DNA from: Nitrosomonas sp.
GTDB taxonomy: Bacteria > Pseudomonadota > Gammaproteobacteria > Burkholderiales > Nitrosomonadaceae
NCBI GenBank assembly: GCA_021774055.1
Contig: JAJFJL010000081.1
Coordinates: 1 to 37,871, forward strand
Direction of reading: 5' to 3'
DNA: 37,871 nucleotides
In this document: one piece after another, positions 1 to 37,871 of the stretch
Position numbering within the stretch: the stretch's first letter is position 1
Layout of the letters: each line of letters begins with the position of its first letter
Position numbers and translations under genes: made by a program
Notes under the pieces: model-generated
What the model saw: the letters and a program-made list of their open reading frames with translations, nothing else
Databases searched by the model: none
What the model was told of the DNA's origin: nothing

Positions 1-382
1 TTAATTTTTCAGCAGCGTTCTCATCGCCACAGATAATATTAATAATATGATATGATTCATTTTCTGATAGGGATTCTATAGTCGACAGGTTGTGTTGCAG
101 TACCTCAATGGTTGCCGGTGTGCTTGTTTAAGAAAAGTTGCATCAATAATGACTGAGAAACCACTCTGATATAGCTGTTTGGCTGTGGTGAGTAAGTGGT
201 GATTAGGTACGCTGACTTGCATCTGCGCTGTAAATTTTATGAATATTTGCTGAATCCGTGTGTGCTTCTGCTTGCAATCCAAAAAGACGTTTACGTTCCA
301 CATCCGAGCGCAGGCGGATCAAGCTCAGTTTCTCCAGTAAGGGCTGGGCTAGTGTGGTTTTTCCAGAGCCAGAACAAAGGAC
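1..382 (-). pseudogene. Decayed P-loop ATPase/kinase gene fragment (AAA / aminoglycoside-phosphotransferase-like family)
   Basis: Read on the minus strand, the first segment (about 382 to 203) gives a Walker A loop, SGSGKTTLAQPLLEKL, followed by RLRSDVERKRLFGL. This is the pattern of the ATP-binding half of bifunctional phosphotransferase/ATPase proteins. The frame stops at 203-205 and homology continues in a second frame with LLTTAKQLYQSGFSVIIDAT, a Walker-B-like strand. It then moves to a third frame, ATIEVLQHNLSTIE, that runs off the left edge. At least two frameshifts are therefore needed, and nothing recognisable precedes the Walker A loop. The upstream end abuts the MITE-like element at 391-512. 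I see a dead fragment with recognisable family motifs. The family assignment is from motif recall and was not searched. Confidence 0.6.
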
Positions 383-524
383 GCTACCCTAGGGCGACCA
401 CATATAAATTTATTAACCTTTAAATTCAATCCACTAAGTAGGCTGACAAAACTAGACCCAAGAGAAAAGTGTTTCTGTATCAATGGGTTGGAAATTTATA
501 TGCGGTCACCCTGGACGCTACCCT
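379..524. mobile_element. MITE-like element (391-512) flanked by 12-bp direct repeats
   Basis: The 122-bp interval 391-512 begins AGGGCGACCACATATAAATT and ends with its near-perfect inverted copy AATTTATATGCGGTCACCCT, giving about 21-bp terminal inverted repeats with two mismatches. It has no coding capacity. The sequence GGACGCTACCCT occurs directly repeated on both sides (379-390 and 513-524), which looks like a 12-bp target duplication. It separates the ATPase pseudogene from further decayed sequence. Other copies are needed to confirm that the direct repeat is target DNA rather than part of the element. Confidence 0.6.
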
Positions 525-783
525 TTATCCAAAATCATGTGGCGATTTGATTGTAATTCAATTATTCGCAGCATGCCCTTCATTCGACCTTTCTCAATCA
601 TATCCAGGGATCATCCTGCAGCATTTCTTCAGTGCTTTCAGCCCAAGTACCAGTGGCATTTCTAATTAATTGTCTGCATCTGGTTGCCTGAGTACTCATA
701 TATGTTAGGATTTTCGTCAGGCACAGAAATATCGTCAAACTTTTTACGCAGCTCAATCTAAAGAACTGGAGATATAGGATCAA
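525..783. other. Unassigned, probably decayed sequence upstream of the carbonic anhydrase gene
   Basis: No intact gene is visible in these 259 bases. On the minus strand one frame reads ELRKKFDDISVPDENPNIYE and then stops. Further downstream in the same frame is GRMKGMLRIIELQSNRHMIL, after several more stops, so this looks like broken coding sequence of a family I do not recognise. The last part must contain the carbonic anhydrase promoter. A ribosome binding site (GGAG) lies about 14 bases before the ATG at 784. Confidence 0.35.
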
Positions 784-1533
784 ATGAGAAAATTTATCAG
801 CGCTATCTTAATCACATTTTTACTATGGACAAGTAACTCATTATCAGAATCTACAGCACCGATTGCCAAAAGTGATGAGCGAAATCAGATGAAAGATATT
901 GTGAGACATATTCTCGAATCCAACGAAGCATTTGTGAAAAACAGACCATCAAGCTATTTCACGCCCTTTATCCACGGTCAAGATCCCATCGCGACCATGG
1001 TGATCTGTGCAGATTCCCGGTTGCATACGCACGCACTTGATATTCATCCTGATGGCGATCTGTTTCTAGTGCGCAACATAGGTAATCAAGTGTCAACCGC
1101 CGAGGGTTCAGTCGAATATGGTATACGTCATTTGCATACGCCAGTGCTTTTTATCATCGGCCACTCATCGTGTGGTGCCGTCGGAGCTGCGATGTCTGAT
1201 TATTCAGAGCTTGAACCGTCAATTAAACGTGAATTGGAAACAATCAAGGTGGTTAGTAATAAACCTGATGACGATGTAGAAGTCAAAAAGAGTGTTGAAG
1301 CCAACGTTAACCACCAAGTTTCAACTGCATTGATAAAATATGCAGCTGATATCAAGGAAGGTCGCCTAACCGTCATTGGTGGCGTCTATGATTTTCGCAA
1401 CGATTACCACCAAGGCAGTGGTCGCCTTGTATTGATAAATGTTAATGGCGAGACAGACCCAGCCGCGATTCGCAAGGTGCAGCCACTCAATCACGATTCT
1501 ATAAAATTAAAGGGGCCAGCCAGCTTGAAATAG
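784..1533 (+). CDS. Beta-class carbonic anhydrase, exported
   Basis: This enzyme interconverts CO2 and bicarbonate using zinc. The 249-residue protein starts with a Sec signal peptide (MRKFISAILITFLLW, probable cleavage near residues 21-25), so it should act in the periplasm rather than the cytoplasm. The beta-class zinc ligands are visible: Cys75 in ICADSR, with Asp77 and Arg79 as the catalytic dyad, and His127 and Cys130 in GHSSCGA. Length and motif spacing fit a complete enzyme. It stands alone: decayed DNA lies upstream and a repeat fragment downstream. An 11-bp inverted repeat spans the stop codon. Periplasmic beta-carbonic anhydrases are known in autotrophic and chemolithotrophic proteobacteria, where supplying inorganic carbon is a plausible role. 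That role is inference. Confidence 0.93.
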   Translation: MRKFISAILITFLLWTSNSLSESTAPIAKSDERNQMKDIVRHILESNEAFVKNRPSSYFTPFIHGQDPIATMVICADSRLHTHALDIHPDGDLFLVRNIGNQVSTAEGSVEYGIRHLHTPVLFIIGHSSCGAVGAAMSDYSELEPSIKRELETIKVVSNKPDDDVEVKKSVEANVNHQVSTALIKYAADIKEGRLTVIGGVYDFRNDYHQGSGRLVLINVNGETDPAAIRKVQPLNHDSIKLKGPASLK

Positions 1534-1559
1534 GACAAGATGATAAAACAAGCTGGCTG
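1517..1559 (+). terminator. Inverted repeat over the carbonic anhydrase stop codon
   Basis: CAGCCAGCTTG (1517-1527) pairs perfectly with CAAGCTGGCTG (1549-1559) across a 21-base loop containing the TAG stop. It is not followed by a T-run, so it may act as an mRNA 3-prime stabiliser or a weak or factor-dependent terminator. Confidence 0.35.
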
Positions 1560-1563
1560 ACTA

Positions 1564-1626
1564 CTTGCATTTTGAATATAAACATAAATCCTGCGCTAGT
1601 TGCCTAATTTATTCCATGCACGTCTC
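1564..1626. repeat. Family B palindromic repeat, right half only (B1)
   Basis: The run from TTGCATTTTGAATATAAACA to the CATGCACGTCTC end matches one arm of the 158-bp family B element seen complete at 9333-9490 and 26242-26399. The central core and the other arm are missing. Its outer end is followed by TTA (1627-1629), the same trinucleotide that flanks the other B copies. It forms the upstream boundary of the truncated PilB/GspE fragment. Confidence 0.75.
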
Positions 1627-1815
1627 TTAGAGGTATATGAATTATTAGCTATTAACGATATGATTCGAAAATATATTTGTAAAGGAGTTACTGCAGATGA
1701 AATTCATAATGTGACTATTAAAGAAGGTATGACACCACTGACACAAAATGCTTTAAAACTTGCCCGAAGGCATTTGATATCATTAGCAGAAGTTTATCGT
1801 ATTCGTCTAGAATAA
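1600..1815 (+). pseudogene. Truncated C-terminus of a PilB/GspE-type secretion ATPase
   Basis: From the residues LEVYELLAINDMIRKYI through TADEIHNVTIKEGMTPLTQN to SLAEVYRIRLE, this frame matches the C-terminal tail of type IV pilus assembly / type II secretion ATPases. That tail has the form YELL..ND.IR..I..G....I......GM.TL...GL.....G.TS..EV.R. Everything upstream (Walker A, Asp box, zinc-binding Cys motif) is absent. The open frame continues 5-prime into repeat B1, and its nominal TTG start lies inside that repeat, so a functional start is unlikely. It sits 21 bases before pilU. I read it as a gene destroyed by insertion of a B element and loss of the 5-prime part. Expression of a 71-residue product cannot be excluded. 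Confidence 0.65.
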
Positions 1816-1836
1816 CCAGATTAGGAAAATCAAATC

Positions 1837-2955
1837 ATGGATCTAACTCCATATTTAAAATTAATGATCGATAAGAATGCTTCAGACTTATTCTTCAGTG
1901 CTGGTACCACCGCCAATATAAAGATTGAAGGCATTATGCAACCGATTGGTAAGCAGGCATTGCTTAATAGTGATGTTAAACAGCTAGCCTATAGCATTAT
2001 GAATGACCACCAAATTAAAGAATTTGAAGCTGACCTTGAAATGAACCTTGCTGTTTCAGCAAAAGGTATTGGTAGATTTAGAGCAAATATATATCGACAA
2101 CGTGGCAGTGTAGCAATGGTAATGCGCTATATCAAACATCATATCCCTTCAATAGAAACACTTAATCTGCCAGTAATATTGAAAAAACTTATCTTAGAGC
2201 CAAGAGGCCTGGTACTTGTTGTTGGCTCGACAGGGTCAGGAAAATCAACAACTCTAGCATCAATGGTTGACCATCGTAATGCCAATATGAGAGGCCATAT
2301 ATTAACCATTGAAGATCCTATTGAATTTGTTTATAAGCATAAAAAATCGGTTGTTGATCAGCGTGAAGTTGGATTAGACACCTTAAGCTATGATAATGCA
2401 TTAAAAAATGCTATGCGCGAAGCACCTGATGTTATTCTAATCGGTGAAGTCCGTGATCAAGCAACTATGCAGCATGCCATAGCCTATGCTGAAACTGGGC
2501 ATCTATGTATATCAACCTTACATGCCAATAATGCCTACCAATCACTTGAACGAATATTTAATTTCTTTGATAAGTCAGCACATAAACAATTGTGCGATGA
2601 CTTATCACTTAATTTACGTGCAGTTATTTCTCAGCGACTATTGATAGGTAAAGACCAGAAACGAACTGTTGCTGTAGAAATCATGCTTAACTCACCATAT
2701 ATTTCAAATTTAATTAAAAAAGGAGAAATTGAGAAAATACGAGATGCTATGGAACAAAATAAGGACCTTGGTATGCAAACATTCGATGATTCAATATATA
2801 CACTTTATAAGGCAGGAAAGGTAGGGCTGGACGAGGCACTTGAAAATGCAGATTCAAGAAATAATTTACAAACAAGAATCAGCTTATCACAAGGAACAGA
2901 TAGTATAAAAGAAACTAATGACCCTACGATTTCAGAAGATAACCTTAGAATCTAG
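1837..2955 (+). CDS. pilU: Type IV pilus retraction ATPase PilU
   Basis: This is a cytoplasmic hexameric motor ATPase that works with PilT to depolymerise type IV pili. The 372-residue protein has the full family set: an N-terminal PAS-like domain (about 1-110), Walker A GSTGSGKST (130-138), an Asp box, Walker B DVILIGEVRD (198-207), and the His box GHLCISTLHANN (221-232). I call PilU rather than PilT because of the length and the C-terminal GMQTFDDSIYTLYKAGKVG followed by a polar tail of about 45 residues. AGGA sits about 9 bases before the ATG. No pilT is present in the window. Its immediate upstream neighbour is the broken PilB/GspE-like fragment. Confidence 0.88.
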   Translation: MDLTPYLKLMIDKNASDLFFSAGTTANIKIEGIMQPIGKQALLNSDVKQLAYSIMNDHQIKEFEADLEMNLAVSAKGIGRFRANIYRQRGSVAMVMRYIKHHIPSIETLNLPVILKKLILEPRGLVLVVGSTGSGKSTTLASMVDHRNANMRGHILTIEDPIEFVYKHKKSVVDQREVGLDTLSYDNALKNAMREAPDVILIGEVRDQATMQHAIAYAETGHLCISTLHANNAYQSLERIFNFFDKSAHKQLCDDLSLNLRAVISQRLLIGKDQKRTVAVEIMLNSPYISNLIKKGEIEKIRDAMEQNKDLGMQTFDDSIYTLYKAGKVGLDEALENADSRNNLQTRISLSQGTDSIKETNDPTISEDNLRI

Positions 2956-3003
2956 GTGGGAATAAAATAATTTATACAATAAGTTAAAGCTGCAAGCTAA
3001 CGA

Positions 3004-4095
3004 TTAGTTTGTAGACTTAAATTGACCTGCTATATAAATGAATTCTTCAAAAGTCTCTACAAAAGCATCCGTAATATCAGGGTCAAAATGTTTATTACGC
3101 CCACCAATAATAACCTCGCGTGCTGCATCAACAGACATTGCTGATTTATAAACACGTTTCGTCGTGATGGCATCAAACACATCAGCTAACGCCATAAATC
3201 TGGCAGAGATGGGAATATTATTGCCAACAAGACAATCTGGATAGCCATTACCATCCCATCGTTCATGGTGCCAGTGAGCAATCTCTTTTGCTAAAATAAG
3301 AAACGCGACAGGTTGACTGACATCTTCCTCAGCAAGTTCAATCGCCTGCGCTCCCATTGCAGCATGAGTTCGCATTATTTTCCATTCTTCATTATCAAGT
3401 GGGCCAGGTTTAAGTAAAATACTATCAGGAATACCAACTTTACCAATATCATGTAGTGGGGCTGACCTAATAAGCAAGGAAATGAAGTTATCAGTTAATA
3501 CCTTGCTGAAATGTGGGTGATTCTGTAATTGTTTTGCTAGAATCTCAACATAAGCCTGCGTACGTTTAATATGTTCACCTGTTTCTGGATCACGAATTTC
3601 AGCCAGATGCGCTAAAGCACGAATACTAATGTTTTGAATAATTTGATTTTCTTCCATGCGCCGCTCAACTTCTAATTCAAGAAATTTATTCTTATCATTA
3701 AGAAAATTTTGAGCAAGTTTTAAAGTAAGCTGCGCTTTTACACGAGCCAACATAATTAATGGTCTAATTGGTTTAGCAATATAATCAATAGCACCAAGCT
3801 GCAAGCCCTTATATTCAGCTTCTTCTGAATCCATTGCTGTAAAAAAAATAACCGGAATATCTTTAGTGACAGGATTTTCCTTTAATCTTTTTAAAACTGT
3901 ATAGCCGTCCATACCAGGCATTACAATATCAAGTAATATTAAATCTGGGAGTGGCTTTAAAAGCGCCATTTCCAAAGCATGCTTACCAGAATTAGCAGCG
4001 CGAACTTTATATTCTTCAACTAGTGTTGCATTCAAAACAGCAAGGTTTGCTGGTTCGTCATCAACAATAAGTATTGTTTGGGCACTTATAGACAT
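3004..4095 (-). CDS. Response regulator with HD-GYP c-di-GMP phosphodiesterase domain
   Basis: The N-terminal receiver domain (about 6-120) has the acidic pocket Asp12/Asp13, the phospho-acceptor Asp56 in LLDIVMP, Thr86 and Lys108. A helical linker (about 125-155) leads to an HD-GYP domain (about 155-350) with HDIGKVGIPD (His215-Asp216) and HHERWDGNGYP (276-286), so the catalytic signature is intact. HD-GYP proteins typically hydrolyse cyclic di-GMP and thereby favour motility over sessile growth. The gene is divergent from the substrate-binding protein / hybrid kinase pair, with a 164-bp shared upstream region, which makes it the likely output of that kinase. Partnership is inferred from position only. 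The pilus and flagellar neighbours are plausible targets of the c-di-GMP change. Confidence 0.9.
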   Translation of the reverse strand: MSISAQTILIVDDEPANLAVLNATLVEEYKVRAANSGKHALEMALLKPLPDLILLDIVMPGMDGYTVLKRLKENPVTKDIPVIFFTAMDSEEAEYKGLQLGAIDYIAKPIRPLIMLARVKAQLTLKLAQNFLNDKNKFLELEVERRMEENQIIQNISIRALAHLAEIRDPETGEHIKRTQAYVEILAKQLQNHPHFSKVLTDNFISLLIRSAPLHDIGKVGIPDSILLKPGPLDNEEWKIMRTHAAMGAQAIELAEEDVSQPVAFLILAKEIAHWHHERWDGNGYPDCLVGNNIPISARFMALADVFDAITTKRVYKSAMSVDAAREVIIGGRNKHFDPDITDAFVETFEEFIYIAGQFKSTN

Positions 4096-4259
4096 GTCTC
4101 TGTATTTAAAATTAAATTATATGAATTATCTCACTACTCTAACGCATCTAGGACTCAAATTGTATGGGTTATTACCGTTTCGTTTCAACTCACTGAAATA
4201 TGGATCATTTTATCTAAAGTAACCAAAATATAAGAGACAATTAATTTAATCAAATCAAA

Positions 4260-5279
4260 ATGATAAATCAAAATAGAAAAATAAAATTATATCCTGTTTT
4301 ATTTATTTTAGCCTGTATTTTAAGTTTTGTTTTAGTAACACCATATTCAAAACCAGGCTCACAAGAAAACTCGATAAAAATAGGGATCAATGAGTGGACT
4401 GGGTATGACCCATTTATTTTGGCAGATAAGGTCGGTTTTTTTGAAAAAAATAATGTTTCAGTTGAAATAAAAAGATTTGCTTCTGCAACAGATGAAGTTG
4501 AAGCACTTAAAAACGGGGAAATACACGGTGGTGGTTTTACACTTGATGAAGCATTTTCTATAATCGATTCAGGATTTAACAGTAAAATTGTCCTAGTAGT
4601 CGATTATTCAATGGGCGGCGACATGCTTGTCGGCCAAAAAGAAGTTACTAATACCCGTCAACTTGTAGGTAAAACCATAGGTTTTGAAGGTAGTGTAGTG
4701 GGTGAATTTTTACTTGATAGAGCACTACGAGAAAGTCATGTAAAAAGAAACCAGGTTAAATTGATTGATATTCAAGCGGATGAGTGGTTATCAGCTTTTA
4801 AAGAAAAAAAGATAGATGCTTTAGTATGCTTCAACCCTATCGCAACAAGATTATTGCATGACTATGAAGCTAATCTTTTATTTAGTTCAGCTGACATGCC
4901 GTTTGAAATTATTGATGTACTATTATTTTCCGCATCATTCTATGACAGCAATCAACTTGCAATTACCAATATCCTTAAGGCATGGTTTGAGACATTGCAA
5001 TATATTACAACTGACCTTGAAGAAGCTGCCGATATCATTTCTATTGAAAAAAATATATCACCTAAAGAATATAAAACCAGCTTAAATGATCTTATATCCG
5101 TTGATTTTGAAACAAATAAAGCAATTATGGATGCCAGGTCAAATGAAAATATTTATAAATATTCTCAAGTAATCGTTGATTTTATGCTGACAGAAGGCTT
5201 ACTTCTACAAAGGATTAATACCGACGATATTTTCCAAGCAGAAATATTATTTGCATTGGACCTAGATTCGGAGAGCTAA
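4260..5279 (+). CDS. Periplasmic substrate-binding protein (NMT1/SsuA-like), paired with a sensor kinase
   Basis: The 339-residue protein begins with a basic, hydrophobic N-terminus (residues 8-27), an uncleaved or cleaved signal segment. It continues with IKIGINEWTGYDPFILADKV (39-58), typical of NMT1/SsuA/TauA periplasmic binding proteins for nitrate, sulfonates or thiamine precursors. The motif VGKTIGFEGSVVGEFLLDRA (136-155) also fits. There is no permease or ATPase gene beside it. The next gene is a hybrid histidine kinase starting 6 bases after the stop, with a ribosome binding site (GGAGAG) inside this gene's end. This suggests the protein delivers ligand information to the kinase rather than serving transport. 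The ligand cannot be told from sequence. Confidence 0.82.
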   Translation: MINQNRKIKLYPVLFILACILSFVLVTPYSKPGSQENSIKIGINEWTGYDPFILADKVGFFEKNNVSVEIKRFASATDEVEALKNGEIHGGGFTLDEAFSIIDSGFNSKIVLVVDYSMGGDMLVGQKEVTNTRQLVGKTIGFEGSVVGEFLLDRALRESHVKRNQVKLIDIQADEWLSAFKEKKIDALVCFNPIATRLLHDYEANLLFSSADMPFEIIDVLLFSASFYDSNQLAITNILKAWFETLQYITTDLEEAADIISIEKNISPKEYKTSLNDLISVDFETNKAIMDARSNENIYKYSQVIVDFMLTEGLLLQRINTDDIFQAEILFALDLDSES

Positions 5280-5285
5280 AAAGAT

Positions 5286-8200
5286 ATGAAATACTACGCA
5301 TTCAAAACAATCCGCAGCAAATTAACATTCTGGTTTATTGTTGTTGCATTGATACCACTATCAGTTGCGTTATTAATAACTTATGATCAAAGAACAAAAG
5401 CCATGGAAGTTACTACACTTGAAAAACTTTCTGCAATAAGAGATCTAAAAGTAGGACGTTTACATGACTGGTTATTAGAAAGGTCTCACGACATTGGAGT
5501 TATTGCTAGGAATATTGAAGATACAAGTTTAGATCACCTTATTGCCAAAGATCGTAATCAAACCACAGATCTAGCAGAAATAGATCATATTAGAAATAGA
5601 TTAAAATACAATATTTTAGGGCGTACAGCGTATGACACTATGTTTATTATTAATCCTACAACTGGGAAAATAATAATATCAACCAAAACTAAACTGGAAG
5701 GTGTCAATAAATTAATAGATTCTTATTTCTTAAACGTCATGCAGTCACAGAAAAGTTATATCCAAGATATTTACTACTCAGAACTACTTGCTAAAAATAC
5801 TATGGCTTTCTCAGAGCCTATATTTTATCAACGTCATGGTGATGGTGAGCATATTATTGGAATACTTGTTGCACTCATTGACTTAGAAAACTCTCTGTAT
5901 AAAATCCTGTTAGATAGAGTTGGGTTAGGTAAAACAGGTGAAACTTTTATTGTTAATCACAATACTATCGCTTTAAGCAGACTACGCTGGCATAACAATG
6001 AGCAATTGGATTTCAAGTTATCAGCCCAGGCTGCTACAAATGCTTCACAAGGTAAAACAGGCGTGTTAATAGCAAAAGATTATCGCGGTGAAGAAGTGGT
6101 ATCTGCCTATACTTATCTTCCTAAAACAGGTTGGGGGTTTATTAGTGAGCAAGACGTAAGTGAATTGAATGCACCGATTAAAGATATGCTATTCAATTTT
6201 TTATTATTGTTTTTTATCTCTCTACTTTTGATTCTTATCGCAGCATATTACGTTGGCAAAAATTTGTCTGCGCCTATTATCAGCATAAACAATGCTGCAA
6301 AAAGAATTAGAGCCGGGGATTATTCAATTAGAAATATAATTAATTCCAGAGATGAACTTGGTTCTCTTGCAGAATCTATTAATGAAATGTCAGGCTCAAT
6401 TGAGTCAAAAATTGCCCTTCAATTAAAAGCCAATCAGCAACTAACAAAACAAGCGCAAGAACTAACCATAGCTCGTCTTCGTGCAGAAGATGCTAACCGA
6501 GCAAAAAGCTACTTTTTAGCAAATATGAGCCATGAAATACGCACCCCAATGAATGCAATTATTGGATTCAGCCATTTGTTAAAAAATGATAATTTAACAC
6601 CGAAACAGTCTGATCGATTAGTTAAAATTAATGCGGCTGCAAACCATCTACTCAAAGTTATTAATGACATTCTTGATCTATCCAAGATAGAAGCCGGCAA
6701 ACTAACTTTAGAAAACTCTAATTTTTGCCTTGCAGAAGTTTTTGATAATATACGATCAATGTTAAATGAAAAAGCAAAAGAAAAAGAGTTAATATTTAAC
6801 ATGGATTTTGATGCTGTACCGAACTGGCTCAAAGGAGACCATACACGTCTTCGTCAAGCCTTACTTAATATCGCAAATAACGCGGTTAAATTCTCAAAAC
6901 AAGGAACTATTTTCTTCCGCGCCAAAAAAATTCAAGAGCAAAACAATAAAATCTTAGTACGCTTCGAAGTTCAGGATTGTGGTATTGGGGTAGCGGCAGA
7001 AAGACTGCCTCGTCTATTTAAAGCTTTTGAACAGCTTGACCCTTCAACTTCACGTAAATTTGGCGGTACCGGCTTAGGTTTGGCAATTACGCGTCATATC
7101 GCAGAGTTAATGGAGGGGGAAGTAGGAGTAGAAAGTGAAATTGGCAAAGGAAGCACCTTTTGGTTTACTGCTAAGTTTTCCTATGGCCATAAGGAATTAA
7201 ATTCCAATTTAACTACAGTTAACAACACTGAAACTGTATTACAAACATCTCATGCTGGCGCAAATATCTTATTAGTTGAGGATAATGCTATTAATCGTGA
7301 AGTTGCATTAGATATGTTGAGCGATGTAAATTTAGTAGTTGATTTGGCAGAAAATGGTCAGGAAGCTGTCGATAAAGTTAGTAACTTTGATTATGATTTA
7401 ATCCTAATGGATGTGCAAATGCCTGTGATGGATGGACTTGAAGCAACACGTTTAATTCGTTCACTAGAAGGAAAAGATAAAATTCCAATTTTGGCAATGA
7501 CTGCCAATATTTTTGCAGAAGACCGTGTGTCTTGCAAGGAAGCCGGCATGAATGATTTTGTGGCTAAACCTGTCAATATAGAAAAACTGTACTTGACGCT
7601 TATTAAATGGCTTCCTAGGCGTGATTTTGTCGTAGCAAAGATGCCCCATAAATCTTCTAGCATCATGCCAGAATACAACACATATTTACGCCAACAGTTG
7701 GCAGAAATAGATGGTATTGATGCTACATTTGGATTAAGTAATTTACGTAACAACATAGCAAAATATGTACAGTTGCTACATCAGTTTGATATCAATCACT
7801 GCAACGATATGAGTCAGTTGAGAGCCAAACTGACAGAAGGTAAGTTTAATGAAGCAAAACTTATCACACACACACTTAAAGGCACGACTGGCACACTTGG
7901 CTTAGCACGATTACAAACACTGACCCAAAAACTAAATAAGAATTTACAACCTTATGATGGTGGTGAATATAACAATGAAATTAATCAACTTATTGATACT
8001 ATTGAATTAGAGCAACATACTTTCCATCAGGCATTATCTAATATTGATGAGCAAAAGAATTTTATTCAAAAAACTGAATTAGATCCTAATAAAGGACAGA
8101 TAATTCTGAAGCGTCTTAATACACTATTAAGTATGTCAGATACTCAAGCTAACAATATGTTTGCAGAATCTAAAGAGCTAATGAAATCACTATATGGCGC

Positions 8201-8294
8201 ACCAGCAGAGAAACTTGGTCAGCAAATAGAGGCATTTGATTATCAAGGAGCACTAGAAACTATAAAAACCATGCTAACTATTGAGCCAAAATAG
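5286..8294 (+). CDS. Hybrid sensor histidine kinase (Cache-HAMP-HisKA-HATPase-REC-HPt)
   Basis: The 1002-residue inner-membrane kinase has TM1 at about 13-32, a large periplasmic Cache-type sensor (about 35-298) and TM2 at about 300-322. The HAMP domain is at about 322-375. The dimerisation/phosphoacceptor helix has His416 in [10 protein letters not shown]. The ATPase has an N-box around NIANNAVKF (528-536), G1 at Asp564 and GGTGLGL (593-599). The receiver domain has Asp709 in LILMDVQMP and Lys761. The C-terminal HPt domain has His862 in HTLKG. All phosphorelay residues are present, so the His-Asp-His part of a relay is complete in one chain and only a terminal response regulator is needed. 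The divergent HD-GYP regulator is the obvious candidate. It is co-transcribed with the binding protein. The gene ends at repeat A0, whose outer stem plus T-run can terminate transcription. Confidence 0.93.
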
Positions 8295-8297
8295 AAC

Positions 8298-8527
8298 TGG
8301 CACCTAGATCACTGCAAGTGATCGTACACATTTTGTAGGATCACTTGCAGTGATCTAGGAGCCTGTCGGACTTATGATTTCGAAGCGAAAATTTGGAGAA
8401 TCGAGGCCAAATTATCACCGGTTTGAGGCGAATATTTGGTATATTTAACGAAAACTGGGGAGGATTTGGACCGATTTCTCCGAATTTGCAGCCGAAACTC
8501 ATAAGTCCGACAGGCTCCTAGGTGCCA
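8298..8527. repeat. Family A palindromic element (A0), interrupted by a nested MITE
   Basis: The parent element is 8303-8358 plus 8518-8522. It begins CCTAGATCACTGCAAGTGAT and its opposite arm reads ATCACTTGCAGTGATCTAG, forming a long hairpin. Flanks are TGGCA (left) and TGCCA (right), one mismatch from a 5-bp target duplication like those at the other A copies. This copy is much shorter inside than the 161-162 bp copies. A second element is inserted in its right arm. Confidence 0.78.
8359..8517. mobile_element. 159-bp MITE nested in repeat A0, flanked by CTAG
   Basis: The termini are a perfect 19-bp inverted repeat, GAGCCTGTCGGACTTATGA (8359-8377) and its complement (8499-8517). Both sides are flanked by CTAG (8355-8358, 8518-8521). 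Removing the element and one CTAG restores an uninterrupted family A palindrome. The interior has no open frame and also shows weak arm symmetry. The parent transposase is not in the window. Confidence 0.82.
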
Positions 8528-8586
8528 GTTTTTTCTCGGTAAGAACAAATGTTTCTATGGAGTATGCCGACCTTTGAACATTAAGT

Positions 8587-9300
8587 TCACGGCTGAATAT
8601 CAACAATACCGTTTATTCGCGCTAGTCCACTGATTACTCTACCAGCATGATTACGAACTTGCACAACTTGTCCTTCACTTGCATCAGCCAATGCGTGACC
8701 TTCAGAGCTAATAGTAAATTTACTTCCCTTAACTTGCAGTTTTACCTTTTGCCCACGCAATATGATATATGCTGAGCGCAATGATTGTTGACGTATAGGC
8801 TGGCCGGAAGAAAGATTAATAATTGCTACTTTTCCTATCACTTGCGATGGGTCAGTAAAAATCCCAGCTGGCATTTGTGTAAGATTAACATTCCTTAAAT
8901 TAATATCATCTGCAGCAAGAGCTTGATTTCGTGTTAATGGGCGTGCGACATGGACCACGTCCGCCATAACTTGTACATCTACTTGGACATGAATAGTCCA
9001 TGTTGCCCCGTCTTCACAGCGTACACCAACAGATGTATTTCCCCATAAGCGCCCACCAGTTGGTATAAAGGGGGAAAGTTTAAGGCATTTTGGTAGTGTT
9101 ATTCGGTTATCTATTTTTCTGGGGCTTACAATAACATCTCCAGGTAGTTCTTTTGTTTCAGCATAAATAAATTTTTCAACCGCAGATATAACACCAGATA
9201 TTTGTTGGAATTCATTTGTTGATTGTTCTGATGCAAAAGCAGATAGAGAAAAGCTTGCAAGTAGAAGTAAGGTAAGACGAAATTTTAAATAATATTTCAT
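8587..9300 (-). CDS. flgA: Flagellar P-ring assembly chaperone FlgA
   Basis: FlgA is a periplasmic chaperone that helps FlgI polymerise into the P-ring around the rod. The 237-residue protein has a clear Sec signal peptide (MKYYLKFRLTLLLLASF, cleavage after AFA at 21-23). The central and C-terminal part carries a SAF-type domain, with HVARPLTRNQALAADDIN and the GQPIRQQSLR and ILRGQKVKLQVKG segments typical of FlgA. It is divergent from flgBCDEFGHIJKL, the usual arrangement. The flgM and flgN genes that often follow flgA are absent. Its downstream neighbour is repeat A0 and the convergent kinase gene. Confidence 0.92.
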   Translation of the reverse strand: MKYYLKFRLTLLLLASFSLSAFASEQSTNEFQQISGVISAVEKFIYAETKELPGDVIVSPRKIDNRITLPKCLKLSPFIPTGGRLWGNTSVGVRCEDGATWTIHVQVDVQVMADVVHVARPLTRNQALAADDINLRNVNLTQMPAGIFTDPSQVIGKVAIINLSSGQPIRQQSLRSAYIILRGQKVKLQVKGSKFTISSEGHALADASEGQVVQVRNHAGRVISGLARINGIVDIQP

Positions 9301-9332
9301 AATATGTGATTATTCATAAATCTACTAGCTAA

Positions 9333-9490
9333 GGAACGTGCATGAAATAACTTGAGCATCTAGCTTTGTCGTTATACTCATCTTCTGCACTATGTAAACA
9401 GTTACATAGCCGTGCTGTGCGCCTGTTTGCACTCTTTGAATATGAGCATAAATCCTGTGCTAGTTGCTCAAGTTGTTTCATGCACGTTCC
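9333..9490. repeat. Family B palindromic element, complete copy (B2), between flgA and flgB
   Basis: A 158-bp near-palindrome runs from GGAACGTGCATGAAA to TTTCATGCACGTTCC, flanked by TAA on both sides (9330-9332 and 9491-9493), consistent with a 3-bp target duplication. The centre (9401-9423), read on the other strand, is GGCGCACAGC-ACG-GCTATGTAAC. It occupies much of the 376-bp flgA-flgB intergenic region, so it lies upstream of or within the promoter region of both divergent flagellar units. It has no coding capacity. Confidence 0.85.
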
Positions 9491-9676
9491 TAAGATGATT
9501 TAAGCTTTATTTATTTGTCTGTATCAGCATGATAATCATAAAAATTAATCACAACAGGAAAAGATAACGGTGATTTCTAGTGCTATTCGTTCATTCATAT
9601 TTGACTAGGCAGGAATAGCATAGTCGGCAGGCTGCAAGTACAACGGCAATTTCAGAAATTTCTTGAGGAGGTTTAA

Positions 9677-10078
9677 ATGATTAATAAAGTTGACAAGGCA
9701 TTTAATTTTCATCATACCGCACTTAATATCAGATCCGCCAGACAGGAATTATTATCTAGTAATGTAGCAAATGCAGATACACCAAATTTTAAAGCGAAAG
9801 ATATTGATTTTTCAAGTGTGTTAAGTAACGCTTTATCATCTGATTCAAAACAAACAAAATTAGTTACGACTTCTTCAAAGCATATGCAATTAGGATCAGA
9901 CAGTATACTTGGCTCGCAAGTACTTTATCGAGTTCCTTTGCAACCCAGTGCCGATGGCAACACTGTTGATATGGATAGTGAACGGACTCGGTTTTCTAAT
10001 AATTCCATCAAGTATGATGCTAGCCTGACATTTATGAGTGGTCAGATTAGAGGTCTGTTGTCAGCGATACAGGAGTAA
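9677..10078 (+). CDS. flgB: Flagellar basal-body rod protein FlgB
   Basis: FlgB is a proximal rod subunit of the flagellar axial structure, exported by the flagellar type III apparatus. The 133-residue protein has the axial-family N-terminal signature RQELLSSNVANADTPNFKAK (about 21-40) and a C-terminal amphipathic helix. Length is normal for FlgB. A strong ribosome binding site (GAGGAGG) precedes the ATG. It is the first gene of a ten-plus gene plus-strand operon, with flgC starting 6 bases downstream. I did not find a convincing sigma-54 or sigma-28 promoter in front of it. Confidence 0.96.
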   Translation: MINKVDKAFNFHHTALNIRSARQELLSSNVANADTPNFKAKDIDFSSVLSNALSSDSKQTKLVTTSSKHMQLGSDSILGSQVLYRVPLQPSADGNTVDMDSERTRFSNNSIKYDASLTFMSGQIRGLLSAIQE

Positions 10079-10084
10079 TCCATT

Positions 10085-10489
10085 ATGTCTCTATTTAATG
10101 TGTTTGATATTGCCAGCTCGTCAATGACAGCGCAGTCGCAACGACTTAATATTGTTGCTAGTAACTTGGCGAATGCAGATAGTGCAACTAGTTCAACCGG
10201 AGAGGCTTATCGTTCACGCCAAGTGGTATTTAGCACGATGCAGACAGCTTCCGAAAATGCAAATGGTGTCAAAGTGGCGGGAATTGTTCATGCTGACTCA
10301 CCCATGAAAAAAGTTTATGAACCAAATCATCCTATGGCCAATGCGGAAGGATTCGTAGAGATGCCAAATGTCAATACAGTTGATGAAATGGTTAACATGA
10401 TGTCTGCTTCACGTTCTTATGAGAATAGTGTGGACATGATGAATACGACCAAGAGCCTACTGCAAAAGGCATTGACAATCGGTCAATAA
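10085..10489 (+). CDS. flgC: Flagellar basal-body rod protein FlgC
   Basis: This proximal rod subunit has 134 residues. The axial N-terminal motif reads SQRLNIVASNLANADS, and the C-terminus (VDEMVNMMSASRSYENSVDM) is the conserved heptad helix that packs in the rod core. Length is typical. An AGGAG site overlaps the end of flgB, so the two are probably translationally coupled. It lies in the standard position between flgB and flgD. Confidence 0.96.
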   Translation: MSLFNVFDIASSSMTAQSQRLNIVASNLANADSATSSTGEAYRSRQVVFSTMQTASENANGVKVAGIVHADSPMKKVYEPNHPMANAEGFVEMPNVNTVDEMVNMMSASRSYENSVDMMNTTKSLLQKALTIGQ

Positions 10490-10500
10490 AAGGAACGACC

Positions 10501-11169
10501 ATGAACCCAATTCAAGATCCTAGTATTAATTCACTATTTACTGGCAGCAGTTCTGATAGCACTGCAACGCAAAAGAAGATTGATGAAACTCAAGATCGTT
10601 TTCTTAAGTTATTGGTAACGCAGATGCAGAACCAAGACCCGCTTAATCCATTAGAAAATGCTGAAATAACAAGTCAATTAGCTCAAATTAGCACTGTTAA
10701 TGGCATTGATAAACTTAATGACACCTTAAAAACATTAGTTTCAGATTTTGATGCTATGCGTTCATTGGAAGCAACAACCATGATTGGGCGTAACGTTTTT
10801 GTTCCTGGAACAAGTATGAATTTAGAAAACAATGTTGCAGTTGCAGGTGTCGAATTATCACAGCCAGTTGATCAAATGATTGTTACGATTAAAGATGGTT
10901 CGGGGATTGCAATTCGTGAAATAGACCTTGGTGCACAACCAGAAGGGGTTAACAATTTTGTTTGGGATGGTTTGACTGATGGAGGTACGAATGCGGTCAA
11001 CGGGAGTTATAGTTTCTCAGTTAGCGCTAAGCAGGGTAATCAAGAAATTCCGGTTACTGCGCTTGCATTAGGTTCTGTGACTAGTGTAGAACCTGATGAC
11101 AAAGGTACCATTTTAGATGTTGGAGAATTAGGTTTCGTACGATTATCAGATATCAAACAGATATTCTAA
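10501..11169 (+). CDS. flgD: Hook-cap (hook assembly scaffolding) protein FlgD
   Basis: FlgD caps the growing hook and directs FlgE polymerisation. The 222-residue protein has the conserved N-terminal block DRFLKLLVTQMQNQDPLNPL (residues 32-51) followed by ENAEITSQLAQIS. A C-terminal FlgD Ig-like/tudor region contains FVWDGLTDGG and NGSYSFSVSA. A good AAGGA site precedes the ATG, 11 bases after flgC. Function is well established for the family and nothing here is unusual. Confidence 0.95.
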   Translation: MNPIQDPSINSLFTGSSSDSTATQKKIDETQDRFLKLLVTQMQNQDPLNPLENAEITSQLAQISTVNGIDKLNDTLKTLVSDFDAMRSLEATTMIGRNVFVPGTSMNLENNVAVAGVELSQPVDQMIVTIKDGSGIAIREIDLGAQPEGVNNFVWDGLTDGGTNAVNGSYSFSVSAKQGNQEIPVTALALGSVTSVEPDDKGTILDVGELGFVRLSDIKQIF

Positions 11170-11181
11170 TAGGAGAGCATT

Positions 11182-12426
11182 ATGGGTTTTCAAAGTGGAT
11201 TAAGTGGGCTTAACGCCGCATCAACTAACTTGAGTGTAATTGGTAATAATGTGGCTAATGCAAGTACGGTCGGGTTTAAAAGATCAGATGCTCAGTTTGC
11301 TGATGTAATGGCTAATGCATTAGGTGGTGGAGGTAATAATGGGATTGGACTTGGCACAACCGTTGCCGACATTGCGCAACAATTTACGCAAGGTAGTTTT
11401 ACCACAACCAGCAATCCTTTAGATATTGCTGTTAATGGCAATGGTTTTTTCCGTATGAGTGATGGTGGCGCGGTTACTTATAGTCGCGCCGGTCAGTTTC
11501 ATCTTGATAATCAAGGATTTGTTGTGAATAGTAACAATTTAAATTTAACTGGTTATTTGGCTGATGTGAATGGCACAATAATTGATACTGCACCAGGAAA
11601 TTTACAGTTATCAACAGCAGACTTGACACCAAATGCAACCACAGCAGTGACGGCCGGATTTAATCTTGATTCTAGGTCGGTAGCGATAGCACCAGCCACA
11701 GTATTTGATGCAACAGATCCTACTACTTATACAGATTCAACATCAAGCACCATTTTTGATAGCCTGGGTAATTCACACATACTGACACTTTTCTTTCGAA
11801 AAGAAGCAGGTGCTGGCGCATGGAATACTTTCGCTACACTTGATGGTGGTGTAGGTAACGTTACGCTTGATGCGGGTCCATCAGTAGCGTTAGCTTTTGA
11901 TACCAGTGGTGCACTGACTACGCCTGCACCACCTGCAACGATAGCTGCAGCAATAACTTTAGCTGCAGGAAGTGGTGCGTTAACACCAATGACTGTGGAT
12001 CTGGATTTTACCAACGCAAATCAATTCGGTGCCGATTTCAGTGTAAATTCAATGGTTCAAGATGGCTTCACTTCTGGTCGCTTAAATGGATTTACTGTCG
12101 CAGACAATGGCATAATTGAAGGAAATTTCACTAATGGTGAAAAGCAAATACTTGGACAGGTAATATTGGCCAGTTTTCCTAGTACACATAATCTTGCTCC
12201 ATTAGGAAATGGTCAATGGACGGAAACACCAGAGTCAGGGCAAGCATTAATTGGCGTGCCAGGCACTGGGTTATTGGGTGGATTGCAATCATCAGCAATA
12301 GAAGATTCAAATGTTGATTTAACTAATGAATTAGTTAACATGATCACCGCACAACGTATTTACCAAGCAAATGCCAAGACCATTGAAACAGAAGATGCAA
12401 TACTGCAAACATTAGTTAATCTTTAA
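11182..12426 (+). CDS. flgE: Flagellar hook protein FlgE
   Basis: FlgE is the main hook subunit, forming the universal joint. The 414-residue protein has the N-terminal axial motif SVIGNNVANASTVGFKRSD and, downstream, the conserved NPLDIAVNGNGFFRM region. The C-terminal helix is ELVNMITAQRIYQANAKTIE. The middle (about 185-300) is the variable surface domain and is rich in Ala/Thr/Pro, as usual for hook proteins. AGGAGA sits at the right distance before the ATG. It is followed by a 64-base gap before flgF. Confidence 0.96.
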   Translation: MGFQSGLSGLNAASTNLSVIGNNVANASTVGFKRSDAQFADVMANALGGGGNNGIGLGTTVADIAQQFTQGSFTTTSNPLDIAVNGNGFFRMSDGGAVTYSRAGQFHLDNQGFVVNSNNLNLTGYLADVNGTIIDTAPGNLQLSTADLTPNATTAVTAGFNLDSRSVAIAPATVFDATDPTTYTDSTSSTIFDSLGNSHILTLFFRKEAGAGAWNTFATLDGGVGNVTLDAGPSVALAFDTSGALTTPAPPATIAAAITLAAGSGALTPMTVDLDFTNANQFGADFSVNSMVQDGFTSGRLNGFTVADNGIIEGNFTNGEKQILGQVILASFPSTHNLAPLGNGQWTETPESGQALIGVPGTGLLGGLQSSAIEDSNVDLTNELVNMITAQRIYQANAKTIETEDAILQTLVNL

Positions 12427-12490
12427 TGATGTATGACGCCATTTGATTTGTGATTGATTAAACGTATTTACTCTAAGCTGTGAGAATATT

Positions 12491-13234
12491 ATGGACCGCA
12501 TGATTTATACCGCGATGACAGGTGCATCGCACACCTTGAACCAGCAAACTACATCTGCACATAATTTGGCGAATGCGAGTACCACAGGTTATCGTGCTGA
12601 AACTAACGCTTTCCGAGCAGTTCCTATATTTGGTGACGGTTCACCAACACGTGCGTTCGTGGTTGATTCAACAACTGGTGCCGATTTTACACCTGGTGCT
12701 ATTCAACAAACGGGGCGTAATCTTGATGTGGCGATACAAGGCTCTGGCTGGATTACAGTGTTACTTGAAAATGGTGAAGAAGCTTACACTCGTCAGGGTA
12801 ATTTACAAATTAGTGCTAATGGGATTTTACAGACTCAAAATGGGTTGAATGTAAAAGGTGACATCGGAGCTATAGCAATACCAGAAAATAGTCGTATCAC
12901 GATTGCCAAGGATGGCACGGTTTCAGCAGTGGCTATCACACCATTACCGAATGCAGTTGTTATCATTGATAGAATCAAACTAGTTGATCCACCTGAAAAC
13001 CAATTAAAAAAAGGTGAAGATGGTTTATTTCGCTTACAAAATGGAGATGAAGCTAATGCTAATGCTAATGTATTACTAACTTCTGGTTCCTTAGAAGGAA
13101 GTAATGTAAATCTTGTACATGAATTAGTTAGTATGATTTCATTAGCCAGACAGTTTGATATGCAAATGAAAATATTAGAAAGTGCCGAGCAAAATGCTCA
13201 ACAAGCTGGCGAACTATTAGCTTATAGGGCGTAA
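12491..13234 (+). CDS. flgF: Flagellar basal-body rod protein FlgF
   Basis: This proximal rod protein has 247 residues. The start MDRMIYTAMTGASHTLNQQT and the motif SAHNLANASTTGYRAE distinguish FlgF from FlgG. The block TGRNLDVAIQGSGWITV and the C-terminal LVHELVSMISLARQFDMQMK are also diagnostic. The ribosome binding site is weak (GTGAGA). The flgF-flgG gap of 172 bases holds a REP-like hairpin. Confidence 0.95.
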   Translation: MDRMIYTAMTGASHTLNQQTTSAHNLANASTTGYRAETNAFRAVPIFGDGSPTRAFVVDSTTGADFTPGAIQQTGRNLDVAIQGSGWITVLLENGEEAYTRQGNLQISANGILQTQNGLNVKGDIGAIAIPENSRITIAKDGTVSAVAITPLPNAVVIIDRIKLVDPPENQLKKGEDGLFRLQNGDEANANANVLLTSGSLEGSNVNLVHELVSMISLARQFDMQMKILESAEQNAQQAGELLAYRA

Positions 13235-13254
13235 AGAATATTATTCGATATTTA

Positions 13255-13315
13255 GTGGCAGGGTGGATAAGCGAAACGCATCCACCATTGTGATGAATAC
13301 GAATAGGTGGATGCA
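13255..13315. repeat. REP-like hairpin between flgF and flgG
   Basis: GGTGGAT (13262-13268) pairs with ATCCACC (13280-13286) around an AAGCGAAACGC loop. The GCATCCACC arm (13278-13286) can alternatively pair with GGTGGATGC at 13306-13314. The wording resembles short intergenic REP-type sequences of many beta- and gammaproteobacteria. Inside an operon it could stabilise the upstream mRNA or lower expression of genes downstream. No RAYT transposase is in the window. Confidence 0.6.
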
Positions 13316-13406
13316 CTATCGTTTATTCACTCTACAATCCATCAAGAATCGCAAATTATTTATTATAAATTGTTTTATAACAAAGTGAATTTTCATGAGG
13401 TGAAAT

Positions 13407-14189
13407 ATGTCTCGCTCATTATGGATATCAAAAACTGGTTTAGACGCACAGCAGACAAAGTTAGATGTAATTGCCAATAATCTAGCAAACGTTAGTACCA
13501 ACGGTTTTAAACGTTCTCGTGCTGTGTTTGAAGATTTACTTTATCAAACGATTCGCCAGCCGGGTGCTCAATCATCACAGCAGACACAGTTACCTTCTGG
13601 TTTACAGCTTGGTACCGGTGTTCGACCAGTGGCATCACAAAGTATTTTTACACAGGGTGGACTTCAGCAAACTGACAATCCACGCGATGTTGCGATTCAA
13701 GGCGAAGGTTTTTTTCAGGTGTTACAGCCTGATGGAACTACCGCTTACACACGTGATGGAGCTTTTCAATCAGATATTAATGGGCAGTTTGTTACCTCCA
13801 GTGGTTTTGTAATACAACCTGCTGTTACTATTCCACCCAATACGCTTAGTATTACAGTAGCACGTGATGGCACTGTATCTGCTTTAGTACCAGGGGCGGC
13901 AACGCCGATACAAGTTGGCAATATTCAATTATCAACTTTTATTAATCCAGCAGGATTACAAAAAGTTGGCGAAAATCTTTTTCTAGAAACAGCTTCAAGT
14001 GGCGCACCAAATAATAATGCACCGGGTACCAATGGAACTGGGCTGTTAGTACAAAACTTTGTGGAAACTTCGAATGTTAATGTTGTGGAGGAACTGGTAA
14101 ATATGATTCAAACACAACGTGCATATGAAATTAATTCTCGTTCAATTGAAACCTCAGACCAAATGTTACAACGATTGGCACAATTATAA
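13407..14189 (+). CDS. flgG: Flagellar distal rod protein FlgG
   Basis: FlgG forms the distal rod, the segment surrounded by the P and L rings. The 260-residue protein is the standard length. It begins [20 protein letters not shown], with [20 protein letters not shown] and the FlgG-type [20 protein letters not shown]. The C-terminal helix is [21 protein letters not shown] strong GAGGTGA site precedes the ATG. The gene is unremarkable and intact. Confidence 0.97.
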
Positions 14190-14255
14190 TTTAGCTATAT
14201 TGGTACAAATCAGTACCTTATTGATTTGGCTTGCCAGGTTTAGCAAGGAGATGTC

Positions 14256-14966
14256 ATGATCATTCGTGTGGAGCGACATAGTTTACGATTATGTATAATA
14301 TTGTGGGTGTTACTGGTTATGGCAACCGGTTGCGCAACAACACCCCCAACAAGTCTTCATCAGCCAATAACGCAACGTTCAAATTTTCCTACTCCATCAC
14401 CTTTGCCCAACAATGGCAGTATATTCCAGGTAGCCAATAATTCTCAATCTGGTAATCGTTACATCCCGTTATTTGAGGACCGTCGAGCACGTGGTTTAGG
14501 TGACACCATAATTGTAACTTTGAATGAAAGAACCAATGCTAGTAAAAGATCAAATAGCAATGTTGATCGTTCAGGTGGTATGGAACTTTCGGTTCCTGGT
14601 TTTCTTGGCTTACCAGCAAGCCTTTTACAAAAAGCCTCAGTTGAGGCTGCTACAAGTAATACTTTTGACGGTAGCGGTGCAAGTGGTAGCAATAATGATT
14701 TCACCGGTACGATTACTGTTACCGTAATTGAAGTTTTACCAAATGGTAATTTATTGGTAAGTGGTGAGAAGCAAATTGGCATTAACCAAGGGCAGGAATT
14801 TATTCGTCTCTCTGGTGTTATTAATCCAATTAATATAATTAGTAATACCATATCCTCAGTTCAGGTAGCGGATGCCCGTATTGAATATCGTGCAAGTGGT
14901 TACCTAGATGAAGCACAAACTATGGGCTGGCTATCACGATTTTTTATGAGTGTTTCTCCATTTTAG
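14256..14966 (+). CDS. flgH: Flagellar L-ring lipoprotein FlgH
   Basis: FlgH forms the outer-membrane L-ring bushing. The 236-residue preprotein has a hydrophobic signal and the lipobox ATGC with the lipidated Cys26. The conserved core includes [39 protein letters not shown], and the C-terminal [25 protein letters not shown], which are diagnostic. AAGGAG sits just before the ATG. A 160-bp palindromic element separates it from flgI. Confidence 0.96.
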
Positions 14967-14970
14967 ATTA

Positions 14971-15130
14971 GGGACGAGGAAATAATAATTTGTCCAATTT
15001 AGGCGAAGTAATTTTGCTCTGATTTGAGGCGGTCCGTAGGGCGCATAGTTATTCTATGTAACCGTAGGGCCAACGAAAGATCAGAGTAAAAGGGCGAGTA
15101 TAAATGGATAAATTATTATTTCCTCGTCCC
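14971..15130. repeat. Family C palindromic element between flgH and flgI
   Basis: The 160-bp near-palindrome has termini GGGACGAGGAAATAATAAT and its inverted copy ending CCTCGTCCC. It is flanked by TTA on both sides (14968-14970 and 15131-15133). Its centre (15041-15062) reads GCGCATAG-TTATT-CTATGTAAC, the same core as family B although the arms differ. It lies between two co-transcribed flagellar genes, so it must be transcribed as a long RNA hairpin. It also supplies the spurious upstream start of the flgI open frame at 15104. Confidence 0.85.
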
Positions 15131-15214
15131 TTAAGTTTCCATTTTTTAAATTATTGTAGAATTATCATGAAGACAATACTAACTATTTCGGCTAATAAAG
15201 TTAAATTAGTGAGC

Positions 15215-16321
15215 ATGTATCGTGCAGTTATGTATTTACTGCTGCTAATCGGTTTATTGCTACCAGGGTTTAGTTCAGCTGAGCGTATTAAAGATTTGGC
15301 TACGATTCAAGGCGTGCGCAATAATCAATTAATGGGTTATGGCCTTGTAGTTGGTTTAGATGCAAGTGGTGACCAAACAACTCAAACACCATTTACAGTG
15401 CAAGGGGTTATTAACATGATGGGGCAGTTAGGTATAAACCTGCCACCAGGAACTAACTTACAACTACGCAATGTTGCCGCAGTAATGGTAACTGCAACAC
15501 TACCAGCGTTTACTCGACCAGGACAACAAATTGATGTAACAGTATCTTCAATGGGTAACTCTAAAAGCTTGCGTGGTGGAACTTTGGTGATGACCCCACT
15601 TAAAGGTGTTGATAATCAGGTGTATGCCATTGCTCAAGGTAATGTGCTGGTAGGTGGAGTAGGAGCTACCGCTGCTGGCAGTAGTGTGCAGATTAATCAT
15701 TTAAATGTTGGCCGAATTAGTGGTGGCGCAATTGTTGAGCGTGAGGTGCCCTCAGTATTAGGGCAAGGGGATTATATAAACCTGGAGCTTAATACTACTG
15801 ATTTTACGACAGTAAGTCGTATGGTGGAGGCGATTAACAACAATTTTGCACCTGGTACTGCGACAGCAATAGATGGTCGCTCGGTTCAAGTACGTGCTCC
15901 TGATGATAGTAGTCAACTGGTTATGTTTATCTCGCAGGTAGAAAATATTAAGCTAATAGCTGCCAGGGGGTTAGCTAAAGTTATTGTTAATGCACGTACT
16001 GGGTCTATAGTTATGAATCAGGCAGTAACTCTGGAACCTAGTGCAGTATCTCATGGAAACCTGACTATTATTATTAATAATGAGCCGATTATTAGTCAGC
16101 CTGGAGCGTTGGCTAATCGCGGTGAAACTGTGGTAGCACAACGCGCACAGGTTGAAATACGTACAGAAGAAGGTAATTTGATGATGCTGCCACAAGGAGC
16201 TGATTTATCTGAAGTTGTAACTGCACTGACGGCTATTGGTGCTACAACACAAGATTTAATGGCTATATTACAGGCATTAAAAGCATCAGGCTCATTACGG
16301 GCTGAACTGGAGGTTATATAA
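15215..16321 (+). CDS. flgI: Flagellar P-ring protein FlgI
   Basis: FlgI polymerises in the periplasm into the P-ring. The open frame begins at 15104, but its first residues are translated from repeat C. ATG codons also occur at 15167 and 15215. I prefer 15215 because it gives 368 residues, close to the family's usual 365 or so. That start also gives a standard signal peptide (MYRAVMYLLLLIGLLLPGFS, cleavage after SSA) directly followed by the conserved mature start ERIKDLATIQGVRNNQLMGY. Other diagnostic blocks are GLDASGDQTTQTPFT and ARTGSIVMNQAV. The stop TAA abuts the flgJ ATG. The start remains the uncertain part; the identity is not. Confidence 0.93.
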   Translation: MYRAVMYLLLLIGLLLPGFSSAERIKDLATIQGVRNNQLMGYGLVVGLDASGDQTTQTPFTVQGVINMMGQLGINLPPGTNLQLRNVAAVMVTATLPAFTRPGQQIDVTVSSMGNSKSLRGGTLVMTPLKGVDNQVYAIAQGNVLVGGVGATAAGSSVQINHLNVGRISGGAIVEREVPSVLGQGDYINLELNTTDFTTVSRMVEAINNNFAPGTATAIDGRSVQVRAPDDSSQLVMFISQVENIKLIAARGLAKVIVNARTGSIVMNQAVTLEPSAVSHGNLTIIINNEPIISQPGALANRGETVVAQRAQVEIRTEEGNLMMLPQGADLSEVVTALTAIGATTQDLMAILQALKASGSLRAELEVI

Positions 16322-17395
16322 ATGCTTAATGCACAAGATATTTCTGGGAAATTAGCTTTTGATACCAAAAGTGTTGATAATTTACGTTTACAAGCAAGAA
16401 AAGACCCTGATCAAGCATTAAAGGAAGTTGCACAACAATTTGAAGCAATATTTGTACAAATGATGCTTAAAAGTATGCGTGAAGCTACTCCAAAAAATGG
16501 CATATTTGATAGCCAACAAAGCCAATTTTATACCCAGATGCTAGATCAACAACTAGTGCAGGATATGTCTGCAAAAGGTATCGGATTGGCAGACATGATG
16601 ATTAAGCAATTGACCCAGTCATCAATACAACCGGATCAAACTGAACCTATGACTCCTGCAGCAGGAGAAAATAACAATACCGACATTTCAAATTTATTGT
16701 GGCAGGCAAACCAAAGCTATCCTGGGATACATAAACAAGTTAGTGTAATTAATTCAACACATAATGACTCAGTCTTGCCTAAGAATAATATTGATGTTTC
16801 AAATTTACTTTGGCAAGCAAATAAAACTGAGGCTAGTGAGCAAGTTAATACAATTAATATACATAATAAAGAGGCAACAGCAATACCTAATGTAACAAAT
16901 AGTTTAATATCACCATCGGCATCAAATCAACCTGCGCATTTTGTTCGTTCACTTTCGTCGCATGCCAAGATAGCTTCTGAAGCCACTGGAATACCAGCTA
17001 ACTTTATGATCGCACAAGCAGCGTTAGAAAGTGGCTGGGGTAAGCATGAAATTCTTCATGCAGATAACAAGTCTAGTTTTAATCTGTTCGGAATCAAGGC
17101 AGGGCAAAGTTGGCAAGGCGCTGTGGTAGAGACTGTTACGACAGAATATATTAATGGCGAACCTAAAAAAATAACTGATAAATTCCGCGCCTACAATTCA
17201 TACGCAGAAAGTTTCCAAGATTACGCTAACTTATTAATAAATAACCCACGTTACGCAGCAGTTTTGAAGAATCAGGATGCAAATTCGTTTGCACATGGAT
17301 TGCAGCAAGCTGGGTATGCAACAGATCCATTATATGCGGATAAATTGATACGTATTATTAATAGTAATTCGTTACGTGATAATCAAGCGATTTAA
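16322..17395 (+). CDS. flgJ: Flagellar rod-assembly protein / peptidoglycan hydrolase FlgJ
   Basis: FlgJ is a bifunctional periplasmic protein. The N-terminal rod-capping domain (about 25-100, with QFEAIFVQMMLKSMREATPK) scaffolds rod assembly. The C-terminal glucosaminidase domain (about 205-350) opens the murein for the rod. The catalytic glutamate is probably Glu236 in AQAALESGWGKHE, and YADKLIRII marks the domain end. The 357 residues are somewhat longer than many FlgJ proteins because of an extended linker (about 105-205). That linker holds an imperfect tandem duplication, DISNLLWQAN at 121-130 and DVSNLLWQAN at 158-167. The start codon directly follows the flgI stop, with GGAGG inside flgI. 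Confidence 0.95.
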   Translation: MLNAQDISGKLAFDTKSVDNLRLQARKDPDQALKEVAQQFEAIFVQMMLKSMREATPKNGIFDSQQSQFYTQMLDQQLVQDMSAKGIGLADMMIKQLTQSSIQPDQTEPMTPAAGENNNTDISNLLWQANQSYPGIHKQVSVINSTHNDSVLPKNNIDVSNLLWQANKTEASEQVNTINIHNKEATAIPNVTNSLISPSASNQPAHFVRSLSSHAKIASEATGIPANFMIAQAALESGWGKHEILHADNKSSFNLFGIKAGQSWQGAVVETVTTEYINGEPKKITDKFRAYNSYAESFQDYANLLINNPRYAAVLKNQDANSFAHGLQQAGYATDPLYADKLIRIINSNSLRDNQAI

Positions 17396-17431
17396 TATTA
17401 CCTAGGTATCAGCCAGGTAACTATAGATACC

Positions 17432-17458
17432 TTAATTGTTGTGTTATTTTGCCGTTAG
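17432..17458 (+). promoter_or_regulatory. Candidate sigma-28 (FliA) promoter upstream of flgK
   Basis: TTAATTGT (17432-17439), 11 bases, then GCCGTTAG (17451-17458) resembles the FliA pattern TAAAGTTT-N11-GCCGATAA: 5 of 8 and 6 of 8 matches at the exact spacing. A short inverted repeat (AGGTATC / GATACCT, 17404-17432) lies just before it and could end the flgB-J transcript. Late-class control of flgKL is known in enterics, which supports but does not prove the call. Confidence 0.4.
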
Positions 17459-17503
17459 GTTAACTTATATAGAATTTATTCTGCAAATAATTAGAGTGCA
17501 ATC

Positions 17504-19426
17504 ATGGGAAATAGTCTTTTAGGTATTGGCTCATCAGGTTTAAATACAGCGCAAGCTAATTTACTGACGACTGGTCATAATATTAGTAATGTTGACACTC
17601 CTGGTTTTAGTCGGCAGAGAGTTATACAGAGTGCCAACACAGCATCAGCATCAGGTTCCGGTTTTGTTGGTACTGGTGTGCATGTGGAAACCGTTCAGCG
17701 TGTTTATAATCAGTTTATTGTCAGTCAAGCGCTGCAGACACAGACTAAAAGCAGTCAACTGGATGCTTATTCTGCACAAATATCACAGATTGATAATATG
17801 CTGGCTGATTCAAGTGCAGGTTTAACACCAGGCTTACAGAACTTTTTTACAGGGGTGCAAGATGTTGCGAATAATCCTGCGTCAATCCCGTCTCGGCAAG
17901 CGTTATTGAGCAATACAGAGGCTTTAGTTACTAGGTTTCAGGTGATGGATCAACGTCTAACTGAGTCACGTGAAAGCGTTGATGCACAGCTAACAAATAG
18001 CGTTAGAGAAATAAATTCATTAGCAAGAGGTATTGCTAATCTTAATCAGAGCATTACTATCGCTGAAAGTCAGGCTGCTAATCAGCCAGCGAATGATTTG
18101 TTAGACCAGCGTGATGCAATGACTGCTGAGCTTGGCAAATTAATTGATACAAGTATTGTTAAGCAGGACGATGGCTCTCATAATGTTTTTATTGGTAATG
18201 GGCAGCCATTGGTAGTTGGAACTGAGTCTCTGGAACTAAAAGCAATTGCCTCACCGGATGATCCAGAGGATATTACAATAGCACTTGCTTCTGGCAATAA
18301 TACGATTCTGCTTTCAGAGGAACGGCTGCAATCTGGAGGTAGTGTGGGAGGCTTACTAGCCTTTAGAAATCAAACATTGGATAGTGCGCAAAACGCACTA
18401 GGACGTGTCGCAATTGGTTTAGCACAAAACTTTAATGATCAGCACCGTCTTGGCCAAGACTTAAATGGTGACTTAGGAGGTGATTTCTTTAATGTCCCAG
18501 GACCAAAAACAATCCCAGGTTTTGGTAATACAGCAGGTTCAGATATAACCGTCAGTATTAGTAATGTCGGTCAGTTAACAACTAGTGATTATCGTTTTGA
18601 TTATGATGGCACTAATTCTACTTTGACTAGATTATCAGATAACACAAGTGTCAATATTGCTGGGTTACCTTCTGGTGCAACACCGTTAACATTTGATGGG
18701 GTTCGTATTGATGGTTCTGCAGCTGTTAATGCTAATGATAGCTTTATTATTCAGCCAACACGAAATGGTGCAAAAAATCTTTCTCTAGCCATTAGTGATA
18801 CCTTAAAAATCGCTGCAGCTGCACCTATTAGGACGGATGCAGCATTTACCAATGCAGGTACAGGCACAATTAGCGCTGGCAGTGTTAATCAATCACTACC
18901 TCTAGATCCTAATTTACAACAACCTGTCACGATAACTTTTCATACGCCTGCTGATGGTCAGTTTGACGTGACTGGTACTGGAACAGGATTACCTGCGAAT
19001 AACCAAGCATTCACTGCTGGTAATGACATTAGCTTTAATGGCTTTACCGTGCAAATTAGCGGTGCACCAGCGGCTGGCGATGTTTTTACAATTGGTCCTA
19101 ACAGTAATGGCAATAGCGATAATCGCAATGCATTATTGCTGGGTGGGTTACAAACTCAAAATACGTTACTAAATGGCACCGCTTCTTATCAGTCAACCTA
19201 TGGACAACTGGTTAGTCAAGTTGGCAATAAAACACGTGAGCTAGATGTCACCAGTAGAGCGCAAGCCAACTTAGTTACCCAGACCAATCAAACACTACAA
19301 TCACTGTCAGGTGTTAATCTTGATGAAGAAGCAGCTAATCTATTGCGCTATCAACAAGCATTTCAAGCATCCGGTAAGATTATTGAAATTAGTAATACTT
19401 TATTTGATACCTTGCTCCGATTGTAA
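17504..19426 (+). CDS. flgK: Flagellar hook-associated protein 1 FlgK
   Basis: FlgK is the first junction protein between hook and filament. The 640-residue protein has the N-terminal axial motif NLLTTGHNISNVDTPGFSRQ and a coiled-coil region of D1. The conserved NQPANDLLDQRDAMTAELGK block is present. The variable D2/D3 part (about 330-540) contains repeated beta motifs ending in NDSFIIQPT and GDVFTIGPN. The C-terminal helix is NLDEEAANLLRYQQAFQASG followed by ISNTLFDTLL. It is separated from flgJ by 108 bases containing a possible FliA promoter, and forms a unit with flgL (46-base gap). Confidence 0.96.
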   Translation: MGNSLLGIGSSGLNTAQANLLTTGHNISNVDTPGFSRQRVIQSANTASASGSGFVGTGVHVETVQRVYNQFIVSQALQTQTKSSQLDAYSAQISQIDNMLADSSAGLTPGLQNFFTGVQDVANNPASIPSRQALLSNTEALVTRFQVMDQRLTESRESVDAQLTNSVREINSLARGIANLNQSITIAESQAANQPANDLLDQRDAMTAELGKLIDTSIVKQDDGSHNVFIGNGQPLVVGTESLELKAIASPDDPEDITIALASGNNTILLSEERLQSGGSVGGLLAFRNQTLDSAQNALGRVAIGLAQNFNDQHRLGQDLNGDLGGDFFNVPGPKTIPGFGNTAGSDITVSISNVGQLTTSDYRFDYDGTNSTLTRLSDNTSVNIAGLPSGATPLTFDGVRIDGSAAVNANDSFIIQPTRNGAKNLSLAISDTLKIAAAAPIRTDAAFTNAGTGTISAGSVNQSLPLDPNLQQPVTITFHTPADGQFDVTGTGTGLPANNQAFTAGNDISFNGFTVQISGAPAAGDVFTIGPNSNGNSDNRNALLLGGLQTQNTLLNGTASYQSTYGQLVSQVGNKTRELDVTSRAQANLVTQTNQTLQSLSGVNLDEEAANLLRYQQAFQASGKIIEISNTLFDTLLRL

Positions 19427-19471
19427 AAATTACATTTACATTCCTTAATCCTTTACTAATAAGGAAAGATT

Positions 19472-20677
19472 ATGCGTCTTAGTTCAATTACGATTCATGA
19501 TGAAGGGGTTGGTTCTATGCTTAAGCAGCAAGACACTCTTTTTAAAATCCAGCAACAAGTATCTACAGGCAGACGTATTTTAACACCTGCAGATGATCCG
19601 ATTGCTGCTGCACGCGCACTTGATATTACACAATCAATAGAGATAAATACACAATTTACTGAAAATCGTAACCAGGCTTCATCTAGCCTTGGTTTAGTTG
19701 AGGGAGTATTGGGTGATGTTACAAGGCTGATTCAAGATGTACAGACAGCGGCAGTTAGTGCCGGGAATGCTGCGTTTAGTGATACAGATAGACAAAGTGT
19801 AGCAACAGAGCTTAGAGGACGGCTTGAAGATTTAATAGGGCTATCAAATAGCCGAGACGCTAGTGGACAGTTTTTGTTTTCAGGTTACCAAGGAAGCACC
19901 AAGCCATTCGTTCAAACCGCAGCCGGAGTGCAGTATAACGGTGATCTTGGACAACGACAGGTACAAGTTGCTGCTTCACGTCAAATTGCGACTGGTGATT
20001 CAGGCACTAATATTTTTGAGCGAATAAAAGATGGTAATGGTGTTTTCACAACAGCTGCCACAGCTACAAATCAAGGTAGTGGGGTGATTGATAGCGGTGC
20101 AGTTACTGATCCGACAAGTTTAACCGGTAACGATTATAGTATTGATTTTTCTGTTGCAGCAGGTGTTACCACATATGTAGTTACTAATAATTCAACTGCA
20201 ACATCAACGGCACCAGTGGCATATACCAGTGGTGACGCTATTAGTTTTGATGGAATTCAATTTAGTATCAAGGGCGAACCTGCTAATAATGATCAATTTA
20301 CAGTTTTACCCAGCACCAATCAGAGTATATTCGACACCGTTAGTAATTTGATTGATGTATTGTCAACCCCAGTAAATGGCCCATCAGGTGGTACTAATCT
20401 AACTAACGGACTGAATACCGCTTTATCGAATTTAGAAAATGATCTTGATAATGTTCTTACAGTTAGGGCGTCGGTTGGTACACGTTTACAAGAAATTGAT
20501 GCATTACAGAATGTTGGTGAGGATACATCTATTCAGCTGCAGCAAAACCTATCACGATTGCAAGACGTAGATATGGCCAAAGCAATATCTGATTTAACAC
20601 AACAACGTGTATTTTTAGAAGCCGCACAACGGTCGTTTATTACAGTTTCCAATTTATCTTTATTTGATTTTCTATAA
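19472..20677 (+). CDS. flgL: Flagellar hook-associated protein 3 FlgL
   Basis: FlgL is the second junction protein, a flagellin homologue. The 401-residue protein has the flagellin-like N-terminus QQVSTGRRILTPADDPIAAA and NRNQASSSLGLVEGVLGDVT. The C-terminus has TVRASVGTRLQEIDALQNVG and DLTQQRVFLEAAQRSFITVS. The middle carries the motif GDAISFDGIQFSIKGEPANN, which resembles one in FlgK. A good AAGGA site precedes the ATG. Its TAA stop forms part of the 5-bp target duplication of element A4, inserted immediately after the gene. No flagellin gene follows in the window. Confidence 0.95.
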   Translation: MRLSSITIHDEGVGSMLKQQDTLFKIQQQVSTGRRILTPADDPIAAARALDITQSIEINTQFTENRNQASSSLGLVEGVLGDVTRLIQDVQTAAVSAGNAAFSDTDRQSVATELRGRLEDLIGLSNSRDASGQFLFSGYQGSTKPFVQTAAGVQYNGDLGQRQVQVAASRQIATGDSGTNIFERIKDGNGVFTTAATATNQGSGVIDSGAVTDPTSLTGNDYSIDFSVAAGVTTYVVTNNSTATSTAPVAYTSGDAISFDGIQFSIKGEPANNDQFTVLPSTNQSIFDTVSNLIDVLSTPVNGPSGGTNLTNGLNTALSNLENDLDNVLTVRASVGTRLQEIDALQNVGEDTSIQLQQNLSRLQDVDMAKAISDLTQQRVFLEAAQRSFITVSNLSLFDFL

Positions 20678-20679
20678 TT

Positions 20680-21084
20680 CCTAGATCCTGAAATGATCAT
20701 ACATACTTTTTACAATGGATTGTTATATATAGCAAACTTTATTCTTTGGGAATGTCAATAAGTATTCCATGCAGCAGCAATTCTCATTATGAAAATATTT
20801 TATTAAACAATAAGTTATAGCAAGCTAATTTTACCCTACTAGATCCGTCAAAAATTCTCGGATAACCAGATAACGGTAATTACTTGTTTTATAGGCCTAG
20901 GAGATAACTATTCGAACAACATCCTTTTTATACACATTCCTCATTGCTTGTCAATATTATTTTTGCAAACGTAACTAACTGAATACTAATATCTTCCATA
21001 ATGAGAATTGATGTCCATGCAGAATAAAGTTCACTCTATGAAACAATTTGTGCCACAGATTTTCATGGTTATTAGCGTACCAGG
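20680..21084. repeat. Family A element (A4) carrying a nested 239-bp MITE
   Basis: The left part (20680-20774) matches copies A2 and A3, including TTCTTTGGGAAT and CAATAAGTATTCCA. The right part resumes at 21014 with GCAGAATAAAGTTCACTCTA. The right tip has drifted to CCAGG in place of CTAGG. TAATT flanks the element on both sides (20675-20679 and 21085-21089) as a 5-bp target duplication. The duplication overlaps the flgL stop on one side and the stop of the convergent CNP1-like gene on the other. Confidence 0.82.
20775..21013. mobile_element. 239-bp MITE nested in A4 with a 9-bp target duplication
   Basis: The ends CAGCAATTCTCATTATG (20775-20791) and CATAATGAGAATTGATG (20997-21013) are 17-bp inverted repeats with one mismatch. 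TCCATGCAG is directly repeated on both sides (20766-20774 and 21014-21022). Copies A2 and A3 show the uninterrupted sequence (TCTACGCAGAATAA and TCCACGCAGAATAA), so paralogous empty sites support an insertion. The interior has no convincing gene. Confidence 0.82.
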
Positions 21085-21087
21085 TAA

Positions 21088-21612
21088 TTATTGATGTAAT
21101 GATTTAACTTTAGGATGAATGCCTGCTTTTAATGCACGAATAGCTTCTTGCGGGCTGCCTACAATAGATTTTAGTGGGCAAAAATAATACTTAAATAGCT
21201 CTTGCTGAGCATAATCTTGCGTTATATTTTCTAGCCGTTGCCACTCGGTCAGATGTGACTGAGACCAGGTGCCGTCACTACGACCTAATGCATAGCGTTT
21301 TCTTTCTTTTGTTGCGCAACGCAACCCTTCAAAGCTAACATTCATCACTTTAGATGAAGGCTCAATAACTAAACTGTAGCGAATTACTCCATCATCTCCA
21401 ACCTGAATAGATGTTTCATCAATATAATGTCTATGGCTGCTAATAGGTCCAATATCAAAAAAAATCAGATTCTCAGGCTTAGGATAACTAGGCAGTTGGG
21501 CCTGTAATTCAAACCAAATCTTTTCATCATCAAATTCATCTTTAAAAACACTTTTACCGGCACAAGCGGTCATCATAAAAGCTGCGCATAATAACCAGTA
21601 TTTTGTTTTCAT
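21088..21612 (-). CDS. CNP1-like family lipoprotein
   Basis: The 174-residue protein has a signal peptide ending MMTACAG (a lipobox-like site, Cys17), so it is probably a lipoprotein. The mature part, with FKDEFDDEKIWFELQAQLP, ENLIFFDIGPISSHRHYIDE, RYSLVIEPSSKVMNVSFEGL and RCATKERKRYALGR, matches my memory of the CNP1-like family of betaproteobacteria. I know of no assigned function. The ATG overlaps the stop of the DUF3501 gene (TAATG), implying translational coupling with the Fe-S operon. The last codon overlaps the target duplication of element A4. Confidence 0.72.
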   Translation of the reverse strand: MKTKYWLLCAAFMMTACAGKSVFKDEFDDEKIWFELQAQLPSYPKPENLIFFDIGPISSHRHYIDETSIQVGDDGVIRYSLVIEPSSKVMNVSFEGLRCATKERKRYALGRSDGTWSQSHLTEWQRLENITQDYAQQELFKYYFCPLKSIVGSPQEAIRALKAGIHPKVKSLHQ

Positions 21613-22196
21613 TATGAAGTTAAGTCATTCAGTAATGATTTACGTTTGGTGTCAACTATATTGGTAGTTGCTTGATACGCTGTGTGATCGACAGAGATAC
21701 TCAAGCTAGCATCTTGTTTTAAGGCATACGTCATTGCCGGTGTTAATTCAAAACGAAGAAAGTGTACCGCAGATGTTTTGTCTTCTGTTTCTCGTTCTAA
21801 ATCTTCGTCTGCAATAGCATAAACAGGTTGCTGTCCTGCGATATTAATACTGATTTTTTTTTCAACACCAAGTAAAGTTTTTAATTTATTTGCTCGTTCG
21901 GTTGGATCAGTGTATTCAATCATCATAGTCACCTTCCAGTTATTGCCATCAGGAATTAGTGGGGTATAAGCATCTAACTCTTGAGCAATACCATCTTCAT
22001 CAAAGATCTTCTCTATCCGTAACATTTCTTGTATTTGATAACGAACAGTTAACTCATCTTCAAATAGCAGGGTAATATGTTCACCTAAACTAATTTTACG
22101 ATTTTTCTTATGTGCGATTACTTTAGTACGAAATTCTTGACGTTTTTTGGAATAAGTTTCCAGTGACATAAGACTGTCAGACGTGATTTTAGTCAT
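21612..22196 (-). CDS. DUF3501 family protein
   Basis: The 194-residue cytoplasmic protein has no signal peptide. The segments YSKKRQEFRTKVIAHKKNRK, LGEHITLLFEDELTVRYQIQ-EMLRIEKI and AVHFLRFELTPAMTYALKQD are typical of DUF3501. Its biochemical role is unknown to me. The family usually travels with a heterodisulfide-reductase-like Fe-S oxidoreductase, as here (32-base gap), so a supporting role for that complex is plausible. It is translationally coupled to the CNP1-like gene downstream. Confidence 0.8.
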   Translation of the reverse strand: MTKITSDSLMSLETYSKKRQEFRTKVIAHKKNRKISLGEHITLLFEDELTVRYQIQEMLRIEKIFDEDGIAQELDAYTPLIPDGNNWKVTMMIEYTDPTERANKLKTLLGVEKKISINIAGQQPVYAIADEDLERETEDKTSAVHFLRFELTPAMTYALKQDASLSISVDHTAYQATTNIVDTKRKSLLNDLTS

Positions 22197-22228
22197 TTAT
22201 TTTTTCTGATTATTTAGCGTGCAAAGCA

Positions 22229-23569
22229 CTAGGTTGTAGTTATTTCGCCGTAAGCTATTCTAATTAAAGTTAGTGGGTGCAGTTTTTGCGCTTTGTTTTC
22301 ACCCATTCCTTGTTGTATATGCCGAGCTGCAATCGCACAATCTGAACTAATATAATCAGGTTCTGATTCTGCCATTTGTTTAAAGGCATATTTACCTATT
22401 TTCATAGAATCAGCAAAATATTCACTTTTGACTCCCCAAGTACCATCATGTCCAGAACAACGTTCGACTACATTTACTTCAGTACCTGGCACTAGTTGTA
22501 GAATATCTCTAGTCTTTTTGCCAATATTTTGTACGCGTTGGTGACAAGGTATATGGTAAGACACTTTGCCGAGCGGTTGCTTAAAATCTGTTTTTAATAA
22601 ACTATCTTGATTACGTAATATTAAATATTCAAATGGATCAAACATGGCTTTTGCAACAATTGCTACATCTTTATCATCAGGAAATAGTAGTGGCAGTTCT
22701 TTTTTGTACATAAGCGTACAAGAAGGCACAGCAGTTAGGATGGCATAGCCTTCTTTTGCCAATTTTGCCAAGTAGGGAATATTCTTATTTTTAAGTTCCT
22801 CAACAGCATCTAAATCACCTAATTCTAGTTTAGGCATACCACAGCAGACTTCTTTTTCAACCAAGCAGGTTGGAATTTCATTGTGCGCAAGAATTTCTAA
22901 TAAGTCATGACCAATACCTGGCTCATTATAGTTAATATAGCAGGTAGCATAAATTGCTACTTTACCAGAGGTTTTAATGCCATCTTTAACCGGGAATAAA
23001 TTATTTATTTTTGCATTTGGTCTAAATTTATCCTGAGCATATTCTGGCAATTGTCTCTCAGCATGAATACCTAATAGATTGTCCATTAACTTGCGAGTAG
23101 CCGGAGTTTTGTTGATCTTATTAACAGCTTTAACCACTACCGGGATAGTTGCTAACTTACCAACAAGATCTGTGTTGGATAGCAATTTATCTCGGAAATT
23201 AGCTCCTTTATTTTTATATTTGACTGCTTTAGCACGTAACATTAAATGAGGAAAATCCACGTTCCACGCGTGTGGTGGTACGTAAGGACATTTAGTCATG
23301 AAGCACATGTCACAAAGGTAGCAATGATCCACTATCTCCCCAAACTGTTGCTTCTCTACACTGTCGATTTCTCCAGTGATACTTTCATCAATAAGATCAA
23401 ATAAGCGTGGGAATGCAGTGCATAGACTAACGCATCTACGACACCCATGACAAATGTCAAAAACACGTTCCATTTCATCAAATAAACTAGATTCATCATA
23501 AAAATCGGAGTTTTTCCAATTAATTGGATGACGTTTTGGTGCTTCCAGGCTGCCTTCTCGCATAGTCAT
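22229..23569 (-). CDS. Fe-S oxidoreductase with two 4Fe-4S and CCG-type domains (GlpC/HdrD-like)
   Basis: The 446-residue protein has no signal or membrane segment. It has two ferredoxin-type cluster motifs: Cys40-x2-Cys43-x2-Cys46-x3-Cys50 (CHGCRRCVSLC) and Cys83, Cys86, Cys89, Cys94 (CYLCDMCFMTKCPY). Two C-terminal cysteine-rich domains follow. The first has KEVCCGMPKLELGD. The second has HIPCHQRVQ with ERCSGHDGTWG, where the CCG pair is reduced to CSG. It resembles GlpC and the HdrB/D heterodisulfide-reductase family, so electron transfer to an unknown acceptor is expected. It lies between rubrerythrin and DUF3501 on the same strand. A role in peroxide or redox stress is inferred from that context only. 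Confidence 0.85.
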   Translation of the reverse strand: MTMREGSLEAPKRHPINWKNSDFYDESSLFDEMERVFDICHGCRRCVSLCTAFPRLFDLIDESITGEIDSVEKQQFGEIVDHCYLCDMCFMTKCPYVPPHAWNVDFPHLMLRAKAVKYKNKGANFRDKLLSNTDLVGKLATIPVVVKAVNKINKTPATRKLMDNLLGIHAERQLPEYAQDKFRPNAKINNLFPVKDGIKTSGKVAIYATCYINYNEPGIGHDLLEILAHNEIPTCLVEKEVCCGMPKLELGDLDAVEELKNKNIPYLAKLAKEGYAILTAVPSCTLMYKKELPLLFPDDKDVAIVAKAMFDPFEYLILRNQDSLLKTDFKQPLGKVSYHIPCHQRVQNIGKKTRDILQLVPGTEVNVVERCSGHDGTWGVKSEYFADSMKIGKYAFKQMAESEPDYISSDCAIAARHIQQGMGENKAQKLHPLTLIRIAYGEITTT

Positions 23570-23634
23570 ATGAAAACCTGATGAATGATAAAGAAAAAAA
23601 TTTGGCGGGGACTTTGATTGTTCGAGTTGAAATT

Positions 23635-23696
23635 CAGTTCACTGCTATTTAGCCTAAAAATTTTTATATTTTTTTAGACTAAATAGTAGCGAACTG
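23635..23696. terminator. Long hairpin between rubrerythrin and the Fe-S oxidoreductase genes
   Basis: Two 26-base arms (23635-23660 and 23671-23696) match as an inverted repeat with three mismatches around a T-rich 10-base loop. On the minus strand it lies 17 bases after the rubrerythrin stop. It could terminate most transcripts or stabilise the abundant rubrerythrin mRNA while allowing read-through to the next three genes. There is no T-run after the stem. Confidence 0.5.
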
Positions 23697-23712
23697 AGAG
23701 TAAATATAATAC

Positions 23713-24132
23713 TTAATCTACAAATGCATCTAATGCACGTTGGAAACGATTAGCATGTGAGCGCTCAGCTTTGGCTAATGTTTCAAACCAATCAGCGATT
23801 TCATCAAAACCTTCCTCGCGTGCACTTTTGGCCATACCTGGATACATATCTGTGTATTCATGAGTTTCGCCAGCAATTGCGGTTTTTAAATTGTCACGAG
23901 AAGAGCCAAATGGTAAACCTGTTGCTGGGTCACCACATGATTCTAAATGTTCCAGGTGGCCATGTGCATGGCCAGTTTCGCCTTCAGCGGTTGAGCGGAA
24001 GACTACAGCAACATCGTTTTGACCCTCAACATCTGCCTTAGCAGCAAAATAAAGGTAACGACGATTAGCCTGTGATTCACCTGCAAAAGCTGCTTTCAGG
24101 TTTTCTTCAGTTTTAGATCCTTTGAGTTGCAT
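23713..24132 (-). CDS. Rubrerythrin (diiron domain only)
   Basis: This is a ferritin-like diiron protein that reduces hydrogen peroxide in many anaerobes and microaerophiles. The 139 residues include the diiron ligands Glu19 ([11 protein letters not shown]), Glu52 and His55 in [11 protein letters not shown], Glu89 and probably Glu92 in [11 protein letters not shown], and Glu123 with His126 in [10 protein letters not shown]. The C-terminal rubredoxin-like domain of classical rubrerythrin is missing, so an external electron donor is needed. A free-standing rubredoxin is encoded at 32408-32596. It is first in a minus-strand run ahead of the Fe-S oxidoreductase. A purine-rich site (AAAGGAAAAAA) precedes the ATG. 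Confidence 0.92.
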
Positions 24133-24492
24133 TATTTTTTCCTTTTAACGAAATAAATTAATAATCATTTTATTTTTATCCAGATCTTATGATAACTGTC
24201 TGGTGAGGTGGCTATTTAGAAACATACCAAATATTTATTTCTTGTTCCTCATCATACGTAAGACTTAAATATTCACCTATGACACAATTTGAGCCAACTC
24301 TCGTAACGAGACTAACGAAGGGTTTATTATACTTGTCAACCGTGATCTAGCGAAGTATATCAAGTGATATGATAAAATTCGCAACAGAATTAGCTCACGG
24401 CAGATGTAATACATAATGTTCTGCTGTTATCTATATTACACGCCTATCGTAGTAGAACTATATCAACTTCAATTTTAATTATTTATAAGTTT
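24133..24492. other. Divergent intergenic region, rubrerythrin / L,D-transpeptidase
   Basis: These 360 bases have no open frame of note. They must hold divergent promoters for the rubrerythrin operon and the transpeptidase gene. Visible details are a short palindrome ATATCA-AGT-TGATAT-like around 24357-24370, and TATACTTG ... GCGAAGTATA (about 24330-24360). The latter resembles the tips of the family D element and may be an internally deleted copy. I found no regulator site I can name with confidence. Confidence 0.3.
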
Positions 24493-25440
24493 ATGCATAG
24501 AATTATTTTGTTCCTAGTTATTAGCATTGTTGCTAATTCAATAAAAGCAGAAACCTGGACTTTACCTCCTGATGATATTGATATTTTTGGTCAAATACAT
24601 ACCACAGTTGCAAGCCAAGAAGAAACGTTATTAGATATTGCTCGTCGATATGAAATCGGTCAGCTAGAGATTTTATTAGCAAATCCAGATGTGGATCGAT
24701 GGTTGCCTGGCGATGGTGCTAAGGTAATCTTACCGAACAGATATGTTATTCCTAATGTTGACCGTAAAGGATTAGTGCTTAATTTACCTGAGATGCGAAT
24801 TTATTATTTTCCTAAGGTAAAAAAAGGAGAGAAACCGACTGTTATTACGCATCCAGTTAGCATCGGTCGAATGGACTGGGAAACACCATTAGGTAAAACA
24901 ACAATTGTTGGTAAGCGTAAAAACCCAACCTGGACACCACCACAATCACTTAAGGACGAAGCTATTGCAGCAGGTGATCCGCCATTACCTAATGTAGTTC
25001 CAGCTGGCCCAGATAATCCACTAGGTCTTCACGCCATGCGTCTTGGTACAGCTAACGGTAGTTATCTGATTCATGGTACCAATAAACCTTATGGTGTCGG
25101 TATGCGCGTGTCTCATGGGTGTGTTCGTATGTATCCAGAGGATATTGAGTCATTATTTGATAAAGTTTCAGTTGGAACACAAGTGCAGCTTATTAATCAG
25201 CCGATTAAACTTGGTTGGTTAGTTGATTCACTTTTTATTGAGTTACACCCACCGCTAGAAGAGGATGCGGAAGAATATGAAAATTATACGCAACGAGTGA
25301 TTGAAGCAACTAATGATTTTATTGCGCAGAGAATTGAAAATACAGTTGAAAGTTTTGCAGCAGATTTTAGTATTGATGACCAAATGTTGGCACAAGCAAT
25401 AGCTGAAAAGAACGGAATGCCTATTTTAATATCCAGGTGA
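24493..25440 (+). CDS. L,D-transpeptidase (YkuD family, ErfK/YbiS-like)
   Basis: This periplasmic cysteine transpeptidase acts on peptidoglycan tetrapeptides. The 315 residues comprise a signal peptide (1-19, cleavage after SIKA), a LysM-like region (about 36-85, TTVASQEETLLDIARRYEIG) and a YkuD domain (about 92-235). The catalytic signature is complete: His194 in IHGTNKPYG and SHGCVRM with Cys210 and Arg212. Length and architecture match the ErfK/YbiS/YcfS group that links Braun lipoprotein to murein. A convergent alanine-zipper lipoprotein with a C-terminal lysine lies 180 bases downstream, a likely substrate (inference). A perfect palindromic terminator separates the two. The ribosome binding site is weak. 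Confidence 0.9.
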   Translation: MHRIILFLVISIVANSIKAETWTLPPDDIDIFGQIHTTVASQEETLLDIARRYEIGQLEILLANPDVDRWLPGDGAKVILPNRYVIPNVDRKGLVLNLPEMRIYYFPKVKKGEKPTVITHPVSIGRMDWETPLGKTTIVGKRKNPTWTPPQSLKDEAIAAGDPPLPNVVPAGPDNPLGLHAMRLGTANGSYLIHGTNKPYGVGMRVSHGCVRMYPEDIESLFDKVSVGTQVQLINQPIKLGWLVDSLFIELHPPLEEDAEEYENYTQRVIEATNDFIAQRIENTVESFAADFSIDDQMLAQAIAEKNGMPILISR

Positions 25441-25456
25441 CTATAAAAAACTGCCA

Positions 25457-25571
25457 CCTAGATCACTGCAAGTGATCGTGCATATAATGTGTAACAAATT
25501 GTTTCATAAAATTAATTTCGTTCTGTATGGAACAATCTGTTATTCAGTATATGTGCGATCACTTGCAGAAT
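25457..25571. repeat. Family A element (A1), inverted and internally shortened
   Basis: It begins CCTAGATCACTGCAAGTGAT and ends with ATCACTTGCAG. The interior (AACAAATTGTTTCATAAA, then TGGAACAATCTGTT) matches copies A2/A3 in reverse orientation with the middle deleted. The right tip TGATCTAGG is missing. AAAACTGCCAC flanks it on both sides (25447-25457 and 25572-25582), the right copy being the first arm of the transpeptidase terminator. It therefore appears inserted into, or recombined with, that terminator. Confidence 0.72.
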
Positions 25572-25607
25572 AAAACTGCCACTATTTAATTAAATAGTGG
25601 CAGTTTT
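25572..25607. terminator. Bidirectional intrinsic terminator between the transpeptidase and lipoprotein genes
   Basis: A perfect 36-base palindrome, AAAACTGCCACTATTTAA followed by its exact complement. It ends in T-runs in both directions and is placed between convergent genes, 13 bases from the lipoprotein stop. Confidence 0.85.
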
Positions 25608-25619
25608 AATGACAGCTAA

Positions 25620-25919
25620 TTATTTACGCATTGCTTTTTCAAACATACGATCAATTTTTGTCTCAGTATCTATTGAACGTCTGTTTGCTTCTTGCGCTAA
25701 CTCGCCTGCTGAGTTTGCAGCTCTAGCGACAGCATCAGCTTTATCGTTAGCAGCACTAGCTGCAGCAGAAGCAGCAGAAGCATCAGCTGCAACTGTGTTG
25801 AGTCGTGCTTCCAGATCATCAACCCGACCACTTGATGCGCAACCAGATAATCCTGCCAAAGCACCAACTACTACAGCAAGTGTCAGAATACGTAATTTAC
25901 CTTCGATTTTTTTGTTCAT
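25620..25919 (-). CDS. Alanine-zipper (Braun-type) lipoprotein
   Basis: The 99-residue preprotein has a signal peptide and the lipobox LSGC with Cys27 as the lipidated residue. The mature 73 residues form a continuous alanine-rich heptad pattern (AADASAASAAASAANDKADA) expected to make a trimeric coiled coil, as in Lpp/OprI. The C-terminus RMFEKAMRK ends in a lysine. In Lpp the terminal lysine is covalently joined to peptidoglycan by YkuD transpeptidases. The protein is somewhat longer than E. coli Lpp (58 mature residues). It converges on an ErfK/YbiS-like transpeptidase gene. Covalent attachment is inference; the family assignment is fairly secure. Confidence 0.82.
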   Translation of the reverse strand: MNKKIEGKLRILTLAVVVGALAGLSGCASSGRVDDLEARLNTVAADASAASAAASAANDKADAVARAANSAGELAQEANRRSIDTETKIDRMFEKAMRK

Positions 25920-25954
25920 ATGACCCTCTTAGAGTTTATTGTATATAAGTAACA

Positions 25955-26116
25955 CCTAGATTATGCAAGTAATCGCACACATACTGCACAACAGATTGTT
26001 CCATATAGCAAACCTTGTTCTTTGGGAATATCAATAAGTATTCTACGCAGAATAACATTTACTATATGAAACAATCTGTTGGACATTATATTGCACGGTT
26101 GCTTGCAGGATCTAGG
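25955..26116. repeat. Family A element, complete copy (A2), upstream of the lipoprotein gene
   Basis: The 162-bp element runs CCTAGATTATGCAAG to CTTGCAGGATCTAGG and is flanked by TAACA on both sides (25950-25954 and 26117-26121). Internally it contains CAACAGATTGTTCCATATAG and the inverted ACTATATGAAACAATCTGTT. Its distance to the lipoprotein ATG is only 35 bases, so it lies within or upstream of that gene's promoter. Confidence 0.88.
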
Positions 26117-26241
26117 TAACAATCGTTATTTATTTCTCAGTCACCAGTTTTCTATCTTCTAGCGACATGCCCACACATTCTATCTGACTTTGCTAACAAG
26201 ATAAACGGTATTAAAAAAATCTAATGTCAGAATGTTCTTTA

Positions 26242-26399
26242 GGAGCGCGTATGGAATAAATTAGGCAACTAGCGCAGGATTTATATTCATATTCAAAGAA
26301 TGTAAACAGGCGCATAGCACGGCTATATAACTGTTTACATAACGCAGAAGGCGAGCATAAATACAAAGCTAGTTGCCTAATTTATTTCATGCACGTGCC
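26242..26399. repeat. Family B palindromic element, complete copy (B3)
   Basis: The 158-bp copy runs from GGAGCGCGTATGGAATAAAT to TTTATTTCATGCACGTGCC, flanked by TTA (26239-26241 and 26400-26402). The core at 26309-26331 reads GGCGCATAGC-ACG-GCTATATAAC. The right TTA is the stop codon (TAA on the minus strand) of the L,D-transpeptidase at 26400, so the insertion duplicated the stop trinucleotide. Confidence 0.87.
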
Positions 26400-26966
26400 T
26401 TAGTGAATCTTTATCATTACACCTGGTTCTAACCACTGGCTAAGCTGATCAATTTGTTCGTTGGTTAAGGCAATGCATCCATTAGTCCAGTTGAACAGAT
26501 TATGAACTTCTAGATCTCCATTACCGATGCCGTGTATCCCAATATAACCACCCAGTGGCGTGTGTTGAGGCGGAGATTGTTCAGCGTTAGTAGCTTTTAG
26601 AATGGAATGCCAAGTTTCTTTGGTAATTCTATTTTCTATATATGCACGTTGCGCCGTCTCACGGTTTGGATAATCAAGACCAAAAAAACGATAATAACGA
26701 CTCTCATTGTTTATCCAGCCAATTCTAAATTGTCCTAATGGTGTTTTGTTGTCATTTTTTATCTTAGAATAAGTTGTCCCAAAGCGTCCGATGGAAATAT
26801 TATCAAATTCCATTTGGACAGCTTCTCCCTTCATCACTGTCAGAGTATATTCGCTTGTATCTACATCAACCCATATATCATTAGCATTGACCGATAGATT
26901 GAAAAACAACAACCCGATAAAACTTATAAATACGAAATAACAACTCTGTAATTTTTGTCTTAACAT
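26400..26966 (-). CDS. L,D-transpeptidase family protein (YkuD, TNGC variant)
   Basis: The 188 residues comprise a signal peptide (hydrophobic 10-25, cleavage near NANA) and a YkuD domain. The signature is IGIHGIGNGDLEVHN ... WTNGCIALTN, with His145 and Cys164. The usual SHGC is replaced by TNGC, so the histidine before the cysteine is Asn. That variant occurs in one branch of YkuD proteins, so it does not by itself mean inactivity. The second gene of this type within 2 kb, it may act in 3-3 crosslinking or lipoprotein release rather than attachment (inference). It starts 3 bases after the DUF3047 gene ends, so the two are very likely co-transcribed. Confidence 0.85.
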   Translation of the reverse strand: MLRQKLQSCYFVFISFIGLLFFNLSVNANDIWVDVDTSEYTLTVMKGEAVQMEFDNISIGRFGTTYSKIKNDNKTPLGQFRIGWINNESRYYRFFGLDYPNRETAQRAYIENRITKETWHSILKATNAEQSPPQHTPLGGYIGIHGIGNGDLEVHNLFNWTNGCIALTNEQIDQLSQWLEPGVMIKIH

Positions 26967-26969
26967 GGC

Positions 26970-27614
26970 TTATTCTTTGGTTGACCAAATATCACCATAC
27001 CAGGCGGTAGTCGTAGTATTCGAATTATCTGTGTCAGTCATAATAGCAACGGCATCAATTTTGTCGATTTCCTCGCCAAATAAATCTTGATAATCTGTAC
27101 GCACATCTCGTTGCATATGAATCCATTTTCCTGCTTGTTCAGACCCTGACGCTACAGCCATTACTCTTACGTTATCAATAAAAGCATTAGGCCAATTGTC
27201 ACCAACAAGCTGGTTGCTTGACCATACATAACTAATTACACGTGTGCGCCAAAATGCTAAGCCAACAGAAAAAACTATAATGACGCGTGCAGCATAATCA
27301 TCGCCACTACGCGAGCGTTCATCAACATCTTCTAGAATATTTTTTACTTTCCATGACCAATTAAGTATTGGTGTTTGATGAAGGTCGATATCTACCATAC
27401 GGTAAAGCACGGTGGCGCTTGCGTCGCTATCGGCACGTAGCACAAATTTTCCGTTAGGTTGTTCTTCAAGCTCATAAATAGTTTCAGCAGCAAACGATTG
27501 TGCATTCCAACTATTAAGCTCACCTTGTGAAAAGTTGGCGATATCAACACGTGTGTCGGCTGCCCACGATATTATCGGAAAGCAAAAAAGAAGACTGTAT
27601 AGGATTTGTTTCAT
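26970..27614 (-). CDS. DUF3047 domain-containing exported protein
   Basis: The 214-residue protein has a signal peptide (MKQILYSLLFCFPIISWAAD, cleavage after WAA). The segments LNWSWKVKNILEDVDERSR, DDYAARVIIVFSVGLAFWRT, ISYVWSSNQLVGDNWPNAF and DAVAIMTDTDNSNTTTTAWY-GDI are typical of DUF3047. They suggest a jelly-roll fold like carbohydrate-binding modules. No enzymatic function is established that I know of. It lies 54 bases after trpE and directly before an L,D-transpeptidase, so a cell-envelope role is more likely than a tryptophan role. Confidence 0.82.
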   Translation of the reverse strand: MKQILYSLLFCFPIISWAADTRVDIANFSQGELNSWNAQSFAAETIYELEEQPNGKFVLRADSDASATVLYRMVDIDLHQTPILNWSWKVKNILEDVDERSRSGDDYAARVIIVFSVGLAFWRTRVISYVWSSNQLVGDNWPNAFIDNVRVMAVASGSEQAGKWIHMQRDVRTDYQDLFGEEIDKIDAVAIMTDTDNSNTTTTAWYGDIWSTKE

Positions 27615-27668
27615 TAAAAGTATTTTAAAAAAATAACTGAATTTAACGTGCTGATCATAAATTATAAT

Positions 27669-29141
27669 TTAGTTTATTTTACTATCCAGGCCATCTTCAG
27701 CAATTTCCGCAGCACGCAATAAAGCTTTAGCTTTATTCTTTGTTTCAATCCATTCACTTTTTGGATCTGAATCAGCAACAATACCTGCTCCTGCTTGCAC
27801 ATGCAGCTGCCCATCTTTAATTACACCGGTACGAATTACAATGGCTATATCCATATCACCATTAAATCCTAAATAACCAACAGCACCAGCGTAAATGCCA
27901 CGCTTAGAAAGTTCCAGCTCATCAATAATTTCCATCGCACGTATCTTAGGTGCTCCACTAACAGTGCCTGCTGGAAAGGTAGCGCGTAATACATCAATAG
28001 CGCTAAGTCCTGGTTTAAGTTTTCCGTCAACATTGGAAACAATATGCATTACATGCGAGTAATTCTCTATCTGCATATTTTCGGTAACTTTAACGCTACC
28101 AGTTTGAGTAACACGCCCAATATCATTACGTCCTAAATCCATTAACATAACATGTTCTGCCCGTTCTTTAGGATCAGCTAATAACTCCTCGGCAAGCTGT
28201 TTATCCTCTTGCACAGTTTTTCCTCTTGGGCGAGTACCAGCAATCGGACGTACGGTTACAGCATCATCTTCAAGTCGGACTAAAATTTCTGGAGAAGCAC
28301 CGACCACATGGAAATCATTAAAATGATAATAAAACATGTAGGGTGATGGATTTAAGCTACGTAGAGCGCGATATAACGCCAACGGCGAGGCGTTATATGG
28401 CTTGCTGGTGCGTTGTGATAGGACAACTTGCATAATGTCGCCATCATGAATATAGCGTTTAGCGCGTTCTACCACAGCAATAAATTCTTCTTCAGTAAAT
28501 TCAGAAACCGCTTTACCTGGTTTTGTTGGCTTTTCAGATGGAATCTCGATAGATTTACGTAACTGCGTCAGTAATTCTTTGATTCTATTGCAGCCAGATT
28601 GATACGCATTTTCAACTTTTGGGTTAGCATAAACAATTAAAAAAAGTTTGCCAGATAAATTATCCATAACCACCAGTTCTTCTGATAGTAATAGCAAGAT
28701 ATCTGGAGTATTTAAGGTATCTGGCCGTGCATGGCCGGACAGCTTGTTTTCTATATAGCGAATAGTGTCATAAGAAAAGTAACCAACTAAGCCACCACAG
28801 AAACGTGGTAATCCAGGATAAGGGGCAGCATTAAATTGTGACAAATAGGATTCTATGAAAGCAAGCGTATCATCAGCCTTAACCGTATTTGATTCAGATG
28901 CATTAATAGTTTGAATATTGTTGTCGCGAACCTCAATTCTGGTTGTTGCTGGTAAGCCAATAAATGAGTAGCGACCAAAACGTTCGCCACCTTGCACTGA
29001 TTCTAATAAGTAGGAATAAGGTTTGTTAGCTAATTTCAGATAAACTGAAAGAGGGGTATCAAGATCTGAAAAGGTTTCAAGCACGATTGGAATACGATTG
29101 TAACCCTGTGCCGCAAATGCATTAAACTCAGCTTCAGTCAT
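27669..29141 (-). CDS. trpE: Anthranilate synthase component I
   Basis: TrpE converts chorismate and ammonia (from the TrpG glutaminase) to anthranilate, the first step of tryptophan synthesis. The ATG at 29141 gives 490 residues, starting MTEAEFNAFAAQGYNRIPIV. The TTG four codons upstream is less likely. The tryptophan feedback site LLES (45-48) is present. Chorismate-binding blocks are RPIAGTRPRG, LMDLGRNDIGRV and FPAGTVSGAPKIRAMEIIDE. It is the third gene of rpe-gph-trpE. No trpG, trpD or trpC follows, although that order is common in related bacteria; DUF3047 and a transpeptidase follow instead. No leader peptide or attenuator is visible before it. Confidence 0.95.
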   Translation of the reverse strand: MTEAEFNAFAAQGYNRIPIVLETFSDLDTPLSVYLKLANKPYSYLLESVQGGERFGRYSFIGLPATTRIEVRDNNIQTINASESNTVKADDTLAFIESYLSQFNAAPYPGLPRFCGGLVGYFSYDTIRYIENKLSGHARPDTLNTPDILLLLSEELVVMDNLSGKLFLIVYANPKVENAYQSGCNRIKELLTQLRKSIEIPSEKPTKPGKAVSEFTEEEFIAVVERAKRYIHDGDIMQVVLSQRTSKPYNASPLALYRALRSLNPSPYMFYYHFNDFHVVGASPEILVRLEDDAVTVRPIAGTRPRGKTVQEDKQLAEELLADPKERAEHVMLMDLGRNDIGRVTQTGSVKVTENMQIENYSHVMHIVSNVDGKLKPGLSAIDVLRATFPAGTVSGAPKIRAMEIIDELELSKRGIYAGAVGYLGFNGDMDIAIVIRTGVIKDGQLHVQAGAGIVADSDPKSEWIETKNKAKALLRAAEIAEDGLDSKIN

Positions 29142-29219
29142 GTTGCCGCCCAAATAAGGTCATGCAAGCAGAAAATATAAAAGATGTGGCTTGATTTTTT
29201 GCTGTTGGAAGACAATTGT

Positions 29220-29942
29220 TCATGACAGTTTTTGAAGTAATTTTGTCGCATCTGCTAGTGATTCAATAATGGCTTCACAATCAAGCTTACGTGCATCTCG
29301 ACCTTCGTTGTAGCCATACGGCACACAAAACACTGGACAACCTGCGGCACGTGCAGCAATCGTGTCATTGGATGAATCGCCAATTAGTAGCGCCTGCTGC
29401 GGTGGTACGCCAAAGTATTGGCAAATGTGTAACAGCGGCATCGGATCAGGCTTTCTTTTTGGCAAACTGTCACCTGATACAACAATTTCAAAATAATCAG
29501 CTAGCTTAGTGGCGCGTAATAACGGCAAAGTAAATATTTCAGATTTGTTGGTTATACAAGCTAGTTTAAAACCAGCTTTACGCAAATTATCCACCCCATC
29601 AATTACGCCAGGATATGGGCGTGTATTAACCGTTAGGTTTTCTGCATAATGCTGTTTGTAAATGGGGATTGCCTTAGCTAGTAACGCTGCATCCGGTTCC
29701 GCATCCATTTCTCCGGTTAAAGAACGTTTAATTAATCGCTGGATTCCTTTTCCTATAAATCCTTGGATGGTTTTTGATGGTAATTCTGGTCGACCTAATT
29801 CATGCAGCATTTTATTTGCGGCAAGAGCAAGGTCATCAGCGGTATCAAGTAAAGTACCGTCAAGGTCAATCATCACTACTTTCACTGGCAATAAAGGACC
29901 ATCTTGATTGCTTAATGTATCAGGGGCAGAGAATTTGTTCAT
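29220..29942 (-). CDS. gph: Phosphoglycolate phosphatase (HAD family)
   Basis: It dephosphorylates 2-phosphoglycolate, removing the product of Rubisco oxygenation or DNA repair. The 240-residue HAD hydrolase has the nucleophile motif DLDGTLLDT (Asp26, Asp28). Motif II is ACITNKS, motif III lysine is in KRKPDPMPL, and motif IV is LIGDSSNDTIAARAAGC. A helical cap sits at about residues 40-115. It lies 13 bases after rpe in the same unit. Linkage to rpe is typical of proteobacterial trp/cbb neighbourhoods and suits an autotroph, though it is not proof. A 15-residue N-terminal extension precedes the usual start. Confidence 0.92.
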   Translation of the reverse strand: MNKFSAPDTLSNQDGPLLPVKVVMIDLDGTLLDTADDLALAANKMLHELGRPELPSKTIQGFIGKGIQRLIKRSLTGEMDAEPDAALLAKAIPIYKQHYAENLTVNTRPYPGVIDGVDNLRKAGFKLACITNKSEIFTLPLLRATKLADYFEIVVSGDSLPKRKPDPMPLLHICQYFGVPPQQALLIGDSSNDTIAARAAGCPVFCVPYGYNEGRDARKLDCEAIIESLADATKLLQKLS

Positions 29943-29955
29943 ATAGTAAGACGCT

Positions 29956-30633
29956 TTAAGCTTTGGCTAATTCAGCACGTAACGCAGCCAATACAGTATC
30001 GTAATGATTTGGATCACTGTCCTTAGCTGCATTGTATATTGCAGATCCTGCTACGAAAGTATCCGCACCAGCACGTGCTATTTCAGCAATATTATCAACT
30101 TTTACGCCACCATCAATTTCTAGCATGATATCTTTGCCACTGGCATCAATACGTTTACGTGCAGCTTTTAATTTTGTGAGTGCTTCTGGAATAAATGATT
30201 GACCACCAAACCCAGGATTAACTGACATAATTAGAACTAAATCAAGTTTATCAAGAACATGATCTAGGTAATGCAGTGGTGTTGCCGGATTAAAAACCAT
30301 CCCAGCTTGGCAGCCTTGTTCTTTAATTAATCCGATAGTGCGATCAATATGGTTGGATGCTTCTGGGTGAAATGAAATAATGTTAGCACCTGCCTTTGCA
30401 AAATCAGGAATAATTCGATCAACTGGATCAACCATTAAATGAACATCAATAACTGCTTTAGTTAATGGCCGAATAGCTTCACAAATTAATGGACCAATGG
30501 TTAAATTTGGCACATAGTGATTATCCATTACGTCAAAATGGATGATATCTGCACCTGAAGCAATAACATCGGTAATTTCTTCACCTAATTTGGCAAAGTT
30601 TGCGGCAAGAATGCTGGGGGCAATACGATACAT
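29956..30633 (-). CDS. rpe: Ribulose-phosphate 3-epimerase
   Basis: It interconverts ribulose-5-phosphate and xylulose-5-phosphate in the pentose phosphate pathway and Calvin cycle. I start at the internal ATG ([20 protein letters not shown]), which gives 225 residues, the standard length. GAGAGA lies 7 bases upstream; the longer open frame to 30663 adds ten unconserved residues. TIM-barrel motifs are [16 protein letters not shown] (metal and substrate ligands), [18 protein letters not shown] and LEIDGGV. It is first gene of the rpe-gph-trpE unit and divergent from apaG. Confidence 0.95.
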
Positions 30634-30821
30634 AGATATTCTCTCTGAAAACAAAGCAATCATTTTACCAAGAATTGAATTGTTTTGTTTGATTAAGAAA
30701 ATGATTGTATTATTTTGTTTTCACGAAACAGTTGTTTGTAATCATCATGTTATCAAATAATGTTATGTTTTGGCCATTTTTTATGGTTGATGTCATACAG
30801 AAAATAGTGTGCAATGCTGGC

Positions 30822-31205
30822 ATGATTGAAACTGAAAAATATGAAATTGAAGTGACTGTTAGTACTACGTACTTACCAGATCATTCTAATATTGAGGAAA
30901 ATCGTTATGTATTTTCTTATACAATTAAAATCTCTAATACCGGAACAATCGCCACACAATTGATCAGTCGTCATTGGATAGTAACCAATGACGACGGTAG
31001 TTCACAGGAGGTAAAAGGGCTTGGCGTAGTGGGTGAGCAGCCTTTGCTTAAACCTGGCGACAGTTTTGAATACACCAGCGGAACAGCTATTTTTTCCCCG
31101 GTGGGGTCAATGAAAGGAAGTTATCAAATGGCGGCTGAAGACGGCCATCATTTTAATGTTCCGATTCCTGAGTTTTTCTTAAGTGTGCCAAGAGTGCTAC
31201 ATTAA
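30822..31205 (+). CDS. apaG: Co2+/Mg2+ efflux-associated protein ApaG
   Basis: A small Ig-like/fibronectin-III fold protein. ApaG mutations affect magnesium/cobalt resistance and Ap4A levels in enterics, but its direct role is unsettled. The open frame extends to 30705, but homology starts at the ATG at 30822 (MIETEKYEIEVTVSTTYLPD). That start gives 127 residues, the normal length. Conserved blocks are YVFSYTIKISNTG, LISRHWIVTNDDG, VVGEQPLLKPGDSFEYTSG and GSMKGSYQM. It is divergent from rpe, a conserved neighbourhood in betaproteobacteria. The next start is 19 bases downstream. Confidence 0.92.
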   Translation: MIETEKYEIEVTVSTTYLPDHSNIEENRYVFSYTIKISNTGTIATQLISRHWIVTNDDGSSQEVKGLGVVGEQPLLKPGDSFEYTSGTAIFSPVGSMKGSYQMAAEDGHHFNVPIPEFFLSVPRVLH

Positions 31206-31224
31206 TTATTTTGCTTCTACTATT

Positions 31225-31944
31225 ATGATTAACCAGACAACCCCAGGCGCGCTTTACCTTATTCCTAGCCCGTTGGGCGATAATGATATTTCTTGGATTA
31301 TTCCTGCTGCTGTTTTAAAACATGTTGCTGATCTTGATCACTACATTGTAGAGCACCCTAAAACAGCTCGTAAATTTCTAAAAAAAGTAGGATGCAGTAG
31401 ACCAATACAAGAAATTAAAATGCAGGTATTGGATGAGCACACAGCATCTTGTGATCTTTTACCATTACTTGGGCCAATACTGGCTGGTCATGATGTTGGC
31501 TTGCTATCAGAAGCAGGTTGTCCAGCTGTAGCTGATCCTGGATCAGAATTAATCCGCCTGGCACATCAAAAAAATATTAAAGTTGTTCCTTTAGTTGGCC
31601 CTTCATCTATTTTATTAGCATTAATGGCATCTGGACTAAACGGCCAACGTTTTACATTTCATGGGTATCTGCCAATAGAAAACGATAGTCGTATCAGTAA
31701 AATTATAGAACTGGAAAAGCTATCGCAAACCAACGATCAAACGCAAATATTTATTGAAACACCTTATCGTAATCAAAAATTACTAGATTTATTGGTAAAA
31801 ACTTGCCGGAATAATACTTATTTATGTGTCGCTAGTGATATAACCCTTGACCATGCGTTTATTGCGACTAAAACGGTAAAAGAATGGAAAAAAACTTTAC
31901 CTGACATTAATAAAAGACCTGCGATATTTTTATTGTACGGGTGA
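31225..31944 (+). CDS. SAM-dependent methyltransferase, tetrapyrrole-methylase superfamily (RsmI-related)
   Basis: I start at the ATG at 31225 (MINQTTPGALYLIPSPLGDN), giving 239 residues; the GTG at 31183 lies inside apaG. The fold is that of tetrapyrrole/rRNA methylases. LYLIPSPLG corresponds to the N-terminal GxLYxVxTPIGN of RsmI, and LLSEAGCPAVADPGSELIRL and VVPLVGPSSILLALMASGLN are the conserved SAM-site blocks. It differs from true RsmI (16S rRNA C1402 2-prime-O-methyltransferase) in having SPLG instead of TPIGN and in lacking the C-terminal extension. It is probably the RsmI-like paralogue of unknown target found in many betaproteobacteria. Confidence 0.82.
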   Translation: MINQTTPGALYLIPSPLGDNDISWIIPAAVLKHVADLDHYIVEHPKTARKFLKKVGCSRPIQEIKMQVLDEHTASCDLLPLLGPILAGHDVGLLSEAGCPAVADPGSELIRLAHQKNIKVVPLVGPSSILLALMASGLNGQRFTFHGYLPIENDSRISKIIELEKLSQTNDQTQIFIETPYRNQKLLDLLVKTCRNNTYLCVASDITLDHAFIATKTVKEWKKTLPDINKRPAIFLLYG

Positions 31945-31965
31945 AATTTAGTTTAAATCGGCATA

Positions 31966-32002
31966 GCGTAACCTATTCGTAACAAAAAATTCTGGGTTAC
32001 GC
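31966..32002. repeat. Hairpin between convergent methyltransferase and gloA genes
   Basis: GCGTAACC (31966-31973) pairs with GGTTACGC (31995-32002) around an AT-rich loop. The wording resembles degenerate REP-like intergenic sequences. It sits between two converging genes and may serve as a transcript end. It lacks a strong T-run. Confidence 0.4.
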
Positions 32003-32018
32003 GCCGCCAACTTAACTT

Positions 32019-32408
32019 CTAGGTTGTTTTTTTCTGAATAAACTCAATTTTATAACTATCAGGGTCTTCAACAAATGCAATGACTGTTGTGCCATGTTTC
32101 TTTGGTCCAGCCTCACGTACTACGTTACCACCAAGTTTTTTTGTTTCTTCACAAGCACGATAAGCATCATCTACTTCAATCGCAATATGACCAAATCCTG
32201 CCCCCAAGTCATATTCTGGCGTATCCCAGTTATGTGTTAACTCTAAAACAGTGCCATTAGCTTCATCTTGGTAACCAACAAATGCTAATGTAAACTTTCC
32301 ATCAGGATAGTCTTTCTGACGTAACAACCGCATACCTAGTACACCAGTATAAAAACTAAGTGATTTGTCTAGGTTGCCAACGCGCAGCATCGTATGCAGA
32401 ATACGCAT
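32019..32408 (-). CDS. gloA: Lactoylglutathione lyase (glyoxalase I)
   Basis: It isomerises the methylglyoxal-glutathione hemithioacetal to S-lactoylglutathione. At 129 residues it is close in size to the E. coli enzyme. The four metal ligands appear in the expected places: His5 ([10 protein letters not shown]), Glu56 (VLELTHNW), His74 (GFGHIAIEV) and Glu122 (YKIEFIQ). The absence of insertions suggests the short Ni/Co-dependent class. The ATG overlaps the rubredoxin stop (TAATG), so the two genes are translationally coupled. Confidence 0.95.
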
Positions 32409-32596
32409 TATATTTTTACCATTTCAAAATCATCTTTGCGTGCGCCACATTCTGGGCATGTCCAATTCATTGGCACATCATCCCAGCGTGTTCCAGCAGG
32501 GATGCCTTCATCAGGAGCCCCCTCTGCTTCGTCATAGACAAAACCACAAATTAGGCATATGTAACGATGGTAGACCTGATTCTCTTCAGTAGACAT
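32408..32596 (-). CDS. Rubredoxin
   Basis: A 62-residue one-electron carrier with a single Fe(Cys)4 site: Cys14 and Cys17 in [15 protein letters not shown], and Cys47 and Cys50 in [15 protein letters not shown]. Complete and typical. It is upstream of gloA and divergent from thiD (29-base gap), a gene order seen in betaproteobacteria. It is a plausible electron donor for the rubredoxin-domain-less rubrerythrin elsewhere in the window, but that pairing is speculative. Confidence 0.95.
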
Positions 32597-32625
32597 AATA
32601 GATAGGAATTTCCTTTTAGGTTAGA

Positions 32626-33519
32626 ATGAAAGCTGGTATTTTACGGTATTTATATATGATACAGCCACCCCCAATTGTACTTTCATTCGCAGCTAACGAC
32701 CCTAGTGGTGGTGCAGGCATTCAAGCTGACATCCTCACTCTTGCCAGTTTAGGATGTCATCCCTTGTCAGTAATGACCGCTATCACTGTACAGGATACAG
32801 CAGGTGTTGAAGATATTGTGGCACTTGATCCAGAATTAGTTGCTGACCAAGCCCGTGCTGTGCTTGAAGATATGCCTGTTGATGCATTTAAAATTGGCCT
32901 ATTAGGAAGCGTTGAAATCATTGCCGCGATTGCGGAAGTTATTTCTGACTACCCTGATATTCCAGTAGTGCTAGACCCCGTGCTGGCATCAGGTCGTGGC
33001 GATGAACTTGCTAATGAAGATATGGTGCAAGCAATACAAGAATTGTTACTACCACAGGTTACGATTCTTACACCAAATAGCTTAGAGGCACGAAAACTTG
33101 CACAAGAAGATGACGATGACGAGCAAGAACTTAGTCTAGATCAGTGTGCTGACAAGCTATTACAAATGGGTTGTGAATATGTCTTGATTACCGGTACCCA
33201 CGAGAATACGTCCCGAATTACAAATACCTTGTATAACATTGATGGTATTTTACGTGCAGATGAATGGCCTAGATTACCAGCCTCTTATCATGGCTCAGGT
33301 TGCACCCTAGCCGCAGCAATTGCTGCACATATCACTAGCGGTTTACCAATCTATAGCAGCGTTTATGAAGCGCAGGATTTTACCTGGCAGACATTAAAGG
33401 CAGGTTTCCGTCCAGGCATGGGTCAGTATTTGCCGGATCGTTTCTTTTGGGCGAATGATAGCGACGATAACAAAACAACAGATAAACAAACTACTCGCAA
33501 AAATGTATCAAAAGATTAG
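32626..33519 (+). CDS. thiD: Hydroxymethylpyrimidine / phosphomethylpyrimidine kinase
   Basis: ThiD phosphorylates HMP twice to HMP-PP for thiamine synthesis. The 297-residue ribokinase-like protein has FAANDPSGGAGIQADILTLA (a variant of the SGSDPSGGAGIQAD motif), TVQDTAG, VVLDPVLASGRGDELA, LTPNSLEARKLA and the anion-hole SYHGSGCTLAAAIAAH. A second possible start (ATG at 32656, MIQPPPIVLSF) lies nearer the homologous region. The upstream one has an AGG about 10 bases before it. A hydrophilic C-terminal tail (about 20 residues, rich in D/K/T) is beyond the usual end and overlaps the start of thiE by 17 bases. No TPP riboswitch is visible upstream. Confidence 0.92.
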   Translation: MKAGILRYLYMIQPPPIVLSFAANDPSGGAGIQADILTLASLGCHPLSVMTAITVQDTAGVEDIVALDPELVADQARAVLEDMPVDAFKIGLLGSVEIIAAIAEVISDYPDIPVVLDPVLASGRGDELANEDMVQAIQELLLPQVTILTPNSLEARKLAQEDDDDEQELSLDQCADKLLQMGCEYVLITGTHENTSRITNTLYNIDGILRADEWPRLPASYHGSGCTLAAAIAAHITSGLPIYSSVYEAQDFTWQTLKAGFRPGMGQYLPDRFFWANDSDDNKTTDKQTTRKNVSKD

Positions 33520-34138
33520 AGGCCTGTATGCAATTACACCAGATACCATGGACACTGGCCATCTTCTAGCCATAACACAACAAGCACTGCTAGGCGGAGC
33601 GCAACTTATTCAGTATCGAAATAAAACCGCAAATAATAAATTACGCCTAGAACAAGCTCAGGCTTTACGGTCTCTTTGCTGGCAATACAGCGCGCTGTTT
33701 ATTATTAACGATCACCTTGAAATCGCCTTAGCAGTTGATGCCGATGGTATCCACCTGGGTGTATATGATATTTCCGTAACAACTGCTCGAAAAATCTTAG
33801 GATTTAAAAAAATTATTGGTGTTTCGTGCTACAACCGACTTGAATCTGCCTTGGTTGCAGAAATGCAACAAGCCGATTATGTTGCTTTTGGTGCATTTTT
33901 TGCATCGGTTACAAAACCAAAGACAGTTATTGCTTCAATAGATTTATTATGTATAGCGAAACAAAAACTTTCAATACCTATTGTGGCAATCGGAGGCATA
34001 ACATGTACTAATGCAACTACTTTAGTTCATCATGGTTGTAATGCTGTAGCGGTTAGCAACGCTTTGTTCGCTACCAAGAATATCCAATCAACAGCAAAAG
34101 CATTCTCAATATTGTTTTGCAAAAATGAAAATTTATAA
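33503..34138 (+). CDS. thiE: Thiamine-phosphate synthase
   Basis: It joins HMP-PP and thiazole phosphate to thiamine phosphate. The ATG at 33503 (MYQKIRGLYAITPDTMDTGH) gives 211 residues, the usual length. The open frame to 33455 lies inside thiD. TIM-barrel motifs are QYRNKTANN, FIINDHLEIALAVDADGIHL, IGVSCYN, VAFGAFFASVTKPK and VAIGGITCTN. It overlaps thiD by 17 bases and is surely co-expressed. The hemL gene, which often follows in related genomes, is absent; a broken coiled-coil gene follows. Confidence 0.92.
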   Translation: MYQKIRGLYAITPDTMDTGHLLAITQQALLGGAQLIQYRNKTANNKLRLEQAQALRSLCWQYSALFIINDHLEIALAVDADGIHLGVYDISVTTARKILGFKKIIGVSCYNRLESALVAEMQQADYVAFGAFFASVTKPKTVIASIDLLCIAKQKLSIPIVAIGGITCTNATTLVHHGCNAVAVSNALFATKNIQSTAKAFSILFCKNENL

Positions 34139-34151
34139 AAAAAATTAAATA

Positions 34152-34488
34152 ATGACATTAGCAAAAGAAGATTTGATAGAGATTCAGGAATTAATCAGTG
34201 AAGCTATATAAACAGTCAGGTACAGCGAATGTAAATGTACATTATGAGCTAGAAATAAGAGAAAGAATCGTACGTGTTGAAGAAGAATTAAAACATCAAC
34301 AAAAATTAATAATTGAGGGGTTTAATCGGTTAGATAAACGCTTTGAACAAATAATGTTCGAAATGAACAAACGTTTTGAGCAACAGCGTAATGATATTCA
34401 CCAAGAAATAAAACCATTAATGCGCTGAGGATTTGGTGCCTTATTGGCAATTGGCTGTTTAATTATTATGGTTTTGCACTTACCTTAA
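34152..34488 (+). pseudogene. Broken small coiled-coil membrane protein gene
   Basis: Three pieces read like one small protein. ATG at 34152 gives MTLAKEDLIEIQELISEAI and then a stop. A second frame (34198-34428) gives a charged coiled coil, EIRERIVRVEEELKHQQKLI and FNRLDKRFEQIMFEMNKRFE. After an in-frame TGA (34426-34428) the same frame continues GFGALLAIGCLIIMVLHLP, a single transmembrane helix, to TAA. Small coiled-coil proteins ending in one membrane helix preceded by Trp are common, so TGA probably replaced TGG. One frameshift and one nonsense change are needed. A residual coiled-coil peptide could still be made from the GTG at 34198. Function unknown. Confidence 0.6.
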
Positions 34489-34761
34489 CCATTAGATAAC
34501 ATGTAACAAGTTCAGGTTATCTAAAACTATTGTACCGTTACAAAATTAAAATTAAGTACATGTCTGGTTTTCCAAGTTATTTACCATGTACAAATTGCAT
34601 AACCTGTTGGCATGGCCATCAAGCGGCTACAGAACCTTCCTTAACAGATTAGCAATCTTTCTTCAGCCACTAACTGTAAATTACTCTTAAGTTTGCTGCT
34701 TGTATTACCGATAAAATGTACGACCTAGGTAAGAAACATATTGTCATTTTAGGAGACCATT

Positions 34762-35337
34762 GTGGATATTCCAGCATTTAGTCAGTCTGTACGATCTTTA
34801 GCTCAGGCTGATAACAAACAAGAAAACGGTCCGATTGGGGCTCAAGTGTCTGAACTAGCACACGCAAAAAATACAGAAAGAAAGCAGCTTAATGCAGACA
34901 TAGTAGAATCAACAATAAAAGTTAACTCTGGCAATGAATCATTATCTTTAGTGTTAAAAACAGCATTAGAAGGGATTAATGAGGCGTTAAGAGGAACGTT
35001 AGGTGATAATGCAATCCAAACAGCTGTTGATTCTGGTGTAGATGTTAGTCCTGAAGCAACAGCTGAGCGTATTGTTTCAATAAGCACGGGATTATTTGAC
35101 TCATTCCAAGAGCAACATCCAGAACTATCGCAAGATGAAGCTTTAACTGCTTTTGTAGATATTGTTAAAAGTGGTATTGACACTGGTTTTTCTGAAGCAC
35201 GTGATGTTTTAACAAGTTTAAATGCTTTAGGAAATGGCGATGTTGCCGGAAATATTGATGAAACCTATACTTTGGTACAAGAAAAGTTGCAATCTTTCGT
35301 GGAAAGCTTTAATAATCAAGAAACAGACCAGCAATAA
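34762..35337 (+). CDS. DUF5610 domain-containing protein
   Basis: The 191-residue soluble protein starts at GTG with a good AGGAG site 8 bases upstream. The conserved region (about 60-180) includes GINEALRGTLGDNAIQTAVD, VSPEATAERIVSISTGLFDS, FQEQHPELSQDEALTAFVDI and GIDTGFSEARDVLTSLNALG. I associate these with DUF5610. The N-terminal 60 residues are polar and low in order. No signal peptide or known catalytic motif. It stands alone, 271 bases after the coiled-coil pseudogene, with nothing recognisable in that gap. Function unknown. Confidence 0.7.
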   Translation: MDIPAFSQSVRSLAQADNKQENGPIGAQVSELAHAKNTERKQLNADIVESTIKVNSGNESLSLVLKTALEGINEALRGTLGDNAIQTAVDSGVDVSPEATAERIVSISTGLFDSFQEQHPELSQDEALTAFVDIVKSGIDTGFSEARDVLTSLNALGNGDVAGNIDETYTLVQEKLQSFVESFNNQETDQQ

Positions 35338-35413
35338 TTAATTTGTGAGACAAGGAAAAACAAAAGCCACCCTTTATAAGGTTAGTCATAAATAATAGTA
35401 TTAATTTAAATAC

Positions 35414-35722
35414 TTATTCTTCAAGATAGGGGTCTGTTTTTCCTGGCTCTCCATTTGGCCAAGCACTAAAAGGAAACGGGCGCCGTTCGCTATTAAATGT
35501 AAGAAAAATAACTATTTGATACAGGTAGGTGCTTATATTTTGACCAAATTTAAGTAATGGTTCATTCGCTTTACCAGCCAACAATATAGTCATCATCTGA
35601 AATAACATCACTAGAATAATAAGAAGTTTTGAAAAGCTATAAATAACAATAAAAAACAACATATAAAGACTGCGCTGCCAAGTTTCTTTTCTTTTTAATC
35701 TTTGCTTAAAATCTTCTTCCAT
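35414..35722 (-). CDS. DUF4389 family membrane protein
   Basis: The 102-residue protein has two predicted membrane segments (about 17-49, RSLYMLFFIVIYSFSKLLII, and about 62-76 with YLYQIVIFLTF). The C-terminus is FPFSAWPNGEPGKTDPYLEE. The RPFPFSxWP motif is what I recall for DUF4389. Function unknown. It is transcribed away from DUF5610 (convergent) and follows the NlpC/P60 gene by 25 bases, so the two may form one unit. Confidence 0.72.
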   Translation of the reverse strand: MEEDFKQRLKRKETWQRSLYMLFFIVIYSFSKLLIILVMLFQMMTILLAGKANEPLLKFGQNISTYLYQIVIFLTFNSERRPFPFSAWPNGEPGKTDPYLEE

Positions 35723-35747
35723 ACTACGCTCCTATCAATATAGCTAA

Positions 35748-36260
35748 TTATAATCGAATTGATTTCCAGTAGTTAGCTCGCCAATACACATTATCTAATT
35801 TGGAGATCATTACCCCACGGCTAGCAGATGCATGTAAAAATTTATTATTCTCTAAATAAATACCTACATGCCGAGTTACTGATCCAGTCTTAAAAAATAC
35901 TAAATCGCCTGCTGTTAATTCGTTTTTAGCTATGTCTCTACCTAGCTTGGCTTGCAATCTTGTTGTTCGGGGTAGCTTGACACCTAGTTTTGATTTATAA
36001 GTTAGATGAACAAATCCTGAACAATCAACTCCCTGTTTACTTAACCCGCCAAGCTTATAGCGAACATCTTGCCATTCATAAAACTGACTGTATAGCTTAT
36101 GTTTAGTAGTTTTTATTGGAGCAGTTATTTCATTATTAATTGTTGGTATCTGGATTAGATTGTCTATTTTCTTTTCTTGCAACGGTGGTGAACTACATCC
36201 TACTAATAGGATGATGCAAAGAAATAACATCCAATTTGCCAGCAGATTATTTATTATCAT
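35748..36260 (-). CDS. NlpC/P60 family murein endopeptidase, lipoprotein
   Basis: The 170-residue protein has a signal with lipobox LVGC (Cys22), indicating outer-membrane anchoring. The C40 peptidase domain (about 55-168) shows the catalytic cysteine in GVDCSGFVHLTY (Cys80), His131 in RHVGIYLEN and His143 in FLHASASRGV. Size and layout match NlpC and Spr/MepS-type D,L-endopeptidases that cut 4-3 crosslinks to let murein expand. It is divergent from the zinc peptidase gene with only 23 bases between start codons. Confidence 0.9.
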   Translation of the reverse strand: MIINNLLANWMLFLCIILLVGCSSPPLQEKKIDNLIQIPTINNEITAPIKTTKHKLYSQFYEWQDVRYKLGGLSKQGVDCSGFVHLTYKSKLGVKLPRTTRLQAKLGRDIAKNELTAGDLVFFKTGSVTRHVGIYLENNKFLHASASRGVMISKLDNVYWRANYWKSIRL

Positions 36261-36283
36261 TCAAAGTTCCCCTAAATTAAAAG

Positions 36284-36979
36284 GTGCATGCACAAATGTT
36301 TTATTTGATATTTATTATTTTTATTGTTGTTCTTATTCTAGGCCCATCTTACTGGGTGAAGCATACCTTGGAAAAATATAGTTATCCAGAGAATCGTTAT
36401 CCTGGAACTGGTGCAGAGTTGGCACGAATATTACTTGATTGGGCAAACTTGCAACAAGTTAAAGTTGAAAGTACTGAGTTAGGTGATCATTATGATCCAA
36501 TCGCTAAAATAGTACGCTTAACTCCTGATAAATTCAATGGTAAATCATTGACCGCAATTACTGTTGCCGCACATGAAGTTGGACATGCAATTCAAGATAG
36601 AGACGGTTATTTACCACTACGATTACGTACACGGCTAGTTCAACTAGCAGCTCCAGCAGAGAAAATAGGCGCAGCAATTTTAATGATTGCTCCATTGGCA
36701 ATGGTGGTTACACGCGCACCGATAACTGGCGCGTTATTTCTTGCTGGTGGTTTATTAACACTTGGTGCAGCAACCTTAGTACATTTAGTTACATTGCCAA
36801 TGGAAATGCATGCTAGTTTCTCACGTGCCTTACCCATGCTTGAAAAAGGTGGGTATTTAAAATCAGGAGATGAACCACATGCACGTAGAATATTACGAGC
36901 CGCCGCTTTAACTTATGTTTCCGCTTCACTTATGACCTTACTTAATATTGGTCGATGGTGGGCTATTTTACGTAGATAG
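36284..36979 (+). CDS. YugP-type zinc metallopeptidase, membrane-bound
   Basis: The 231-residue inner-membrane protein has TM1 at about 5-25, two hydrophobic segments at about 125-165 and one near 205-222. The zinc site AAHEVGHAIQDRDGYLPL contains HExxH (His97, Glu98, His101). MEMHASFSRALPML supplies the probable third ligand region. This fits the pfam Zn_peptidase_2 / YugP family; substrates are unknown. An AAAGG site precedes the first ATG closely, and a second ATG four codons later (36296) has better spacing. It faces the NlpC/P60 gene head to head. Confidence 0.82.
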   Translation: MHAQMFYLIFIIFIVVLILGPSYWVKHTLEKYSYPENRYPGTGAELARILLDWANLQQVKVESTELGDHYDPIAKIVRLTPDKFNGKSLTAITVAAHEVGHAIQDRDGYLPLRLRTRLVQLAAPAEKIGAAILMIAPLAMVVTRAPITGALFLAGGLLTLGAATLVHLVTLPMEMHASFSRALPMLEKGGYLKSGDEPHARRILRAAALTYVSASLMTLLNIGRWWAILRR

Positions 36980-37017
36980 TAAAAAATTACGCCCCTGTCA
37001 TACAAATAGTAGTAAGC

Positions 37018-37187
37018 ATTATATACTTCGCGTGGTCATAGTTTCGGATTTTATAGTGTGATAATTTTTGTCAAGAACAAGGCGCTGAAACAAGCGCATA
37101 GCTAGCTATGTAATTGTTTCAGTAACGCTGATATTGGCAAAAATGACCTACTAGAAAACCTAAACTATGGCAGTGCGAAGTATATCT
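37018..37187. repeat. Family D palindromic element
   Basis: A long imperfect palindrome has tips TATACTTCGC and GCGAAGTATA, arms GTCATAGTTT / AAACTATGGC and ATTTTTGTCAA / TTGGCAAAAAT. The centre (37094-37113) is GCGCATAGCTAGCTATGTAA, the core shared with families B and C. No coding capacity. TAT/TATA at both tips leaves the target duplication ambiguous. Confidence 0.75.
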
Positions 37188-37390
37188 ACAGCTAATTAGC
37201 GTGTTATTGAGCAAATTTTGCTGAGGTCAATCTACTCACCTTACAAGATATATTTGATCTGGCGCTCATAGTTTTACTTGTCACTGTCACTGGCTTAAAA
37301 CAAATTACCAAATTATTCGAACCTATTAACTCTATATTCAAGCTATAGCTTTAAAAATACCAGCTATCCGTGTGCAGATTATACAGCTAA
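37188..37390. other. Unassigned sequence between repeats
   Basis: No supported gene. One plus-strand frame (37211-37348) stays open for 45 codons with a hydrophobic stretch, DLALIVLLVTVTGLKQI, but has no start codon or ribosome binding site. It could be a remnant of a small membrane protein. Confidence 0.3.
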
Positions 37391-37424
37391 AAAAATACCC
37401 CGCTATAAAATCTATACCGGGGTA
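37391..37424 (-). terminator. Intrinsic terminator on the minus strand
   Basis: Read on the minus strand, TACCCCGG, a 15-base loop region, then CGGGGTA is followed by a run of seven T (TATTTTTTT). This is a textbook intrinsic terminator. No gene is visible on that strand between here and the window edge, other than repeats A3 and B4. Confidence 0.7.
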
Positions 37425-37465
37425 CAAGGTTTCGTTACGAACTATGATACTTAATTAATCTATCA

Positions 37466-37626
37466 CCTAGATCCTGCAAGTGATCACACACATACTGCAC
37501 AACAGATTGCTCCATATAGCAAACTTTATTCTTTGGGAATATCAATAAGTATTCCACGCAGAATAAAATTAACTCTATGAAACAATTTGTTATACATTAT
37601 ATGCGAGATCACTTGCAGGATCTAGG
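37466..37626. repeat. Family A element, complete copy (A3)
   Basis: The 161-bp element runs CCTAGATCCTGCAAGTGATC to GATCACTTGCAGGATCTAGG, with perfect tips. It is flanked by TATCA on both sides (37461-37465 and 37627-37631). It is very similar to A2 across the whole length, including TTCTTTGGGAATATCAATAA. This is the best reference copy in the window. Confidence 0.9.
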
Positions 37627-37731
37627 TATCACACGATTTTAAAGTAACACTAAAGGAGTAGATGCGTGGGACAGATTATGCCAGCATTAAATTTAACTGT
37701 CTGTGACAATATACACGCGCCATGTAACTTA

Positions 37732-37871
37732 GGAGCGCGCATTAAATAACTTGAACAACTAGCTTTGTATTTATATTCATCTTCTGTGTTATGCAAACAG
37801 TTACATAGCCGTGCTATGCGCCTGTTTGCACGCCTTGAATATGAGCGTAAATCCTGCGCTAGTTGCTCAAG
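37732..37871. repeat. Family B palindromic element (B4), cut by the window end
   Basis: It starts GGAGCGCGC after TTA (37729-37731) and matches B2 through the core (37800-37812 region, GTTACATAGCCGTGCTATGC) into the second arm, ending at CTAGTTGCTCAAG. About 18 more bases would complete it. Confidence 0.85.

Follow-up and report, generated by a model that had tools for sequence, protein, structure and literature searches.

A 239-bp MITE nested in a MITE-like repeat between two convergent genes of Nitrosomonas

MITEs, e.g., MITEAba12 (PMC6382973) and Nezha, which have been reviewed (PMC10969869), are small, non-coding elements with terminal inverted repeats, a target duplication and ends common to those of a full insertion sequence (IS). 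All these features were present in a 239-bp insert found in a Nitrosomonas genome, within the 37,871-bp stretch of DNA analysed here (the window), whereas the insert is unlike typical MITEs in that two copies of the 239-bp form were found, its ends are of the ISNCY type, and no autonomous partner was present in the assembly. Such a partner in the same genome is common for MITEs, but not required. Similar to the ISNCY-type ISs, with the ISMae2 group as a possible lead, the insert has inverted ends of the CAGCAATTCTCATTATG type and target duplications of 9 bp, but it is only 239 bp long, lacks a transposase gene and has an unrelated interior. Because it is devoid of the DDE transposase of this IS group, the insert could only be a derivative of an ISNCY-type IS, not a full member. 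Our literature search found no paper containing the end sequence and none on Nitrosomonas MITEs of such kind.

The source assembly, from Nitrosomonas, is 3.07 Mb in 256 contigs and 84% complete. Two convergent genes, flgL (bp 19472–20677, + strand) and a CNP1-like gene (bp 21088–21612, - strand), are the left and right neighbours of the nested insertion, respectively; between them lies a copy of repeat A, designated A4, together with its 239-bp insert. In the best relatives, these two genes had matches of about 65–73% located on separate contigs or far apart, which left no usable orthologous empty site for this gene junction.

Structure and likely parentage of the 239-bp insert

The insert (bp 20775–21013) is bounded by 17-bp terminal inverted repeats, CAGCAATTCTCATTATG on the left (bp 20775–20791, + strand) and CATCAATTCTCATTATG, read as the reverse complement, on the right (bp 20997–21013, - strand), which are identical at 16 of 17 positions, with the similarity running to 26 bp at 88%. 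It is flanked by two copies of the 9-mer TCCATGCAG (bp 20766–20774 and bp 21014–21022), identical at 9/9 positions. These ends and the exact duplication bear out the earlier note, made from the sequence alone, in which a 239-bp MITE within A4 had been proposed. Scanning the window for 9-bp direct repeats abutting inverted ends (at least 15/17 identical, 100–400 bp apart) gave exactly one match, i.e., this insert, and the same scan of 40 Markov-1 random windows gave none. No ORF of 80 aa or longer was found within the insert. It is a non-autonomous DNA transposon (MITE), and the nested insertion is real, well supported and of an ordinary kind. Comparison of its interior with transposase loci and ISNCY-type ISs revealed no shared sequence, and searching the interior in 60 other genomes of the genus returned short chance-level matches only.

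Following a left end that resembles the one of the insert, we arrived at a transposase of 447 aa encoded by Nitrosomonas sp. OFTM23 (G075), a strain of the same GTDB genus as the genome of the window. Among Nitrosomonas relatives, this IS alone had a left end that matches, and its right end was cut off by another element. Relatives of the OFTM23 transposase identified in GTDB are carried by ISs of 1.40–1.66 kb, many of which had CAGCAATTCTCATTATG or a one-mismatch form of it at both ends, together with perfect 9-bp duplications. Such ISs occur in both cyanobacteria and proteobacteria: a copy in Pseudanabaena biceps was flanked by the duplication GAGATTTAT, and 9-bp duplications were found for the copies in Desulfoferrobacter suflitae (four different 9-mers), Leptolyngbya PCC 7375 (two) and Arthrospira sp. 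PCC 9108 (many). One homologue, WP_013335080.1 of Gloeothece verrucosa, has been annotated as "ISNCY family transposase"; Pfam puts the transposase group weakly with DDE_Tnp_1, the NCBIfam and Pfam matches being below their cut-offs. Four transposase paralogues of G020 (31%) were set aside as parents, their ends being different.

The ends of the 239-bp MITE match those of the 1.4–1.66 kb ISs over 17–26 nt, and a parent type making 9-bp duplications, as envisaged in the earlier note, was thereby found outside the own genome. Based on the shared CAGCAATTCTCATTATG ends and the duplication length, these ISs are the likely parent; the link is drawn from these two features since the interior of the MITE shares nothing with the ISs. 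No autonomous parent IS turned up in the assembled genome (84% complete, 256 contigs), where a single fragment of 32% identity was seen, at C93; we therefore infer that an ISNCY-type transposase, probably acting in trans, moved the MITE. This DDE transposase would have recognised the CAGCAATTCTCATTATG ends, made the 9-bp duplications and inserted the MITE into A4 as a pre-existing A copy. The element adds a MITE family, and the common ends and duplication length tie it to ISNCY-type ISs across phyla.

Host element A4 and the order of insertions

Family A is MITE-like, with a 161-bp consensus, ends CCTAGATCCTGCAAGTGATC and a 5-bp TNNNA duplication, which was identical in 36 of 65 copies versus 3.4 expected from shuffles. 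In A4, the duplication is TAATT (bp 20675–20679 and bp 21085–21089), its left copy overlapping the flgL stop codon (bp 20675–20677) and its right copy that of the CNP1-like gene (bp 21088–21090, - strand), such that it spans the abutting stop codons of the two convergent genes (TAA-TTA). Because both stop codons are overlapped by TAATT, insertion of A4 separated flgL and the CNP1-like gene and damaged neither.

Sequence derived from A extends from bp 20680 to the insertion point at bp 20774, including the first TCCATGCAG, and continues to the right of the insertion at bp 21023–21043 (both + strand). It is followed by CAATTTGT (bp 21044–21051, + strand), an 8-bp sequence common to A and a second family, E, and by a right tip (bp 21052–21084, + strand) corresponding to the end of E. 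Family E is a high-copy MITE of 159 bp with at least 40 strong matches, and its duplication, CTAG, was identical in 19 of 30 copies; the copies of A and E considered here, gathered from listed genome matches, are a subset of each family. Counted through the terminal TA at bp 21085–21086, the tip matched E at 33/36 positions versus 23/38 for A, as derived from the alignments and their scores, and among 67 A copies, a tip nearer to E than to A was seen in A4 alone. On these alignments, A4 is a mosaic, with about 130 bp of A on the left and an E tip of about 33 bp on the right, joined at CAATTTGT. Like the 239-bp insert, A and E are MITE-like, with A hosting the insert and E having supplied the right tip of that host, but they differ from the insert in ends and duplication lengths and so presumably use other transposases.

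That A4 was inserted first and the MITE thereafter, as had been claimed, is certain, since the duplicated TCCATGCAG is itself A sequence. The earlier note had gone further, regarding the right tip of A4 as the most decayed and A4 therefore as older than two uninterrupted copies in the window, A2 (bp 25955–26116, + strand, duplication TAACA) and A3 (bp 37466–37626, + strand, duplication TATCA), which were taken to be younger. The tip, being E sequence fused at CAATTTGT, carries no age signal. Over 125 A-derived positions, A4, A2 and A3 differed from the A consensus at 17, 10 and 3 positions (13.6%, 8.0% and 2.4%), respectively. A4 has thus diverged significantly more than A3 (p = 0.0017) and looks older than this copy, whereas its difference from A2 is not significant (p = 0.22). 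Moreover, five of the 17 A4 differences are common to 21–27 of the 66 other A copies and are therefore a subfamily mark rather than an indication of age.

It follows that the full chronology, i.e., an old A4 with a decayed tip, then the MITE, and A2 and A3 later, is unlikely, although it is in keeping with the position of the A-derived part of A4 among the most diverged of the 67 copies and with the low divergence of A3. Besides the E origin of the tip, the lack of significance against A2 and the subfamily variants, A4 retains an intact TAATT duplication, and an uninterrupted paralogue provides the pre-insertion sequence, not its own date. Only the placement of A4 ahead of the MITE is firm; the tip cannot rank A4, A2 and A3, and the dating claim beyond this order largely fails. 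A4 clearly illustrates how sequence from a fused neighbour can be mistaken for decay of an end, and why an empty paralogue gives no date of its own. Taken as a whole, a MITE mobilised by an ISNCY-type transposase into A4, with A4 being an A/E mosaic and only the A4-before-MITE order firm, is very probably the correct explanation; direct observations cover the ends of the insert, both of the 9-bp duplications, its second copy and the empty paralogues described below, and the parent-type ISs with like ends and duplication length.

Origin of the A/E junction

At least 8 of the 30 E copies examined were found at the CTAG within the tip of an A element. A-E nests are many genome-wide, e.g., L238, L248, L253, L259, L260, L264 and L046. 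By analogy with those E copies, E may have inserted at the CTAG in the tip of A4, and a deletion between two copies of CAATTTGT, plus a small end deletion, would then have fused A and E. We infer that the A4 tip is most simply obtained from such a nest in which the stretch between the CAATTTGT repeats was later deleted; the fusion could also have arisen by template switching.

Alternatively, the A/E fusion may have arisen elsewhere and entered this locus in one piece, generating the TAATT duplication. This would be in agreement with the exact TAATT copies flanking an A-type left end and an E-type right end, but it is doubtful given that E commonly inserts into the CTAG tip of A in place, that the own duplication of A would survive a fusion in situ, and that the genome search revealed no second copy of the fusion. 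Transposition of A4 as a hybrid-ended MITE, with its left end from A and its right end from E, accordingly appears quite improbable; were it true, a single transposase would have tolerated an end belonging to a family whose duplication length differs. The locus provides an instance of MITEs (A, E and the ISNCY-type MITE) that have become nested and fused in a Nitrosomonas genome rich in repeats.

Uninterrupted sites and relatives of the insert

As the earlier note had observed, A2 and A3 are uninterrupted at the position matching the insertion site of A4. Alignment extended this empty site to 66/66 near-full-length A copies other than A4 that were examined in the own genome (67 including A4), the uninterrupted site in most of them reading TCCACGCAG or TCCATGCAG, the two commonest forms; the empty site is thus shown for family A, beyond A2 and A3. 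A search for other copies of the insert, likewise suggested earlier, revealed a second one at G000:C219:8193–8430, 80% identical over its length, which is situated outside any A element and has its own 9-bp duplication, ACAAATGAC, identical at 9/9 positions. No further copies of the 239-bp form were found in the own genome, and the insert is mobile. A reading in which the 239-bp segment had instead belonged to the interior of a longer ancestral A and was lost by deletion from A2 and A3 is extremely improbable and was excluded within the own genome: its location inside A4 was the sole support found, whereas the segment is missing from all A copies but one (66 of 67), is bounded by inverted ends and a 9-bp duplication of its own, and recurs outside A, where another 9-mer is duplicated.

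A shorter element of about 152 bp, designated X, has ends like those of the 239-bp insert, with 22-bp perfect inverted ends CAGCAATTCTCATTATGGAAAA. Copies of this MITE were located at three contig ends (G000 C9:14557–14697, C10:1–141 and C11:1–141; L084, L085 and L086, respectively), so that X is multi-copy and breaks the assembly; it has probably been active recently. Like the 239-bp MITE, the C11 copy of X lies within an A element, at a position other than the insertion site in A4. In two other Nitrosomonas genomes, elements of 152–158 bp with the same kind of ends were noticed (G051:C73:1881–2032, L092, and G063:C59:19337–19494, L093); their interiors were alike by eye, and they were without an intact 9-bp duplication. 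In addition, a solo MITE-like end, CAGCAATTCTCACTATG, was found at G000:C147:1539–1581 (L088), 1 base from a copy of another repeat family, with AAGGAACGTGCATGAAATAA ends. Palindromic repeats with AAGGAACGTGCATGAAATAA-type ends are present in the window at bp 1571–1630, 9329–9493, 26239–26403 and 37722–37871.
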